A DNA stretch of 64,000 nucleotides, taken from positions 62,001-126,000 of the forward strand of contig NZ_VWNF01000001.1 of the NCBI RefSeq assembly GCF_008711175.1, given 5' to 3'. Below are positions 1-64,000 of the stretch, piece after piece; position 1 is the stretch's first letter, and each line of letters begins with the position of its first letter. The translations under genes were made by a program, and so were the position numbers. A model generated the notes under the pieces. It had not been told where the DNA came from and searched no databases. It saw only the letters and a list, made by a program, of their open reading frames with translations. This DNA is from Nesterenkonia ebinurensis (GTDB lineage: Bacteria > Actinomycetota > Actinomycetes > Actinomycetales > Micrococcaceae).

Positions 1-2252
1 TTGTTCGCGGTGTTGGCGTAGAGGGCGAAGAAGTGCCAGGCGTTCCACATGGGCAGCAGCACCTGACGCACCCCCTCGCGGATTCCCTCCTCAGTGACGA
101 TCAGGTTGCCGCCGCGCAGAATGGGGCTGGCCATCAGGAACCAGCGCATGGCATCGGAGCCGTCACGGTCGAAGACCTCGTTGACGTCCGGGTAGTTCTG
201 CAGGGACTTGGACATCTTCTGCCCGTCGGAGCCCAACACAATGCCGTGGCTGATCACATTGGAGAACGCCGGGCGGTCGAACAGGGCGGTGGCCAGGATG
301 TGCATGGTGTAGAACCAGCCGCGGGTCTGGCCGATGTACTCCACAATGAAGTCCGCCGGGTTGTGGGTGTCGAACCAGCCGGCATTCTCGAACGGGTAGT
401 GCACCTGGGCGAAGGGCATGGAGCCGGAGTCGAACCAGACGTCGAGCACATCCTCCACCCGGCGCATAGTGGACTGGCCGGTGGGGTCGTCCGGGTTGGG
501 GCGGGTCAGCTGGTCGATCCAGGGCCGGTGCAGGTCCGGTTCGCCGGCCGCATTGCGCGGGTAGTCCCCGAACGCCTCCTTGAGCTCCTCCAGGGAGCCG
601 TAGACCTCGGTGCGCGGGTACTCCGGGTTGTCCGAGGCCCACACCGGGATCGGGCTGCCCCAGTAGCGGTTGCGGCTGATCGACCAGTCGCGGGCATTCT
701 CCAACCACTTGCCGAACTGACCGTATTTGACGTTCTCCGGAATCCAGTTGATCTCCTCGTTGATGGCCACCATCCGGTCCTTGAACTCGGTCACCGCCAC
801 GTACCAGGAGGTGACCGCCTTGTAGATCAGCGGGGTGCGGCAGCGCCAGCAGTGCGGGTAGGAGTGCACATAGGACTGCTCACGGACCAGCCGGCCGTCA
901 GCCTTGAGCCGGTTGATGATAGCCCGGTTGGCCGCGAAGACCTGCACGCCTGCGATCTCGGCCAGCGGGGTGTCACCACTGGGGGTGGGCTCGGCGAACA
1001 TCGGAAGAAACTCCGCGGCAGCGTCGACCGAGAGTATCACCGGGATGCCGGCGGCCTCGGAGGACTGCTGGTCCTCCTCACCGTAGGCGGAGGCCTGGTG
1101 GACCAAACCGGTGCCGTCAGTGGTGGTGACGTAGTCCTCGATGAGCACCCGCCAGGCGTGCTGGGTGCCCCAGACTGAAGCGTCGGTGTAGTAGTCCCAG
1201 AGCGGCCGGTACTGAAGGTTGGCCAGGTCCTTGCCCAGGTAGCGCCCGATCACGGCAGCTTGGGCTGACTCCGCGGCGGTGACGTCGTCGTGGTCGGTGA
1301 AGCCCAGATCCTTGGCGTAGGCACTCACCAGATCGGCGGCCAGCATATGCTTGCCCGGCAGCGGGCCCTCGGCGGGGGCTTCCACCACGGCGTATTCGAT
1401 CTCTGCGCCGACCGCCACCGAAAAGTTGGTGGGCAGGGTCCAGGGAGTGGTGGTCCAGGCCAGCAGGTTGACCCCGGCCAGCTGGTCGCCCAGTGCTCCG
1501 CCGCCGGTGATTGGGAAGGTGACGGTCACTGAGGGGTCCTGGCGCTCCTGGTAGACCTCGTCATCCATCCGCAGCTCGTGGTTGGACAGCGGGGTTTCGT
1601 CTTTCCAGCAGTAGGGCAGCACCCGGAAGCCCTGGTAGGTCAGTCCTTTGTCATGCAGCTGTTTGAAGGCCCAGATCACCGACTCCATGAACTCCACGTT
1701 GAGGGTCTTGTAGTCGTTCTCGAAGTCCACCCAGCGGGCCTGCCGGTTGACGTAGGCCTCCCACTCCTTGGTGAACTTCAGCACGTTGGCTCGGCATGCG
1801 TCGTTGAAGTGCTCGATGCCCATGGATTCGATCTCGGCCTTGTCTGTCATGCCCAGGTCCTTCATAGCGGAGAGCTCGGCCGGCAGCCCGTGGGTGTCCC
1901 AGCCGAAGCGCCGCTCCACCTTCTTGCCGCGCATGGTCTGGTAGCGGGGTACCAGGTCCTTCACATAGCCGGTGAGCAGGTGGCCGTAGTGCGGCAGGCC
2001 ATTGGCAAAGGGCGGGCCGTCGTAGAACACGAACTCCGTTCCTCTGCTTCCCGCAGAATCCTGCGGATTCTCCGGGTGCCCTGTCTGGTCTCTTACTACA
2101 TCCCTGTTCGCAATTGAGGCGTGAAATGTGCCGTCAGCCTCCCAGTACTTCAGGATGCGCTCCTCGATCTCCGGGAAACGCACAGAGGTGGCTACCTTGC
2201 GCTCACTGGCGGAGGTGGCGCGCGGGTAGACGGGAGGGTTCTGCTCAGTCAT
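1..2252 (-). CDS. ileS: isoleucyl-tRNA synthetase, C-terminus off the left edge
   Basis: Cytoplasmic class I aminoacyl-tRNA synthetase that charges tRNA-Ile. Reading left from the ATG at 2252, the frame opens [12 protein letters not shown] and contains the HIGH-type motif (GLPHYGH, near 2000) and the KMSKS loop (near 209-223), followed by [11 protein letters not shown]. About 750 of the roughly 1,050-1,100 residues expected are in the window, so the 3' end is missing. Residues near 55-75 contain an in-frame stretch absent from the usual actinobacterial alignment as I remember it (about [20 protein letters not shown]), built on the perfect palindrome GAATCC-N3-GGATTC at 2056-2070. Expression is controlled by the T-box leader directly upstream. 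Confidence 0.97.
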
Positions 2253-2554
2253 GAGGACATCCTGGTGGTACTTAGGCGGGTATGGGTGTTCTTGCCGCAA
2301 GGACGCCTCGGGTGGGTCTCAGGGTCAAGCCCCGTGACTCACTGTGGCGCGGTACCACCTTGCTTGCCCAGCCGTGCTGAGCCGCTTCATGACTGCTGTG
2401 ACGGGCTTACCCGTGCGGTTCTACTGAGAACTGACCGAAACCGCGACATCTGGGACCCGTGCAAATGCCTCAAGCATTTGTGCGAGCCGTGTCGGGGCCG
2501 AGGCCTGTTCCGTTCTTCCGCAAGCTCACCGGTGATGGCCGGGTCAGTGCTGCT
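2253..2554 (-). promoter_or_regulatory. ileS T-box riboswitch, translational type
   Basis: The leader carries the canonical T-box AAGGTGGTACCGCG (complement of 2348-2361). An isoleucine specifier ATC (complement of 2534-2536) lies in the context GGCCATCACCGGTGAGC, followed by GGAAGAACGG as in other actinobacterial ileS leaders. The antisequestrator can form by GCAAGG (2358-2363) pairing with CCTTGC (near 2295-2300). The alternative helix pairs GGTGGTAC of the T-box with GTACCACC (complement of 2264-2271), which sits next to the AGGA ribosome site. No U-tract terminator is visible, so I read it as translational control: uncharged tRNA-Ile frees the ribosome site. Confidence 0.92.
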
Positions 2555-2560
2555 GGGAAA

Positions 2561-2566
2561 AGTGTA
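2561..2566 (-). promoter_or_regulatory. -10 element of the ileS leader promoter
   Basis: TACACT on the minus strand lies 7 nt before the likely leader start and upstream of the specifier stem. No good -35 is seen at 17 nt. A short inverted repeat CCCACCT-N6-AGGTGGG (2581-2600) covers the -35 area and could be an operator or chance. Confidence 0.45.
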
Positions 2567-2616
2567 CGCGATCCGCTGAGCCCACCTCCACCCAGGTGGG
2601 ACCAAGGGTTGGCGCT

Positions 2617-2622
2617 TAGTCT
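2617..2622 (+). promoter_or_regulatory. -10 element of a leaderless mgtC-like promoter
   Basis: TAGTCT ends 7 nt before the ATG at 2630 and there is no Shine-Dalgarno sequence, so transcription should start at or next to the start codon. The SDR gene at 26327 has the same hexamer at the same distance. Confidence 0.55.
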
Positions 2623-2629
2623 CGGCCGA

Positions 2630-3340
2630 ATGAAGATTGAGCTGGTGCCGGAGTCTCTGGCCACCGAGGCCCTGCTGCTGGCCTGTGCCTTTGTGCTCTC
2701 CGGGGTGATCGGTCTGGAGCGGGAGCTGCGGCAGAAGTCCGCCGGTGCGCGCACCCATATCCTGGTCGGTCTGGGCTCAGCCCTGTTCACCCTGGTCTCC
2801 GCCTATGGGTTCGCCCATCTGCTCGGCGATGAGGTGATTCTGGACCCTTCCCGCATCGCGGCCCAGATTGTCTCCGGGATCGGGTTCATCGGCGCAGGTG
2901 TCATCTTCGTCAGGCAGAACATCGTCTCCGGGCTGACCACCGCCGGCTCCATCTGGGTCACTGCCGCGGTCGGCATGGCCTGCGGGGCCGGAATGCCGCT
3001 GATCGCCGCGCTGACCGTGGTCTTCTACCTGCTGGCGGTCACCCTGGTCACCTGGGTGGCCAGGAAGATCCCCAAGCACGGGCGCACTCACCGGTACGTG
3101 GTGCGTTACCAGGACGGCCGCGGGATCCTGCGCGATGTCCTCTCGGCTGCCTCAGAGCTCGGCTACGAGGCCGCCCTGAACTCCACCCGGCGTCGGGAGA
3201 CCGACGACGACGGCGCCGTCGTCGATGCCCGTATGAGCTTCTCCCGCTCCCAGTACCTCTCCCCCGATGCACTTCATCAGCGGCTCAGCGAGCTGGACGG
3301 TGTGCTGGAGGTTCGCGCCGTAGAAACGGACCACGACTGA
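2630..3340 (+). CDS. MgtC/SapB family membrane protein
   Basis: 236-residue membrane protein starting MKIELVPESLATEALLLA. The first 150 residues hold four to five hydrophobic helices and the family signature GVIGLERELRQKSAGARTH followed by the glycine-rich GIGFIGAGVIF segment. The last 80 residues form a soluble ACT-like tail. MgtC/SapB proteins are linked to magnesium limitation and acid tolerance; the exact role here cannot be read from sequence. I chose the ATG at 2630 because the protein there starts like the family and a leaderless -10 precedes it; the open frame extends further upstream but across the ileS leader. The gene diverges from ileS and originally converged on valS. Confidence 0.88.
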   Translation: MKIELVPESLATEALLLACAFVLSGVIGLERELRQKSAGARTHILVGLGSALFTLVSAYGFAHLLGDEVILDPSRIAAQIVSGIGFIGAGVIFVRQNIVSGLTTAGSIWVTAAVGMACGAGMPLIAALTVVFYLLAVTLVTWVARKIPKHGRTHRYVVRYQDGRGILRDVLSAASELGYEAALNSTRRRETDDDGAVVDARMSFSRSQYLSPDALHQRLSELDGVLEVRAVETDHD

Positions 3341-3353
3341 GCCGTGCCAAAGG

Positions 3354-3503
3354 CTACTCGGACTCGGCGAGGTGGACCTCGGAAACCTTCAGCTCCTTGG
3401 CGGCCTCCCATTCGCTGACCAGCTCCAGGGCCTGGGCCTTGGTGGCGGCCCGCAGGTCGGAGAGTGCGGACTCGATGTAGCCCAGCTGGTCCTTCGGCCC
3501 GGT
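3354..3503 (-). pseudogene. stranded 3' end of valS (ancestral ValS C-terminus)
   Basis: On the minus strand this encodes the last 49 codons of a ValS: the 38 codons shared exactly with the intact valS, then KVSEVHLAESE and a TAG stop. There is no start codon or upstream part; reading frame and position, converging on mgtC, fit the original chromosomal end of valS cut off when the island inserted. The working valS at 23594 now ends in a different 16-residue tail. Confidence 0.85.
3390..3503. repeat. left copy of 114-bp direct repeat (island boundary)
   Basis: Base-for-base identical to 23645-23758 by manual comparison; 114 bp equals exactly 38 valS codons. Identity stops sharply on both sides in both copies. 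It marks the left junction of the catabolic island. Confidence 0.93.
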
Positions 3504-3604
3504 CACACATGTCTTTCTGGCCAGCAGAATTCGTGCCGCCCGGCAGGATCACCACCTTAGAGTCAAGAGGGAGATCTATATCACCTCACTACTGGGAGCA
3601 TGGC

Positions 3605-5506
3605 ATGCAGTTCTACCTCGACGGCTACCGACCCGGGGACCCGCACGTACGGCCGGCCGCCGCGCACCATCAGAAACCTGATTCCCTTCCAGAACAGGTG
3701 GACATTCTGGTGGTCGGCACCGGCCCGGCGGGAAGTGTGTTGAGTGCCCAGCTCTCAGAGTTCCCGGACATCAGAACTCTTGTGGTGGAACGGCGTGAAG
3801 GTCCGCTGCAGGTGGGGCAGGCGGACGGGGTGGCGTGCCGGACCGTCGAGATGTTTCAGGCCTTTGGCCTTGCCGATCGTCTGATGCGCGAGGCGTACTG
3901 GGTCAATGAGACGGTGTTCTGGAAACCTGACGAGAACGATGCCTCCACCATTGTTCGCAGCGGCCGTGTCCAGGATGTGGCCGAGGGGCTCTCCGAATTT
4001 CCACATGTGATCGTCAACCAGGCCCGGATGCAGGAGTACCTGCTGGAGCATATGCGGAGCTCACCCACACGGCTGGAACCAGCCTACGGCCTTGAGCTTG
4101 TGGACCTCGACATTGCTGAAGAAGGGACCCATCCGGTCACCGCGACACTACGCCGTGTCTCCGGGGAGGGCTTCGCCGTTCGGGCGAAGTATGTGGTCGG
4201 ATGCGATGGGGCCCGTTCGGCTGTTCGCCGCAGCATCGGCTCAAAGCTGCACGGTGATGCTCGGAATCACGCCTGGGGAGTTATGGATGTGCTGGCGGTG
4301 ACGGACTTCCCTGATGTCCGGTTCAAGTCCGCCGTCCAATCCTGCTCAGGGAGCCTGCTGATCATCCCCCGTGAGGGCGGATACCTGGTCCGCTACTACG
4401 TCGATCTCGGAGACCTCGACCCCCGTGACGGCGATGCGCGGAAACAGTTCACGCAGGAGCGGGTCATCAGCCAGGCCCGGAAGATCCTCCATCCCTACAC
4501 CCTGGAGGTGAAGGACGTCGCGTGGTGGAGCGTCTACGAGGTGGGCCAGCGCATCGCTGACCGGTTCGACAATCTTCCCAACGCCGGGGACCCCGCCACG
4601 CCCAGGGTTTTCATCGCCGGTGATGCCTGTCATACCCACAGTGCCAAGGCAGGGCAAGGAATGAACGTCTCGATGCAGGACGCTTTCAATCTGGGATGGA
4701 AGTTGTCCAGCGTGATTCGGGGGCAGAGTCCTCCCTCGCTTCTGAGGACATACTCCGCAGAACGCCGGGCGGTGGCCCAGAAGCTGATCGAGTTTGATCA
4801 CGTGTGGTCCTCTGCCATGGCCGCTGGGGCGAAGAGTCCGCAGAACCCAGGGGGAATGGACCCTTCTCAGGTTCAGCGGATCTTCAGTGAGGGCGGGCGC
4901 TTCACTGCCGGATTCGGCACCCAGTACAATCCATCGATGATTACCGCCGAGGGTACCTATCAGCACCTGGCAGAAGGCTTTCCGATTGGTGAACGATTCC
5001 ATTCAGCCCCCGTGATACGCCTTGCCGATGCCAAACCGCTGGGATTGGGCCACGTGGCCGAGGCCGACGGCCGGTGGCGCCTCTACCTCTTCGCTGACAA
5101 CGCCCACCCGCAAGACACAGGCTCTCGGCTCTCAGCCCTGTGCGACTTCCTGTCCCAATCCTCCGCTTCTCCGGTGCTGCGTCACACCCCTGCCGGGACT
5201 GACCCGGACTCCGTCTTCGACATCCGGGCAGTCATGCAGCAGGGTCACCGAGAACTCACGGTCTGCGAACTCCCGGAGCTGCTGATGCCCAGAAAAGGGC
5301 CTTTCGGTCTGGTCGACTACGAGAAAGTCTTCACCCCGGACCTGAAGAATGGTCCGCATATCTATGAGGAGCGGAGCGTGCACCGGGGCAGCGGCTGCAT
5401 CGTCGTCGTCCGTCCTGACCAGTACATCGCTCATGTTCTGCCATTGGACGCACATGGGGAGCTTGCGGAGTACTTTCACCGCGTCATGTTTCCGCAGAAT
5501 ACGTGA
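3605..5506 (+). CDS. mobA: 3-hydroxybenzoate 4-monooxygenase (FAD, phenol-hydroxylase fold)
   Basis: Flavoprotein of 633 residues that should hydroxylate 3-hydroxybenzoate to protocatechuate with NADPH and O2. It matches the Comamonas MobA type from end to end as I recall it: MQFYLDGYRPGDP start, FAD Rossmann motif VGTGPAGS, the block GQADGVACRTVEMF, the second FAD motif IAGDACHTHSAKAGQGMN and the C-terminal thioredoxin-like domain ending in VVRPDQYIAHVLPL. The ATG at 3605 has GGGAG 6 nt upstream. It is the first gene inside the left junction and converges on an IclR gene with the stops sharing TGATCA. A phenol-type substrate is the alternative, but the hydroxybenzoate context favours MobA. 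Confidence 0.85.
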   Translation: MQFYLDGYRPGDPHVRPAAAHHQKPDSLPEQVDILVVGTGPAGSVLSAQLSEFPDIRTLVVERREGPLQVGQADGVACRTVEMFQAFGLADRLMREAYWVNETVFWKPDENDASTIVRSGRVQDVAEGLSEFPHVIVNQARMQEYLLEHMRSSPTRLEPAYGLELVDLDIAEEGTHPVTATLRRVSGEGFAVRAKYVVGCDGARSAVRRSIGSKLHGDARNHAWGVMDVLAVTDFPDVRFKSAVQSCSGSLLIIPREGGYLVRYYVDLGDLDPRDGDARKQFTQERVISQARKILHPYTLEVKDVAWWSVYEVGQRIADRFDNLPNAGDPATPRVFIAGDACHTHSAKAGQGMNVSMQDAFNLGWKLSSVIRGQSPPSLLRTYSAERRAVAQKLIEFDHVWSSAMAAGAKSPQNPGGMDPSQVQRIFSEGGRFTAGFGTQYNPSMITAEGTYQHLAEGFPIGERFHSAPVIRLADAKPLGLGHVAEADGRWRLYLFADNAHPQDTGSRLSALCDFLSQSSASPVLRHTPAGTDPDSVFDIRAVMQQGHRELTVCELPELLMPRKGPFGLVDYEKVFTPDLKNGPHIYEERSVHRGSGCIVVVRPDQYIAHVLPLDAHGELAEYFHRVMFPQNT

Positions 5507-6304
5507 TCAAAGGGCCCCGGATTCGAAATCGGCCAAATCGGCTTCCAGCTGAGCCTTCGCTCGGAACACCCGCGGCACCAGCCCGCTTTCGAAAACCGGG
5601 CCGAAACGTGCCCGCGGCATAGCTACGGTCAAACCCCCGACAACGGTGGAGGACCCATCGCGCAGGGCCACACCCAGCGCGCTGACTCCCTGTTCGGTGC
5701 CCTCGAAGTTCGCAGCGAAGCCTTGCCGGCGGACCATCGCGAGCTCCGAGATCAGTTCCTGGTGCTGCTCGGGGTTGTATTCGACGCCGCGATTCTCGGC
5801 TTCGCACCGGTATAGCGCCTCCACCTGGGGATCCGGCATCGCCGCCAGGATCGCTTTACCGGCAGAGGCCTGCCTGGCCGGCATCACGGCTCCCCGCCGG
5901 TCACCGACACCCAACGGCCGCATCCCTTCGACCGTGGTCAGGAAACGGACTTCTGTACCCACCCTGACCAATAGATTGACCGCTTCATCGACCTCCTCGG
6001 CCAGTTTGTCCAGATGCGGCTGAGCTCGCCGTCTGAGCTCAGCAGTCCATGGCACGCCCACCGGCTCAGTGCCCAACGCCGGACCTGGAACATAGCGCCT
6101 CGAGGCGTCCTGCTCCGCAAAACCGCGGTAGACCAGCATGGCCATCAGCCGATGGACAGTCGAGGGTGAAACGGCGAGCTCCTGAGCGGCTTCGCTGATA
6201 TGGACCGCACCGAAGTCCCGCAGCATCTCCAGCAGGACAAGCACGTTGTCCACGGCTTCGATGGGATAGGCGGGAGGTCTTCGGTAGGTTCTGCTGTTCA
6301 CCAC
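5507..6304 (-). CDS. IclR-family transcriptional regulator (first of four)
   Basis: 265-residue regulator: N-terminal winged helix-turn-helix (about residues 15-75, with ISEAAQELAVSPSTVHRLMAML as recognition region) and a C-terminal effector-binding domain (ASAGKAILAAM, QGVSALGVALRD). I chose the GTG at 6304 because TAGAAT lies 6 nt upstream, the leaderless arrangement common in this window; a TTG at 6310 is possible. It converges on mobA with no gap (stop codons share TGATCA at 5504-5509) and diverges from a second IclR gene. It probably responds to a hydroxybenzoate or pathway intermediate; the ligand is unknown. Confidence 0.85.
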   Translation of the reverse strand: MVNSRTYRRPPAYPIEAVDNVLVLLEMLRDFGAVHISEAAQELAVSPSTVHRLMAMLVYRGFAEQDASRRYVPGPALGTEPVGVPWTAELRRRAQPHLDKLAEEVDEAVNLLVRVGTEVRFLTTVEGMRPLGVGDRRGAVMPARQASAGKAILAAMPDPQVEALYRCEAENRGVEYNPEQHQELISELAMVRRQGFAANFEGTEQGVSALGVALRDGSSTVVGGLTVAMPRARFGPVFESGLVPRVFRAKAQLEADLADFESGAL

Positions 6305-6388
6305 CGGCAAATTCTACCGCTACCGCGATCTCTACATGTGACCCGAGCAACATCTGCACCTAGGCGGCGGCCAGCGTACTCTGAGGTT

Positions 6389-7135
6389 ATGGCGAATTCT
6401 CGAAGCGGCGACTCCGTGCTCGGACGGGCAATGCGCCTCCTTGAATCCCTGCAACAGCACACTGGCCTCACCCCCTCCCAGATGTCAGACTATGCAGAGC
6501 TGCCCCGCACGACTGGATACCGGCTGATCGCTGAGATGACGGACCTGGGCCTGCTGCAGCGCTCCAGCACCGACCGGATCGAACCGGGCCACCGGCTGTG
6601 GGAGATCGCCCAGCGCTCGCGGTTGAGCCGCACATTGCGGCAGACAGCGCTGCCCTTCATGCAGGATGTCAATTCCGTGGTCCGCCACACAACACAGCTC
6701 GCCGTGCTCACCGATGCCGGAGTGCTGATCGTCGAGCGTCTTTCCGGGCACGGCGCGGTGGTTAACCCCGCCGAAGTAGCCGGAACGATGCCCACCCACC
6801 TGACATCGATGGGCCACGTCCTGCTGGCCTTCAGCCCCAAGCACCAAGTCGAAGAGTGGATATCCGAGCACAGAAGACTCGTGGAGGACCAGCGCCCCGC
6901 ACTGCCCACCGAGCTGGTCGAGACCCGCGTCCGCGGCTACGCCCGGATTTCAGGAGAGATCAACCCGGAGACCACCGGCCTCTCCGTGCCGGTACTGGAC
7001 AGCCACGGCCACGCAGAGGCATCGCTGACCGTGGTGGTCCCCCGCGAATCGGAGAAGATTCCTCAGTTCCTGATGGCGCTGCAGACCGCTAGCCACGGGA
7101 TCTCACGAGGCCTGCGGAACGATGCCGCCACCTGA
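6389..7135 (+). CDS. IclR-family transcriptional regulator (second of four)
   Basis: 248-residue IclR protein starting MANSRSGDSVLGRAMRLLES, with helix-turn-helix in residues 20-60 (LTPSQMSDYAELPRTTGYRL) and an effector domain with MPTHLTSMGHVLLAF and the C-terminal TGLSVPVLDSHGHAEASL. The N-terminus resembles that of the IclR gene at 20282, suggesting related proteins. TACTCT lies 6 nt before the ATG, so it is probably leaderless. It precedes pcaH by 115 nt on the same strand and is the best positional candidate to control pcaHGBDC. Confidence 0.85.
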   Translation: MANSRSGDSVLGRAMRLLESLQQHTGLTPSQMSDYAELPRTTGYRLIAEMTDLGLLQRSSTDRIEPGHRLWEIAQRSRLSRTLRQTALPFMQDVNSVVRHTTQLAVLTDAGVLIVERLSGHGAVVNPAEVAGTMPTHLTSMGHVLLAFSPKHQVEEWISEHRRLVEDQRPALPTELVETRVRGYARISGEINPETTGLSVPVLDSHGHAEASLTVVVPRESEKIPQFLMALQTASHGISRGLRNDAAT

Positions 7136-7170
7136 TCCGCCACCTGGCTGCTGCAAGACAACCGTTGAAT

Positions 7171-7187
7171 GGTGCTCATGTAGCGCC
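7171..7187. promoter_or_regulatory. possible operator upstream of pcaH
   Basis: Imperfect inverted repeat GGTGCT-N5-AGCGCC (one mismatch between arms) in the 115-nt gap before pcaH, with TTGAAT just upstream at 7165-7170. No convincing -10 is seen. It does not resemble the GCGAAC palindromes elsewhere in the island. Confidence 0.25.
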
Positions 7188-7250
7188 GGACACAGTTTTG
7201 TCGCCACACTGGAAGCCAGCAGCATCCGAGCCCCAAGGAGACGAGCATTC

Positions 7251-8060
7251 ATGACTGCACCTGACACGAATCCGGACGCTGCCACAGCGACTCAGGACCA
7301 GATCAGTGCGGAGATACGAGAAATCCATCGGTCCTACGAGCAGCGCAGGGCAGAAGGCGGTCCCGAAGAGACCAGCGCGCGGATGCATTTCCCGCCGTAT
7401 CGCTCGTCTTTGCTGCGCAGCCCCACCAAATCACTGCATCACGCCGATCCCGAAGAAATCGAGTTGCACGCTCCCGCCTTCGGCGAACGCGATGTCCACC
7501 CCCTAGAGGCGGACCTCACCATCCAACACGGTGGTGAGCCCATCGGCGAGCGCATGGTCGTCACAGGCCGGGTTATCGATGGGGACGGACGGCCGGTGCG
7601 CCACCAGCTGGTCGAGCTGTGGCAGGCGAACGCAGCTGGACGCTACGTGCATAAGCGCGACCAGCACCCTGCACCCCTGGATCCAAACTTCACCGGAATC
7701 GGACGCACGATCACCAACGCCCAGGGGGAGTACAGTTTCACGACTATCAAGCCTGCGCCGTATCCCTGGAAGAATCATTTCAACGCCTGGCGTCCTGCCC
7801 ATATTCACTTCTCCCTATTTGGCACCGACTTTACCCAGCGACTCGTCACTCAAATGTACTTCCCCGGCGATCCTCTTTTTGATCTTGATCCGATTTATCA
7901 ATCTATCACTGACCAGAAGGCTCGTGACCGATTGGTAGCCACTTATGATCACTCTGTTTCCGAGCACGAGTGGAATACCGGCTACCGGTGGAACATCGTA
8001 CTGTCAGGGAGCAACCGGACCTGGTTTGAGTCCGATGCCGCTGCTGAGGAGGAGCACTAA
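7251..8060 (+). CDS. pcaH: protocatechuate 3,4-dioxygenase beta subunit
   Basis: Iron-bearing subunit of the intradiol dioxygenase that cleaves protocatechuate to 3-carboxy-cis,cis-muconate. The 269-residue protein has the four Fe(III) ligands expected for PcaH: Tyr132 (GRYVHK), Tyr171 (PAPYPW) and His184/His186 (RPAHIHFS). The N-terminal arm (residues 1-95) is typical of beta subunits. The ATG at 7251 follows AAGGAG with a 10-nt gap; the open frame extends upstream but without family similarity. It is followed 1 nt later by pcaG and heads the five-gene pcaHGBDC operon. Confidence 0.95.
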   Translation: MTAPDTNPDAATATQDQISAEIREIHRSYEQRRAEGGPEETSARMHFPPYRSSLLRSPTKSLHHADPEEIELHAPAFGERDVHPLEADLTIQHGGEPIGERMVVTGRVIDGDGRPVRHQLVELWQANAAGRYVHKRDQHPAPLDPNFTGIGRTITNAQGEYSFTTIKPAPYPWKNHFNAWRPAHIHFSLFGTDFTQRLVTQMYFPGDPLFDLDPIYQSITDQKARDRLVATYDHSVSEHEWNTGYRWNIVLSGSNRTWFESDAAAEEEH

Positions 8061-8061
8061 A

Positions 8062-8673
8062 ATGACCACGTCGCCCACATCTGCACAGCATGAACAACTG
8101 CCCCAGACACCGTCTCAGACCGTTGGGCCCTTCTACGGCTACGCACTGCCCTACAAGGATGGAGAGAAGCTGGTAGATCCCGCCCATCCAGACGCCGTTC
8201 GCCTCCACGGAACCGTCTACGACGGCGCAGGTGCCGCTGTCCCAGACTCGCTGCTGGAGATCTGGCAACCTGATTCCTCAGGCAAGATTTCCTCGGAACA
8301 TGGTTCACTGCTGCGCGACGGGCATACCTTTGCCGGGTGGGGACGCACCTCTGTAGACAACTCCGGACAATACTGGTTCAACACTGTAAATCCCGGACCT
8401 ACAGCGCCCGGGAAAGCCCCTTTTATCTTGTTGACTGTCTTCGCTCGCGGACTCATGGACCGGCTGTTCACCAGGATCTACCTTCCTGATGACGCCGAAG
8501 CCCTGACCTCGGACTCACTGTTGAGCTCCTTGCCTGAGGATCGCCGCCAGACCCTCATTGCAGAGCGGGAGCCCAGTGGGAATCTGCGTTTCGACGTGCA
8601 TCTCCAGGGAACCCAGGAGACCGTGTTTCTGCAGTACCCACGGACGCCCCAGTTCACAGGCCGGGATGACTGA
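8062..8673 (+). CDS. pcaG: protocatechuate 3,4-dioxygenase alpha subunit
   Basis: 203-residue partner of PcaH. It starts MTTSPTSAQHEQLPQTPSQTVGPFYGYALP, the usual alpha-subunit opening, and keeps the beta-sandwich motif LLEIWQPDSSGK and the GWGRTSVDNSGQYWFNTVNPG segment. As expected for the alpha subunit, the iron ligands of PcaH are not conserved. GAGGAGGAG inside the end of pcaH (8046-8054) serves as ribosome site, so the two subunits are likely made in equal amounts. Confidence 0.95.
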   Translation: MTTSPTSAQHEQLPQTPSQTVGPFYGYALPYKDGEKLVDPAHPDAVRLHGTVYDGAGAAVPDSLLEIWQPDSSGKISSEHGSLLRDGHTFAGWGRTSVDNSGQYWFNTVNPGPTAPGKAPFILLTVFARGLMDRLFTRIYLPDDAEALTSDSLLSSLPEDRRQTLIAEREPSGNLRFDVHLQGTQETVFLQYPRTPQFTGRDD

Positions 8674-8691
8674 ACGTGGCAGGATAGGTCT

Positions 8692-10098
8692 ATGACAGGG
8701 CAGTACGGACTTCTCTCCCCACTCTGGGCAGGTACCGCAGCAGCTGCTGATACCTCAGACGAGGCCGTCCTCCTGGCTCTTCTTCAGGTGGAAGCCGCAT
8801 GGGCTGAAACCCTGGCGGTTGCAGGGGCCGTCCCAGAAAGCTCAGCTGCAGCGATCCGCACCCTCTGGCGACGCCAACAGGAATCGAGCACAGCCCCATT
8901 TGACGCTCAGGTGTTAGCTGCTGCTGCACCCGGGGGCGGGAATCCAGTGATCCCGCTGGTGAAGCTGATGCGCCAGACCCTAGCCTCCGAGGGCTGCTCA
9001 GACAGTGCGCTGCACAGGGGTGCCACAAGCCAGGACATCCTGGATACCGCTCTCCGGCTGGTCATCGGCCAGGTCAGCAAGGACATCAGCCGGCACGCCG
9101 TCCGGATCTGCGATGCCCTGGCTGCTCTGGCTGATGACCACCGCCACACCCTGTGTGTCGCTCGCTCACTGACCCAGCACGCCCTGCCGACAACATTCGG
9201 TCTTCGCGCTGCCGGTTGGTTGGACGGAGTCCAGCAGGCAATCGGTGCGCTGCACACTAGCCTCGACAGCATGCCCCTTCAGTGGGGCGGTGCGGTGGGC
9301 ACACGGGCGGCGCTGGTCGATTGGCAGGGTTCTGAAGACGCCCATCAGCTCATTCTGGACCTCGCCACTCGCCTGGGACTGCCAGCCGGGCGCCCCTGGC
9401 ACTCGCAGCGACAGCCTGCCCTCAGAGTGGCCTCCTCATTAGCCGGAGTCCTGGCAGCTCTGGGAAAGCTGGCCGGAGACGTGCTGCTGCTCCAGCGTCC
9501 CGAGATCGGTGAACTGCGTGAATCGGCAGCACCTGGCCGCGGCGGCTCCTCAGCGATGCCCCACAAACAGAACCCCGTGCAGTCAGTGCTTATTCGATCT
9601 GCCGCAAACGCGGCACCGAACCTCCTTGCCACCATGTATGCCGCAGCTTCATCGGCACAAGATGAGCGCCCGGATGGGGCCTGGCATGCCGAGTGGCCAG
9701 CACTCGCGGAGCTGCTGCGATTGGCTGCGGGCGCTTCGCAAAGAGCTGCAGACCTCGTCTCTGGGTTGGAAACATTTCCGGAGCAGATGCAGAAGAACCT
9801 GCAGTCAGCAGGCGATGTGCTCCTCAGTGAGCGTCTCGCCCTGCGACTGGGTCCGTTGCTTCCTGGAGGATCTAAGGCCCTGCAGACTGCGGTAGAGCAG
9901 TCAGTGTCCAGCGACCTGCCACTGCGCGAAATCTTGGCCGATCTCCTACGCTCAGCGGAGCCCACTGGAGAACGCGAAGAAGCCCTCGAGGAACTTGATG
10001 GCCTCTTGGACCCTGCAGGCTACCTCGGCCACGCCGAGGACCTCACCGACTCGGTGCTGGCCGACTACCAGCAGAATCGGAGCGCATGGAATGAATGA
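8692..10098 (+). CDS. pcaB: 3-carboxy-cis,cis-muconate cycloisomerase
   Basis: Fumarase/aspartase superfamily enzyme of 468 residues that lactonises 3-carboxy-cis,cis-muconate to 4-carboxymuconolactone. The superfamily signature GGSSAMPHKQNPV is near residues 280-292, and the first conserved region GATSQDILDTA near residue 110. AGGA at 8681-8684 is 7 nt before the ATG. The 3' end overlaps pcaD by 8 nt (ATGAATGA). Cytosolic, probably a homotetramer like the family. Confidence 0.95.
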   Translation: MTGQYGLLSPLWAGTAAAADTSDEAVLLALLQVEAAWAETLAVAGAVPESSAAAIRTLWRRQQESSTAPFDAQVLAAAAPGGGNPVIPLVKLMRQTLASEGCSDSALHRGATSQDILDTALRLVIGQVSKDISRHAVRICDALAALADDHRHTLCVARSLTQHALPTTFGLRAAGWLDGVQQAIGALHTSLDSMPLQWGGAVGTRAALVDWQGSEDAHQLILDLATRLGLPAGRPWHSQRQPALRVASSLAGVLAALGKLAGDVLLLQRPEIGELRESAAPGRGGSSAMPHKQNPVQSVLIRSAANAAPNLLATMYAAASSAQDERPDGAWHAEWPALAELLRLAAGASQRAADLVSGLETFPEQMQKNLQSAGDVLLSERLALRLGPLLPGGSKALQTAVEQSVSSDLPLREILADLLRSAEPTGEREEALEELDGLLDPAGYLGHAEDLTDSVLADYQQNRSAWNE

Positions 10099-10930
10099 CC
10101 ATACTCCCGCCCCGCAGGCCAGAGCCCCAGAGCTCACCGCACAGTTGCTGAGCAGGGGCGGAAACCCCCAGGACCGGACTGATCGCCCAGTACTCGTGGT
10201 GGGGCCATCACTCGGAACCTCAGTCACCGCCCTGTGGGAACCGACGATCAAGTACCTGGACGACACCTTCACCGTCGTCGGCTGGGACCTTCCTGGACAC
10301 GGCAATCAGGCACCTGCACAGGCGTCATACACCATCGAGCAACTCGCTGACTCAGTGGAAGTAATGACCAGCAGATTGGTCCAGACAGCTGACTGGAGTC
10401 CGCAGAACCGGATATACGCCGCAGGCGTCTCGCTGTCCGGAGTGGTGATGCTGGCGCTGGCTCTCCGGGCGAACACACGGTTCGAGGCACTTGCGATGCT
10501 ATGCTCCTCGGCACGTATCGGCACTGCTGGCTCCTGGAATGAACGTGCGAACCTGGTAGCTCAGGTTGGCACACCCACCATGGTCGAGGGTTCAGCCGCC
10601 CGATGGTTTGCCCCTGGCTTCATCAAGACTCACCCGGAGATCGCGACAAGCCTCCTGCACAGCCTCCAGCACACTGAACGACATTCCTACGCATATGCCT
10701 GTCGCGCCTTGGCTGAGGCGGACTACTCCGACAACCTCAGTGACATAAGCCGCCCATTGTTGGCGATTGCGGGAGATCAGGACACTGTGTGCCCGCCCAG
10801 TGACGCAGAGTTCATATCTGGGCGCTCCATCAATACTGAAGTGGCTGTCCTTCCCGGTGTCGGCCACCTCGCCCCGGCCGAGGCGCCTGAGCTTACCGCT
10901 GACCTCATTAAGGAGCATTTCAATGCCTGA
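10091..10930 (+). CDS. pcaD: 3-oxoadipate enol-lactone hydrolase
   Basis: Alpha/beta hydrolase of 279 residues that opens beta-ketoadipate enol-lactone to beta-ketoadipate. The nucleophile is Ser114 in AGVSLSG, where the last Gly of the usual GLSMGG is a Ser; the acid is in AGDQDTVCP and the histidine in GVGHLAP. Oxyanion-hole region LVVGPSLGTS near residue 35-44. It overlaps pcaB upstream (8 nt) and pcaC downstream (8 nt), so the three are translationally coupled. Unlike many actinobacteria, pcaD and pcaC are separate genes rather than a fused pcaL. Confidence 0.92.
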   Translation: MNDHTPAPQARAPELTAQLLSRGGNPQDRTDRPVLVVGPSLGTSVTALWEPTIKYLDDTFTVVGWDLPGHGNQAPAQASYTIEQLADSVEVMTSRLVQTADWSPQNRIYAAGVSLSGVVMLALALRANTRFEALAMLCSSARIGTAGSWNERANLVAQVGTPTMVEGSAARWFAPGFIKTHPEIATSLLHSLQHTERHSYAYACRALAEADYSDNLSDISRPLLAIAGDQDTVCPPSDAEFISGRSINTEVAVLPGVGHLAPAEAPELTADLIKEHFNA

Positions 10931-11345
10931 CTCGATCCCTTCTGCCAACGAGCCTGAGGACCGCACTTATCAAGAAGGCATGCGCGTTCGAAGAGAAGTG
11001 CTCTCGGACGCGCATGTTGACCGTGCCCAGAGGAAGAAGGACGAATTCACACGGGACTTCCAAGAGCTGATCACACGCTACGCTTGGGGCACAATATGGA
11101 CGCGTCCGGGCCTGCCGCGAACGACCCGCTCCGCGATCACACTGACAGCCATGATCGCTGGCGGGTACTGGGAGGAGCTTGAGATGCATGTCCGCGCTGC
11201 AGTACGAAACGGCATGACTGCTGCAGAGATCAAAGAAGTCTTCCTGCAATCGGCAATCTACTGCTCAGTTCCCGCAGCCAACGTGGCTTTCGGCATCGGC
11301 CAACGGGTACTCGCTGAGGAGCTCGGCGAGGGGTCCTCGGCATAG
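10923..11345 (+). CDS. pcaC: 4-carboxymuconolactone decarboxylase
   Basis: 140-residue AhpD-like decarboxylase converting 4-carboxymuconolactone to beta-ketoadipate enol-lactone, one step before PcaD. The family core is seen as REVLSDAHVDRA, the RSAITLTAMIAGGYWEELEMHVRAA helix pair and the GMTAAEIKEVFLQSAIYCSVPAAN segment that lines the active site. Overlaps pcaD by 8 nt and is the last gene of the operon; the next gene converges after 12 nt. Confidence 0.95.
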   Translation: MPDSIPSANEPEDRTYQEGMRVRREVLSDAHVDRAQRKKDEFTRDFQELITRYAWGTIWTRPGLPRTTRSAITLTAMIAGGYWEELEMHVRAAVRNGMTAAEIKEVFLQSAIYCSVPAANVAFGIGQRVLAEELGEGSSA

Positions 11346-11357
11346 CCCCACGTCAGC

Positions 11358-12569
11358 TCAGCCGATTGGACGTGACGAGCCAGCCTGCCGCGAAGCGACT
11401 CCCATCACCGCAGCACAAAGCAACAATGCACCTGTCGCCACCGCCCAGCCTGCTGTGACATGGAGCAGCCAACCGATAACCACGGGACCCAGAGCTGCCA
11501 AACTGTAGCCCACGCACTGGACCATGCCCGAGAGATGCCGTCCATAGTCAGCGCTGACCGGTCGAATGGCAATCAGCGTGATACCCAGGCCTATCCCCGC
11601 TCCTTGGACCCATCCGCCTATAAACATCCACAAGGGCCACCCCTGAGGCACCAAGAACAGCCCCAGGAAGAACACGAACCATCCGCCCGCTACCAGCAGA
11701 CCGGCTCGATCGGCGCCGCCGAGCCACTCCAGCAGCTTGGGCACTAAGAGGGTGCCCCCAATACCAAGTATGTGAAATCCAGACAGTGCACTCCCAGCTG
11801 TAGACTCACTGACCCCGCTCATCTCCACCAGCTGTTGAGGCGACCATGTGCTCGCGGTATAGAACAACAGGGCCTGCATGCCGAAGAAGATCGCCAGCCA
11901 CCAAGCTGCTCCTTGTCGCCAAACATGACCCCAGGAGCGGGCTGCAGCAATGGGCACAGTCCTCGAATCTTCAGGTAGTTCAGAGCTTCGATCCTGTACG
12001 TTTCGCCAGTGCACCAGCCAAGCGATGAGTGCCGCGGCGACGATCAAACATGGAAGCGTCGACGACCACCTCCATCCCACCAGTAGTGCAAGCGGAACGG
12101 CGATCGCCGCAACGAGTCCTTGGCCCAGCCCATATGCACTCACAGAGGCAGCCATGATCTTCGGAATATGGGGCCCTCCATCGCGTCTCACCACCACCGG
12201 CAACAAGACATTGCCGATAGTGATGGCGATCCCGACTACTGCAGTCATCATGAGAAAACCGCTGCCGCCGATCCATGGTCTGACCAGAATCGCTGCGCCC
12301 AACAGGACCAGCGCAAGACAGATGCTCCGATTGACGCCGACGCGTCGAGCCACTACCGCCACGAAGGGAGAGATCACTGCGAAGGCCATCAGCGGAACTG
12401 ACGTCACCAAGCCCGCCACGGCAGGACTGAAGTCAAAGTCGGCGGATATTCGTGACAGCAGTGGCGGGATCCCAACGATAGGCCCGCGAAGCGTCAGCCC
12501 AATCAGGACGACAGCGACAATCAGGCTCACCTGAAAGCTGCGCGGGCCCCAGCTTCCTCGCGTCACCAC
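11358..12569 (-). CDS. MFS transporter, CynX/NimT family
   Basis: 403-residue carrier with about 12 hydrophobic helices; the LRGPIVGIPPLLSRISADF opening of the first loop is typical of CynX/NimT carriers. It ends 12 nt from pcaC, convergent. Location between pca genes and the ABC importer suggests uptake or efflux of an aromatic acid such as a hydroxybenzoate or protocatechuate, but the AAHS family usually does this job, so the substrate is inferred from context only. Confidence 0.8.
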   Translation of the reverse strand: MVTRGSWGPRSFQVSLIVAVVLIGLTLRGPIVGIPPLLSRISADFDFSPAVAGLVTSVPLMAFAVISPFVAVVARRVGVNRSICLALVLLGAAILVRPWIGGSGFLMMTAVVGIAITIGNVLLPVVVRRDGGPHIPKIMAASVSAYGLGQGLVAAIAVPLALLVGWRWSSTLPCLIVAAALIAWLVHWRNVQDRSSELPEDSRTVPIAAARSWGHVWRQGAAWWLAIFFGMQALLFYTASTWSPQQLVEMSGVSESTAGSALSGFHILGIGGTLLVPKLLEWLGGADRAGLLVAGGWFVFFLGLFLVPQGWPLWMFIGGWVQGAGIGLGITLIAIRPVSADYGRHLSGMVQCVGYSLAALGPVVIGWLLHVTAGWAVATGALLLCAAVMGVASRQAGSSRPIG

Positions 12570-12625
12570 AGCTCAGCCAAACGACACATCATGGAGCAGC
12601 TCCGATCCCTGTCGAGACCAGGCGC

Positions 12626-13480
12626 CTACGAGGTGGACACGCTCGCGCCGCTCTCCGCTTCAGCGTCTGGGCGGAACCCTCGCTTTGCCTCCTGAACCAA
12701 GTCATAGACATGCGCCCTCAGGCGACCAAACTCCGGATCATTACGCGTGGTCAGCTGGTCCCGCTGGTCAGGAAAATCTACTTTGACGTCCTCCAAGATG
12801 ACGGTCGGGCGACCCGAGAGTACGAGAACTCGCTGCCCAAGGTAGATCGACTCATCAATGTCATGGGTGACAAACAGCAGCGTGATACCCAATCGCTCCC
12901 AGAGGTCACGCACCAAATCCTCCAGATCAGCTCGAGTCTGCGCATCCACTGCTGCGAAGGGCTCGTCCATGAGCAAGATATGCGGCTCATAGGCTACGGC
13001 CCGTGCAATCGCGACACGCTGCTGCATTCCGCCAGAAAGCTGCCAAGGGTAAGAGTTCGGCACATCGGCTAGTCCGACGGCCTCCAGCGACTGCTCCACC
13101 AACTGACGGCGAGTCTTACGGTCCAAGCCCTTCTCCTTGAGCGGCAACTCGACATTCTGAGACACCGTCAGCCAGGGAAAGAGTGAACGTGCATACTCCT
13201 GAAACACCACCGCCATGCCTCTTGCTGGACCCACGACCTCTTCACCCTCCAGGGTCACCCGCCCTGCGGTGGGCTCCAAGAGACCAGAGATGCAGCGCAG
13301 CAGCGTCGTCTTTCCAGCGCCGGAGGGGCCCACGATGCAGACAATCTCTCCAGCCCGTGCTTCGAAAGTGAGGTCGCGTATGGCCTCTGTGTCGCCTGCC
13401 GCAGACCGGTAGATCTTCTGCAGCCCTTCGACCTCGAGCATGGGCGCTCCTGTTTGCGGACGGTTTTCGGCAGTAGTCAT
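12626..13480 (-). CDS. ABC importer ATPase, TauB/SsuB type
   Basis: 284-residue ATPase with Walker A GPSGAGKTT (near residue 53), the signature LSGGMQQRVAIARA, and Walker B HILLMDEPFAAVD, all as in the nitrate/sulfonate/taurine import group. The ATG at 13480 follows GAGGAGGA with 6 nt; a GTG at 13483 overlapping the permease stop is possible. It is the last gene of a four-gene operon read leftward: binding protein, two permeases, ATPase. The operon promoter carries the GCGAAC operator, so it belongs with the aromatic regulon. Confidence 0.88.
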   Translation of the reverse strand: MTTAENRPQTGAPMLEVEGLQKIYRSAAGDTEAIRDLTFEARAGEIVCIVGPSGAGKTTLLRCISGLLEPTAGRVTLEGEEVVGPARGMAVVFQEYARSLFPWLTVSQNVELPLKEKGLDRKTRRQLVEQSLEAVGLADVPNSYPWQLSGGMQQRVAIARAVAYEPHILLMDEPFAAVDAQTRADLEDLVRDLWERLGITLLFVTHDIDESIYLGQRVLVLSGRPTVILEDVKVDFPDQRDQLTTRNDPEFGRLRAHVYDLVQEAKRGFRPDAEAESGASVSTS

Positions 13481-13482
13481 CA

Positions 13483-14313
13483 CTATCCTCCTCGTTGAGA
13501 CTGGCGCTGACCTCGGTACCAGTGCAGTATGGGGTTTTCAATAAGGCGGAATACTATAGACAGGCCAACGCCTAACAGTCCCAGCAGGATAATGCCCGTC
13601 CACATCTCCGGAAGGGCAAATGAACGCTGGAATTGCACAATACTGAAGCCCAGGCCGTTGTGCGCCGCGAACATCTCCGAAATCACCATCAGGATAATGG
13701 CGATCGAAAGCGACTGACGAGCACCGGTCATGATCTGCGGCGATGACGCTCGCAGCACGAGTGTCCTCAGCTGGGTCACTGACCCCAGGCCATATGTGCG
13801 AGCCGTGTCGCGCAGGACTTCATCGACCCCGCGGACCCCTTCTACGGTGTTCAGCAGAATCGGCCATACCGCACCGGTAGCAATCACCACAATTTTCATG
13901 GCGTCACCGATGCCGAAGAAGAGCATCAGGATCGGGACCAGTACCGGCGGCGGGATAGCGCGCAGAAACTCAAGAACGGGTTCGCTGAAGGATCTCAGTG
14001 TTGCGGAGAGTCCGATAGCGATACCGAGCGAGATTCCAACGAAGAGGGCTACGCCGTAGCCGGCCAACAGTCGCCCCAAGGAGGGAAACACATCGGCGGT
14101 GATCCGCCCTTCGAACCAGGTGGGGGCAAAAGTGGCAACAATGTCGCTCAGTGCCGGATAGAAGAAGCTGTCGGCCCGCTCTGAGCTGATCCACCAGATC
14201 ACGACGAGAAAAGCAGGGAGACCAAATATGAGCAGCAGTCGGCGGAACAGCGGATACCGACGAATCGAATGGAAGCGCTGTCGAGCGCCTGCTTGTGGGG
14301 CAGCGGTCGTCAT
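13483..14313 (-). CDS. ABC importer permease, TauC/SsuC type (second)
   Basis: 276-residue inner-membrane permease with about six helices and the EAA-type loop (GVDEVLRDTARTYGLGSVTQLRTLVL). An N-terminal cytoplasmic stretch of 25 residues precedes the first helix. Overlaps the upstream permease by ATGA and the ATPase start. Having two distinct permease genes suggests a heterodimeric channel, which is less common in this family than a homodimer. Confidence 0.87.
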   Translation of the reverse strand: MTTAAPQAGARQRFHSIRRYPLFRRLLLIFGLPAFLVVIWWISSERADSFFYPALSDIVATFAPTWFEGRITADVFPSLGRLLAGYGVALFVGISLGIAIGLSATLRSFSEPVLEFLRAIPPPVLVPILMLFFGIGDAMKIVVIATGAVWPILLNTVEGVRGVDEVLRDTARTYGLGSVTQLRTLVLRASSPQIMTGARQSLSIAIILMVISEMFAAHNGLGFSIVQFQRSFALPEMWTGIILLGLLGVGLSIVFRLIENPILHWYRGQRQSQRGG

Positions 14314-15155
14314 GATGCAGTCTCCCGTCGAATCGAAGCGTGCCAGTGCAGGACTCGTCGTTCAATCTGCCTGGCTCCGAGATTGACCAATACGCCCAAG
14401 ACCCCCGTCACAATCACCAATGCGTACATTGAAGCAACCTGACCCGACTCCTGGGCAATCGCCAGTAGGCGCCCCAGCCCGGGGGTGCCGATGATCAACT
14501 CGCCTGTGATGGTCAGAATCAGCGCCACGGTCGCGCCAAGTCGGAAACCGGTCATCACGTAGGGAAGCGTTGTTGGCCACACCAGTCGCAGCCCGACTGT
14601 CAGGAAGCGGAACTTATAGACTCTGGACGTGTCGCGAGCCACGGGGTCCACATCCTGGACCCCATAGAGGACTTGGACCAGAACTTGCCAGAACGTGGCG
14701 TAGACGACCAGCAGCAGGGTGCCAGGTCTACCAGTGCCCAGGAGTAAGACTGCAAGCGGGATAAGGGCCACAGATGGGATCGGCCGCAGAAACTCGATCG
14801 TCGAGGCAGTGGCGTCACGCAGGACTCCGACCGAGCCGATAATCATTCCCAGTAAGATGCCGGAAATCAGTGCGATCGATAGGCCCACTGCCCAGGTGAC
14901 CAAAGTGTTCCCAAGCGCTTCCCAGAAGACACTTGTCTGCACACGCTCGCTCAGGGCAACTGCCATCTCAGAGAATGGTGGCAGGAAACGCCTGTCAACT
15001 ATCCCTACTCGGGGAAGAGCTTCCAGCACAGCCAGCGCTGTGACGATTCCCGCTAGGCCCAGAATCGTCCGGTTGACACTAAAGTTACGAGCCCTCTTCT
15101 GCTTCGCCGAAGACTGCCGTGCTGGGGGTGCTGTCGTGGGGACAGCTGTAGCCAT
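14310..15155 (-). CDS. ABC importer permease, TauC/SsuC type (first)
   Basis: 281-residue permease paralogous to its neighbour: six helices and the EAA loop VDPVARDTSRVYKFRFLTVGLRLVWPTTLP. The first 30 residues are basic and cytoplasmic. The ATG at 15155 has GAGAGGG upstream. It lies 32 nt after the binding-protein stop and overlaps the second permease by 4 nt. Confidence 0.87.
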   Translation of the reverse strand: MATAVPTTAPPARQSSAKQKRARNFSVNRTILGLAGIVTALAVLEALPRVGIVDRRFLPPFSEMAVALSERVQTSVFWEALGNTLVTWAVGLSIALISGILLGMIIGSVGVLRDATASTIEFLRPIPSVALIPLAVLLLGTGRPGTLLLVVYATFWQVLVQVLYGVQDVDPVARDTSRVYKFRFLTVGLRLVWPTTLPYVMTGFRLGATVALILTITGELIIGTPGLGRLLAIAQESGQVASMYALVIVTGVLGVLVNLGARQIERRVLHWHASIRRETAS

Positions 15156-15187
15156 AAATGACCCTCTCTGCTGCTTACCGCTGATGG

Positions 15188-16168
15188 TCAGTTGATGAGG
15201 TCGGCAACATCCAGCTCTTCATCGATGAGGCCCTGCTCAAACGAGAGGTCTGCAAGGCGCTGCACGGCCTCCGTATTGAACTCCGAGGGGAAGCGGGGCA
15301 TGATCATCTGCTCCTGGATCTCATCGTCAATTTCTGTATAAGTACTCAGAATCTCACGAGCGGCATCTGGGTTGCTTTCGGCGTAGTCCAGGGATTCCGT
15401 CATGGCATCGGCAAACGCTTCAACGACCTCGGGCTCCTGCTCAACGTTCTGCTGGGTAGTGAAGAACGCAGCGATCAGCAGATCGGGGTCCGCCTCAGCG
15501 AAGTTATACCCCACTACCTCGGCCCCTTGGTTCTCCGCAATACTCTTGTACGGCTCAAGGATCCACGCAGCGTCCACCTGCTCCGATGCCACCGCAGCGG
15601 GCATATCTGGGAAGCCCATCTCGACGAACGTGATATCGGATGGATCACCTCCATCCTGAGCCACCATGTCACTGATGGTCACATCCCCGATGTTGTTGAG
15701 CGTATTGACGGCCACGGTGTTGCCCGGCAGATCTGCTGGGCTTGATATATCGGAGCCCTCTGGAGCGAGAACTGCACCGATGTCCGATGAGGTATCCCCT
15801 GTGGTCGCGGCTGCCGGGGTCAGCATCGTGAGCGGCAGTCCTTGGTCTACTGCAATGTAGAGCGACACGGTGTTGGAGAAGCCGAAATCATAGTCTCCAC
15901 TCACAACGGCTGGAACGATAGCGGCTCCGCCCTGGGCGACCTCAAGGGTGACATCAAGGCCATGCTCCTCGAAGATGCCTTCCTCGACACCAAGCCAAAT
16001 AGCTGCAGTGTCAACGATAGGCATCACACCTACCGTCACTTCGGTCAGCTCACCGCCATCCGCCAAGTCTTCATCATTAGAAGCCTCCTCAGTGTCCCCA
16101 TTTCCCCCGCAGGCGGAGGCGAGCAGAAGCGCAGCTGCAGCTCCCGAAGCAATAGTCTGACGTCGCAT
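15188..16168 (-). CDS. substrate-binding lipoprotein of the ABC importer
   Basis: 326-residue NMT1/SsuA-like periplasmic-type binding protein, here anchored to the membrane by a lipoprotein signal (MRRQTIASGAAAALLLASACGG, acylated Cys at 20). The mature part has the fold's typical elements: TVGVMPIVDTAAIWLGVEEGIFEEHGLDV and GDYDFGFSNTVSLYIAVDQG. First gene of the importer operon; its promoter and operator lie in the 230-nt divergent region shared with pcaF. The probable ligand is an aromatic acid, inferred from regulation and neighbours only. Confidence 0.87.
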   Translation of the reverse strand: MRRQTIASGAAAALLLASACGGNGDTEEASNDEDLADGGELTEVTVGVMPIVDTAAIWLGVEEGIFEEHGLDVTLEVAQGGAAIVPAVVSGDYDFGFSNTVSLYIAVDQGLPLTMLTPAAATTGDTSSDIGAVLAPEGSDISSPADLPGNTVAVNTLNNIGDVTISDMVAQDGGDPSDITFVEMGFPDMPAAVASEQVDAAWILEPYKSIAENQGAEVVGYNFAEADPDLLIAAFFTTQQNVEQEPEVVEAFADAMTESLDYAESNPDAAREILSTYTEIDDEIQEQMIMPRFPSEFNTEAVQRLADLSFEQGLIDEELDVADLIN

Positions 16169-16232
16169 TGTGGGCTCCTTTGGATAGACCGGATACGAGT
16201 GTCAATGAGCAGCCCCATTAGCGCTACTCTGT

Positions 16233-16248
16233 GCGAACATTAGTTCGC
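16233..16248. promoter_or_regulatory. operator palindrome of the importer operon
   Basis: Perfect palindrome GCGAAC-ATTA-GTTCGC located about +3 to +18 of the leftward importer promoter, a position where a bound IclR protein would block transcription. The same 6-N4-6 palindrome occurs at 16329 and 21987. Confidence 0.8.
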
Positions 16249-16257
16249 TACCAGAAC

Positions 16258-16286
16258 ACTCTATACTGTGTCCTCGGTCACGTCAA
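16258..16286 (-). promoter_or_regulatory. promoter of the ABC importer operon
   Basis: TTGACG (complement of 16281-16286), 17-bp spacer, TAGAGT (complement of 16258-16263). The TTGACGTGA string is repeated in the esterase promoter at 21949. Confidence 0.7.
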
Positions 16287-16290
16287 GCCC

Positions 16291-16319
16291 TTTCGATAAG
16301 GAGGATTCCCGAGTACTAT
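16291..16319 (+). promoter_or_regulatory. promoter of pcaFIJ
   Basis: TTTCGA (16291-16296), 17-bp spacer, TACTAT (16314-16319). The operator at 16329 begins about 3 nt after the expected start site. Confidence 0.62.
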
Positions 16320-16328
16320 GTTCTTATG

Positions 16329-16344
16329 GCGAACTATCGTTCGC
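16329..16344. promoter_or_regulatory. operator palindrome of pcaFIJ
   Basis: Perfect palindrome GCGAAC-TATC-GTTCGC just downstream of the pcaF -10, matching the placement in the other two promoters. Confidence 0.8.
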
Positions 16345-16398
16345 TTCCCGCACGCAAGGATATGATCCACTGCTAGTTCTCAATAGGGAGTAATCGGA

Positions 16399-17598
16399 GT
16401 GCACGAGGTTTACGTCTATGACGCCGTCCGAACGAGTTTCGGAAAACTGGGCGGCGCCCTGTCAGGAATCCGTCCAGACGACCTGGCAAAGATCGTCATC
16501 TCGGCGACCGTGGAACGGGTCCTAGAGTTGGATCCGACAGAAGTCGATGAGGTCGTTTTTGGCAACGCGAACGGCGCCGGCGAGGAGAACCGGAACGTTG
16601 CTCGAATGGCATGGCTGCTCGCCGGCGGCCCCGTGTCAGTGCCGGGAACAACTGTCAACAGGCTCTGTGGCTCTTCTCTGGACGCCACGATCATGGCGGC
16701 ACGGCAGATTGCGATCGGCGACGCTGAGGTGATGCTTGTCGGCGGAGTTGAGTCGATGTCGCGGGCCCCCTGGGTGCTTCCCAAGACGGAGCGGCCGTTT
16801 CCGATGCAGAATCTGGAACTGGTCAACACGACGTTGGGTTGGCGACTGATCAATCCCGAGATGCATACTCCGTGGACCGTTTCGCTGGGCGAAGCGACTG
16901 AGCAGTTACGCGAGAAGTACGGCATCAACAGGGAGCGACAGGACGAGTTTGCTGCGCAGTCCCATGCAAAGGCCGCCTCCGCATGGACAGCAGGACGCTA
17001 TGAAGACTTGGTAGTCACAGTTCCCGGCGCTGATCTTGATCGAGATGAGACGATCCGTGAGGAGGTCACCGTTGAGCGACTCAGTGCACTCAAGCCAGTA
17101 TTTCGCCGCGAGAACGGCACAGTCACGGCAGGAAACTCCTCGCCCATGAATGACGGCGCATCGGCTGCCCTTCTCGGGTCAGCAGCGGCATCAACGAAGC
17201 TGGGGCGCAGTCCCACTGCCCGTATCGCGGGCTGGGCGGCGGCGGCCAATGAGCCTCAGGACTTCGGCTATGCACCTGTCGAGGCGACCAATCGAGCACT
17301 GGCCAAGGCAGGCATCCAGTGGTCGGACATCCAGGCAGTGGAGCTGAACGAAGCGTTTGCGGCTCAAGCCTTAGCCTGCCTGGACGCCTGGAAAGTTGAC
17401 CCACATATCGTCAATTCCTGGGGTGGAGCTGTGGCTCTGGGACATCCACTCGGAGCCTCAGGGACTCGATTGCTCGGCACCCTGGCGGCCAGGCTGCGCA
17501 GCGAAGGACTCCGCTGGGGTGTCGCCTCCCTGTGTATCGGCGTTGGTCAGGGTTTGGCAATCGTGCTGGAGAACGTAGCTACAGAGAGGAAGCAATGA
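16399..17598 (+). CDS. pcaF: beta-ketoadipyl-CoA thiolase
   Basis: Thiolase of 399 residues cleaving beta-ketoadipyl-CoA to succinyl-CoA and acetyl-CoA. Catalytic residues are visible: nucleophilic Cys90 (NRLCGSSLDA), NEAFAAQ, His in GHPLGASG, and the second Cys in LCIGVGQG. The GTG start at 16399 follows AGGGAG. First gene of pcaFIJ, under the palindromic operator; it overlaps pcaI by 4 nt. Other acetyl-CoA acetyltransferases look alike, but the pcaIJ linkage settles the role. Confidence 0.93.
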   Translation: MHEVYVYDAVRTSFGKLGGALSGIRPDDLAKIVISATVERVLELDPTEVDEVVFGNANGAGEENRNVARMAWLLAGGPVSVPGTTVNRLCGSSLDATIMAARQIAIGDAEVMLVGGVESMSRAPWVLPKTERPFPMQNLELVNTTLGWRLINPEMHTPWTVSLGEATEQLREKYGINRERQDEFAAQSHAKAASAWTAGRYEDLVVTVPGADLDRDETIREEVTVERLSALKPVFRRENGTVTAGNSSPMNDGASAALLGSAAASTKLGRSPTARIAGWAAAANEPQDFGYAPVEATNRALAKAGIQWSDIQAVELNEAFAAQALACLDAWKVDPHIVNSWGGAVALGHPLGASGTRLLGTLAARLRSEGLRWGVASLCIGVGQGLAIVLENVATERKQ

Positions 17599-18302
17599 CT
17601 CACATCGTCTCCACGGCAGAAGAAGCGGTGTCTTCTATTCGCGACGGCTGCACGATCCTCATGGGCGGATTTGGAAATGCTGGCCAACCGTTCGAGCTCA
17701 TCGACGCACTCATAGACACTGGAGCGGAGAGTCTTACCATAGTCAGCAATAACGCGGGGCAAGGAGATGCCGGTCTGGCTCTGCTGGTCAAAGAGCGGCG
17801 AGTTCGTAGAATCATCTGCTCCTTTCCTCGACAGAAGGACTCCTGGCATTTCGACGCCGCCTACCGGGCTGGCGAGATCGAGTTGGAACTTGTTCCACAG
17901 GGAAATTTGGCCGAAAGACTGCGTGCAGCCGGTGCCGGAATCGGCGCCTTCTATACACCTACCGGATACGGAACTGAACTTGCCCGGGGGAAAGAGACCC
18001 GAACCATCGAGGGAAAGAACTACGTGCTGGAGTACCCGCTTCATGGTGACTTCGCCCTGATCAAGGCACTTCATGCCGACGAAGTCGGCAATCTTCAGTA
18101 CCGCAAGACAGCACGAAACTTTGGTCCGATCATGGCAGCGGCAGCGAGCACCACGATCGTTCAAGTCGCAGATGTTCTGTCTGTCGGTGCTATCGACCCT
18201 GAGCATGTCGTCACTCCCGGGATCTATGTCGATACCGTCGTGGCGCTGCCCGGCCCCCCCTCGACAACCGGAAATCACCGAACGGAGGCACCCCATGAAT
18301 AA
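17595..18302 (+). CDS. pcaI: 3-oxoadipate CoA-transferase subunit A
   Basis: 235-residue alpha subunit that, with PcaJ, moves CoA from succinyl-CoA to beta-ketoadipate. The CoA-binding GGFGNAGQP motif is at residues 24-32, followed by the SNNAGQG loop and the FYTPTGYGTELA block of the family. Overlaps pcaF (ATGA) and pcaJ (8 nt), so the three are coupled. Confidence 0.93.
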   Translation: MTHIVSTAEEAVSSIRDGCTILMGGFGNAGQPFELIDALIDTGAESLTIVSNNAGQGDAGLALLVKERRVRRIICSFPRQKDSWHFDAAYRAGEIELELVPQGNLAERLRAAGAGIGAFYTPTGYGTELARGKETRTIEGKNYVLEYPLHGDFALIKALHADEVGNLQYRKTARNFGPIMAAAASTTIVQVADVLSVGAIDPEHVVTPGIYVDTVVALPGPPSTTGNHRTEAPHE

Positions 18303-18999
18303 ACCACTGACGCGTGACGAGCTGGCCAAGAAGGTCGCCGCTGACATTTCTCCGGGCTCCTATGTGAACCTCGGAATCGGCCAGCCGACAAAAGTTGCGG
18401 ACTACCTTCGACCAGAGCAGAACATCACTCTGCACACTGAGAACGGCATGCTGGGCATGGGACCTGAAGCCCAAGATTCCCAAGTCGACGAGGATCTCAT
18501 CAACGCAGGAAAGATTCCCGTCACAGAGACACCTGGAGCCAGCTACTTCCATCACGCGGATTCCTTCGCCATGATGCGAGGCGGCCACCTGGACGTCTGC
18601 GTCTTAGGAGCGTTCCAGGTCTCCGCCAGGGGCGACCTGGCCAACTGGTCCACTGGATCCCCTGACTCGATCCCTGCCGTGGGCGGAGCGATGGATCTTG
18701 CCGTTGGAGCCAAGGCCGTTTTCGTGATGATGTCTCTCTTCGCCAAGGATGGCACCGCGAAAATCGTTCCTGACTTGACCTATCCAGTTACTGGCCTGGG
18801 CTGTGTCACCAGAATCTATACCGATCACGGTGTGTTTCTGCTCAGCGGCAGCGGGGCGAGTTCCACTTTGATCCTCCATGAAGCTTTCGGACTGCCCGCC
18901 GAGGAGATCGCGGCTCGCCTCGACGTCGAAGTCCAACTCGACCATAAGCTGGGCTCTTCAGCTGAGGCTCACTTCCAGTCACCAGTCCAGCCGGTGTAG
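18295..18999 (+). CDS. pcaJ: 3-oxoadipate CoA-transferase subunit B
   Basis: 234-residue beta subunit carrying the catalytic glutamate in the TENGMLGMGP motif (near residue 48) and the LGIGQPTKVADYL N-terminal block. The start at 18295 follows GGAGG by 6-7 nt. The last 31 nt overlap the 3' end of pobA on the other strand, a tight convergent arrangement that would yield complementary transcripts. Confidence 0.93.
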   Translation: MNKPLTRDELAKKVAADISPGSYVNLGIGQPTKVADYLRPEQNITLHTENGMLGMGPEAQDSQVDEDLINAGKIPVTETPGASYFHHADSFAMMRGGHLDVCVLGAFQVSARGDLANWSTGSPDSIPAVGGAMDLAVGAKAVFVMMSLFAKDGTAKIVPDLTYPVTGLGCVTRIYTDHGVFLLSGSGASSTLILHEAFGLPAEEIAARLDVEVQLDHKLGSSAEAHFQSPVQPV

Positions 19000-20198
19000 C
19001 AGTCGGCGAAGAATGCTCGACCGTACCGTGAGCCAGTGATGGCATCAAACTCTCCACGTCGTCTGCGTTGGGCGAATGCGTCGTCCCCCGGCTCACGATG
19101 CAGCAGATTGGTGGCCCAGTAGGAGAAGTTCTGCGCCTTCCACACGCGATCCAAAGCTGTACGGGAGTAGCGAAGCAGCGGCTCTTCCAGCGCCGTTGCG
19201 CCGCCTCCGGGCGCTGCCCCCCGGAGGCGGCCAAGGAATTCAGCAATCTCTGGCACCAGCGCGCGGACATCGGAGAATGCCAAGTTCAGGCCTTTAGCAC
19301 CAGTCGGGGGGACCGTGTGCCCCGCATCCCCTGCGAGCACCAGTCGCCCAAAGGTCAACGGATCGCAGACGTAGGATCGAAATGGCAGCACGGTCCGCTC
19401 AATAATCGGCCCCCGCTTCAGGCGCACGTCCCCGTTCTCACCGAGCACCCGTTGGATATGGTCGAATATCTCCTCGTCGGTCCACTCCTCCGGATCGGTG
19501 TCAGGATCGCACTGAAAGTACATCCGCTGCACACGCTCATTACGTTGCGAAATCAGTGCGAAGCCAACATCAGAATTGGCATAGATCAGTTCAGCAGCCG
19601 TGGGCGGGGCCTCACAGAGAATGCCGAACCAGGCATACGGATACGAGGTGAAGTAGTCAGTGCGCACACTCTCCGGGATCAATCGGCGGCATGAGGAACG
19701 AGAGCCGTCAGCTCCAATGATCAACTCAGCTTCGATAGTCCGCTGATCCTCAGCACTATCGTGAAATGTAATACTCGGATGCGTGGAGTCGACGCCATGC
19801 ACCTCGACATGGTCGGCGGACCAGAAGATTGCTCCCCCTTCGCGCTGCCAGGCTGTAGCGAGGTCAAGAAACACCTCATTCTGAGGGTAGAGCCACACAG
19901 ACCGCCCGACGAGGTCCTGGAAGTCAATTCTTTGCCGCTGGCCATTGAAGCTCAACACAGTACCGCGATGTTCATGACCGTGCGTCAGTACGCGGGAATC
20001 GATCTCTGACTGCACCAGCATCTCAACTGTTCCGGCTTCCAAAATTCCCGCCCGGTGAGTGCGGTAGATCTGGTCTTCGCTGCGTCGCTCGACGACGGCT
20101 GCATTGATCCCCCGGCGTTTCAGCAACAGCGCCGCCATCAGCCCCGCCGGCCCACCGCCTACAATGCCAACGTCGACGCGAATTGATTCCTGAGCCAT
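18969..20198 (-). CDS. pobA: 4-hydroxybenzoate 3-monooxygenase
   Basis: 409-residue FAD monooxygenase producing protocatechuate from 4-hydroxybenzoate with NAD(P)H. Motifs: FAD GGGPAGLMAA (residues 14-23), the RTHRAGILEAGTVEML substrate region, DGSRSSCRR, and GDAGHTVPPTGAKGLNLA near residue 290. AAAGGAG lies 6 nt before the ATG. Together with MobA it gives the island two entry routes. It is downstream of an IclR gene on the same strand and converges on pcaJ with a 31-nt overlap. Confidence 0.94.
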   Translation of the reverse strand: MAQESIRVDVGIVGGGPAGLMAALLLKRRGINAAVVERRSEDQIYRTHRAGILEAGTVEMLVQSEIDSRVLTHGHEHRGTVLSFNGQRQRIDFQDLVGRSVWLYPQNEVFLDLATAWQREGGAIFWSADHVEVHGVDSTHPSITFHDSAEDQRTIEAELIIGADGSRSSCRRLIPESVRTDYFTSYPYAWFGILCEAPPTAAELIYANSDVGFALISQRNERVQRMYFQCDPDTDPEEWTDEEIFDHIQRVLGENGDVRLKRGPIIERTVLPFRSYVCDPLTFGRLVLAGDAGHTVPPTGAKGLNLAFSDVRALVPEIAEFLGRLRGAAPGGGATALEEPLLRYSRTALDRVWKAQNFSYWATNLLHREPGDDAFAQRRRRGEFDAITGSRYGRAFFADCYTGWTGDWK

Positions 20199-20242
20199 GG
20201 GTCTCCTTTGCTGACGGGAGGCTGAAGCGATGGTGCTTTCTT

Positions 20243-20262
20243 ACATCTTCTCGAGAAAATGT
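20243..20262. promoter_or_regulatory. candidate operator upstream of pobA
   Basis: 20-bp inverted repeat ACATCTTCTC/GAGAAAATGT, one mismatched pair, centred on TTCTCGAGAA in the 83-nt gap between the upstream IclR gene and pobA. Its sequence differs from the GCGAAC operators, so it likely serves a different regulator, plausibly the adjacent IclR protein. Confidence 0.5.
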
Positions 20263-20281
20263 TGCTTACGCCACAGAGTTC

Positions 20282-21055
20282 TCATTCAATGAGATGATTG
20301 TCGCGCGCGGCCTTCATGACTGCCCGTCCGATACTTCGCGCAGCGAGTTGCAGCAGTTGGACCGAGGACGCGTTTCCGCGAACCTCCCCCTGGTCTTCTC
20401 TGACGATGCCGAGTCCAGCTATCACCTTTCCGTCGGATCGATGAATGGGAACGGCAACCCCGGTGATATCCGGCTCAAGAGCTCCCGTCTGCAGGCAGTA
20501 GCCCATCCGCCTGACCTGCTCCAGTCGCTGCTCGTCCGGCACGGTCCCATGTTCCGAGTTCAAACCCGCACTCGAGCGTGATCGATAGCCGCGCCGAAAC
20601 GCCTCCGGTGCATGAGCAAGAAGGACAGTTCCGGTTGACGACAGATGAAGTGGCAGGCGCCCCGCGATTGAGCCGTGGATCGTCGGCGCACCTCGCGCAG
20701 AGAGTCGATCAATGAACAGGACTTCATCGCCGTCGATCTTGCCAAGCTGAATATGCTGGCCGATCACGGCATGGGCATCAGCCAGGTATGGACGCGCCAG
20801 CACTGCCAATTTCATCGTGGGCGCCGACCGGTTAGCAATCTCCCAGAGCCGTGTCCCCACGGCGAAACCACCAGACAGCTGCTCCAGCCAACCCGTTGCA
20901 GCGAGGTCGTGACAGAGCCTGTGTGTCGTTGCAGGAGGCAATCCCGTGCGGCGGGAAACTTCTGCGACACTGAGTTGGACATCGGCACCTGAGAACACTG
21001 AAAGCACCCGATCCAGCCGGGTCAACACCGATTCACCACTGGGCGAGTTCGCCAT
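20282..21055 (-). CDS. IclR-family regulator next to pobA (third of four)
   Basis: 257-residue IclR protein starting MANSPSGESVLTRLDRVLSVF, helix-turn-helix in residues 28-65 (LSVAEVSRRTGLPPATTHRLCHDL), effector domain ending with a TGVAVPIHRSDGKVIAGLG segment. TATACT lies 8 nt before the ATG, suggesting a leaderless transcript. Its place directly upstream of pobA, with an inverted repeat between them, makes it the likely pobA regulator, but which ligand it senses cannot be read. Confidence 0.85.
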   Translation of the reverse strand: MANSPSGESVLTRLDRVLSVFSGADVQLSVAEVSRRTGLPPATTHRLCHDLAATGWLEQLSGGFAVGTRLWEIANRSAPTMKLAVLARPYLADAHAVIGQHIQLGKIDGDEVLFIDRLSARGAPTIHGSIAGRLPLHLSSTGTVLLAHAPEAFRRGYRSRSSAGLNSEHGTVPDEQRLEQVRRMGYCLQTGALEPDITGVAVPIHRSDGKVIAGLGIVREDQGEVRGNASSVQLLQLAARSIGRAVMKAARDNHLIE

Positions 21056-21101
21056 AGCTGGGAAGTATAGGCGAGCGGACTACTCTTCAGCAGGTAGGCT
21101 C

Positions 21102-21944
21102 ATGCCCATGTCCGATCACGTGCCATCTGCGTCCACCACCTCCTTATCCCGCAAAGTTCCAGGCAAGGAAGACTTCGTACGATCGCTAGCCAGCGGGCTC
21201 AAGGTCTTAGAGTGCTTTTCGGATGCAGAGGCCGCCATGACCTTGTCGGAGGTCGCTCGACGCACCGGACTTTCCAGGGCAACAGCCCGACGAATGCTGC
21301 ACACCCTGATACACCTCGGATATGCCAGCACTGATGGGCGTGACTTTACGCTGACCCCCAAAGTGCTCAGCCTAGGACTTGGCTTCTGGTCAGGGAACAG
21401 CCTCAAGGACCTCCTGCAGCCGGCCCTGCATGACCTTGCTGCTGAACTCAATGAGTCGTGCTCTGCGTCCATCCTGGTCGGCGATGAGATCGTCTATATC
21501 GCCCGGGTTCATACGCGGCGAATTATGCGAATGGACCTCGACGTCGGCACCCGGCTGCCGGCATTTGCCACCTCAATGGGACGAGTTCTGCTTTCCGATG
21601 TCGATCAGACATCTCTTTACCGACTCCTGGAGGGCGCCGAGCGCCCGCAGTTCACCCCCGCAACGATCACTGAGGTAGAGGAACTCGTCAAGGTGATCAC
21701 TCGTGGACGCAACGATGGCTATGTCATGGTCGACCAGGAACTTGAGGCAGGGCTGCGCTCCGTCGCCGTCCCAGTGAAGCATCCGGATCGGGGAGTGACC
21801 ACCGCCATCAACGTCTCAGTCTCAGCCGGCCTTGAGCCAGCAGGCGAGTCGCTGAAGCGCGTACTGCCCAGCCTGAAACGCTGTGCCGAGACAGCGGCCC
21901 AAGCTCTCCAAGCATGGGAGCGAGGAAGAGGTCGCAGAGCCTGA
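21102..21944 (+). CDS. pcaR: IclR-family regulator, PcaR/PobR type (fourth of four)
   Basis: 280-residue protein with the PcaR-like order: VRSLASGLKVLECFSD lead-in, helix-turn-helix MTLSEVARRTGLSRATARRML, then the effector domain with VYIARVHTRRIMRMDLDVGTRLPAFATSMGRVLL. In PcaR-type proteins beta-ketoadipate is the usual effector. ATGs at 21102 and 21108 are both possible. It is followed 5 nt later by the esterase promoter bearing the GCGAAC palindrome, so it is the leading candidate for the repressor of the three-promoter set; that assignment is inference. Confidence 0.8.
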   Translation: MPMSDHVPSASTTSLSRKVPGKEDFVRSLASGLKVLECFSDAEAAMTLSEVARRTGLSRATARRMLHTLIHLGYASTDGRDFTLTPKVLSLGLGFWSGNSLKDLLQPALHDLAAELNESCSASILVGDEIVYIARVHTRRIMRMDLDVGTRLPAFATSMGRVLLSDVDQTSLYRLLEGAERPQFTPATITEVEELVKVITRGRNDGYVMVDQELEAGLRSVAVPVKHPDRGVTTAINVSVSAGLEPAGESLKRVLPSLKRCAETAAQALQAWERGRGRRA

Positions 21945-21948
21945 GGCC

Positions 21949-21977
21949 TTGACGTGATCTAACTCACAGCATAAGGT
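21949..21977 (+). promoter_or_regulatory. promoter of the esterase gene
   Basis: TTGACG (21949-21954), 17-bp spacer, TAAGGT (21972-21977). Shares the TTGACGTGA string with the importer promoter. Confidence 0.7.
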
Positions 21978-21986
21978 GTTCTTTTA

Positions 21987-22002
21987 GCGAACAATTGTTC
22001 GC
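21987..22002. promoter_or_regulatory. operator palindrome of the esterase gene
   Basis: Perfect palindrome GCGAAC-AATT-GTTCGC, about +3 of the esterase promoter. Third member of the operator set, so the esterase should be co-regulated with pcaFIJ and the importer. The remaining 115 nt to the start codon form an untranslated leader in which I see nothing else. Confidence 0.8.
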
Positions 22003-22117
22003 TACTGACCCAATTCGCCCAATGGCTTCCATCTCAACAATGCTTGCCCTGCACACAGGGCCGGGGGGTCAGTTGCACTCTGAGGTAGCGGAGCCAATTC
22101 CCATTTGAGGAGTCACT

Positions 22118-23557
22118 GTGCGCCAAAGTCGAAGAACCCGTCCTACACAGCCTGCCTTTTTGGCACGATTACCCCGCCTCCTTGGAACACTCTTTGCCCT
22201 GCTTGGCATTCTCTCTTTGGCAGCCCCTTCCCAGGCTGCGGATCAGGTTGATCCCGAGCCTGAGGTCGAAACCATCACGGACCTCGCCTACACAGATCCG
22301 GTACCGGCCGAGACTCAGGGCAATCTGCTCGACCTGTACCTGCCAGTGTCAGAAGACGAGGCTCCCCTGCCCCTGATCATCTGGACATCCGGATCCGCCT
22401 GGATGGGTGACACTGGCAAAGAAGGTGCCGGGAACATCGCCGAGGAGTTCACCTCTCGAGGGTTCGCTGTTGCTGGCGTGAGCGTCCGCTCGAGCAGCCA
22501 GGTGCAGTTCCCCGGCCAGCTCCACGACATCCGAGCAAGCATCAGATGGTTAAGAGCTAATGCTGACGAGTACAATATCGACCCCGACCGCATCGCCATT
22601 ATGGGTGACTCATCCGGTGGTTGGGTCGCAGCGATAGCCGCAACCACCAGCAGTATTGACCAGTTGGGCGACGAGCCCGATACCGAGGGCGTCTCCAGCG
22701 CTGTGCAGGCTTCAGTCCCCTTCTTCCCACCTGTGGACCTTCTGCTGCTGGATGAGCAGACCGCCGAACAGCATGAGGCGTATGATCTGCCCTTTGACCC
22801 CTTCATTGTGCATGACGACCCCCAGTCCCCGGAATCAATGCTGATTGGCTGCCCGATTCAGGAATGTCCAGAGGAGACTGAGCGAGCTAATCCAGTCGCC
22901 TACGTCGATGGCACTGAACCACCCATCCATGTGTTCCATGGCACGCACGATCCACTGCTGCCCCCCGGTTCATCAGAAACTCTGTTCAACGCTCTGGTCA
23001 ACGTCGGCAGCAGCGCAACTTACACTCTGGTTGAAGAGGCCGGCCACTCCGTCGTGGAGATCATCGGTGCTGAAAACTACACCGTCTATCAGCCCAACCC
23101 GAGCGGCGAACTAGTCACCGGCCAGGATCCGGCACCTACCTGGGACAATATCGAGCAGTTCCTGTGGGATTCATTGGGCACCACTGAGCCGGGAGAACCG
23201 GACCCCAGCCCAACAGAGACTCCGTCACCGACACCCACTGAGCCGACTGAGGAGCCCAGCCCGACAGAGTCGCCAGCCCCAACCGAGGAACCTAGTGAGA
23301 CTGAGACCCCCGCTCCCACTGAGGAACCTTCGCCGACGCCGTCTGAGAGCCCGTCTGAAACTGAAGAGCCTACTGAAACGAGCTCCCCGGACCCCAGTGC
23401 CGTGGAGGACCCCAGCAAAACTCCGGCAGAAGGCAGCGATCAGGAGTCAGACCTGGCCGCCACCGGCGCGCAAACTGCAGCACTGGTGACAGGCAGCGCC
23501 CTGTTGATCCTGATCGGTGTGGTGACACTCATATGGTTCCGCAAACACAAGGTGTGA
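22118..23557 (+). CDS. wall-anchored alpha/beta hydrolase (BD-FAE-like esterase)
   Basis: 479-residue secreted protein. Order: signal peptide to about residue 40 (cleavage near SQA-AD); hydrolase domain with nucleophile in MGDSSGGW, acid in HGTHDPLLPP, histidine in EEAGHSV, resembling bifunctional feruloyl/acetyl-xylan esterases; a Pro/Thr/Ser/Glu linker of about 85 residues; then LAATG, a hydrophobic helix and the basic end RKHKV, which is a class E sortase-type (LAXTG) anchor. The GTG at 22118 follows TGAGGAG. The operator links it to the pca regulon, so it may free phenolic acids from plant or alkyl esters at the cell surface. Substrate is inferred. Confidence 0.8.
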   Translation: MRQSRRTRPTQPAFLARLPRLLGTLFALLGILSLAAPSQAADQVDPEPEVETITDLAYTDPVPAETQGNLLDLYLPVSEDEAPLPLIIWTSGSAWMGDTGKEGAGNIAEEFTSRGFAVAGVSVRSSSQVQFPGQLHDIRASIRWLRANADEYNIDPDRIAIMGDSSGGWVAAIAATTSSIDQLGDEPDTEGVSSAVQASVPFFPPVDLLLLDEQTAEQHEAYDLPFDPFIVHDDPQSPESMLIGCPIQECPEETERANPVAYVDGTEPPIHVFHGTHDPLLPPGSSETLFNALVNVGSSATYTLVEEAGHSVVEIIGAENYTVYQPNPSGELVTGQDPAPTWDNIEQFLWDSLGTTEPGEPDPSPTETPSPTPTEPTEEPSPTESPAPTEEPSETETPAPTEEPSPTPSESPSETEEPTETSSPDPSAVEDPSKTPAEGSDQESDLAATGAQTAALVTGSALLILIGVVTLIWFRKHKV

Positions 23558-23575
23558 TCTAACCGCCTCCAAGTT

Positions 23576-23622
23576 CTGAGTTGGCGGCTGACTTCAGCTG
23601 CCTGTATCAGCCGCCAACTCAG
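23576..23622. terminator. perfect 16-bp hairpin across the esterase/valS 3' junction
   Basis: CTGAGTTGGCGGCTGA (23576-23591), 15-nt loop, exact complement at 23607-23622. The valS stop codon (23594-23596) is in the loop and the right arm encodes the SELAAD residues of ValS. There is no U-run on either side, so terminator function for the convergent pair is probable but not certain. Confidence 0.55.
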
Positions 23623-26251
23623 AAAACACCACCGAGGTGATCTCCAGCTCCTTGGCGGCCTCCCATTCGCTGACCAGCTCCAGGGCCTGGGCCTTGGTGG
23701 CGGCCCGCAGGTCGGAGAGTGCGGACTCGATGTAGCCCAGCTGGTCCTTCGGCCCGGTGATCCGTGCCGAGAGGATCTCAGTACGCTGCTTGACCTTGGC
23801 CTCGGCCTTGGCTCGGCGCAGTCCGGTCAGCGCCTCCGAGACCGTGTCCAGCACCGCAGGTGCTCCGGCCACCGCGTCCAGATCGGCAGCCTTGGGCCAG
23901 GCGGCCGCGTGCACGGAGCCTTCCCGCCACCAGCGCCAGACCTCATCGGTGGCAAACGGCAGCACCGGGGCGAAGAGCCGCAGCAGTTTGTCAAGCACAG
24001 TGGCCAGGGTGGCCCGCACTGAGGCCTGGGCGGCCTCGCCCTGCGAACCGTAGGCGCGGTCCTTGACCAGCTCCACATAGTCGTCAGTGAAGGCCCAGAA
24101 GAAACTCTCGGTGATGTCCAGGGCCCGGGCGTAGTCGTAGCTCTCGAACTGCTCGGTAGCCTGCTCGATCACAGTGCGCAGCTTAGCCAGCAGGGCACGG
24201 TCCAGAGGTTCGGTGATCACTGCCGCGGCGGCGTCGTCATCTCCTGAAACGACATGCGCCTCAGTGACACCCATTCCGAAGGCGAACTTCGAGGCGTTCA
24301 GCAGCTTGATCGCCAGGCGCCGGCCGATCTTCATCTGGCCGATCTCATAGGCGGTGTCAGCACCCAGCTTGGCCGAGGCCGCCCAGTAGCGCACCGCATC
24401 GGCGCCGAACTGCTCCAGCGGCTCGGTGGGGACCACCACATTGCCCTTGGACTTGGACATCTTCTTCCGATTCGGATCCAGGATCCAGCCGGAGATCGCG
24501 GTGTTGGTCCACGGCACAGTGTCATGCAGGGAATTGGCCCGCACCACTGTGGAGAACAGCCAGGTGCGGATGATGTCGTGGCCCTGCGGACGCAGGTCGA
24601 AGGGGAAGACCTTGTTGAACAGTTCGTTGTCCTGCTCCCATTTTCCTGCGATCTGCGGTGTCAGCGAGGAAGTGGCCCAGGTGTCGAGCACATCGGGCTC
24701 ACCGATGAACCCTCCCGGTGCACCGCGCTGGGACTCATCGAAACCGGGTGCGGTCTGGGAGGCCGGGTCCACCGGGAGCTGGTCCTCGGTGGGCAGGATC
24801 GGGTGATCGTAGTCGGGCTCACCTGTCTCATCCACCGGATACCAGACGGGAATCGGCACGCCGAAGAACCGCTGCCGGGAGATCAGCCAGTCGCCGTTGA
24901 GGCCCTCCACCCAGTTCTCGTAGCGGGAACGCATGAATCCAGGATGCCAGTCGATCTTTCGGCCACGTTCGATCAGCTGCTGGCGGCGCTCGGCGTCACG
25001 GCCACCGTTGCGGATGTACCACTGCCGGGAGGTCACCACCTCCAGGGGCTTATCGCCCTTCTCGTAGAAGTGCACCGCATGGGTGATCTTTTCCGGCTCG
25101 GTGCGCAGCAGCCCAGCCTCTTCCAGCATGGCCACCACAGCTTCTTTGGCCGAGTGCACCGTCTTGCCGGCCAGCTGCTGATAGTTGGCCCGGCCCTGCT
25201 CACTGGTGATCCAGTCCGGTGCCTCAGCGGCGAACCGGCCGTCGCGGCCGATCAGTGCCCGGGTGGGCAGCTGCAGCTCCCGCCACCAGGTCACATCGGT
25301 CATATCGCCGAAGGTGCAGATCATCGCGATGCCGGAGCCCTTCTCCGGGTCGGCCAGCGGGTGCGCCTTGACCGGCAGCTGCACCCCGAACAGCGGTGAG
25401 GTCACGGTCTGGCCGAACAGCGGCTTATAGCGCTCATCCTCCGGGTGGGCCACCAGCGCCACGCAGGAGGGCAGCAGCTCCGGGCGTGTGGTGGCGATGA
25501 CAGTCTCGTTGCCGGCCTCGTCGGTGAACGGGTACCGGTAGTAGGCACCTGGGCGCTCCTTGGCCTCCAACTCGGCCTGGGCCACCGCGGTGCGGAAGGT
25601 GATATCCCACAGGGTGGGAGCCTCGGCGGTGTAGGCGTTGCCGGAGCGCACATCACGCAGGAAGGCGCGCTGGCTGGCTGCCCGGGAGTCATCGTCAATG
25701 GTGCGGTAGGTCTGCCGCCAGTCCACCGACAGCCCCAGGGTGGTGAAGAGGTCCTCGAAGACCTTCTCATCCTCTACGGTGAGCTTCTCGCACAGCTCGA
25801 TGAAGTTCTGCCGGGAGATCACATCCCAGTCGCGCTGGTTCTTGGCGGGCTTCGCCGGGGGCTGGTAGTCAGGAATATACGGCTTGCTGGGGTCGCAGCG
25901 CACCCCGTAGTAGTTCTGCACGCGCCGCTCAGTGGGCAGACCGTTGTCATCCCAGCCCAGCGGGTAGAAGACCTTCTTGCCGCGCATCCGCTTGAACCTG
26001 GCCACCACATCGGTCTGGGTGTAGGAGAACATATGCCCCACGTGCAGGGACCCCGAGGCGGTGGGCGGCGGGGTGTCGATCGAGTAGACCTCATCGCGGG
26101 AGGCAGTCTCATCGAAGTGGTAGATCCGTTCGGCCTGCCAGGCGGCGTGGAGTTTGGGCTCCAGCCCCTCCAGGGCGGGCTTCTCGGGAACTTCAGGGGT
26201 CTTGTATGCGGGCGTGTCGGTGCCCTTTATGTGGGTGGCCATGGGAACCAT
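23594..26251 (-). CDS. valS: valyl-tRNA synthetase with island-derived C-terminal tail
   Basis: Cytoplasmic class I synthetase of 885 residues charging tRNA-Val. HIGH motif as GSLHVGH (near residue 77), KMSKS as KKMSKSKGN (near 555), zinc-free actinobacterial type with the C-terminal anticodon domain and coiled coil. Starts at 26251 (MVPM) or 26242 (MATHIKG); neither has a clear ribosome site. The final 16 residues (EITSVVFSELAADTGS) come from DNA on the island side of the 114-bp repeat, whereas the stranded fragment at 3354 keeps the tail KVSEVHLAESE. The exchange is beyond the folded core, so the enzyme should stay active. Confidence 0.96.
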   Translation of the reverse strand: MVPMATHIKGTDTPAYKTPEVPEKPALEGLEPKLHAAWQAERIYHFDETASRDEVYSIDTPPPTASGSLHVGHMFSYTQTDVVARFKRMRGKKVFYPLGWDDNGLPTERRVQNYYGVRCDPSKPYIPDYQPPAKPAKNQRDWDVISRQNFIELCEKLTVEDEKVFEDLFTTLGLSVDWRQTYRTIDDDSRAASQRAFLRDVRSGNAYTAEAPTLWDITFRTAVAQAELEAKERPGAYYRYPFTDEAGNETVIATTRPELLPSCVALVAHPEDERYKPLFGQTVTSPLFGVQLPVKAHPLADPEKGSGIAMICTFGDMTDVTWWRELQLPTRALIGRDGRFAAEAPDWITSEQGRANYQQLAGKTVHSAKEAVVAMLEEAGLLRTEPEKITHAVHFYEKGDKPLEVVTSRQWYIRNGGRDAERRQQLIERGRKIDWHPGFMRSRYENWVEGLNGDWLISRQRFFGVPIPVWYPVDETGEPDYDHPILPTEDQLPVDPASQTAPGFDESQRGAPGGFIGEPDVLDTWATSSLTPQIAGKWEQDNELFNKVFPFDLRPQGHDIIRTWLFSTVVRANSLHDTVPWTNTAISGWILDPNRKKMSKSKGNVVVPTEPLEQFGADAVRYWAASAKLGADTAYEIGQMKIGRRLAIKLLNASKFAFGMGVTEAHVVSGDDDAAAAVITEPLDRALLAKLRTVIEQATEQFESYDYARALDITESFFWAFTDDYVELVKDRAYGSQGEAAQASVRATLATVLDKLLRLFAPVLPFATDEVWRWWREGSVHAAAWPKAADLDAVAGAPAVLDTVSEALTGLRRAKAEAKVKQRTEILSARITGPKDQLGYIESALSDLRAATKAQALELVSEWEAAKELEITSVVFSELAADTGS
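23645..23758. repeat. right copy of 114-bp direct repeat (island boundary)
   Basis: Identical to 3390-3503; here it lies inside intact valS and encodes 38 residues of its C-terminal coiled coil. Marks the right junction of the island. Confidence 0.93.
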
Positions 26252-26313
26252 TCTGCCACGGCGGTGGGTGTCTCATATTCCGGAAATACAGCACATGACG
26301 AGGCGCCGGAGGC

Positions 26314-26319
26314 TAGTCT
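26314..26319 (+). promoter_or_regulatory. -10 element of a leaderless SDR promoter
   Basis: TAGTCT, 7 nt before the ATG at 26327, no ribosome site. Same hexamer and spacing as at mgtC. Confidence 0.5.
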
Positions 26320-26326
26320 TGTGTGC

Positions 26327-27088
26327 ATGGTCACCTCTTCAGCTCCACGCCGTGCTCTTGTCACTGGTGCATCCTCCGGGATTGGCGCCGCCACTGCTCT
26401 CCGCCTGACCTCCGAAGGCTGGCAGGTCTTCGCCGCAGCCCGGCGAGCCGAACGCCTGGAGTCATTGGCCGAGCAGGAGGGCATCATCCCTCTGGTCTGT
26501 GATGTCACCGACGTGGACCAGGTGGCAGCGGTGCGGGCGAGAATCACCGAGGCCGGTGGGATCGACACTCTGATCAACAACGCCGGGGGCGCCCTGGGGG
26601 TAGACACTGTTGCTGAGGGCAAGCTGGAGGACTGGCGCTGGATGTTCGAGGTCAATGTGCTGGGCACCCTGAACGTCACTCAGGCCTTTTTGCCGATGCT
26701 GCGCGCTCACGGCGAGGGCACCGTGCTGAACCTGACCTCCACCGCCGGGGTAGTCTCCTACGAAGGCGGCGGCGGGTACAACGCGGCCAAGTTCGGCGCC
26801 CATGGTATGACTGGGACCCTGCGCCTGGAGGAGGCCGAGCACAATATCCGGGTCATCGAGGTGCTGCCCGGGATGGTACGCACTGAGGAGTTCACCGCCA
26901 AGCGGCTACGCGGGGACACCGCCGCTGCGGAGAAGGTCTACACAGGAGTTGAGAAGCCGCTGACCGCCGAGGACATTGCGGAGGTGATCACCCATGCGGT
27001 GACTCTGCCCCACCATGTGAATCTGGATCAGATCGTCATCCGCCCAGTGGCCCAGGCCGCCCAGCACAAGGTCATCCGGCAGGGCTGA
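26327..27088 (+). CDS. short-chain dehydrogenase/reductase
   Basis: 253-residue classical SDR using NAD(P)(H). The cofactor motif TGASSGIGAA is at residues 13-22, NNAGG near 86, and the catalytic set Ser (LTSTAGVVS), Tyr and Lys (YNAAKFG). The basic AARRAERL after the second strand suggests NADPH preference. Similar to YdfG-type oxidoreductases acting on 3-hydroxy acids, but the substrate is not predictable. Start chosen at the leaderless ATG; it diverges from valS across 75 nt. Confidence 0.88.
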   Translation: MVTSSAPRRALVTGASSGIGAATALRLTSEGWQVFAAARRAERLESLAEQEGIIPLVCDVTDVDQVAAVRARITEAGGIDTLINNAGGALGVDTVAEGKLEDWRWMFEVNVLGTLNVTQAFLPMLRAHGEGTVLNLTSTAGVVSYEGGGGYNAAKFGAHGMTGTLRLEEAEHNIRVIEVLPGMVRTEEFTAKRLRGDTAAAEKVYTGVEKPLTAEDIAEVITHAVTLPHHVNLDQIVIRPVAQAAQHKVIRQG

Positions 27089-27169
27089 TCACCGGCACCC
27101 CGGGCACGGGCACGGTCCTCGCGCCCGATCGTGAGACGTTGAGGGAGCCATCGGCCAATCGCAGGACGC

Positions 27170-27236
27170 TTTTGCTCCCTGTATGTCTCACCTCGGCCAG
27201 TTCCACAGTCGCAGATGAGACATACAGGGAGCAAAA
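27170..27236. repeat. perfect 21-bp inverted repeat between convergent genes
   Basis: Arms 27170-27190 and 27216-27236 are exact complements (TTTTGCTCCCTGTATGTCTCA and reverse), loop 25 nt. A degraded third copy of the right arm is at 27132-27150 (TGAGACGTTGAGGGAGCCA). There is no U-tract after the stem, so it is not a standard terminator though it sits between convergent SDR and nitroreductase genes. Confidence 0.85.
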
Positions 27237-27285
27237 CAGGAGGTCTCGCCAGAGCTGACTCCCCTAAAGTCTCATATCACCGCGC

Positions 27286-27885
27286 TCAGTCGAAGGTGGG
27301 GCGCTCGGTGCGGGAGCGCTTGAGCTCGAAGAAGTAGGGGTAGCTGGCCAGAGCTACGGAGCCGTCGAAAATCTTGCCGGCCGCTTCCCCGGTGGGTACC
27401 CGGGTGATGACCGGACCGAAGAATGCGGTGCCGGCGAAGGCCACGATGGGGGTGCCCACGTCCTGGCCCACCTTGGAGATGCCCTCCTCATGGGTGGCGC
27501 GCATGGCGCCGTCGTACTTGTCGGTCTTAGCATCATCCACCAGAGATTCATCCAGGCCGATCTCGACCAGAGCGCGGCGTGAGACGGCCTCGAAGTCGCG
27601 GTGGCCGTTGACGTGGATGTCATAGCCGATGGCGGTGTAGAAATCACCCAGCTTTTCCGGGGCGGTCACAGCCACCGCAGTGGAGGTGCGGGCGGGGATC
27701 CAACGGGCCAGCACGTCCTCATCCTCGGTGGGGGCGGGATTCTTGTCCTCGTTGAGCACACCCAGGCTCATCACATTCCAGTGGACCTCGATGTCACGGA
27801 CCTTCTCCACCTCCAGGATCCAACGGGAGGTCGCGTAGGCGAAGGGGCAGATGGGGTCGAACCAGAAGTCAACGCGCTCAGCCAT
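27286..27885 (-). CDS. DsbA-family mycothiol-dependent nitroreductase, Rv2466c-like
   Basis: 199-residue thioredoxin-fold protein that matches mycobacterial Rv2466c along its length from memory: DFWFDPICPFAYATSRWILEVEKVRDIEV at the start, then GQDVGTPIVAFAGTAFFGPVI and the ending ASYPYFFELKRSRTERPTFD. Rv2466c has CPWC; here the motif is CPFA, leaving only the first cysteine (residue 13). That fits a monothiol mechanism with mycothiol. AAAGGA is 7 nt before the ATG. Next to mycothione reductase, which supports a mycothiol redox role. Confidence 0.85.
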   Translation of the reverse strand: MAERVDFWFDPICPFAYATSRWILEVEKVRDIEVHWNVMSLGVLNEDKNPAPTEDEDVLARWIPARTSTAVAVTAPEKLGDFYTAIGYDIHVNGHRDFEAVSRRALVEIGLDESLVDDAKTDKYDGAMRATHEEGISKVGQDVGTPIVAFAGTAFFGPVITRVPTGEAAGKIFDGSVALASYPYFFELKRSRTERPTFD

Positions 27886-27948
27886 GGGAAAAGTCCTTTC
27901 GGTCGGCAGAATCACTGTCCATCCATGCCAACCGCACAGTGAGCTGAG

Positions 27949-28037
27949 TCATTCCTTCCCGCCCGGGGGTGTCAGATGGCACCAGCAATGGAGACCACGT
28001 CGATATGCTCATTCCTTCCCGCTCGGGGCGGGTCAGA
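27949..28037. repeat. two-copy 28-nt hairpin repeat between mtr and the nitroreductase
   Basis: TCATTCCTTCCCGC followed by a C/G-rich run and GTCAGA occurs at 27949-27976 and 28009-28037, period 60. On the minus strand each begins TCTGAC and contains a GC stem (CCCGC/GCGGG in the second copy), so the copies might slow or end mtr transcription. Confidence 0.5.
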
Positions 28038-28048
28038 GCGGGGCAGGG

Positions 28049-29482
28049 CTAAAGAGGCGCATCTGGCGGGATGGGGACGTCGAGGCCCAGCAGCGCGTTC
28101 TCAGTGACCTCCATCAAAGCGGGGTGAATCCAGTACTGGCCGCGAGCCGCCGTGTAGGAGTCCTGGCCGAAACTCATCGCGTGCACGATCGGCTGGATCA
28201 GGTTGGAGGACTGGTAGCCCATGGCATGGGCACCAAGGATCTGACCGTTTCGCCTATCGGCGATGATCTTGAGGATCCCGTAGGAGTCCTCCATGGCCCA
28301 GCCATAGGCGGTGTCCCCGTAGCGCTGGGTCTTAGTGGTCAGATTCTGCGCACCGACCGCTGAAGCGGCCTGAGCCTCGGTGAGGCCCACCTGGGCGATC
28401 TCCGGGTGGGAGAAGATCGCTGAGGGGATCGCCTCCGAACGGACTTTCCGCAGGTCATCGGGGTTCTCCAGGTTATGGGCCACCACCCGTGCTTCATGGT
28501 TGGCCACATGCTTGAGCATAGCCTCTGAGGAGACGTCGCCCAGGGCGTAGAGACCCTCCACTGGTTCTCCCCCGCTGAGCACCCGCTGATACTGGTCCAC
28601 CGCGATCCGGCCGTCTGGGTGCAGGTCGAGTCCGGCCTGCTCGGCGCCCACCAGATCGCTGTTCGGTCTGCGTCCGATGGCCAGCAACACCGTGTCCACC
28701 TGGTACTCCTCGGACCGGCCGTCGGAGGTGACCAGCTGGGCGGTCACCTGGCCGTTCTCATCAGGCACGACGGCGCCCAGGGTGCGCTGGTAGAGCACCG
28801 ACCAGTTCTTCTCCGCCTCAGCGGAGTAGGCAGCGGCGATCTCCTCATCCAGCTGGTTCATCAGCCCGATGCTGCGGTTGATCTGAATGACCTCGGAGCC
28901 CAGACCGGAGAAGACTCCGGCAAACTCACAGGCAATATAGCCGCCTCCCACAATCAGGATGCTGCCGGGGAGCTTGGCGATTCGCATGATGGTCTCTGAG
29001 GTGTGCACCTGAGGCAGATCGACCCCGGGAACCTCCGGGATCAGGGGGCGGGAACCAGCCGCAATCACCACCTGCCGGGCCTCAACCTCGGTGCCTGACT
29101 CGCTGCGGAAGGACTTGGGGCTGGTGAGTGTGACCTTCTCAGAGATCAGGTCTACATTCTCCAGGCGCTCACGGTATTCCCGGCCGCCGGATGAGATGGC
29201 GTCCACACGGGCGAAAACCCGGTCGCGGATGGCCGGCCAGTCGGCACGCACAGTGGCCATCTCCACGCCGAGCCGGGCGGCCTCCTCGGGCACACGAGCC
29301 AGGGCCGAGGGCCGGACGAACATCTTGGTGGGGATGCAGCCCACGTTCAGGCAGGTGCCGCCGAAAGCACCGGTGGCCTCAATCCCTTTATCGGCCAGCG
29401 CCACTTTCTTGTCATCCCAATAGGGGGTGATCAGGGAGTTTCCGGAGCCGGAGCCGATGATGGCGACGTCATGGGTAGGCAT
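28049..29482 (-). CDS. mtr: mycothione reductase
   Basis: 477-residue FAD disulfide reductase that reduces mycothiol disulfide with NADPH. Redox pair in GGTCLNVGCIPTK (Cys near 42 and 47), FAD motif IGSGSGNSLI, NADPH-binding GGGYIACEFAGVFSGLG, and the dimer-interface histidine region MSFGQDSYTAARGQYWIHPALMEV. The GSGSGN opening and early TPYWDDKKVAL favour Mtr over lipoamide dehydrogenase. Start MPTHDVAIIG at 29482; the open frame runs further upstream into parA without similarity. Cytosolic. Confidence 0.92.
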   Translation of the reverse strand: MPTHDVAIIGSGSGNSLITPYWDDKKVALADKGIEATGAFGGTCLNVGCIPTKMFVRPSALARVPEEAARLGVEMATVRADWPAIRDRVFARVDAISSGGREYRERLENVDLISEKVTLTSPKSFRSESGTEVEARQVVIAAGSRPLIPEVPGVDLPQVHTSETIMRIAKLPGSILIVGGGYIACEFAGVFSGLGSEVIQINRSIGLMNQLDEEIAAAYSAEAEKNWSVLYQRTLGAVVPDENGQVTAQLVTSDGRSEEYQVDTVLLAIGRRPNSDLVGAEQAGLDLHPDGRIAVDQYQRVLSGGEPVEGLYALGDVSSEAMLKHVANHEARVVAHNLENPDDLRKVRSEAIPSAIFSHPEIAQVGLTEAQAASAVGAQNLTTKTQRYGDTAYGWAMEDSYGILKIIADRRNGQILGAHAMGYQSSNLIQPIVHAMSFGQDSYTAARGQYWIHPALMEVTENALLGLDVPIPPDAPL

Positions 29483-29489
29483 AGCCGGC

Positions 29490-30296
29490 TCAGGAGGTGA
29501 GCTTCTTGGCTGGTACCAGCTGCTTGATGAGCTCGTCGAAGCTCTTGACCATATCGCGCACCGGATCGCCGGGCCAGAGGTGCACCGGGTAGGCCGCGCC
29601 CTGGATCTGCTGCCAGTGCGGGTTCTCCTCCAGCACCGGGAGCATGAGCTTATCGGTGTAGAGCCGCTCCATCTCCAGCAGCCGGTACTCGTGCTCGGCG
29701 GAGTCTGCGCGGGCACGGTTGACGACGACGCCGGCCTGAGTCAGCTGAGGGGCGAACTCATTGGAGAACATCCGGATGGCGCGCATCGTGCGTTCAGTGC
29801 CTGCGACCGAGAAGAGGCTGGGCTCAGCCACCAGCAGCACCTGGTGGGAGGCTGCCCAGGCAATTCTGGTCAGCCCGGAGAGTGAGGGCGGGCAGTCCAC
29901 CAGCACCAGATCGTAGCCGGTGAGCTTGTCCACCAGGGTCTTCAGCCGCTTCATGTCTTTGGGCCGGATATCTGGCCGGTCAAAGGCGGCGGAGAGGGCT
30001 GAGCCGACCACTACATCCAGCACGGCGCTCTGTTTCTTGTCCTCCGGGAGCAGTTCCACCCAGCCGGAGGGTACAACGTGGTCGGAGATGCGGGCTTTGC
30101 GGTACTCCTTGAGCAGCTGGCCGGCCTCCCGCCCTTTGCCGCGGGCCACGTTGAGCCCGGTGGTGCAGTCGGCGTGCGGGTCGAGGTCTATGACCAAGGT
30201 CCTGACCCCGCTGTTAAGGGCCGCTGAGGCCAGGCCCATGGTGACCGAGGTCTTACCGACCCCGCCTTTCAGACTGGACACGCTGAGAATCTGCAC
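29490..30296 (-). CDS. ParA/MinD-like ATPase
   Basis: 268-residue deviant-Walker ATPase: KGGVGKTS (residues 10-17), IDLDPHADCTTGL, VLVDCPPSLSG and the late GVVVNRAR. No ParB partner is adjacent, so it is not the chromosomal parA of a parAB pair; it may position a protein complex. The GTG start at 30296 has TAGGAT 6 nt upstream, a leaderless layout. It follows the merR gene by 35 nt on the same strand. Confidence 0.85.
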   Translation of the reverse strand: MQILSVSSLKGGVGKTSVTMGLASAALNSGVRTLVIDLDPHADCTTGLNVARGKGREAGQLLKEYRKARISDHVVPSGWVELLPEDKKQSAVLDVVVGSALSAAFDRPDIRPKDMKRLKTLVDKLTGYDLVLVDCPPSLSGLTRIAWAASHQVLLVAEPSLFSVAGTERTMRAIRMFSNEFAPQLTQAGVVVNRARADSAEHEYRLLEMERLYTDKLMLPVLEENPHWQQIQGAAYPVHLWPGDPVRDMVKSFDELIKQLVPAKKLTS

Positions 30297-30331
30297 TAGT
30301 CCATCCTACTGGTCGAAAGGGCCTGAACGTC

Positions 30332-30940
30332 TCAGGAAGCCTGCTTGCGGGCACGCATCTGCGCCAGCTCATCACTGGCCTCGAATGCGGCCAGCTCAGG
30401 CGCCTGACCTGCGACGGCAACCTGCTCTTGGGTGCGTTCGCGGGGAAGCTCGGCCAGGCTGCCTTCGACTTCACGCCATACCCGTCCCACTGCGATGCCG
30501 AAGACGCCCTGTCCGCCCTGGACCAGGTCGATGACCTCATCAGTGGAGGTGCATTCGTAGACGCTGGCGCCGTCGGACATCAGGGTGATCTCAGCGAGGT
30601 CTTCCACCCCGCGCTCCCTGAGATGCTCGATGGCGGTGCGGATCTGCTGCAGTGAGACTCCGGTGTCCAACAGCCGTTTGACCACTTTGAGCACCAGGAT
30701 GTCACGGAAGGAATAGAGCCTGGCTGAGCCTGAGCCGGAGGCGTTGCGCAGGGAGGGCTCCACCAGTTTGGTCCTTGCCCAGTAGTCAAGCTGACGGTAG
30801 GTGATTCCGGCGGCGGAGCAGGCGATGGGACCGCGGTAGCCCATGTCTTCGTCCAGCTCAGGGAGACCGTCGTCGAACAGGGTGTCCTGGGCTGCGGGAC
30901 GGTGGCGGCTGCGCGGTGCTTCTGCGCGTTGGTCCTTCAC
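30332..30940 (-). CDS. MerR-family regulator, Rv1830-like
   Basis: 202-residue protein with a MerR helix-turn-helix in the middle (GYRGPIACSAAGITYRQLDYWARTKLVEPS, then RLYSFRDILVLKVVKRLLDTG) and a C-terminal domain without metal-binding cysteines in the usual places. It is the last member of the conserved actinobacterial set gcvH, garA, ftsR, DUF151 nuclease, merR. GTG start at 30940 with GAGG upstream. Effector not known to me. Confidence 0.88.
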   Translation of the reverse strand: MKDQRAEAPRSRHRPAAQDTLFDDGLPELDEDMGYRGPIACSAAGITYRQLDYWARTKLVEPSLRNASGSGSARLYSFRDILVLKVVKRLLDTGVSLQQIRTAIEHLRERGVEDLAEITLMSDGASVYECTSTDEVIDLVQGGQGVFGIAVGRVWREVEGSLAELPRERTQEQVAVAGQAPELAAFEASDELAQMRARKQAS

Positions 30941-31068
30941 TCAGGCACCTCTCGTCTTTTCTGCATCAGGGGAAGTGAGTCAGTTATTTGGCCAGTGTAT
31001 CGGCAGGCGCCGGGGATGTGCTGGCAGCCCGGTGAGCGTTCGGCGTGTCTGGGGTTCCTCGGTGCGGC

Positions 31069-31626
31069 TCATGAGCGGTCGAAGTCCTCAGGACCGGCGT
31101 CGGAGAGGAATCTCTGGAACTCGCGGATCTCGTCCTCAGAGATAGGCCCCTTGGCTGTCACCTGATCTGCTTCTGGGCTGGCTCCGGGGGTGGACGATGA
31201 GTCAGCGGAGCGGTAGCGGGGAGTGACCGAGACTGCCCGCAGCGTGTCGCCGTCCATGGTGATGCGGCAGTGTGCGCGTACTGCCACAGCGATGGCATCG
31301 GAGGCGCGTGCGTCGATGGTCCGTCCACTGTTGAGCAGGACGGAACCGGCGTAGGTGCTGGCGTCCAGCAGCCGGACTTCCACCGAGACGATTCCCTGGC
31401 CGAGATCCTCCAAGACGGTGGTGAGCAGATCATGGGTCATGGGCCGGTGCGGCACCTCGCCCTGGAGAGCGCGGGCCACAGCCGCTGCTTCGGCAGGGCC
31501 GACAACCACGGCCACATGGAGGTTCTCGGTGCCTGGCTCAGCCCCGCGCAGGATCAGCACAGGTTGGCTGCTGGGCAGCTCAACCCGAACTCCGACCACC
31601 TCCAGCTGCACCTGGGCTGCACTCAT
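31069..31626 (-). CDS. bifunctional nuclease family protein (DUF151)
   Basis: 185-residue protein with the BFN core: VPHRPMTHDLLTTVLEDLG, VRLLDASTYAGSVLL, and RASDAIAVAVRAHC. DUF151/BFN proteins have nuclease activity in plants and are conserved beside ftsR in actinobacteria (Rv1829). The C-terminal tail after residue 150 is acidic and probably disordered. The role in bacteria is unclear. A 192-nt spacer separates it from ftsR; I see no feature there beyond GC-rich sequence. Confidence 0.88.
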   Translation of the reverse strand: MSAAQVQLEVVGVRVELPSSQPVLILRGAEPGTENLHVAVVVGPAEAAAVARALQGEVPHRPMTHDLLTTVLEDLGQGIVSVEVRLLDASTYAGSVLLNSGRTIDARASDAIAVAVRAHCRITMDGDTLRAVSVTPRYRSADSSSTPGASPEADQVTAKGPISEDEIREFQRFLSDAGPEDFDRS

Positions 31627-31818
31627 ACCTCCAGTGTAGGCCCCCTCGATATGCGCGGTTCAAGTATCGAGCAGCTGGCAACGGAACGGCGGGAAAGCAA
31701 GGCCGGGAAGCCTAGGGTGCCCCTGCCCTCTGGGGTCCGCGCAGTTGGGAAAGCATCTGGATGGGCCAATCAGGGAGGACCGACGCGGGTGCCGTCCAGG
31801 CGCCGAGATCGGACCGCG

Positions 31819-32574
31819 CTATCGGCGGTCGATTCTCTCGACGGCGGAGTCCATGAGGGAGGCGCGCAGATCTTTGAGGCACTGCAGCATCTCTTTGGAG
31901 GACTCTGCCACCCGAGCTCGGGCTGCGGCGTCCTTGCGAGCTGCGTGCGGGGCCATGGCTCGGGCGATGAGGTCCAGCTCGGCGTCGGCGGAACGGCGCA
32001 GAGTGACCAGGTGCTTGGGCTCCAGTCCGTAGCGGGCCAGCACCCGCACGGCTTTGACCGCTTTGAGGTCGTGGTGGCTGTAGTTGCCCTGGGCGTCGGC
32101 GGAGATGATGCGGAATTTCTCCAAGGTGTCGAGCATCCCGCGGGTGGCTCCGGACAGGGCGCGCAGCTCCTTGCGGCTCATCGGGCGGGTGCGTCCGGTG
32201 AGCTGGGCGGCTAGTTCCCCGGTGACTTCGCGCGGTCCCACCGGCGCAGACTCAGGCAGCGCCTCAGGCTTCTCCCCGGCGTCGATGGCCTCCATGGTCT
32301 GCTTGATGACGTCCAGGGGCATATACCTATCCCGCTGCAGGGCGAGGATGAAGCGCAGGCGCTCCACATCTGCGGCGGAGTATTTGCGGTACCCGGATTG
32401 GGTGCGGGCAGGCTCCACCAGGTCGCGCTCCTCCAGGAACCTCAGCTTGGATGCTGAGAGGTCGGGGAACTCGTGCTGCAGTTCGCGCAGCACCTCAGAG
32501 ATGGTGAAGACGTGGCTGTCGGCGGGCCCGGCGTTCTCAGCCGGTTTGGGCTGGCGAGCAGGTGTTGCACTCAC
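31819..32574 (-). CDS. ftsR: MerR-family cell division regulator FtsR
   Basis: 251-residue MerR protein: HVFTISEVLRELQHEFPDLSASKLRFLEERDLVEPART then SGYRKYSAADVERLRFIL, as in FtsR of Corynebacterium and Rv1828, which activate ftsZ. The long C-terminal half has an alanine/arginine-rich helix region without cysteine ligands. GTG start at 32574 with AGAGGA upstream. Its place between garA and the DUF151 gene is the standard order. Confidence 0.88.
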   Translation of the reverse strand: MSATPARQPKPAENAGPADSHVFTISEVLRELQHEFPDLSASKLRFLEERDLVEPARTQSGYRKYSAADVERLRFILALQRDRYMPLDVIKQTMEAIDAGEKPEALPESAPVGPREVTGELAAQLTGRTRPMSRKELRALSGATRGMLDTLEKFRIISADAQGNYSHHDLKAVKAVRVLARYGLEPKHLVTLRRSADAELDLIARAMAPHAARKDAAARARVAESSKEMLQCLKDLRASLMDSAVERIDRR

Positions 32575-32715
32575 AGGCGCATCCTCTTTCGGGGTTCAGG
32601 GGAAGGAAAGAAGTCAGCCCCAGGATAACGTGCCCAGAGAATAAGTCCCGTCATTTGCGTCATGGAGATTCTGCCGGCGCTCTTCAGACCCGCCGGCGCC
32701 CGGTCTGTCTGCGAC

Positions 32716-33159
32716 TCAGCTGCCCCCGGTGTAGAAGGTGAGCCGGAATTTGCCGATCTGCACCTCATCACCTGCGGAGAGCAGGTGACTGTCCACTCGG
32801 TCATGGTTGACGTAGGTGCCGTTGAGGCTGCCCAGATCCTCAATCCGGAACACAGAATCGGTGCGCAGAATTTTCACATGGCGCCGTGAGACGGTGACAT
32901 CGTCCAGGAAGATATCCGCCTCAGGGTGCCGGCCCACGGTGGTCTCGTCCTGGTCCACCAGGAAGCGTGCTCCCTGGTTGGCCCCGGTATGGGCGATCAG
33001 CAGTGCCGAACCCTGCGGGAGGGCCCCGATGGCTGCACTGTCCTGATCAGAGAGATTGGCCTCCAAAGGCCCGGTGTGGGCTGGCGGCAGCGCAATGGAG
33101 GTGGTCTCCGATGCGCTCTCCGGCGCGACGTCGTGCTCATGGTGCTTCTCTGCAGACAC
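32716..33159 (-). CDS. garA: FHA-domain metabolic switch protein GarA/OdhI
   Basis: 147-residue protein whose C-terminal FHA domain (GRHPEADIFLDDVTVSRRH, GSLNGTYVN, GDEVQIGKFRLTF) closely follows GarA/OdhI. The N-terminal ETTS motif is the site phosphorylated by Ser/Thr kinases in those proteins; the unphosphorylated form inhibits 2-oxoglutarate dehydrogenase and related enzymes. I prefer the GTG at 33159 because AGGAGGAA lies 6 nt upstream; a GTG at 33201 lies almost on a TATATA -10 element (33203-33210) that probably drives this gene. Confidence 0.92.
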   Translation of the reverse strand: MSAEKHHEHDVAPESASETTSIALPPAHTGPLEANLSDQDSAAIGALPQGSALLIAHTGANQGARFLVDQDETTVGRHPEADIFLDDVTVSRRHVKILRTDSVFRIEDLGSLNGTYVNHDRVDSHLLSAGDEVQIGKFRLTFYTGGS

Positions 33160-33224
33160 CGGTTCCTCCTCTCGCAGCTCTTCACCTCTGCCTGAGGTCA
33201 CAACTATATAACAATGGCGCAGGC

Positions 33225-33611
33225 TCAGCCCACCTGGGCGGAATACTCCTCGGCACTGAGCAGCGCGTCCAGGCCGGAGTCCTCAGCCAGCTTCACTTCG
33301 AAGAGCCAACCGCCGCCGTAAGGCTCAGCGTTGATGGCCTGCGGCTCATCGTCCAGGGTCTCGTTGACCGCAGTGATCTCACCGGCGACCGGGGCGTAGA
33401 TATCGGAGACAGACTTGGTGGACTCCACCTCCCCGACCACGTCACCTGCTGCGACGGTGGATCCGACCTCCGGTTGCTCCACGTAGACCACCTCACCAAG
33501 GGCATCCTGGGCGAAGTCGGTGATGCCGATGCACACCACGCCCTCATCATTGGGACTGGAGACCCACTCGTGCTCGGCGCTGTACTTGAACTCGTCGGGA
33601 ACTGTGCTCAT
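33225..33611 (-). CDS. gcvH: glycine cleavage system H protein
   Basis: 128-residue lipoyl carrier. The lipoylated lysine is Lys66 in EVESTKSVSD; HEWV near residue 14 and GWLFEVKL near 103 are family marks. It shuttles the aminomethyl group among the P, T and L proteins of glycine cleavage, none of which is in this window. First gene of the garA/ftsR cluster, in the order also seen in mycobacteria. Confidence 0.96.
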   Translation of the reverse strand: MSTVPDEFKYSAEHEWVSSPNDEGVVCIGITDFAQDALGEVVYVEQPEVGSTVAAGDVVGEVESTKSVSDIYAPVAGEITAVNETLDDEPQAINAEPYGGGWLFEVKLAEDSGLDALLSAEEYSAQVG

Positions 33612-33696
33612 CGATGCTCCTTGGAAAGCTGGGGGTGGAACAAAACTGTTGCTGCAGCCAACTTAGCACCCAGCACCTACTGCCCGAAGTTCCGCC

Positions 33697-34377
33697 TCAG
33701 CCGAGCACGCCTTCACGGATCGCCCGCAGCACCGCATTGGTCCGGTCACGTGCGCCGAGCTTGATCAGGATCGAAGAGATGTGGTTCTTCACCGTGCCCT
33801 CCGCGAGGTGGACCAGGTCTGCGATCTGCCGGTTGGAGTAGCCCTCGGCCACCAGCCGCAGCACCTCGACCTCCCTCTCGGTGAGCGATTCGACGACGAC
33901 GCCGGATGCTCCAGCAGGTGCCGGAGCGGACTTGATTGCCCGCAGCAGCCGGTCGGTGATGGAGGGCGCGATGAGTGTGCCGCCCTCTGCGAGCGCCTGC
34001 ACTGCTGCGGCGAGCTGCTCCACGGTGACGTCTTTGAGCAGGTAGCCGCGGGCACCGGCGCGCAGGGCCTCAAGCACCAGGGTGTCATCGTCGAAGGTGG
34101 TGAGCACCAGCACCGGGATCTCCCGTCCGGCGGCTTGGAGCTGCTGGAGCAGCCAGAGACCGTCATAGCGGGGCATCCGCAGGTCCAGCAGCACCACCTC
34201 AGGAACCTGGTCTTCGGCTGCCTCATCCAGCAGGGTGAGCGCCTCAGCGCCGTCGCCGGCTTCGGCCATCACGGTGATTCCGCCGAGCTCCAGCAGGGTC
34301 CGGATGCCCTGCCGGACCAGGGTCTGGTCATCGACCACCATCACTCGCACCGCAGTGCCGGTGTGCTGTTCGGTCAC
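33697..34377 (-). CDS. NarL/LuxR-type response regulator
   Basis: 226-residue two-component regulator. Receiver domain with acidic pocket Asp16/Asp17 and phospho-acceptor Asp65 (LLDLRMP), Thr/Lys conserved sites TTFDD and LLKDVT; C-terminal LuxR helix-turn-helix (LTEREVEVLRLVAEGYSNRQIADLVHLAEGTVKNH). The GTG start overlaps the kinase stop by 4 nt, so they form a coupled pair. Probably controls the divergent ABC-2 exporter at 35706. Confidence 0.92.
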   Translation of the reverse strand: MTEQHTGTAVRVMVVDDQTLVRQGIRTLLELGGITVMAEAGDGAEALTLLDEAAEDQVPEVVLLDLRMPRYDGLWLLQQLQAAGREIPVLVLTTFDDDTLVLEALRAGARGYLLKDVTVEQLAAAVQALAEGGTLIAPSITDRLLRAIKSAPAPAGASGVVVESLTEREVEVLRLVAEGYSNRQIADLVHLAEGTVKNHISSILIKLGARDRTNAVLRAIREGVLG

Positions 34378-35594
34378 TGCGCCCCCGCGGGTTCGTCGCG
34401 GAGCCCGGGTGCGGCACTCTGCCCTGCGGCGGGAAGACGCACCTGGATGGTGAACTGCGGGGAGCTGGAGACTCTCAGCTGCCCGCCCAGCAGCTCCACC
34501 CGCTCGCGCAGCCCGGTCAGGCCGTGGCCCAGGGTGATGGTTTTCGGCGCCAGCCCGTCGTTGCTGCCGGTGAGCACCACTTCCGGGCCGGCCTGACCCA
34601 GGGTCAGGGACAGCTGCTGTGCCTGCGAGTGCTTGACCGCATTGGTGATGATCTCCTGGGCCGCTCGGACCAGAGCCGCGGTCTGCTGGTCGTCCACCGC
34701 CACGACGGGGGCGACGTCCACCTGGATCTCCAGCGAGGGGACCGCCGCCGCCAGTCGCTCCAGGTGGGTCTGCAGGTCCCCGGGCCCGGTCTCGCGCAGC
34801 TCGCCGACAGTGGCCCGCACATCAGCCAGCAGTTGCTTGGCCACCCCTGCCGCCCGATCGATATGGGCAGAAGCGTCCTGGGCGGATCGGCTGCCTGCGC
34901 TGCGGTGCTTGGCCGCCTCCAGCTCCAGGTTGAGCACCGTGAGCTGGTGGCCCATGGCGTCGTGCAGCTCCCGGGAGATCCGCAGCCGCTCGGCCGTGGC
35001 GGCCGAGTCCTCCAGCAGCACCCCTGCCGCCTCAAGCTCCAGGTTCTTCTGCTCCAGCTCGCTGCGGAACACTATTTCGCGGTACAGGGCATAGGTGCTG
35101 AACATCGAAGCCAGGTGGATAATCATGTAGAAGACGGTGGTGGCCAGGTACTCCACCGGGGCCGCTCCGTGAGCCACCATGTGCCCGAGCACCACTGCAC
35201 AGTTCAGCCCAATGACACCCAGCACCATAGGGATTGGGATGAGGTAGCTGCCCACGGCAGCAACCACCACCAGGATTACCACCAGCATCCCCTGGTCGGG
35301 CATCGTGAGCAGCAGTGCCCAGGAACTCAGCACAGCAGCCGCGTAGGCGGCGTTCTGCCAGCTGGTGCTGAGCCGGCCGCTGGCAGCCAGCACCACTGCG
35401 GAGAGGCAGCCGATGAGCAGTCCGGCCCAGAGCCAGCTCGGAATATAAGGGTCACCGCCGACGGCGAGCATCAGCACGCCCACACCGAAGCAGAGCCCCA
35501 GAATAGCGATGCCGGAGAACTCCTCCCAGCGGCGACGGCGCGACCTGCCGGACATCTCGGAAAGCACCTGCGCCGGTGCCCACTGATCCTCCAT
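34374..35594 (-). CDS. sensor histidine kinase, HisKA_3 (DesK/LiaS-like)
   Basis: 406-residue membrane kinase. Six to seven hydrophobic segments in residues 27-170 form the sensor part with no large extracellular domain; the dimerisation helix holds the phospho-His211 (ISRELHDAMGHQ); ATP-binding N box EIITNAVKHS and GHGLTGLRERVELLGG follow. I start at MEDQWAPAQ (35594); the frame is open much further upstream but runs antisense to the exporter ATPase. Such kinases often sense membrane state or cell-envelope drugs. Confidence 0.9.
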   Translation of the reverse strand: MEDQWAPAQVLSEMSGRSRRRRWEEFSGIAILGLCFGVGVLMLAVGGDPYIPSWLWAGLLIGCLSAVVLAASGRLSTSWQNAAYAAAVLSSWALLLTMPDQGMLVVILVVVAAVGSYLIPIPMVLGVIGLNCAVVLGHMVAHGAAPVEYLATTVFYMIIHLASMFSTYALYREIVFRSELEQKNLELEAAGVLLEDSAATAERLRISRELHDAMGHQLTVLNLELEAAKHRSAGSRSAQDASAHIDRAAGVAKQLLADVRATVGELRETGPGDLQTHLERLAAAVPSLEIQVDVAPVVAVDDQQTAALVRAAQEIITNAVKHSQAQQLSLTLGQAGPEVVLTGSNDGLAPKTITLGHGLTGLRERVELLGGQLRVSSSPQFTIQVRLPAAGQSAAPGLRDEPAGAQ

Positions 35595-35705
35595 AGTCAC
35601 CAAGCCTACTGACTCCCGGGGCCCGCCAGGGGTGCCGAAAGTCATGGCCCAGCTCATGACCAGCGGCACAGGTGCACCAGCGTGAGAGGCGGAAAGCTGG
35701 AGCCC

Positions 35706-36473
35706 ATGACAGAACACAAAGAGCAGCACGCAGAACAGAGTGCGCCGCCGGCCATCGATGCCCAGCATTTGGTCAAGCGGTACAAGACCAAGACAGCGGT
35801 GGACGGAATCAGCCTTCAGGTGGCCGCCGGTGAGACGTTCGGGATCCTGGGCACCAACGGTGCCGGTAAGACCACCGTCGTGGAGATGATCGCCGGGCTG
35901 CGCAAACCCACTGAGGGTTCGGTGCGGATCCTGGGCCTGGACCCCTTCACTGACCGGGCGAAGGTCCGGCAGATCCTGGGCGTCCAGCTGCAGCAGGCCT
36001 ATCTGCACGGCTCGCTGACCGCCCGGGAGCTGGTGAACCTCTACCGCAGCTTTTACCCCGATCCGCTGGATGCCGAGAAGGCCCTGGCGATGGTGGAGCT
36101 GACCGATAAGGCCAGAACCAAGTTCGACAACCTCTCCGGCGGCCAGATGCAGCGGCTGTCCATCGCCCTGGCGCTGATCGGCCGGCCGCAGGTGGTGATC
36201 CTGGACGAGCTGACCACCGGTCTGGATCCCAAGGCCCGCCGCCGGGTCTGGGGAACCATCGAGTCGCTGGCCGAGCAGACGGTGATCCTGGTCAGCCACG
36301 CCATGGACGAGGTGGAGCGGCTCTGCAACCGGGTCGCACTGATCGACGCCGGTCGAATCATCGCTCAGGGCACCCCTGACCAGTTGAAGCAACAGGCAGG
36401 TACCAGCACCCTGGAGGACGCTTTCGTGGCGCTGACCGGCAGAGAGATTCACGACGACGAGGAGGACGACTGA
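35706..36473 (+). CDS. ABC-2 exporter ATPase (DrrA/CcmA type)
   Basis: 255-residue ATPase with Walker A GTNGAGKTT (near residue 45), signature LSGGQMQRLSIALAL and Walker B VVILDELTTGLDP. Glu replaces Pro in the common LLDEPT string (LDELTTGLD). Start chosen at 35706; a GTG at 35682 is in frame. It pairs with the permease 1 nt downstream and diverges from the two-component genes, a common drug-efflux arrangement. Confidence 0.9.
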   Translation: MTEHKEQHAEQSAPPAIDAQHLVKRYKTKTAVDGISLQVAAGETFGILGTNGAGKTTVVEMIAGLRKPTEGSVRILGLDPFTDRAKVRQILGVQLQQAYLHGSLTARELVNLYRSFYPDPLDAEKALAMVELTDKARTKFDNLSGGQMQRLSIALALIGRPQVVILDELTTGLDPKARRRVWGTIESLAEQTVILVSHAMDEVERLCNRVALIDAGRIIAQGTPDQLKQQAGTSTLEDAFVALTGREIHDDEEDD

Positions 36474-36474
36474 G

Positions 36475-37251
36475 ATGACAAGCACTGCAGTTCAGGCCCG
36501 CAGACCAGGGCTCAATGCATGGCTGAAGCTGATCGAGGCCGAAGCTAAGATGGTGATCCGGGACTATGCGGGGCTGATCGTCCCGCTCGGGCTGCCGATG
36601 CTGATCCTGGTGATGCAGGGCATCATGATCGACGATATCCATCAGGAGCTGGCCGAGGGCGTCACCGTCTTCTCCTACTACGCGCTGCCGGTGGTGATCA
36701 GCATGGTGGTGTCCACGATCGCGGTGATCAATATGCCCAGCTTCCTGGCCACCTACCGCAAGACCAAGCTGCTGCGCCGACTTGCGGTCACCCCGGCCTC
36801 GCCGGCCATGGTGCTGGTGGCCCAGATGGTGGTCAGCTTCATCCAGGTCATCCTGGGCATCGGACTGGCCTTCGCGATGGCGATGATCTTCTTCGGCGCG
36901 AGTCTGCCACAGTCCTTGTTCACCGCGGCTGCCGTGCTGCTGGCCTGCTGCGCGGCGATGTACGGGCTGGGTATGATCGTCGCCTCCATCGCTCCCACCC
37001 CAAACTCCTCCGTGGCCATTGGGCTGGTCGCGTTCTTCGGCATCGCAGCCCTGGGCGGCATGTTCGGGCCGGCCGAGAACCTGCCCGATGCCCTGCAGAC
37101 CCTGGGCTCCTGGCTGCCCTTCGGCGCAGCCGTTGAGGCATTCCAGTCGGCCTGGTTGGGCGAAGCGGTTGATGCGCAGAACTGGCTGGTGCTGGGCGGC
37201 TCCGCGGTGATCGGTGCCGGCGTGGCTGCCGCCCTGTTCCGCTGGGAATAG
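36475..37251 (+). CDS. ABC-2 type permease
   Basis: 258-residue inner-membrane protein with six predicted helices (ADYAGLIVPLGLPMLILVM region, then SYYALPVVISMVVSTIAVI, MVVSFIQVILGIGLAFAMAMI and others) and the cytoplasmic YRKTKLLRRLAVTP motif of ABC-2 exporters. Forms the channel for the ATPase upstream. The gene ends 125 nt before the convergent sugC-like gene; that gap is GC-rich with no clear terminator. Confidence 0.88.
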   Translation: MTSTAVQARRPGLNAWLKLIEAEAKMVIRDYAGLIVPLGLPMLILVMQGIMIDDIHQELAEGVTVFSYYALPVVISMVVSTIAVINMPSFLATYRKTKLLRRLAVTPASPAMVLVAQMVVSFIQVILGIGLAFAMAMIFFGASLPQSLFTAAAVLLACCAAMYGLGMIVASIAPTPNSSVAIGLVAFFGIAALGGMFGPAENLPDALQTLGSWLPFGAAVEAFQSAWLGEAVDAQNWLVLGGSAVIGAGVAAALFRWE

Positions 37252-37376
37252 GGGTTAACCAGCTGTCCTCCTCTTCGCGCGCTGCGCGCTCTACCGGCTG
37301 CACTCGCCTGGGAAGACACAGAGCAAGTCCCTGACCCGGCCCGCACAGGTCCTGCGGATCTGCATGGGCGCCGAGG

Positions 37377-38651
37377 TTAGGGGCCCTCGGTCTTCTCTTG
37401 GGTCGATTGGCGGTCCCTATCCCGCTTGCGATCCTCAGCCGCGAGCCGGGTGAGCTCGGCGCCTGCCTCGGCATCGCGGGTCAGGTTCTCTCCGGTGGCC
37501 GGATCGAAGAGGTGGATGCGCCGGGTGTCTACCCACAGCTCAGCGGTGTCCCCGCCGCGCACCCGGGACATCGCATCCACGGCCACCACCAGCTGGGTGC
37601 GCAGTTCGTCGGCATCCATATCCGCGGCCAGATTCTCCAGCGCCTCGGCTACCCGTGGATCGTTCTGATAACGGATATAGCCGTACTGCTCATTGCCCAA
37701 CCACTCCACATGAGACAACTCAGCGGAGAACACTGACCCGCGGCCGCGCCGGGACTCGTCCACCTGCGAGGCCTCATCGAAGAACTCCGGGCGGATCCCG
37801 GCCAGTACAATCTCCTTATCCCGCCCGGCGGCAGCAATCTGCTCAGGAAGCTCAATCTCACCCAGCGGAGTCCTCAGCACTGTGGAACCGGTGGAGCCCT
37901 CCTCCACAGTGCCGGGCAGGAAGTTCATGGACGGGGAGCCGATGAACCCCGCCACGAACAGATTGGCCGGCTGCTCGTAGAGCTCACGGGGTGAGGCGAT
38001 CTGCTGCAGCAACCCTTTCTTCAGCACCGCCACCCGGTCACCCAAGGTCATCGCCTCGGTCTGGTCGTGGGTGACATAGACGCTGGTGGTGTTCAGGCCG
38101 CGCTGCAGCTGGGAGATCTCGGCACGCATCTGACCGCGCAGCTTGGCGTCCAGATTGGACAGCGGCTCGTCGAAGAGGAAAGCATTGGCCTCCCGGACGA
38201 TGGCCCGGCCCATGGCCACCCGCTGCCGCTGACCACCGGAGAGGTTAGCCGGCTTGCGCTGCAGGTGTTCGGTGAGCTCCAACATTCCGGCCGCCCGCTG
38301 CACCTTCTCCTTGACCTCACCCTCAGTGAACTTCCCCTTGGCCAGTCGCATCGGAAAGGCGATGTTCTCGAAAACGGTCAAATGCGGGTAGAGGGCGTAG
38401 TTCTGGAAGACCATGGCCAGGTTGCGCTCCCGGGGCGGTTTCTCGTTGACCCGTTCTCCACCGATCAGCAGGTCCCCAGAGGTGATGTCCTCCAGTCCCA
38501 CTATCATCCGCAGCAGAGTGGACTTGCCGCAGCCGGAGGGCCCCACCAGAATCACGAACTCGCCGTCCTCAATATCTATGGAGACATCGTTGACCGCCGG
38601 GAAGCCGTCGTCGTACTCCTTGACGATGTTCTGCAGAGTGATTGATGCCAT
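37377..38651 (-). CDS. sugC: sugar ABC importer ATPase, SugC/MsmK/UgpC type
   Basis: 424-residue ATPase: Walker [10 protein letters not shown] (near residue 38), [15 protein letters not shown], Walker [16 protein letters not shown], and a C-terminal TOBE/regulatory domain. It is longer than the common 360-390 residues owing to a charged tail ([17 protein letters not shown]). Last gene of lpqY-sugA-sugB-sugC, 15 nt after sugB. In mycobacteria the homologous set imports trehalose; that role is carried over by similarity of the binding protein. Confidence 0.88.
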
Positions 38652-38666
38652 TGTTGTAGGTCCTTT

Positions 38667-39506
38667 CTAGCCCTTGACTGCGCCCTGTGTCAGGCCGGAG
38701 ACGATGCGCCGCTGGAACAGCAGCACCAGGACGACGACGGGAATGGTCACCACGATTGCCGCAGCAGAGATGGCGCCGGTGGGCTCTTCGAACTGACTGG
38801 CCCCGGTGAAGAAGGCCAGGGCCGCCGGGACCGGCCGGGCCGCCTCGGTGGAGGTCAGGGAGATACCGTAGACGAAGTCGTTCCAGGCGATGAAGAACGC
38901 CAGAATCGCAGTGGTGAAAACTCCCGGCGCAGCCAGTGGCACGATTGCTTTGCGGAAGGCCTGCCACTGGGTGGCACCGTCCACCTGGGCGGCCTGCTCC
39001 AGGTCCCAGGGGATCTGCCGGAAGAAGGCAGAAAGCGTCCAGATGGAGATCGGCAGGGTCAGTGACAGGTACGGGATGATCAGACCCGGCCAGGTGTCGT
39101 AGAGGCCGATGGTCCGCCAGAGGTTGAACAGCGGAGTGACCACCGAGATCACCGGGAAGATGGAGACCGCCAGGGCCACTCCCAGGATGATCCGTTTGCC
39201 GGGGAACTCCAGGCGGGCGATGGCGTATGCGCACAGGGTGGCCAGCACCACGGCGATGAAGGTGGCGATCAGGGTGATGCCGATCGAGTTGCGCAGGGCG
39301 GAAAGAAACAGCCCCTGAGCGTCGCCCACGAAGATCATCTCGTAGTTCTGCCAGGTCCAGCTGGTGGGCAGGAAGTTCTGGTTGCCCAGGTCCCCGGGAG
39401 TCTTGAAGCTGGTGGCGAAGATGGCAGCGACCGGAAACAGGGAGTAGCCCAGCACCAACAGCGCCACCAGGGTCCAGCCGAGCCTAGACTTGCTCTTGGG
39501 GCTCAC
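38667..39506 (-). CDS. sugB: sugar ABC importer permease, SugB type
   Basis: 279-residue MalG-like permease with six helices and the EAA loop ([30 protein letters not shown]). Overlaps the sugA stop by 4 nt. Together with SugA forms the membrane channel. Confidence 0.88.
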
Positions 39507-40492
39507 TGGTCCTCACCTCCGTTCTTGCCCTTGGCCTGAGACTGGTCGGTGCCAGAGGCCAGGTCCACGTTGAACAGCTTGATGGCGGCGAAGCACATCA
39601 GCAGCACGCAGAGGAACAGCACCACAGAGACCGCTGAGCCTAGTCCGATCTCCAGCCGGGAAATCGACTGCCGGTAGGCCAGCAGGGCCAGCACCTCAGT
39701 GCCCTGGTCTCCCCCGGTCATCACGAACACCGAGTCGAAGATGCGGAATGCGTCCAGGGCCCGGAAGAGCACAGCGACCATGATGGCGGCCTTCATATTC
39801 GGGATGATCACCCGGGTGAACTGCTGGGTTCGGGTGGCCCCGTCGACTTTGGCGGCCTCCACCAGCTCCTCAGGCACCTGGGCGAGCCCAGCCAGCAGCA
39901 GCAGGGCGATGAACGGGGTGGTCTTCCAAATCTCGGCAGCCATGATCACCGACAGGGCGGTCCAGGTGTTGCCGAACCAGTCCAGCTCCGCACTGATGCC
40001 CGGCACCCAGGAGAACCAGCTGTTGATGAACCCGGAGTTGATGTCAAACATGAAGTACCAGGCGAAGGCGGCCACCACGGTGATGATCGCATAGGGCACC
40101 AGGATGGCAGTGCGCAGCACCCCACGCAGAGCCTTCAGCGCCCGGTGCATGACCATCGCCAGAGCGAAGCCGAGCACCAGCTCAACGGCTACCGTGACCA
40201 CGGTGATGAGCAGGGTCACCAGGAAAGCCCGCCAGAAGGTCCAATCGGTGAACAGCAGCAGGTAGTTGTCCAGAAAGACGAACTCTCGTTCGTCCGGGGT
40301 GGTGAGCCGGTAGGAGAACAATGAGTCGAAGGTGGCCTGAGCGATGGGGTAGGCCGTGACCGCCAGCATGATCACGAACGCTGGGCCGGCCAGCATCCAG
40401 CCGAGCCGGGCTTCGGCCCGAGTCCGCTCTGACTTTGCCGGCTTCCCGGCTTTAGCTCTCCGCTTGGCGGCGGGTACTGCAGGGGTACTCAT
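39503..40492 (-). CDS. sugA: sugar ABC importer permease, SugA type
   Basis: 329-residue MalF-like permease; a basic N-terminal tail of about 30 residues, six helices and the EAA loop [26 protein letters not shown]. Start overlaps the stop of the binding-protein gene by 4 nt (ATGA), so translation is coupled. The C-terminal end is lysine/glycine rich and cytoplasmic. Confidence 0.88.
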
Positions 40493-41775
40493 AGCAGGCG
40501 CTCCCCCCGTAAGACGTCCAAGATGTACTGAGCAGTGTTGGCCGGGGTGCGCTCGGCGTTCACCCCGGAGACCGGGGTGAAGTTCAGTTGGATCGATTCG
40601 GAGATTTCGTTGTAGTAGGGGGTCTGCGGTCTGGGGGCGGCGTTGTCGAGCGCATCGCGGATGGTCTCAGCCATGGGGAAGTCCTCCTCGATGGCAGGGT
40701 CGTTGAAAGCTGAGGCCGAGGAGGGCGGGTTGCCGTTGGTGAGGAAGTACTCGGTCTGGTTCTCCGGGCGGACAATGCACTCAATGGCCTCGAATGCCAG
40801 CTCAGGATGCTCCGACTCAGCACCGACTCCCAAGTTGATTCCGCCCAGCGGCGGTGCTGCGGGGGTGTCGGGGTCGACCCGGGGGTATTCGGCCCAGCCG
40901 ATGTCATCGGGTAGGTCGGCATCCACGCTTCCTTCCTCGGCTGCGGCGTTGGTGGCCGGCCAGACGAAGGGCCAGTTGACCATGAAGGAGCCGTTGTCCC
41001 GTTGGAACATCAGCATGGACTGGTTCTCATCCAGGGAGGCCACCCCTGGCCCGGCCAGTTGTTCAGAGCCGATGGTCCCGATGATCTCTGCGGTGCGCTG
41101 TCCGGCCTCAGAGTCCAGGCTGGTCTCCAACTCATCGGCTCCGGCGGAGGGGTCCACCAGGATGGACTCGCCCTGGGACTCCATGAGGCTGTTGACCCAG
41201 ACGGTCATCGACTCCGCACGGATGCCTTGGATACTCAGGTGTTTGTCCTGTTCCCGGGCAGCCTCTATGAGGTCGTCCCAGGTCACCGGCTCGCTCATGT
41301 CCAAGCCGGCTTCCTCGGCCACAGATTCGCGGTACCAGAGGATCTGGGTGTTGGCCCAGAACGGGACGGTGACCAGTTCATCATTCCACATGGCTCCAGC
41401 CAGGGCGCCTTCCAGGGTGTCCTCTGTGGTGCGCTCGGCCACGTCCTGCGGCACCGGGGCCAGGAAACCGGGCTCGGCCAGCTCCGGGATGAATGGCGGG
41501 TCGATGGACATGATGTCCAGGGATGAGTCTCCTGCGGCCAACCGCCGGGCCAGTTGCTCCCGCTGGGCAGGGGCATCATTGGGCAGCAGAGAGGTCTGGA
41601 TCCGGTAGGCGCCGTCCGCCTCTTCAGTGCACTGCTGAGCCAGTGCCTGCTGCCCGCCGTCGTCAGGGTTGATGTACCAGGTCAGCACGGGGACCTCGTC
41701 CTCCGCTCCGCAGCCGGTGAGCACCAAGGCTGCTGCGGCAGCGGCTGCCGCAGCCCGGGACCAGTTTCCGGTCAC
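40489..41775 (-). CDS. lpqY: LpqY-like sugar-binding lipoprotein
   Basis: 428-residue extracytoplasmic binding protein with lipoprotein signal (LVLTGCGAED, acylated Cys22). It shares with mycobacterial LpqY, as I recall it, the pattern QQCTEEADGAYRI, QREQLARRLAAGDSSLDIMSID, NTQILWYR, NWPFVWP and GGINLGVG. LpqY binds trehalose, so this importer probably recovers trehalose or a similar glucoside. GTG start at 41775 after AAGGAGGTG. Upstream, a 10-bp palindrome GTAGTACTAC (41830-41839) and TGTGCACA might bind a LacI-type regulator. Confidence 0.85.
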   Translation of the reverse strand: MTGNWSRAAAAAAAAALVLTGCGAEDEVPVLTWYINPDDGGQQALAQQCTEEADGAYRIQTSLLPNDAPAQREQLARRLAAGDSSLDIMSIDPPFIPELAEPGFLAPVPQDVAERTTEDTLEGALAGAMWNDELVTVPFWANTQILWYRESVAEEAGLDMSEPVTWDDLIEAAREQDKHLSIQGIRAESMTVWVNSLMESQGESILVDPSAGADELETSLDSEAGQRTAEIIGTIGSEQLAGPGVASLDENQSMLMFQRDNGSFMVNWPFVWPATNAAAEEGSVDADLPDDIGWAEYPRVDPDTPAAPPLGGINLGVGAESEHPELAFEAIECIVRPENQTEYFLTNGNPPSSASAFNDPAIEEDFPMAETIRDALDNAAPRPQTPYYNEISESIQLNFTPVSGVNAERTPANTAQYILDVLRGERLL

Positions 41776-41925
41776 GTGTACAACACCTCCTTGCTGAGGT
41801 GACCTGTGTCACAACTCCTGGTGTGCACAGTAGTACTACACGGTCATAAATGGAAGCCCCCACACCCATTTCCGCAGGAACAAAGCCCCCAGTCAGGGCA
41901 TTACAGGCAGGAAAGATACCGCGAA

Positions 41926-43218
<1,293 letters not shown>

Positions 43219-43384
43219 AGCCGTGCAACCCTCTCGCCGTGCATTTTTTAGGGGACTTCGATAAGCCTACGTCAGACCCCGGACATCCTCCCGCACCGAC
43301 TCACAGTGCTTGTCCCGGCGCCGGGCACAGATGTCGCACCTGCCTGCGGTGCGCCAACCCTCAATCGTCGCTCGAGCCTCATCC

Positions 43385-44044
43385 TTACACCGGCAGTTTG
43401 CGGGAGGAGAGGACTTCGTCCACCAGGCCGTACTCCTTGGAGCCAGCGGCAGAGAGGAACTTGTCGCGGTCGATGTCCTCACTGACCTGCTCGGCCGTCT
43501 TATCGGTGTGCTGGGCCAGCACCTCCTCCATCCAGGTACGGATCCGGCGAATCTCATCGGCCTGAATGGCCAGGTCGGTGGCTGTTCCGCGGGAGCCGCC
43601 GATGGCCGGCTGGTGGATCAGCACCCGGGCATTGGGCAGTGCGAACCGTTTGCCGGGGGTGCCAGCAGCCAGCAGCACGGCGGCCGCGGAGGCCGCCTGG
43701 CCCAGGCAGACGGTCTGCACATGGGGACGGATGTACTGCATGGTGTCGTAGATGGCGGTCATCGCAGTGAAGGAGCCGCCTGGGGAGTTGATGTAGAGGG
43801 TGATGTCCCGTTCGGAGTCCATCGACTCCAGCACCAGCAGCTGGGCCATGATGTCATCGGCGGAGGCGTCGTCCACCTGGGCGCCGAGGAACACGATCCG
43901 CTCCTCGAACAGCTTGGCGTAGGGGTCCTGGCGCTTGAACCCATAGGGGGTGCGCTCCTCGAACTGCGGCAGGATGTAGCGGGAGTCCACGGTGCCCGGT
44001 GCAGTGGGCAGCGCCTGCGGGGTTTGGCTGAGGTCGAAGTTCAT
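43385..44044 (-). CDS. clpP2: ClpP protease subunit, second paralog
   Basis: 219-residue serine peptidase. Catalytic Ser in [14 protein letters not shown], His in [11 protein letters not shown], Asp in the last third. In actinobacteria ClpP1 and ClpP2 form a mixed tetradecamer. It lies 68 nt after clpP1. The C-terminus SSRKLPV is short compared with ClpP2 of mycobacteria. Confidence 0.95.
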
Positions 44045-44112
44045 CTCAATGTCTCCTGTGAAGAATCAGTGGCCTGTGAAGTGTGCGTGGTGGGGCGGCG
44101 TCGTCGTAATGC

Positions 44113-44727
44113 TCAGACTCCGCCGCCGCCGGAGACGGTGGTGGAGCGCTGGGCGATCTTGTCGAAGAACCCGTACTCCAGGCCATCCTCAGCGGTGAAC
44201 CACTTATCGCGTGCGTTGTCCGTGAGGATGGTCTCCACGCTCTGCCCGGTCTGCTCGGCGGTGAGCTCTGCCATCACCTGCTTCATGTGTTTGATCAGCT
44301 CGGCCTGGATGCGCACATCGGATTCGGTGCCGCCGATGCCGCCGGAGGGCTGGTGCATCAGGATGCGGGCGTGCGGGGTGGCGAAGCGCTTGCCGGGTGT
44401 GCCGGAGGAGAGCAGGAACTGGCCCATGGAGGCGGCCAGGCCGGTGGCCACGGTGACCACATCGTTGGGGATGAACTGCATGGTGTCGTAGATGGCCATG
44501 CCGGCGGTCACTGAGCCGCCCGGGGAGTTGATGTAGAGGTAGATATCGCGCTCGGGGTCCTCAGCGGACAGCAGCAGCATCTGCGAGCAGATGGTGTTGG
44601 CGTTGTCATCGCGCACCTCAGAGCCCAGCCAGATGATCCGCTCCTTGAGGAGCCGGTTGTAGATGTAGTTCTCCTGGGACGCCGGGTCCACACTCGAGGC
44701 CGCGGTGGGCAGCTGCTCAGACATCAA
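44113..44727 (-). CDS. clpP1: ClpP protease subunit, first paralog
   Basis: 204-residue serine peptidase with Ser in [11 protein letters not shown] and His in [19 protein letters not shown] is 6 nt before the ATG at 44727. First of clpP1-clpP2-clpX. Upstream of it a TAATGT hexamer (complement near 44757-44762) could be the -10; a CGCGAACAGTGCGCG string near 44799-44813 is a weak candidate for the ClgR activator. Confidence 0.95.
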
Positions 44728-44866
44728 GTTCCTCCTTGTGACGGGTTCTGCTACGACATTACTTCAGGGGAACGACGCCGCCTTCCCGCCTCGCGCACTG
44801 TTCGCGCCGGGCAGAGCGGAGCCGGTCCCGGGGCGCCGTTCACGCCGCCCCTCTGACTCGGCAAAG

Positions 44867-44886
44867 CCTTACCGAGCTTCGCGCGC
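44867..44886. repeat. small hairpin in the tig-clpP1 gap
   Basis: CTCGGCAA-AGCC-TTACCGAG, 8-bp stem with one wobble, followed by a CGCGCGCG run. Possible structured leader of clpP1; otherwise unexplained. Confidence 0.35.
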
Positions 44887-44944
44887 GCCTAAAGTCGCTG
44901 CAACGCTTGGCTCCCAGCGCATCGCTGCTGAGCGAGTTGGTGTG

Positions 44945-44997
44945 CCGGATCTCGGTGCTAAAACCTGGCGCAGCCCGGATATAGCACCGAGATCCGG
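44945..44997. repeat. perfect 16-bp inverted repeat downstream of tig
   Basis: CCGGATCTCGGTGCTA at 44945-44960 and its exact complement at 44982-44997 with a 21-nt spacer. It lies just beyond the tig terminator in the 341-nt tig-clpP1 gap; no U-run follows. Same style (long perfect arms, 15-25 nt loop) as 23576 and 27170. Confidence 0.8.
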
Positions 44998-45012
44998 TGC
45001 AGCAACGCAGAA

Positions 45013-45049
45013 GGGTCCCGCCCAGCGGTCGGAGCGCTGGACGGGACCC
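45013..45049 (-). terminator. intrinsic-type terminator hairpin of tig
   Basis: 15-bp stem with one mismatch: GGGTCCCGCCCAGCG / CGCTGGACGGGACCC, 20 nt after the tig stop; followed on the minus strand by TTCTGCGTTG, a weak U-tract. Confidence 0.7.
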
Positions 45050-45068
45050 TGAAGCTGAAAGGCTCGGC

Positions 45069-46472
45069 CTACTTCTCCTCGGAGCCGCCCTCTTCGACAG
45101 TCTCCTCGGCCTCGGCGGGCAGCTCGGCGGACTCAGGCGAGGCGACGGCCTCGTTGTCCTGCTCACCCTCTTGCTCCTCAGCGGGGGTGACGAACTCGGT
45201 GAGATCCACCTCATTGCCCTCGGTGTCGGAGACCTTGGCCAGCTCCAGCACCTTGGCCAGGGCTTTGCGCCGGCGGACCTCCCCCATGATCATGGGCACC
45301 TGACCGGCCTGGTCCAGCATCTGGGCGAACTGGTTGGGCTCCATGCCGTACTGCTGAGCGGTGGCCACGATGTACTCGATCATCTCGGCCTGGTCCACGC
45401 CGACCTCTTCCTTCTCGGCGATCAGGTCGAGCACAATCTCGTTGCGGAAGGCCTCCTCGGTCTGCTCCCGGATCTCAGTGCGGTGCTCACCGGTGTCATG
45501 GGAGTCGCCCTCGGAGTGGCCCTGGGAGGTGAAGTGCTGGCTGATCTGGTCTTCGATGACCGAGTCAGGGACCGGCACATCCACCAGGCTCATCAGCTTC
45601 TCGAGCACCTTGTCGCGGGCTTCCACACCCTGCTTCTCCAGCATTGTGGATTCGGCCTGCTTCTTCAGGTCGGCCTTGAGCTCCTCGATGGTGTCGAACT
45701 CGGAAGCAAGCTGGGCGAACTCGTCGTCAGCCTCGGGCAGCTCGCGCTCCTTGACCGCGGTGAGGGTGACTTTCACGGAGGCTTCCTCACCGGAGTGCTC
45801 GCCGCCGGAGAGAGTGCTGGTGAAGATGGCATCTTCGCCTGCGGAGAGCCCGTCGAGGGCCTCATCCAGCCCCTCGAGCATGGTGCCGGCACCCACCTGG
45901 TAGCTCAGACCGGTGGCATTATCGACCTCTTCCTCGTCGATGGTGGCCACCATGTCAATGGTCACGAAATCGTCCGTCTTGGCCGGACGGTCGATCTCTT
46001 TCAGGGTGCCGAAGCGGGAGCGCAGAGCGTCCAGCTCCTCCTGCACGGCCTCGTCATCTGCCTCCTTGGCCTCGATCTGGACCTCAAGCCCGGCGTAGTC
46101 AGGCAGCTCAACCTTCGGCTTGATGTCCAGCTCGCCGGAGAACTTCAGCACACCCTCATTGGTCTTGGGGTCGGGGATCTCGTCGACCTCCACCTCTGGA
46201 CGGGACAGCGGGGTGATCTCTGCCTCGGCCAGGCCGGCCTGGTAGAACTCCTGGAGGCCGTCGCTGATCGCCTGCTGGACCACAGCCTCTCGGCCGAACC
46301 GCTGATCGATGATGGGAGCAGGAACCTTGCCCTTGCGGAAGCCGGGGATCTGAACCTGCTGGGCGATGCTCTTATAGGCATCCTTGATCTTGGGCTCGAG
46401 CTCCTCGCCTGACACCTCCACGGTGAGCTTGACTCGAGTCGGGTTCAGTTCTTCGACGGTGCTCTTGACCAC
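45069..46472 (-). CDS. tig: trigger factor
   Basis: 467-residue ribosome-bound chaperone and peptidyl-prolyl isomerase. N-terminal ribosome-docking motif [12 protein letters not shown] (near residue 45), central FKBP-like domain, C-terminal helical arms, and an acidic tail of about 45 residues ([12 protein letters not shown] and following). GTG start at 46472 with AGGAG upstream. Tig upstream of clpP1P2 and clpX is the common actinobacterial order, coupling folding and degradation. Confidence 0.96.
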
Positions 46473-46560
46473 GTATGGGCTCCTGTTGCTGATGCTTTAT
46501 CGGTCTCTGATGCGGGTGTACCCGCTGGGTCCGTGCAGCACACGGTGAAGTGTGCCGTAG

Positions 46561-46634
<74 letters not shown>

Positions 46635-47079
46635 GGATGGACATGTCTGAAGGACATCTCCAGTACAGGCACACGAATGCCTATCGCACGGACCGCTATA
46701 CCTTACCGTGCCACTGGTCCACCCCGCGAATCGCCAGGGAAAAAGCTAAAGAGTACGACGCCGCCGGCTGCCGTCTCCCGGCCTGCCTCACCTCCTCAGC
46801 CCGGATCAGGGGTGCAGAGATCCTGGCCGGAGATCTGCTGCACTCCTCCACTGGTGACGGGAGAGTCAATCGTCCGGCCCGCCACCGCCCACACATGCGG
46901 CAGACTACTGCTATTCGACCCGAATTCAGGATCTCATTGCTGGCAGTGACAATTTCACGCCCTCAGTAGCTACCGATGAAAATGGGGCTACGGCGAGTTG
47001 CTCATGCGGCCAAGAACGTGATAAGTTTTCCTGTCGTTGCCCGCTGAGCGTTCTGCTCGGAACGGGAGCGCAATCGCCA
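46635..47079. other. 445-nt gap without a recognisable gene
   Basis: Between tRNA-Pro and tRNA-Lys. Short open frames exist on both strands but lack ribosome sites, family features or a normal residue mix. Holds the promoters of the two tRNAs; I see nothing else. Confidence 0.5.
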
Positions 47080-47152
47080 GGGCCTCTAGCTCAACTGGCA
47101 GAGCATCAGACTCTTAATCTGCAGGTTGCGGGTTCAAGTCCCGCGGGGCCCA
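47080..47152 (+). tRNA. tRNA-Lys (CTT)
   Basis: 73-nt cloverleaf: acceptor GGGCCTC/GGGGCCC, anticodon stem-loop with CTT (GACTCTTAATC), T loop GGTTCAAGTCC, discriminator A; CCA not encoded. Confidence 0.96.
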
Positions 47153-47161
47153 CAAGTCGAG

Positions 47162-47214
47162 CCGTCGGCCAGGCCTCCTAGACTTTTGTCTCGGACGCCT
47201 GGCCGGCGGTTTTT
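47162..47214 (+). terminator. intrinsic terminator after tRNA-Lys
   Basis: 13-bp stem CCGTCGGCCAGGC / GCCTGGCCGGCGG with one wobble pair, then TTTTT (47210-47214). The only textbook U-tract terminator I found in the window. Confidence 0.88.
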
Positions 47215-47230
47215 GCATATCCGGCCCAGG

Positions 47231-47785
47231 TCAGCGGCGTTTGCGTTCCACCCGGTCCATGAAGTGGTCCAGGAACCCGTAGAAGTCCTCCACATCCAGC
47301 TGCTGGTGCAGCGGCACCTGGCGAACCTGCGGAAATATCACACGGGACTGCACGTTCAGCTTCACCCGCCGGCCGGTGGACATAGCAATCTCCACCGTGG
47401 AGTCCTCCACCGCCATCCCGGCAAGATTGGTCAGGTTGACCAGTACGGGCACCCGGGGTGAGGGGGCGGCGTCGTCATCCTCTGCCGGCGGAAGCACTGC
47501 GGCTGGGTCAATGGGGCACAGCACCATCTCCACCGGCTCCCGACGGTAACCGACTAACAGATGCCGGGCAGACTCGACCGTTTCCTGAGCCGAGAGCTCA
47601 ACAGCGGGCGCCAGGTCACTGCTGATCAGCACCTCAGGGTGGTCTTCACGGCCGAAGAGGTTCTCTGTGTAGAGCAGGTTGTAGGAGCCGAAGTTCATCA
47701 CCGAGGCGTCGAAGACCGCGCGGAAGGCCGCAATCAGCCGCTCCTCGGCCGGGCTGCGCTCGGTCTGGATGACCACGGTGCTCAC
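47231..47785 (-). CDS. uncharacterised protein
   Basis: 184 residues, soluble, no signal peptide or membrane segment: MSTVVIQTERSPAEERLIAAFRAVFDASVMNFGSYNL at the start, a Glu/Asp-rich stretch in the middle (AEDDDAAPS), and a basic end (FMDRVERKRR). I do not recognise a family. Codon use and the clean reading frame support a real gene, and the upstream neighbour bcp is divergent. GTG start at 47785. Confidence 0.65.
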   Translation of the reverse strand: MSTVVIQTERSPAEERLIAAFRAVFDASVMNFGSYNLLYTENLFGREDHPEVLISSDLAPAVELSAQETVESARHLLVGYRREPVEMVLCPIDPAAVLPPAEDDDAAPSPRVPVLVNLTNLAGMAVEDSTVEIAMSTGRRVKLNVQSRVIFPQVRQVPLHQQLDVEDFYGFLDHFMDRVERKRR

Positions 47786-47906
47786 TCCCCTCGCTCAGAC
47801 TGGGACTGTGCGGCCAGTCTACGGGCGGGGATGGACATGTGGGCCGCACCCAGCGCCGGTGTCGCATAGGCTGAGACCAGTACGACGACGCCGAAAGGAC
47901 TTATCG

Positions 47907-48374
47907 ATGACCACTCAGCTCACTGCCGGAGACACTGCTCCTGACTTCACCCTGACCTCTGCCGACGGCAGCACGGTCTCGCTGAAGGACTACCGGGGCA
48001 AGAACGTGATCGTGTACTTCTATCCCAAAGCCGCCACTCCGGGCTGCACCACTGAAGCCTGCGACTTCCGGGACTCACTGGAGTCTCTGCAGGCTGCCGG
48101 GTACCAGGTGCTGGGAATCTCCCCGGACCCGGTCAGTGCCCTGGAGAAGTTCACGCAGAATGAGGGCTTGAGCTTCCCGCTGCTCTCGGATGAGGATCAC
48201 GCAACGGCTTCAGCCTATGGAGCCTGGGGTGAGAAGAAGAACTACGGCAAGGTGTTCGAGGGCCTGATCCGCTCCACTGTGGTGGTGGACCCGGAGGGCA
48301 AGGTGACCTTGGCCAAGTACAACGTCAAGGCCACCGGCCATGTCACGCGGCTGCGCGAGGAACTCGGCGTCTGA
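47907..48374 (+). CDS. bcp: thioredoxin-dependent peroxiredoxin Bcp
   Basis: 155-residue atypical two-cysteine peroxiredoxin that reduces hydroperoxides. Peroxidatic Cys47 in the motif ATPGCTTEAC and resolving Cys52, five residues apart, are the Bcp/PrxQ mark. GAAAGGA lies 8 nt before the ATG. It sits 59 nt upstream of tRNA-Leu on the same strand. Confidence 0.95.
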   Translation: MTTQLTAGDTAPDFTLTSADGSTVSLKDYRGKNVIVYFYPKAATPGCTTEACDFRDSLESLQAAGYQVLGISPDPVSALEKFTQNEGLSFPLLSDEDHATASAYGAWGEKKNYGKVFEGLIRSTVVVDPEGKVTLAKYNVKATGHVTRLREELGV

Positions 48375-48433
48375 GCCAGCTGACCCCGGCGGTCCTCGCA
48401 TCTGGAGCACTGTAGGATAGTGGGTTGCTGCAC

Positions 48434-48515
<82 letters not shown>

Positions 48516-48516
48516 C

Positions 48517-50187
48517 GTGAACGTTCTCTCCCGGCGTGTGTTCCTCGGCGCATCCTCGGCCGCCGGCACCGCTGCGGCACTGTACTCCGCGGCCACTGAC
48601 GAGCCCGGGGAGAGCCAGGATGAGCCGCTGGATCAGCACGACGAGGAGTCCGAAGCTTCCGCAGCTGCCGGGACTGTCACCATCGCTGGCATCCACCTGC
48701 CCAGCTCGCTGGACCCGGGACTGGCCGTGGACACTGAGACCGAACGGATCATCCGGCAGATCTTCGAGCCCCTGGTGGGCATCGACCAGGACACCGGCAA
48801 TGTGGCCCCTCTGCTGGCCGAGGACTGGGAAGTCAGTGAGGACGAACTGACCTACACCTTCACCCTCCGTGAGGCAGTGGTGTTCCACGATGGCACACAG
48901 CTGACCGCGGACGTCGTCGTCGCCAATTTCCAGCGATGGGGGCAGCTGGACTACCTCTACGGCTACGGCAATATCAGCCGGTCCACTCCCCTAGCCTTCC
49001 CCTCAGTGTTCGGCGGATACCTGGACACTGAGGAATGCATGCTGGAATCGGTGGAAGCTGAGGACGAGCGCACTGTGGTGCTGGCCCTCAGCGAGCCGAT
49101 CCACTACCTGCTGCAGGCGCTGACCCTGCCAGCTTTCGGCATCGCCTCCGTCGAGGTCCTGGTGGACAGTGACCCAGGCCTGATCACCCGCCAGCCCATA
49201 GGCACTGGCCCCTACCGGCTGGCAGAGCCTGCTGAGGAAGACAACGGGGCCGCCACTCGTTTAGAGGCCTTCGGCCAGTACTGGGAGACCAATGAGGGCC
49301 CGGCAGAGGTGGTGGTCCGCGCCCTGCCCAAGACCTTCGACCGGCTGCGCGAACTGCAGCGCGGGCAGGTGGATGTCTATGACTTCATCACTGCCGATAA
49401 CCTGCGCACCCTGGTCCAGTCCGGCCGGCTCATTCTGCAGCGCGACCCCTTCTCCGTGCTGTACATGGGCTTCAACCTCAGCCACCCGGTGATGTCAGAC
49501 TTCATCATCCGGCAGGCCGCGGCACGGGCGATCAACCGCCCACAGCTGGTGGAGGACTACTTCCTGGACGGTTCCAGACCCGCCTATCAGTTCACTCCTG
49601 CGGCCCTGGGCGTGCATTCCGACAGTGCCCTGCAGCATGCGTACAGCCTGACGCTGGCCCAGGAGCTGCTGGAAGACTCCGACTACGACGGTGAGCCGCT
49701 GGACTTCTACTACCCGATCAGCAGCACCCGCAGCTATCTGCCCCGGCCTGAGGCGGTCTTCGCTGCGGTCTCTGCCGACCTCACTGCCGCCGGCTTTGTG
49801 ATCCGGCCCCGCCCGGTGCGTTGGGAAGACGGTTATGTGGACCAGCTGATGGCTGATTCCTCCCGTGCGATGCACCTGCTGGGCCGCAACGGCGGGTTCC
49901 GCTCCCCACACACCTTCTTCTCCCCCCTGTTCGGACAGCCGAGCCGGGAGTTCCAGTTCCACGACCCCGATGTGGTCGAGCTGCTCGATGAGGCACGGGC
50001 CGAGCCTGACCAGGAGATCCGCTCAGAGCTCTACCGGCAGGTGGCCGATCTGATTCAGGACCAGCTGCCCGCGCTGCCGCTGGCCTACCCCATCTCCGGG
50101 ATGGCACTGGGCACCCGGGTAGCTGATTACCCGATGTCCCCAGTGCTCAACGAGCGCTTCGCAGAGATCCGGCTCGCCGAATCCTGA
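48517..50187 (+). CDS. family-5 extracellular solute-binding protein (peptide/opine type)
   Basis: 556-residue binding protein with a Tat-like signal (SRRVFLGASSAAGTAAA, residues 5-21, no lipobox Cys) and an acidic linker, then the SBP_bac_5 domain: LDPGLAVDTETERIIRQIFEPLVGID, LLAEDWEVSEDELTYTFTLR, VVFHDGTQLTADVVVANF. No permease or ATPase genes are adjacent, so its channel is elsewhere. The GTG at 48517 is needed to include the signal and is 1 nt after the tRNA-Leu 3' end, with no ribosome site; the message may be leaderless after tRNA processing. Confidence 0.87.
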   Translation: MNVLSRRVFLGASSAAGTAAALYSAATDEPGESQDEPLDQHDEESEASAAAGTVTIAGIHLPSSLDPGLAVDTETERIIRQIFEPLVGIDQDTGNVAPLLAEDWEVSEDELTYTFTLREAVVFHDGTQLTADVVVANFQRWGQLDYLYGYGNISRSTPLAFPSVFGGYLDTEECMLESVEAEDERTVVLALSEPIHYLLQALTLPAFGIASVEVLVDSDPGLITRQPIGTGPYRLAEPAEEDNGAATRLEAFGQYWETNEGPAEVVVRALPKTFDRLRELQRGQVDVYDFITADNLRTLVQSGRLILQRDPFSVLYMGFNLSHPVMSDFIIRQAAARAINRPQLVEDYFLDGSRPAYQFTPAALGVHSDSALQHAYSLTLAQELLEDSDYDGEPLDFYYPISSTRSYLPRPEAVFAAVSADLTAAGFVIRPRPVRWEDGYVDQLMADSSRAMHLLGRNGGFRSPHTFFSPLFGQPSREFQFHDPDVVELLDEARAEPDQEIRSELYRQVADLIQDQLPALPLAYPISGMALGTRVADYPMSPVLNERFAEIRLAES

Positions 50188-50297
50188 TCGGCTCAGGGCC
50201 CGAATCAGCACCCGGAGGACTCAATTTCCTCACCGCTACAGCCCGGCGGTAAAGTCGGACCGAATCATCACACTATGAACATCAGAGGAGCTATGCC

Positions 50298-51794
50298 GTG
50301 ACCGAGTCAGCGTCGACGCCGTCATCCCAACGATTCGATGTGATTCTGGTCGGTGGTGGCATCATGTCCACCACACTGGGAGCCATCCTCAAAGAGCTGC
50401 AGCCGGACTGGAGCATCGCCCTGTACGAGAAGCTCGACGGCGCCGGCCAGGAGTCCTCCGACCCCTGGAACAACGCCGGGACCGGGCACACCGCCTTCTG
50501 CGAGCTGAACTACACTCCCCGCGGCACTGACGGTGCCATCTCCACCGCCAAGGCTGCCGGTATCGCCGAGCAGTTCCACGTCTCCCGGCAGCTGTGGTCC
50601 CACTGGGTGGACAACGGCATAGTGGGTGCTCCGCGCACTTTCATCAACGCGCTGCCGCATATCAGCTTTGTCTGGGGTGAGAAGAATACCCAGTACCTGC
50701 GTGACCGCTATGAGGCGATGCGCGCCGAACCGCTGTTCGCTCATATTGAGCACTCCGAGGATATGGACACCATCGGTGGTTGGGCACCTCTGCTGGCTGC
50801 CGGCCGCACTGACGATAAACCGGTGGCAGCCTCCCAGTTCCACGACGGCACCGATGTGGATTTCGGTTCCATCGCCCGGCAGCTGGCCGGCCACCTGGAC
50901 ACCGCGGGCGTGGAGCTGCGCTACAGCCACGAGGTGACCGGGCTGACCCGCGGCACTGACGGCCGTTGGGAGCTGAAGGTGAAGAACACCGCTGGCGGAG
51001 AGAAGTTCACCGCCAGCGCCCGTTTCGTTTTCGTCGGCGCCGGCGGCGGGGCCCTGGGGCTGCTGCAGTCCAGCGGGATCGATGAGATCCGCGGCTTCGG
51101 CGGGTTCCCCGTCTCCGGGCAGTTCCTGCGCGCCACGAAGTCTTCGATCGCTGAGCAGCACCATGCCAAGGTCTACGGGCTGGCCTCAGTGGGCGCTCCG
51201 CCGATGTCAGTGCCGCACCTGGACACCCGGTTCGTGGAGGGCCGCCGCTCCCTGATGTTCGGCCCCTATGCCGGGTTCTCCACCAACTTCCTGAAATCCG
51301 GCTCCTATTTGGACCTGCCGTTCTCGGTGCGGGCGCATAATCTGCTGCCGATGCTGCAGGTCGGTGTCACCAACACCTCACTGGTCAGCTACCTGCTCAA
51401 AGAGATCACCAAGTCGCAGAAGAAGAAGATCGAGGCGCTGCAGGACTTCTACCCTGCCGCTGAGGGCGAGCAGTGGGAGCTGATCACCGCAGGTCAGCGT
51501 GTCCAGGTGATGAAGAAGAACGAAAAGGGCAAGGGAGTCCTGCAGTTCGGCACTGAGCTGATTGCCGCTGCCGACGGTTCTATCGCCGGGTTGCTGGGCG
51601 CCTCCCCGGGAGCCTCCACTGCGCCGAGCATCATGTTCAAGCTGCTGGAGCGTTGTTTCCCCGGCCAGATCGAAGGCTGGAAGCCCCAGCTGGAGTCCAT
51701 GGTGCCTTCCTACGGCCAGCTGCTCAACGAGAACCCGAAGCTTCTGGCGGAGATCACCGGGGCCACCGCCAAGACGCTGCAGCTGGACGTCTGA
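50298..51794 (+). CDS. mqo: malate:quinone oxidoreductase
   Basis: 498-residue peripheral membrane flavoenzyme oxidising malate to oxaloacetate with electrons to menaquinone. FAD motif VGGGIMSTTLGAIL, the NNAGTGHTAFCELNYTP block, and the ending PSYGQLLNENPKLL are family features. The GTG start at 50298 follows GAGGAG by 7 nt; the nearby ATG at 50293 runs straight into a stop. Monocistronic, or with the hydrolase 46 nt downstream. Confidence 0.96.
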   Translation: MTESASTPSSQRFDVILVGGGIMSTTLGAILKELQPDWSIALYEKLDGAGQESSDPWNNAGTGHTAFCELNYTPRGTDGAISTAKAAGIAEQFHVSRQLWSHWVDNGIVGAPRTFINALPHISFVWGEKNTQYLRDRYEAMRAEPLFAHIEHSEDMDTIGGWAPLLAAGRTDDKPVAASQFHDGTDVDFGSIARQLAGHLDTAGVELRYSHEVTGLTRGTDGRWELKVKNTAGGEKFTASARFVFVGAGGGALGLLQSSGIDEIRGFGGFPVSGQFLRATKSSIAEQHHAKVYGLASVGAPPMSVPHLDTRFVEGRRSLMFGPYAGFSTNFLKSGSYLDLPFSVRAHNLLPMLQVGVTNTSLVSYLLKEITKSQKKKIEALQDFYPAAEGEQWELITAGQRVQVMKKNEKGKGVLQFGTELIAAADGSIAGLLGASPGASTAPSIMFKLLERCFPGQIEGWKPQLESMVPSYGQLLNENPKLLAEITGATAKTLQLDV

Positions 51795-51840
51795 GTCTCC
51801 CGGTTCGGCCGAACCGTCACCCAAAAAGAAGTACGACGCC

Positions 51841-52623
51841 GTGGCACGACTCCAATACCCCGCACCCTCCTTCCAGCGGACCGTCAACGGGCTGACAGTC
51901 CATGCTTGGGAACATCCTCAGCCTGATGCCCCACCGGTGCTGCTGGTGCACGGCTTTGCCTCCAACACCTTGTTCAACTGGGTCAAGACCGGCTGGCTGG
52001 ACCCGTTGGCCGGTACCGGGCGGAGCATCCTCTCGGTAGATCTTCCCGGTCACGGCGCCTCCTCCGAGGTCAGCCCTTCGGGATTGCGGGCACAGGATGT
52101 TCTGCGGGATCTGCATCAGGTGGCCGAGCAGGCTGGCGGGAAGGTGGAGCTGCACGGCTATTCGATGGGTGCGCGACTGTCCTGGCAGTTCGCCGCCATC
52201 CGCCCTGAGCTGGTGTCCACCCTAGTGGTGGGCGGCCTACCGGTCTCCGATGAGGTGTACCAGGTGGAGGCTGAGCAGGCCCGCCGCTGGGCCTCCGGCG
52301 GCCCGGAGCCTGCTGATGAGACAACCCGCAGGTTCATCACTGTGGCATCAGCCCTGCCGAACCAGAATCTTCCTCATGTGGTGGAGCTGCGCCTGGCGCT
52401 GGCCAAGGATCACTATGATCCGACTGCGGAGGTTCCTGCGGTCCCTACTCTGGTGGTCGCCGGGACGAAGGATGAGATCGCGGCAGGCTCTCCTCATCTG
52501 GCAGACCTGGTATCCGCGGCAGGAGCGGAATCTCGCTTTGTGGAGATCCCGGGACGCAATCACATCAACGCCCTGACCGCCCGGGAGTACAAGCAGGAAG
52601 TGCTCAGCTTCCTGACGGGCTGA
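51841..52623 (+). CDS. alpha/beta-fold hydrolase
   Basis: 260-residue cytosolic hydrolase: oxyanion motif LLVHGFASN, DLPGHGASS, nucleophile elbow HGYSMGARL (Ser near 104), acid VAGTKDEIA and His GRNHINAL. Most similar in layout to MenH/BioH-type enzymes; substrate unknown. The GTG start at 51841 is preceded by AAGAAG. The 3' end overlaps the next, convergent gene by 20 nt. Confidence 0.82.
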   Translation: MARLQYPAPSFQRTVNGLTVHAWEHPQPDAPPVLLVHGFASNTLFNWVKTGWLDPLAGTGRSILSVDLPGHGASSEVSPSGLRAQDVLRDLHQVAEQAGGKVELHGYSMGARLSWQFAAIRPELVSTLVVGGLPVSDEVYQVEAEQARRWASGGPEPADETTRRFITVASALPNQNLPHVVELRLALAKDHYDPTAEVPAVPTLVVAGTKDEIAAGSPHLADLVSAAGAESRFVEIPGRNHINALTAREYKQEVLSFLTG

Positions 52624-53119
52624 CCTCAGCCTCCCCCTGCTCCGGTCCGCTGCTGCGCAGCATCACCAGCACCGGCACTGCGGCCGCTGCGGCCACACCG
52701 CAGACCACTAAGGGCACAGTCCATGCAGCGAGCAGCCCGCAGGTCACCGCCAGTAAGAAGCTCAGCCCCACCGCGGAGCGGTCCAGCCGGGGGTTTCGTG
52801 AGCAGACTCCCTCCGCGGGGGCGGCCAGTGCCGCAGACAGGCTCAGGACGAACACCAGCACCAGCATCTGCTGCTCCACCGCAGCAATGAGAACCACCAG
52901 AAGGATCACGTAGAGGACCGCTTGGCAGAGCAACAGGTTCCGGGCTCTGACCCACCGCAGCAGCAGCCTGGCCAGGGGTATTGCCAGAAAGTGTCCGGCC
53001 ACCGCGGCGGTCCCAATGCCCAGTGCGGTCCAGAAGTCAGCCCGCACCAGGCTGAGCCCCACCGCAAACGGCAGCAGGGTGCCGGGCAGCCGGGCCAGCA
53101 GCTCCAGGAGGCGGATCAT
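52604..53119 (-). CDS. small integral membrane protein, half-size MFS-like
   Basis: 171 residues with about five hydrophobic helices and few charges; MIRLLELLARLPGTLLPFAVGLSLV and the LARLLLRWVRARN loop recall the first half of an MFS carrier, but the second half is missing. No frameshifted remainder is visible downstream because the hydrolase gene overlaps by 20 nt. It overlaps the sbcC start by 4 nt, so it may be translated with the sbcDC operon. Function not predictable. Confidence 0.6.
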   Translation of the reverse strand: MIRLLELLARLPGTLLPFAVGLSLVRADFWTALGIGTAAVAGHFLAIPLARLLLRWVRARNLLLCQAVLYVILLVVLIAAVEQQMLVLVFVLSLSAALAAPAEGVCSRNPRLDRSAVGLSFLLAVTCGLLAAWTVPLVVCGVAAAAAVPVLVMLRSSGPEQGEAEVSPSGS

Positions 53120-56100
53120 ACGGTCCCCGCCGTGGTCAAGGTGGATCCGGTGTTGGTCTTGGTGACCTTCAGCTGCACAGGAATCTGCTGATGCATCTCG
53201 GTGACGTGGCTGACCACTCCGATCCGTCGGCCCTCACCCTGAAGGGTGTGCAGGGCGGACATCACAGCCTCCAGGGTCTGGTCATCCAGGGAACCGAACC
53301 CCTCATCGATGAACAGGCTGTCCAGGCCTATACCGCCGGATTCTGACTGCACCGTCTCGGCCAGTCCCAGAGCCAGGGAGAGCGCGGCCATGAAGATCTC
53401 ACCTCCGGAGAGGGATTCAGCAGGGCGTTCCTGCTCGGCGTACTCGTCGTGGACTTTCAGGTCCAGTCCGCGCAATCCGCGACCGGTGCGTTCTGCATCC
53501 AGCAGCAGTCGGTACCGCCCCTCGGTCATGGCGCTCAGATGCCGGGTGGCGGCCTCGGTGACCCGTTCCAGGCGGGCGGCCAGCACGAAGGTGGTCAGCC
53601 GCATGCGTCTGGTGTTGTCTCCGCCCGTTCCGCGGACTGCTTCGGCCAGTTCAGCGTGCCACTGGGTCTGCTCGGCCTGCCCGGCGCGGTCAGCAGTAGC
53701 CGTGGCAAGTTCGTCTGCAGCACGTTGCAGTCCGGCCAGCTGCACAGTGTACTCGGTGAGCTTATCCCGTGCGTTCTGATATTCGGCGGCGGCCTGCTCC
53801 GCCTGCTCGGCGGCTGCCTGGAGCTGCTCAGGCTGCGGCTGCTGCTCTCCGACCTGGGCACGTGCCCGTCCTGCTCTGACCTCCTCGAGTTCGGCTTCGA
53901 ATCCCAGGCGTTCTTCCGTACTGGCGAACTGGGCGGTGAGCTCTTCCAGCTGCTCCAGCTCCCCAGCCGAGAGCACAGCGGAAGTGACTGCCGCGGCGTC
54001 GTCGAAAATTGATCCTTCCAGATGCTGGGCGGCCTCTGTGTGGCTGTGGGCCGCATCAGCTGCAGACTGTTCTGCCTGCTGCTGTGCCGCCTGTGCTTCT
54101 TTGAGCACCACGTGCAGCTCATCAAGTGCCGCCACCCGGGCGGTGATTGACCGGTACTCACCCCGAAGTGCCTTCAGCCGGACTGCCAGCTGCTCAGCCT
54201 CAGCCTTGAGCCTGGCGGCTTCGGCTGCTTCCCGTTCAGCGCTGTGCTGGGCAGTGGTGCAGCGCTGCCTCAGCTGACTGATCTGCTCTTTGAGCTCCTC
54301 GGCCTGCTGCCGGAGCGTACGCTGCTCAGTTCGCTGCCTGCGGGAGGCAGCCAGCTGCCGGGCTGCCTGCGCCTTGCCGACTTCGGCCTCCTCAGCACTG
54401 AGATATGCGGCCTGGCCCAGTGCCTCGCGGCGCGCCTGAAGTTCCTGCTCAGCGCTCTGGAGCCGGTGGGCCAGGGTGTCTCTGCTGGACCGGGCCTGCT
54501 GCAGCTGCTCGGCGGCATCATCCACCTGCTCCCGGGTGACTGTGTCCGCTTCGGGGGCGTGCGGTTCAGGGTGCTCGGTGGATCCACAGACCAGGCATTT
54601 CTCACCGGGCTCCAGGGTGCTGGCCAATTCATAGGCCAGCGACTGCAGGTGTCCCTGGGAGAGCTCGCGGTAGGCCTGCTGCACCGAATCCGCCTGCTGG
54701 GCTGCGGCCTGGTGCTGGTCACTGAGCATGGTCACCTGGGCCCGTGCAGCCTCACCCTGCTTAGCCCGCTCGGCCTGAGCGATGGCTGCTGTGAGCACCT
54801 CCTGCGCCTGATCCACCGCCTGGTCTGTCTGCTCCGCGCTGATCAGCTGAGCCTGGAGCGTGACCAAGGACTCCTGTGCATCAGTCAGCTCATCCTGGGT
54901 CTGCTCCACCTGCTTCTGGGCAGCCGCAGCTGCCCTGTCCGCAGCGGCGGCACCAGCGACCAGCTCAGCATGCTTGTGCTCAAGGCCGGATGCTTCGGGG
55001 TCGGTGAGCCTGGCCTTCAGATCAGCAACCTCCTCGGCGGCATCAGGCACCGTTCCGACTGCCACGTCGGACTGTCCGGCAAGTGCCTGTACCGCCTGCT
55101 GCTCTGCGGCCTCCCGGACTTCGGCCTTCTGAACTGCGATGTGCTGGATCCGCTCGGCCCGATCGAGCCACACCTTGAGCGTCTCAGCTGACCGGTGGGC
55201 ATTGATCCTCTGCTGAGCGGAGGCAGCCACCGGCCGCCTGGTCTCATGGGCCTCACGCAGTTGGAGATGATCTGCCCAGCGCCTGAGCTCCTGGTCTTTT
55301 CTGGTCATCACCTCCAGCTGCCGGGCTGCCTGCTGCGCTGCCTGCTCGGCCTTGACCGAAGTGCTCTGCAGCACTGTCCGTGCATGCTCAGCCTGCCGCA
55401 ACAGAGGTGCGGCCAACTCTTCGGCGGGAAGCTCCTGGACAGCCGGCATCTCCTCCCCCAACAGCGACTGAGCCCCTGAGCGCAGCGATGCGACCTGCAC
55501 ACTGATCTGGACCTCCAGCTCAGCAAGCACGCCTTCGGACTCGCGTTTGCGCTCCCAAAGGTAGTGCTCCAGCTGCTCATAGGTGGCAATATCGAACAAC
55601 TCCTCCAAGATCTTGCGGCGGTCCTCGTTGGAGGCGTGCATCAGCTGGGCGAAGGCACCCTGCGGGAGCATGATGACCTTGGTGAACTCCCCCATGTCCA
55701 GCCCAAGGATCTCGCGGAGTTCCTTATCCCCCTCGGCGATCTTATGCACCGCCACCGACTTCCACCCGTGATGCTCGAACCGCTCCAGGAACAGCTCGGG
55801 GCCCTCCTGCTGGTCAGCTGCCCCGGCCCGTTTTGCCGGCCGCCAGTACCGCGGCACCCGACGGACTCTGAACCGGTCCTGTCCCCGGGAGAACTCCAGC
55901 TCCACATAGGGTCTGCGGGCTGCTGGAGCGTGCTGGGACTTCAGCCCATCGCTGCCGCGCTCACCGGGCACATCCCCGTATAGGGCAAAGGTAATGGCAT
56001 CCAGCACTGAGGTCTTTCCGGAGCCGGTCTGACCGCGCAGCAGGAAGAGTCCATCCACACTGAGTGCGTCAAAGTCCACCGTCTCAGTGCCGGCAAAGGG

Positions 56101-56136
56101 CCCGAAGGCGCAGATCTCCAACCGATGGAACTTCAT
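53116..56136 (-). CDS. sbcC: exonuclease subunit SbcC (SMC-like ATPase)
   Basis: 1006-residue DNA-repair ATPase working with SbcD on hairpins and blocked ends. Walker A GQTGSGKTSVLDAI (near residue 35), two long Gln/Ala/Glu-rich coiled coils, the zinc hook CLVC in the middle (GEKCLVCGSTEHP), C-terminal signature SLSGGE and Walker B GLDSLFIDEGFGSLD. The start overlaps the sbcD stop (ATGA). The coiled coils are low in complexity, which produces many antisense open frames. Confidence 0.94.
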   Translation of the reverse strand: MKFHRLEICAFGPFAGTETVDFDALSVDGLFLLRGQTGSGKTSVLDAITFALYGDVPGERGSDGLKSQHAPAARRPYVELEFSRGQDRFRVRRVPRYWRPAKRAGAADQQEGPELFLERFEHHGWKSVAVHKIAEGDKELREILGLDMGEFTKVIMLPQGAFAQLMHASNEDRRKILEELFDIATYEQLEHYLWERKRESEGVLAELEVQISVQVASLRSGAQSLLGEEMPAVQELPAEELAAPLLRQAEHARTVLQSTSVKAEQAAQQAARQLEVMTRKDQELRRWADHLQLREAHETRRPVAASAQQRINAHRSAETLKVWLDRAERIQHIAVQKAEVREAAEQQAVQALAGQSDVAVGTVPDAAEEVADLKARLTDPEASGLEHKHAELVAGAAAADRAAAAAQKQVEQTQDELTDAQESLVTLQAQLISAEQTDQAVDQAQEVLTAAIAQAERAKQGEAARAQVTMLSDQHQAAAQQADSVQQAYRELSQGHLQSLAYELASTLEPGEKCLVCGSTEHPEPHAPEADTVTREQVDDAAEQLQQARSSRDTLAHRLQSAEQELQARREALGQAAYLSAEEAEVGKAQAARQLAASRRQRTEQRTLRQQAEELKEQISQLRQRCTTAQHSAEREAAEAARLKAEAEQLAVRLKALRGEYRSITARVAALDELHVVLKEAQAAQQQAEQSAADAAHSHTEAAQHLEGSIFDDAAAVTSAVLSAGELEQLEELTAQFASTEERLGFEAELEEVRAGRARAQVGEQQPQPEQLQAAAEQAEQAAAEYQNARDKLTEYTVQLAGLQRAADELATATADRAGQAEQTQWHAELAEAVRGTGGDNTRRMRLTTFVLAARLERVTEAATRHLSAMTEGRYRLLLDAERTGRGLRGLDLKVHDEYAEQERPAESLSGGEIFMAALSLALGLAETVQSESGGIGLDSLFIDEGFGSLDDQTLEAVMSALHTLQGEGRRIGVVSHVTEMHQQIPVQLKVTKTNTGSTLTTAGTV

Positions 56137-57434
56137 GCCCGCTCCCCCGTCAGCGCTGGTGCCGACCGGACCGCTTCCAAGGCCGCCTCCACGGTCTGCA
56201 GCTCCTCATCGGTGGGCTTCCGGTTCCGCACATGCTCCAAAAAACCAGCAACCACGTCGAGTTCGCTCTGCGCCTCATGCAGCTTCTGGGCATAGCTGCC
56301 CGCCTGCTGGGTGAGCCCAGCTCCGGCGTAGCTGTACTGCATGAGATGCGGATACACCTTGCGCAGCCGCTGGTAGGCCCGCACCGGGTTTTGATCGTCG
56401 GTGAGGACCACTTGGACGAAGTGCTCACAGAAGGCCTCCACTGTCCCGGGTTCCAGAATCTCTGCAATAGTTCCTCTGAGCCGTTTGACCGGGCGCCCGA
56501 TGCTCCAGTCCAGGCCAGTGACCGCGGCCTCCGGGTCATCCAGCAGCTGTGTGTCCACCAGCCAGGCTCCCTTGTGCTGGTTCTCCTCGGAGAAGGAGTA
56601 CCGGATAGGAGAGCCTGAGTAGCGGATCCGGTCAGTCAGCCGCTGCCGACCGTGCAGGTGGCCCAAGGCCGCATAATCAAAGCCTTCGAAGAGCTCCAGG
56701 GGCACCACAGCCAGCCCGCCCACACTTTCCTCATGATGCTCCAGAGTCTGTTCCGGCACCGCCGGTGCCCCAATACTGCGCTCGGATTCACTGGCCTGCC
56801 CGTGGGCAGCGAAGAGATGGGCCATCACCACCACCCTGGGCGGGGCGTCGTTCGCGCTGCCGCTCCCAGGGTTCTCAATCGCCTCGGAAGGCTCCGAGCC
56901 GGCTCGGGTCTTCGCGCGACTGAAACGGGCGCCGTCTCTCTGTGAGAGATCGGCGCGGATGCGGCCGATCACCTCAGTCATCACCGCGGTGTGGCTGGCT
57001 CGCTCCATGCCCAGCTCGGCGGCATAGACCTGCGGTTCCAGGTAGGGCACCCCGTAGACCAGCAGCCGCTCACCGTCACGGTCAATCTCCACCGGGGTCC
57101 AGGCCTCTTCCAGCCCGGAGCGGATATGCACTCCGGCGGCGGCGATCAGCTCCCGGTTCGCGCCCAGCCGCACCGCAGAGTCGTGGTTGCCGGAAGTGAC
57201 CACCACGGTGGCCCCGGCCTCACGCAGGCTGCGCAGACAGCTGCTGAGTTCGCGCACCGCCCATTCCGGAGGCAGCGCCCGGTCGAACACATCGCCCGAA
57301 ACCAGCACTACATCCACCTGGTGCTCCTGAACTGCAGCGCAGATCACCCGGATCATCTCCTGCTGGCTCTGACGCAGGTCTGTGCCGTGAAACCCGCGCC
57401 CCAGATGCCAGTCCGAGGTGTGCAGCAGCTTCAT
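56133..57434 (-). CDS. sbcD: exonuclease subunit SbcD, with in-frame repeat insert
   Basis: 433-residue Mre11-like nuclease. Metallophosphoesterase motifs: TSDWHLG (7-13), SGDVFDR (46-52), SGNHDS (81-86), MAHLF near 204, and GHLHGRQ later. Residues about 167-197 (DGARFSRAKTRAGS and EPSEAIENPGSG onward) are an extra 31 codons between the VIGRIRADL helix and the PPRVVVMAH strand; the same 93-bp element is found in two other genes of the window. The insert lies on a loop, so the fold should survive. Confidence 0.93.
   Translation of the reverse strand: MKLLHTSDWHLGRGFHGTDLRQSQQEMIRVICAAVQEHQVDVVLVSGDVFDRALPPEWAVRELSSCLRSLREAGATVVVTSGNHDSAVRLGANRELIAAAGVHIRSGLEEAWTPVEIDRDGERLLVYGVPYLEPQVYAAELGMERASHTAVMTEVIGRIRADLSQRDGARFSRAKTRAGSEPSEAIENPGSGSANDAPPRVVVMAHLFAAHGQASESERSIGAPAVPEQTLEHHEESVGGLAVVPLELFEGFDYAALGHLHGRQRLTDRIRYSGSPIRYSFSEENQHKGAWLVDTQLLDDPEAAVTGLDWSIGRPVKRLRGTIAEILEPGTVEAFCEHFVQVVLTDDQNPVRAYQRLRKVYPHLMQYSYAGAGLTQQAGSYAQKLHEAQSELDVVAGFLEHVRNRKPTDEELQTVEAALEAVRSAPALTGERA
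56844..56936 (-). repeat. 93-bp in-frame repeat, copy 1 (in sbcD)
   Basis: Aligns without gaps to 57928-58020 and to the complement of 62162-62254; core CCGAGGCGATTGAG identical in all three. Read in the same codon phase in all, giving the shared SEAIE/PEAIE motif. Confidence 0.85.
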
Positions 57435-57523
57435 CCTTCACCCTTCCCTTCGCTCACCCTCACCTTACGGCCCGCCCCGGAGATCGGAATTGTCGCAACC
57501 CCGGCTGACGGCGCATCCAGCGG

Positions 57524-57529
57524 TATCCT
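57524..57529 (+). promoter_or_regulatory. -10 element of a leaderless promoter
   Basis: TATCCT, 8 nt before the GTG at 57538, with no ribosome site between. Confidence 0.45.
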
Positions 57530-57537
57530 TACCCTTC

Positions 57538-58251
57538 GTGACACCTGAAACTGCCGCTGAGGCTCAGCTCATCGAGCGCTTCGAGCCGGTGATGCTCGGG
57601 CTGCTGCCGGGGCCGGACGAACCGGTGCATGCCGAGACGCTGCTGGCGCTGTGCCTGGCTGAGGGACTGGTGGAGATCCTCCAGTGGGCCAAGGAGGGCA
57701 CCGGGGCCGATCCGGCCGCGAGCATGTGGCTGGCCGCTCTGCGCTGGCACCGGATCATCACTGGCGGCTTCCCTGCAGGAGCCCCGGAGCCGCCGCCGCG
57801 TCCCACTGACCATGCTCTGAAGCTGATCCTGGACTCCGGAGGGGCGGAGGTCATCCCCGGCAGCGCCGATGCTTCCCTTGCCGGACTGGCCGACGGAGAG
57901 ATGAAAACCCCGGCAGACTGGACACGGGACGGTGACCGACTGGGCGGAGAGAATGCCCGCGCTGGCGCCAGGTCTTCCGAGGCGATTGAGGAAAGCCACA
58001 GCCGAAGGTCGGCCCATAAGACATTGATACGCACTGTGCCCATCAGTCTGGTGCCGTATGTGGGCACTGAGATGAAGCAGAACTGGGCAGCCGCAGCGGT
58101 CTGCCTCACCCACGGGCACCCTGAGCTGGTGGAGAAGGCACGACGCCGGGCCACAGACTTCCCTGCCCCCGCCGCTCCTGGAGCGCGCCACGAGCTGCTC
58201 ACTGTAGTGGTGGCGGACCTCGCCCGCCGCTGGAAGGAGACTACGGCTTAG
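57538..58251 (+). CDS. degenerate ADP-ribosylglycohydrolase-like protein with repeat insert
   Basis: 237 residues. Two parts recall actinobacterial ADP-ribosylglycohydrolases: LLALCLAEGLVEILQWAKEGTGADPAASMWLAALRW and, later, RTVPISLVPY with VCLTHGHPELV. The N-terminal GDALG metal motif and the KGCGTVMR block are missing, so catalysis is unlikely. Residues 131-161 are the 31-codon repeat element (DGDRLGGENARAGARSSEAI). Probably a decaying or repurposed gene; the open frame is intact. It diverges from sbcD and overlaps the next gene by 11 nt. Confidence 0.6.
   Translation: MTPETAAEAQLIERFEPVMLGLLPGPDEPVHAETLLALCLAEGLVEILQWAKEGTGADPAASMWLAALRWHRIITGGFPAGAPEPPPRPTDHALKLILDSGGAEVIPGSADASLAGLADGEMKTPADWTRDGDRLGGENARAGARSSEAIEESHSRRSAHKTLIRTVPISLVPYVGTEMKQNWAAAAVCLTHGHPELVEKARRRATDFPAPAAPGARHELLTVVVADLARRWKETTA
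57928..58020 (+). repeat. 93-bp in-frame repeat, copy 2
   Basis: Second member; shares GGTGACCGA and AGAG with copy 3 and the CCGAGGCGATTGAG core with both. By hand about 60 of 93 positions match pairwise. Confidence 0.85.
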
Positions 58252-59356
58252 GCAGGGGCCACTTCTCACCCAGCAACTCGCGGAAGGCTGATTCGGTCAG
58301 CAGCCGGATGGACTGGCCCTTTGCCCGGCGCGCCAGGACCTCGCGGACCTTGCGGGCCTGAAGTGGTGGGATGGCCCGGTTGTTCTCTGCGGCTTCGAGG
58401 TCCTGCAGGCCGACCCCGTCGCCGATCACCAGCATGGTAGTGGCGCCGATGACCTTGGATGAGGTGATGGCCCCGTGCTCGGCGGCCAGCGCCTTGGCAT
58501 CAGGCCGCGGAATGGCCAGGTTCCCGCTGAACACCAGATGCTGCCCGCAGAGCGGGTGCTCCGGGTCGGCTTCAGGGTTGGGCGGAAGGTTCCTGCCCTC
58601 GTCCTGCCAGCGCATCAGGTCCGGCAGCATCTCATCGCTGACACTTTCGGCTGCGGCGTCGAACAGCTGTGCGTAGCTGCGCGCCTGGCGGGTGGCACGG
58701 GACTCATAGGCCCGCGGAGAGCTCCAGGCCTCCAGCTCTTCAGCCTCGATCTGGTGGGCGGCGAAGAGCCGGTCCAGCTGGGTGACACGCTGCCGCTCGG
58801 CGATGTCCACCACGATGGCCGCAGCCGCCCGGGCGTCCCACAGCGCATGGTGGTGGTGTTTGAGCTGGAAGCCAGCCTCAGCCGCAGCCCTGGGCAGGGT
58901 ATGGGAGTCCAGCTGGTAGACCACCCGGGCCAGCCGCACCGAACACAGCGCCCGCAGTCCGCCCGGGGAGTCCAGCCCGGAGACCTCCAGGGCGGATTCG
59001 AAGACCTCCGTGTCAAAAGTCGCGTTGTGCGCCACCAGAATGTCGGTGCCGATGAACTCACGGATCTCCCCGAAGAGCTCGCTGAAGCGCGGCTCACCAG
59101 CCACCCGTTCCGGAGTGATCCCGTGGATCTCAACATTCCGGGGGTCAAACCGGTCGAACCCGGCCGGGGGCCGCATCCGCCTGAAGTACAGCTCGTCCAC
59201 GTTGCCGTCGCGGATGCGCACCATGCCGATGGCACAAGGGGAGCCGCGGAATCCGTTGGCGGTCTCGAAGTCCACGGCGGTGAAGTTCAGGCCCCTGACC
59301 CGCGGCGGGCGCAGTCCGGCCAGAGCACCGCCGAGCGGAGATGCTGATACTGCCAT
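58241..59356 (-). CDS. DnaQ-like exonuclease with BRCT domain
   Basis: 371 residues. N-terminal DEDDh exonuclease: AVDFETANG (Exo I), AHNATFDTEVF (Exo II), HHALWDARAAA (Exo III). C-terminal BRCT domain: HPLCGQHLVFSGNLAIPRPDAKALAAEHG in two parts, with VGDG-type loop. Such fusions resemble the epsilon-like proofreading or repair exonucleases of actinobacteria; role in DNA repair is inferred. Overlaps the preceding convergent gene by 11 nt; rdgB ends 3 nt away on the same strand. Confidence 0.85.
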   Translation of the reverse strand: MAVSASPLGGALAGLRPPRVRGLNFTAVDFETANGFRGSPCAIGMVRIRDGNVDELYFRRMRPPAGFDRFDPRNVEIHGITPERVAGEPRFSELFGEIREFIGTDILVAHNATFDTEVFESALEVSGLDSPGGLRALCSVRLARVVYQLDSHTLPRAAAEAGFQLKHHHHALWDARAAAAIVVDIAERQRVTQLDRLFAAHQIEAEELEAWSSPRAYESRATRQARSYAQLFDAAAESVSDEMLPDLMRWQDEGRNLPPNPEADPEHPLCGQHLVFSGNLAIPRPDAKALAAEHGAITSSKVIGATTMLVIGDGVGLQDLEAAENNRAIPPLQARKVREVLARRAKGQSIRLLTESAFRELLGEKWPLPKP

Positions 59357-59359
59357 GTG

Positions 59360-60025
59360 CTAACTCAGCACCTCCACGATGCGCGGGGCCAGCTGGGCGA
59401 AGGCCTGGCCGCGGTGCGAGATGGCGTTCTTCTCCGCCATCGGCAGCTCCGCGCAGGAGCGGGTCTCACTCACCGGCTGCAGCACCGGATCGTAGCCGAA
59501 ACCGCCCTCACCTCGTTCCTCGGTGAGCAGCCTACCTTCCAGTCGCCCTTCGGCAGTGAACTCAGCCGGGGCGGCGTCGTGATCTGTTCCTGGCACCACC
59601 AGGGAGGCCACACAGACAAAGGCGGCGGCACGGTGCTCTGCGGGGATATCTGTCAGCTGCTGAAGCAGCAGCTGACGGTTGGTCTCATCGCTGGCGGCCG
59701 CACCGGCCCAGCGTGCTGAGAAGACGCCCGGCGCTCCATTCAGCACCTCCACGGCGAGGCCGGAGTCATCGGCCACCGCCGGCAGTCCGGTCTGCTGCGC
59801 CACGGTGCGAGCCTTCAGCAGGGAGTTCTGCTCGAAGCTCACCCCGGTCTCCGGGATATCCCCCACCCCGGCGCTGGCGGCATCGACGACCACCCGCTCC
59901 AGGTCCAGATGGCCCAGCTGGGGCTGGTCGGCCAGCAGAGCGCGGAACTCGCGCAGTTTGCCCGGGTTGGAGGTGGCCAACACAATCCGGGCACCCTGCG
60001 GAGCGGTGTTCACCGGAACGCTCAT
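59360..60025 (-). CDS. rdgB: XTP/dITP diphosphatase
   Basis: 221-residue house-cleaning pyrophosphatase removing non-canonical purine NTPs. Motifs: [11 protein letters not shown] (17-27), [31 protein letters not shown] and GFGYDPV, then SHRGQA at the end. Overlaps rph by 4 nt, as in many actinobacteria. Confidence 0.95.
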
Positions 60026-60762
60026 TCGGCCAGGGCCTGCCGCTGGATATCGGTAAGCTGGGCACAGCCGGCCACAGCCAGGTCCAGCAGCTCATTGAGC
60101 TGGTCACGGCTGAAGGGGGTACCCTCGGCGGTGCCCTGGACCTCCACGAAGTCCCCGGAGCCGGTGACCACCACATTCATATCGGTGCCCGCTGTGGAGT
60201 CCTCCCCATAGGGCAGATCCAGCACCGCAGTGCCGTCGGGCAGCACGCCCACTGAGATCGCGGAGACCGAGTCGGTGAGCACCTCGGCGCGCTTACGGAC
60301 GTGGCCCTCGGCGCGGGCCCATTCGATGGCGTCCGCCAGGGCCACAAACGCCCCGGTGATCGCAGCGGTGCGGGTGCCTCCGTCGGCCTGCAGCACATCG
60401 CAGTCCAGGGTGATCATGTTCTCTCCCAGGGATTCTAAGTCCACTACCGCGCGCAGCGACCGGCCGATCAGCCGGGAGATTTCGTGGGTGCGACCGCCGA
60501 TTTTGCCCTTGACCGCCTCCCGGGAGTTCCGGGTGTTGGTGGCCCTGGGCAGCATGGCGTACTCGGCGGTGACCCAGCCGCGGCCCTGGCCCCTGAGCCA
60601 GCGCGGCACCTCGGACTCGAAGCTGGCGGTGCACAGCACCCGGGTGTTCCCGAATTCGATCAGAGCGCTGCCCTCGGCGTGGGCGGACCAGTTCCGGGTG
60701 ATGGACACCTCGCGCAGCTGGTCGATGCTGCGCCCGTCAGCGCGTGCGTACTTCTGACTCAT
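60022..60762 (-). CDS. rph: ribonuclease PH
   Basis: 246-residue phosphorolytic 3' exoribonuclease trimming tRNA precursors. [15 protein letters not shown] opening, [34 protein letters not shown] and the phosphate site [15 protein letters not shown] are all present. Upstream MBL gene is 45 nt away. Homohexamer in the family. Confidence 0.96.
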
Positions 60763-60806
60763 GAACCCTCCTGCATGAACTTCTCTGGGGATATTTTCTC
60801 CACGTT

Positions 60807-61607
60807 TCAGATCTGATAGGTGACTCCGGCGGCGGCCACCGCAATATTTCCGTCATATCGCTTGGCGGCGTGCTCCCGCACCACCGCTGCGTCGGTCCAG
60901 GCGGGGATATGGGTCAGCAGCAGCCGGCCAACTCCGGCTTCGGCGGCTGCAGCCCCGGCCCGGTCGCCGTTGAGGTGAATGCCTTCCAGCTCCTCATCAC
61001 GGTCGTCCTGGTAGGCGGCTTCGCAGAGGAACACGTCGGCCCCCTGGGCGGCTTCGATGAGCCCTTCGCAGCTGTCGGTGTCACCGGAGTAGGCGAGTAT
61101 CCGGGTTCCGGGGCCATCCCCTGGGGCGCCGTCGTCAGCTACCTCGATGCGCAGTGCGTAGGGCTCCTCGATAGGGTGCCGGACGATCACCGGGGTGATC
61201 CGGAACGGACCGATCTCAGCGGTCGCCCCCGGCGTCCAGGTGCGGAAGTCGAACTCAGAGTGCATACCCGGGTCAGGTTCAATCCCGTGGGCCACCGCAA
61301 TCCGCTCATCGGTGCCCGCCGGTCCGTAGACCGGGATCCTTTCGGCAGGCCAGCCGCCGGGGCGCCATTTGACCGCTATGTGCAGCCCGGTCAGATCCAT
61401 GTAGTGGTCAGGGTGCAGGTGGCTCAGGCACACTGCGTCTAAGTCCTCCAGCGCGATGTGCTTCTGCAGCGGTCCCAACGCTCCGCTGCCCAAGTCAAGA
61501 GCGATCCGCCAGGTGCGGCCGGCGTGCTCGTGGCTGACCAGGTAGCAGCTTGCCGCTGAGTGCGGTCCCGGGAAGGACCCGCTGCAGCCGATGATCGTCA
61601 GTTTCAT
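60807..61607 (-). CDS. metallo-beta-lactamase-fold phosphodiesterase, Rv1339-like
   Basis: 266-residue MBL-fold hydrolase with the zinc motif [10 protein letters not shown] (near residue 82), a [11 protein letters not shown] strand and LLLTHIPAW near the end. Position between rph and the clpS block matches mycobacterial Rv1339, reported as an atypical cyclic-AMP phosphodiesterase; RNase Z-like activity is another option. Cytosolic; ATG start at 61607. Confidence 0.87.
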
Positions 61608-61648
61608 ATGTGGCTCAGCATAGCGGCACTGGGAGTCCGGCGTGATAT

Positions 61649-62380
61649 TCAGTCCTGGTCTGCGACATCGCCTTCGGCATCGGGTATCACCTCCAGCATC
61701 GCGGAGAACAGAGTCTCCTGCAGCCAGGTGGAAAAGGCGTAGAGCTCGGCCATGAAGTCATCGGTGGTGGCGGCCCGGCCGCGTCCGGCCCGCTGGTGGA
61801 CCTGCTCGGCATCGGCCTCGTCCTCGATGCCCAGGCGGGCGGCCAGAGTCAGCCGCACATCGTTGAGTGCACGGCCGAACACCGGGGCCTGCTCCTCGGT
61901 CAGCGTCACCGGGTCCGATTCCAGGGCCAGCCGGGCTGCCCGCAGATCAGCGATCTTGGACTCACGCAGCGAGGACTCGGCCAGCCGGCGGAACTGAGCC
62001 GCTTCTTCTGGGTCAGAGGAGGCCTCCGGCAGCAGCCGGGCCAGCGCAGGATCGGATGGGGGTACCACGCCGTCTGCTTCAGTCTCCTCCCCCAGGCCTG
62101 CTCCCAGTCCGGCCAGCTCCCGGCGGAAGTGGACGAAGGGGTCGTCTCCGGGCTCCTGGGCGGTGTCGGCGAACCTGCGGTTCGTCGTTCCCTCAATCGC
62201 CTCGGGAGGCTCCGCATCGCTGCGAGTCTCCTCTCGGCTCAATCGGTCACCGCTCACTTCCTGCGTCCTCTGCTCCAGCATGGTGATCACATCGGCGCAG
62301 AGCTGGGAGAGCAGGCGCCGCTCATGGGACTCCAGGTCTGCCTTATAGCCGCGGGTGGTGGCGCGGAATGCCCGAGCCAT
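61649..62380 (-). CDS. DUF2017 family protein with repeat insert
   Basis: 243 residues; helical protein encoded next to clpS as in most actinobacteria. RAFRATTRGYKADLESHERRLLSQLCADVITML opens the domain and DPFVHFRREL, then NDVRLTLAARLGI and WLQETLFSAML close it. Residues about 43-73 (GDRLSREETRSDAEPPEAIE onward) are the 93-bp repeat element, lying in the linker after the first helix. Function unknown; genomic linkage suggests a tie to Clp proteolysis. Confidence 0.85.
   Translation of the reverse strand: MARAFRATTRGYKADLESHERRLLSQLCADVITMLEQRTQEVSGDRLSREETRSDAEPPEAIEGTTNRRFADTAQEPGDDPFVHFRRELAGLGAGLGEETEADGVVPPSDPALARLLPEASSDPEEAAQFRRLAESSLRESKIADLRAARLALESDPVTLTEEQAPVFGRALNDVRLTLAARLGIEDEADAEQVHQRAGRGRAATTDDFMAELYAFSTWLQETLFSAMLEVIPDAEGDVADQD
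62162..62254 (-). repeat. 93-bp in-frame repeat, copy 3 (in the DUF2017 gene)
   Basis: Third member of the element, same codon phase as the others. GATTGAG occurs twice in it, and GCCTCCCGAGGC can form a 4-bp stem. Confidence 0.85.
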
Positions 62381-62383
62381 CCG

Positions 62384-62680
62384 CTATTCGGCCTCTTCGA
62401 TGGTGGCCTGCAGTCCGTAGCCGTGCATGGCGGTGACATCACGCTCGGCCTTCTCCCGCGGGCCGGTGGCCACCACTGCCCGGCCCTCGTGGTGGACCTG
62501 GAGCATCAGCTTCTTGGCCTTGGCCTTGGAATGGCCGAAGTAGCTGCGGAACACCCAAGCCACATAGCTCATCAGGTTCACTGGGTCGTTCCACACCACT
62601 ACCTGGTAGGGCTTGGCAGCCACAGTGCCCAGGTGGAGGTCGGTCTCCTCCTGGGTGAGGGTGGATCCTGCGGTGGTCAT
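62384..62680 (-). CDS. clpS: ATP-dependent Clp protease adaptor ClpS
   Basis: 98-residue adaptor that delivers N-degron substrates to ClpC/ClpA. Core YQVVVWNDPVNLMSYVAWVF with the substrate-binding NDP and the VHHEGRAVVATGPREKAERDV segment. TAGACT lies 6 nt before the ATG, so it is probably leaderless. Read leftward, followed 3 nt later by the DUF2017 gene. Confidence 0.95.
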   Translation of the reverse strand: MTTAGSTLTQEETDLHLGTVAAKPYQVVVWNDPVNLMSYVAWVFRSYFGHSKAKAKKLMLQVHHEGRAVVATGPREKAERDVTAMHGYGLQATIEEAE

Positions 62681-62686
62681 GGGTCA

Positions 62687-62696
62687 AGTCTAGGAT
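62687..62696. promoter_or_regulatory. bidirectional promoter, overlapping -10 elements
   Basis: TAGGAT on the plus strand (62691-62696) lies 7 nt before pncB; TAGACT on the minus strand (complement of 62687-62692) lies 6 nt before clpS. The hexamers share two base pairs in a 23-nt intergenic region, so each gene's upstream promoter sequence lies inside the other gene. Confidence 0.7.
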
Positions 62697-62703
62697 GTGC
62701 ACC

Positions 62704-64000
62704 ATGGCTGCTTCCACTGCCCTGCCCACTGCCCTGCTGACCGACCATTACGAACTCACCATGGTGCAAGCTGCTCTGCGCTCCGGGGCCGCGCACCGGC
62801 GGTGCACTTTTGAGGTCTTCGCCCGCAGGCTCCCGGCTGGACGCCGCTACGGGGTGGTGGCCGGCACCGGGCGGGTGCTCGAAGGGCTGGAGCAGTTCCG
62901 GTTCGGGCAGGCTGAGCTGGATTTCCTGGAGTCCCGGGGAATCGTCGACGACGCCGCCCTGGACTTCCTTGCCGGCTACCGGTTCTCCGGGGACATCGCC
63001 GGGTATGCCGAAGGTGAGGTGTACCTGCCGGGTTCCCCGGTGCTGCAGGTGACTGCTTCCTTCGCCGAGGCCTGCCTGCTGGAGACCTTTGTGCTCTCAG
63101 TGCTCAACCACGACTCCGCTGTGGCCTCGGCCGGCTCCCGGATGGTGATGGCCGCCGGTGGGCCCCCTGCTCTGGGCGGCCGGCCCTGCGTGGAGATGGG
63201 GTCCCGGCGCACCCAGGAGCGTTCTGCTACTGCAGCGGCGCGGGCGGCCGCAGTGGTGGGCTTCGCGGCCACCTCCAATCTGGAGGCCGGGCGCAGTTGG
63301 GGCATCCCCACCTTGGGCACCGCGGCCCATGCCTTCACACTGCTGCACGATTCTGAGGAGGAGGCCTTCGCCGCCCAGGTCGAGGCACTCGGACCGGGCA
63401 CCACTCTGCTGGTGGACACCTATGATGTCGAAGCCGCGGTGCGTAAGGCGGTACAGATCGCCGGGCGTGAGCTGGGCGCGGTGCGACTGGACTCCGGGGA
63501 CCTGGTGGAGCAGGCCTTCTGGGTGCGGAAACTGCTGGACTCCCTGGGCAACCGGGAGACTAAGATCATTGTCTCCTCTGATCTGGACGAGCACGCTATC
63601 GCCGGCCTGGCAGCAGCCCCTGTGAACTCCTACGGGGTGGGTACTCGACTGGTCACCGGCTCCGGAGCGCCCACCGCATCGATGGTCTACAAACTGGTGC
63701 AACGCGAAGATGACACAGGTGCACAGGTCTCCGTGGAAAAGGTCTCCCCGGGCAAGGCCAGCGCCGGGGGCGCCAAGCAGGCGCTGCGCAGCCTGGACGA
63801 TCACGGGAATGCCGAGGCTGAGATCATCGCGGCATCGGCTCCCGTGGCGGATGCCGGCTATATGGGGCGAACGCTGCTGGTGCCGCTGGTGGTCGGCGGG
63901 GAAGTCAAGCCCGGGTTCACCGGGGCCGATGGTGTGCAGCGTGCTGCACAGCGCCACCGGGACTCAGTGGCGGAACTGCCCGTGGACGCCCACCGCCTCT
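62704..64000 (+). CDS. pncB: nicotinate phosphoribosyltransferase, 3' end off the right edge
   Basis: NAD-salvage enzyme joining nicotinate and PRPP. 432 residues are visible, near full length: LLTDHYELTMVQAALRSG, catalytic-site EMGSRRTQERSA, TSNLEAGRSWGIPTLGTAAHAF, VDTYDV, RLDSGDLVEQAFWVRKLLD and SYGVGTRLV. The ATG at 62704 follows a leaderless -10. Divergent from clpS, as in Mycobacterium. The stop codon is beyond the window. Confidence 0.95.
   Translation, partial: MAASTALPTALLTDHYELTMVQAALRSGAAHRRCTFEVFARRLPAGRRYGVVAGTGRVLEGLEQFRFGQAELDFLESRGIVDDAALDFLAGYRFSGDIAGYAEGEVYLPGSPVLQVTASFAEACLLETFVLSVLNHDSAVASAGSRMVMAAGGPPALGGRPCVEMGSRRTQERSATAAARAAAVVGFAATSNLEAGRSWGIPTLGTAAHAFTLLHDSEEEAFAAQVEALGPGTTLLVDTYDVEAAVRKAVQIAGRELGAVRLDSGDLVEQAFWVRKLLDSLGNRETKIIVSSDLDEHAIAGLAAAPVNSYGVGTRLVTGSGAPTASMVYKLVQREDDTGAQVSVEKVSPGKASAGGAKQALRSLDDHGNAEAEIIAASAPVADAGYMGRTLLVPLVVGGEVKPGFTGADGVQRAAQRHRDSVAELPVDAHRL

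Follow-up and report, generated by a model that had tools for sequence, protein, structure and literature searches.

Invasion of genes by folding repeats that insert in frame is best known from Rickettsia, and transposition of the IS200/IS605 type, which acts on a single strand, relies on folded ends and on a target motif recognised through its pairing with the element. The Rickettsia palindromic elements (RPEs) are presented as dispersed small folding repeats of about 150 bp, many of which lie in frame inside unrelated genes (PMC10969869, PMC3733652), and the REP sequences of the GTAG and CGTC families as short palindromes of 20-40 bp with a terminal tag, some of which are intragenic, for instance in R. 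conorii and O. terrae (PMC3733652). Mobile palindromes that encode protein were considered a Rickettsia peculiarity, REPs inside genes being noted in some other bacteria. The main text of PMC3733652 contains no word beginning with 'actinobact', and the open-licence PMC literature, covered in part and at the level of titles and the beginnings of abstracts, yielded no actinobacterial in-gene element.

The window analysed here, a stretch of 64,000 nucleotides from a Nesterenkonia genome, contains three members of a dispersed repeat family with units of about 75-96 bp. One lies at 56840..56935 on the minus strand (86.0 bits with the covariance model R1) in the open reading frame of sbcD (56133..57434, minus strand; exonuclease SbcCD subunit D, with the Pfam domains Metallophos and SbcD_C), where it covers about residues 167-198 of the protein; its 5' half is decayed, and its 3' half and the tail GCGCGAACGACGCC are intact. 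Another occupies 57929..58024 on the plus strand (71.9 bits), within an open reading frame of uncertain start (57418..58251, plus strand; the 57.5-kb gene) that has weak similarity to ADP-ribosylglycohydrolases (PF03747, 21.5 bits, under the Pfam cut-off of 26.2). The third, at 62158..62253 on the minus strand (91.3 bits), retains the complete consensus core CCGATTGAGCCGAG..CCGAGGCGATTGAG and resides in the DUF2017 open reading frame (61649..62380, minus strand; PF09438, 163 bits). The sbcD and DUF2017 frames are both open across their inserts. An earlier note on this DNA had claimed that the three copies align without gaps, share a core and encode a common peptide, and this description is borne out: the three 93-mers at the coordinates it gave (56844-56936, 57928-58020 and 62162-62254) align gap-free with 55, 59 and 60 identical bases of 93, compared with 47, 48 and 45 for the best in-frame 93-mer pairs elsewhere within the same three genes, the core CCGAGGCGATTGAG is exact in each (56874..56887 on the minus strand in the sbcD copy, where it belongs to the 3' half of the fold; 57977..57990 on the plus strand in the 57.5-kb gene; 62192..62205 on the minus strand in the DUF2017 gene), and the peptides read SEAIE, SEAIE and PEAIE, all in frame. 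The further proposal that the inserts lie in loops has indirect support: the length of the site varies among SbcD and DUF2017 orthologues, and the SbcD insert is impossible to place on solved SbcD structures since the alignments end at residue 149 and restart at 238.

Copies elsewhere in the genome, on which the earlier note had let its reading depend, number about a hundred as judged with R1. Used as a nucleotide query, the DUF2017 copy finds at least 40 matches including itself, every one of the 40 candidates scored (worst E 0.0058), and R1, with 150 of 3064 first-look candidates scored, finds at least 119 places at E<=1, two of which overlap (C10:6684 and C10:6732), and at least 110 at E<=0.01, the E-values reaching as low as 1e-16. 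There are 34 exact instances of the 13-base half-site CGATTGAGSCGAG and none of its backward control; 32 of the 34 fall within R1 matches and the other two (C42:72529 and C42:215258) resemble decayed halves by eye. A long autonomous version, with a gene between two half-sites, was not found among these 34. The copies matched by the DUF2017 query are 69-92% identical to it over the matched parts and mean column identity across copies is 72%, a divergence from which it follows that no very recent jump is seen. Copies with no coding flank are present as well, 21 of 113; these carry the same DNA core, some of them with a longer outer stem. Searches for phage, plasmid and viral carriers, each made with a single pattern or a single 100-base query, gave no match.

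The unit of 75-96 bp contains two hairpins, a CTTG hairpin tip and an internal loop formed by facing CGATTGAG/CGATTGAG strands. Structure in the RNA or single strand, a check that had been suggested at the outset, is apparent as a conserved hairpin fold with covarying stems. Two-sided changes occur in 6 of 12 pairs within this genome and in 15 of 20 pairs of the wider alignment, where 99 two-sided cells compare with 35.5 after shuffling; a cell total this high was reached by 0 of 500 shuffles, and the pair count of 15 by 16 of 500. Helix P1 is paired in 55.7% of cells of the wider alignment, and in copies outside the genus all five of its pairs are formed in 27 of 39 (shuffled mean 5.6, maximum 13). 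The helix can be written ACNNN/NNNGT, with the assignment of NNN to element or to target resting on few copies.

The inserts in SbcD and DUF2017 are missing in 12 of 12 and 12 of 12 congeners, respectively, consistent with the expectation that orthologues would lack these residues, and protein alignments of congeners show both linkers to be variable at the insertion site. More generally, congeners are mostly without inserts at orthologous sites and the insertions appear clean in protein alignments. Twelve of the 16 sites tested in N. alkaliphila are contiguous, i.e. empty, and the other four could not be called empty; some sites are occupied in N. muleiensis or N. alkaliphila. N. muleiensis also has the glycine decarboxylase insertion, which N. 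alkaliphila lacks, and it carries a copy at the place corresponding to that in the 57.5-kb gene, so this latter site is not private to the present genome. Empty sites in congeners often read GACGACGCC, which is Asp-Asp-Ala (GAC GAC GCC); GACGAC is found in at least one relative at 7 of 10 sites inspected at the DNA level, and at the SbcD, GcvP and ProC sites the relatives do not show it. In the flank table of 110 copies, many are bounded on both sides by GAC or GACGCC, a possible duplication of 2-6 bp.

Among the 113 matches with flanks in hand, 31 are clearly located within genes, as judged by a home-made codon score that was used for all frame calls. Besides SbcD, host proteins recognised by eye are, among others, IleRS, glycine decarboxylase, TrmD, MnmA and Rho. 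The in-gene copies preserve the frame and lengthen the host by about 24-33 codons, with no shortening, so unrelated proteins share the same extra stretch in their predicted sequences. The single strand sense and phase noted for the three window copies extends to 25 of the 31 clear in-gene copies; the remaining six are on the opposite strand and depart from the rule. Each of the other sense frames is interrupted by a stop in most copies, 101 of 113 for one and 91 of 113 for the other. Because empty sites often read GACGACGCC, itself phase-biased (it stands in that same phase at 28 of its 44 coding-classified occurrences), the bias is mostly explained, and target specificity largely replaces selection for the peptide as its cause. 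A residual effect of peptide selection may be reflected in the comparison of 28/44 for the in-phase target with 25/31 for the in-phase in-gene copies.

The distribution of the element is patchy. R1 matches number 35 in N. muleiensis, 18 in N. alkaliphila and one or two in each of five other congeners, with none in 22 of 29, and none was found in 14 genomes from other genera of the order. Sampling of 137 genera of the class turned up a related element in 16, the genus itself included, of which three (G240, G263 and G212) are doubtful, their core match being poor at 19-20 of 26; a match in Malikia (L135) was judged a chance pattern match and dropped. Outside the genus, 15 of 43 loci begin at the 3' end of a tRNA gene, with six kinds of tRNA represented, and 28 of 43 are not directly behind one. 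One genus has the element at tRNA-Leu(GAG) in three of its members (G103, G215 and G307), another has it at tRNA-Leu(TAA) in three, and tandem units occur in at least two genera. Matches at gathering score to Rfam 15 in the window and nine loci were to tRNAs only, and three loci searched at lax settings had no match over the element.

The mobilising enzyme was sought in three families. Among 30 Nesterenkonia genomes, one contains Y1_Tnp (PF01797); it is not the present one, nor that of N. alkaliphila or of N. muleiensis, all three of which had 0 matches. IS110 enzymes occur in 19 of these 30 without visible link to the element, and both RAYT and IS110 were set aside as mobilisers. RVT_1 is found in 3 of 8 carriers (three matches in N. 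alkaliphila, four in N. muleiensis and three in G001) and in 3 of 22 non-carriers, with no match in this genome, the richest carrier (a draft, 98.65% complete).

The best explanation, to which we assign a probability of roughly 70%, is that these are small non-autonomous structured mobile elements of about 75-96 bp that have multiplied in one Nesterenkonia lineage. A folded single strand, of DNA or less likely of RNA, would be recognised by an enzyme acting in trans and inserted beside an AC step that pairs with the conserved GT of the element in helix P1. In this GC-rich genome GACGACGCC mostly encodes Asp-Asp-Ala and would tend to lie in acidic, variable linkers, which on this proposal is why insertions share one phase and land where they are tolerated; purifying selection would afterwards purge copies that break the frame or do damage. 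Related elements elsewhere in the class would instead target tRNA 3' ends and other sites. A broader and more tentative reading, against which the odds lean somewhat, is that of a hitherto undescribed actinobacterial mobile element spread across the class, which has its home at the tRNA 3' end and chooses its target by pairing its own conserved GT with an AC step. In Nesterenkonia the target would have switched to GAC-GAC-GCC and the element become readable as protein, adding a standard peptide, zinc-ribbon-like (CxxC..CPxC) in one subfamily, to some thirty or more unrelated proteins, with the enzyme belonging outside the three families searched.

Several other accounts deserve consideration. 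Disordered acidic linkers might resemble one another by chance, and the variability of the SbcD and DUF2017 linkers at the insertion site could be taken in that sense; with at least 110 places at E<=0.01, E-values down to 1e-16, a DNA core that recurs in copies lacking coding flanks, and clean insertions, the idea is vanishingly improbable, and the genome-wide copies together with the empty sites rule out chance or a shared domain. It is also conceivable that the family is a cis-acting structured RNA, a module for tRNA 3' processing or termination that is not itself mobile and was amplified once by recombination in Nesterenkonia. The 15 of 43 loci directly behind tRNA genes would suit such a module, as would the same tRNA-Leu sites within two genera, which look vertically kept, but it accords poorly with about a hundred dispersed copies, a target-site preference and empty orthologous sites, or with a spread over six kinds of tRNA and the location of 28 of 43 loci elsewhere than directly behind a tRNA, and we regard it as quite improbable.

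The two remaining alternatives accept mobility and differ as to its substrate. A MITE that moves as double-stranded DNA, with an ordinary DDE insertion sequence as its parent, generating a short target duplication and carrying a hairpin that is incidental, would account for the short direct repeats flanking many inserts, and in-frame MITE fusions are on record in PMC10969869. Inspection by eye of the flanks of 110 copies nevertheless shows no terminal inverted repeats, the search of three enzyme families turned up no parent element, and cross-genus covariation of internal stems is unexpected for a MITE; this account is unlikely. Mobility at the level of RNA, which also appears unlikely, would involve a folded RNA, derived for example from tRNA 3' trailers, that inserts in a manner resembling reverse splicing, is copied by a reverse transcriptase and is perhaps removed from mRNA. 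Covarying stems and a CTTG hairpin tip suit an RNA, as do the start of 15 of 43 loci outside the genus at tRNA 3' ends, insertion that is strand-specific relative to the target, and RVT_1 in 3/8 carriers against 3/22 non-carriers. Set against these points are the lack of RVT_1 matches in this draft genome and the frame-keeping of the in-gene copies, which would be needless if the element were removed from mRNA.

The significance of these observations lies in their setting. In a GC-rich actinobacterium there are 31 clear in-gene insertions with the host frame kept, including some in an aminoacyl-tRNA synthetase gene and in tRNA-modification genes, at sites that are mostly empty in close relatives, and a structured, covarying element unmatched by Rfam 15 extends to a dozen or more further actinobacterial genera, where it is often located at tRNA ends. 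Cultured carriers (N. muleiensis RB2 and N. alkaliphila F10) make movement, translation of the insert, protein tolerance and later use amenable to experiment.

Like MITEs, the Nesterenkonia element is short and dispersed, has no transposase gene and is edged by short direct repeats; unlike them, it was not seen by eye to have terminal inverted repeats of 15-30 bp in the 110-copy table, no parent insertion sequence was found, and its internal stems are conserved by covariation. Group II introns and other retroelements would call for RVT_1, which gave no match here but did so in N. alkaliphila, in N. muleiensis and in G001. With the REP/RAYT system it shares short palindromes that are sometimes inside genes, but its unit is one of 75-96 bp with two hairpins rather than a 20-40 bp palindrome tagged at its end with GTAG or CGTC, the GACG at its edge is target sequence that is present in empty sites, and no Y1 transposase was found here or in N. 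alkaliphila or N. muleiensis. The fold and the proposed pairing with the target motif recall IS200/IS605, whereas the main carriers lack the PF01797 enzyme and the presumed guide is on the 3' side of the hairpin. The likeness to RPEs drawn by the earlier note appears to hold at the level of behaviour, by analogy: both are dispersed repeats with a strong fold that are inserted in frame into unrelated protein genes and keep the host frame, and the Nesterenkonia inserts are mostly missing from orthologues. The Nesterenkonia element differs in being actinobacterial and GC-rich, in its length of 75-96 bp versus about 150 bp, in its target GACGACGCC and facing CGATTGAG/CGATTGAG internal loop, and in having relatives at tRNA 3' ends.

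The 93-bp repeat that an earlier note had described as inserted in frame into three unrelated genes belongs to a dispersed family of folding elements that prefers a particular target and many of whose sites are found empty in relatives. The three copies align without gaps where that note had placed them, with 55, 59 and 60 identities out of 93 (the best other in-frame 93-mer pairs from the same genes reach 45-48, below the copies), and each of them contains the proposed common core CCGAGGCGATTGAG without a mismatch. In the register of the family they occupy window positions 56840-56935 (minus strand) in sbcD (56133-57434; Pfam Metallophos and SbcD_C), 57929-58024 (plus strand) in the 57.5-kb gene (57418-58251; sub-threshold Pfam similarity to ADP-ribosylglycohydrolase only) and 62158-62253 (minus strand) in the DUF2017 gene (61649-62380; assigned by Pfam), the Pfam run covering these three window hosts.

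The element recurs throughout the 3.74-Mb draft assembly of 50 contigs. A single copy used as a nucleotide query yields at least 40 matches, itself included, and covariance model R1, with the best 150 of 3064 first-look candidates scored, places it at no fewer than 119 positions at E<=1 (two of them overlapping) and at least 110 at E<=0.01. This model was built from alignment A1, which comprises 26 copies (33 loci minus three duplicates and six irregular ones, plus two window copies). The exact 13-mer CGATTGAGSCGAG occurs 34 times in the genome and its backward control not once, and one stretch of 7 kb (C46:92883-99688) holds four model matches, of which two or more sit in frame within neighbouring metabolic genes. 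At E<=0.01 there are 18 matches in N. alkaliphila F10, 35 in N. muleiensis RB2 and one or two in each of five further congeners (G001, G002, G004, G013 and G427); the remaining 22 of 29 congeners have no such match. R1 has no match in 14 genomes from other genera of the order, and within the order the wider model R2 has a plausible match in G354 and a doubtful one in G240.

Alignment with orthologs, the means by which insertion was to be judged, favors it: the insert is missing from 12 of 12 congeners in SbcD and likewise from 12 of 12 in DUF2017, at places that vary in length among congeners, G002 and G004 having longer DUF2017 linkers of their own. Insertions are visible in nine further hosts aligned with one to five relatives each, as in Acc (GLY-NDE-APGAG vs GLYDD-[ARLSRERPGAGSESSEAAEGRERSD]-VAPGTG), with blurrier edges in MnmA, TrmD and ProC. 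When the joined flanks of 16 sites were queried in five congeners, 12 of the 16 proved contiguous in N. alkaliphila; there the TrmD site was found split in two, the model matching nothing in the gap, the NnrE and CcsB sites by a single flank, and the citrate-synthase-like site gave no match in this search. N. muleiensis has an orthologous copy at the glycine decarboxylase site, and its 57.5-kb gene likewise carries the element, and both flanks are common with copies of the present genome for 2 of 10 copies tested in this species and 3 of 13 in N. alkaliphila. This mix of filled and empty sites indicates that some insertions predate these species and that others are private. A weak match in N. 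muleiensis MnmA (L289) lies at about the same place as the N. ebinurensis copy in opposite orientation, which suggests independent hits of one target.

Flanks were at hand for 113 of the 119 places and were classified over 150 bp per side by a simple codon score, on which the gene frames rest and which was trained on nine extended open regions within the window. Clear in-gene copies, stop-free and with an equal coding frame on both sides, number 31; two more share a frame on both flanks with a stop within, seven have coding flanks in disagreement, 52 have a single coding flank and 21 have none. The sbcD copy scored in the one-flank class because of an ambiguous downstream codon score, yet its reading frame is open. 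Among the translations shown, the in-gene hosts named by eye include IleRS, glycine decarboxylase, an acyl-CoA carboxylase subunit, MnmA, TrmD, DapF, RsmB, Rho, RNase E/G, LigD, NnrE and a PP2C phosphatase, with ProC and galactokinase among the one-flank copies; this is a partial list.

The single strand and phase claimed for the repeat hold for 25 of the 31 in-gene copies (Asp, then ..CGA TTG AGC..); the remaining six lie on the opposite strand, distributed 3, 2 and 1 over its three frames. Stops interrupt the other two sense frames, one in 101 and the other in 91 of the 113 copies. Outside the genus, 15 of 38 copies are open in the frame that Nesterenkonia reads, compared with 15 of 20 N. 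ebinurensis copies without coding flanks and 24 of 24 in-gene copies, the last following from how that class was selected; the Nesterenkonia form is thus mostly readable even where unread. The bias itself is largely traceable to the target. At 7 of 10 sites inspected at the DNA level, at least one relative has GACGAC, usually GACGACGCC, at the junction; no GACGAC was seen in the relatives so inspected at the SbcD, GcvP and ProC sites, and two SbcD relatives carry CACGACGCC or a near-identical sequence. Many filled sites are flanked on both sides by GAC(GCC). Outside elements, in about 372 kb of the genome, GACGACGCC was seen 90 times, and of the 44 occurrences classified as coding 28 have the same sense phase, which argues that target preference accounts for most of the phase bias and, plausibly, for the placing in acidic linkers.

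The check for structure that the earlier note had suggested gave, with RNAalifold on A1, a hairpin with two-sided changes at 6 of 12 pairs. From 5' to 3' the element consists of the P1 left arm ACNNN, CGATTGAG, P2 (GCC/GGC or GGC/GCC plus a GA/AG step next to it), P3 (a hairpin of variable sequence, its tip often CTTG), a second CGATTGA, the P1 right arm NNNGT and a second hairpin, P4; read by eye, the two CGATTGAG copies lie opposite one another and form a symmetric internal loop. In the wider alignment A4 (28 sequences, 22 from Nesterenkonia, with ends set by the search pattern and the hairpin free of it; 20 pairs counted), 83.9% of pair cells are paired and 99 are two-sided, against 35.5 on shuffling and a maximum of 38 when the controls are slid. 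Two-sided changes occur at 15 pairs, a number equally reached by 16 of 500 shuffles. P1 is just 55.7% paired in this register. Among 39 copies outside the genus it is paired at 5/5 positions in 27, against a mean of 5.6 and a maximum of 13 in 2000 shuffles, the best of four offsets being taken equally for observed and shuffled sequences, and 35 of the 39 have the leading AC. By their tails, 110 copies divide into 20 of type A, 31 of type B and 59 others. Copies with the left edge GCGGGCGACC or GAGACC (L133, L144 and N. ebinurensis copies without coding flanks) seem to extend the outer stem and may form a subfamily of their own that is mostly non-coding. Another subfamily, nine of the 113 copies by its pattern and three of these clearly in genes, encodes CxxC-x9-CPxC peptides (C33:305886, C1:53181, C1:591931 and others), which match Pfam zinc-ribbon models only below cut-offs; since the cysteines derive from TGC of the two hairpins, the pattern may have arisen as a side effect of the palindromic sequence.

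Farther afield, scanning the contigs of GTDB r220 with a pattern gave 22 stretches. Three Nesterenkonia species account for 14 of these; the other eight lie elsewhere and include one from Malikia judged a chance match. At E<=1e-4, R2 finds the element in 22 of the 394 genomes and 16 of the 137 genera sampled from the class, counting its own genome and genus and three doubtful rows. Outside the genus, 15 of 43 loci (not all independent, several coming from one genome in places), or 14 of the 39 with a good core, start 0-12 nt past a same-strand tRNA gene. For 11 of the 15 the distance from the end called by ARAGORN is exactly 3 nt; the tRNAs are those for Leu, Met, Ala, Val, Glu and Phe. Tandem units directly follow tRNA-Leu at L240 (G391) and L166 (G103). 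For the window and nine loci, Rfam at gathering score reports tRNAs only.

As to mechanism, an enzyme acting in trans would recognize the folded strand, and AC of the target would pair with GT of the element. At L138 of N. alkaliphila and L143 of N. muleiensis the NNN beside CGATTGAG is unlike the right-hand target copy but complementary to the right arm. This points to NNN as part of the element and to a duplication of GAC, or AC, alone. Searches for the mobilizer in three candidate families gave no enzyme: PF01797 is found in a single one of the 30 Nesterenkonia genomes and is missing from the three with many copies; the reverse-transcriptase family PF00078 is absent from the N. ebinurensis genome and present in N. 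alkaliphila, N. muleiensis, G001 and three non-carriers; and PF01548, in 19 of 30, has no visible correlation with the element. One pattern scan of viral contigs and single queries of plasmids and phages gave no match.

Among the papers listed by a literature search there was no such in-gene family in actinobacteria. The Rickettsia palindromic elements are reported to be inserted in frame into unrelated genes (PMC10969869; PMC3733652). The Nesterenkonia family has in common with them in-frame insertion and the unrelatedness of the genes entered, and differs from them in host, length, target and fold.
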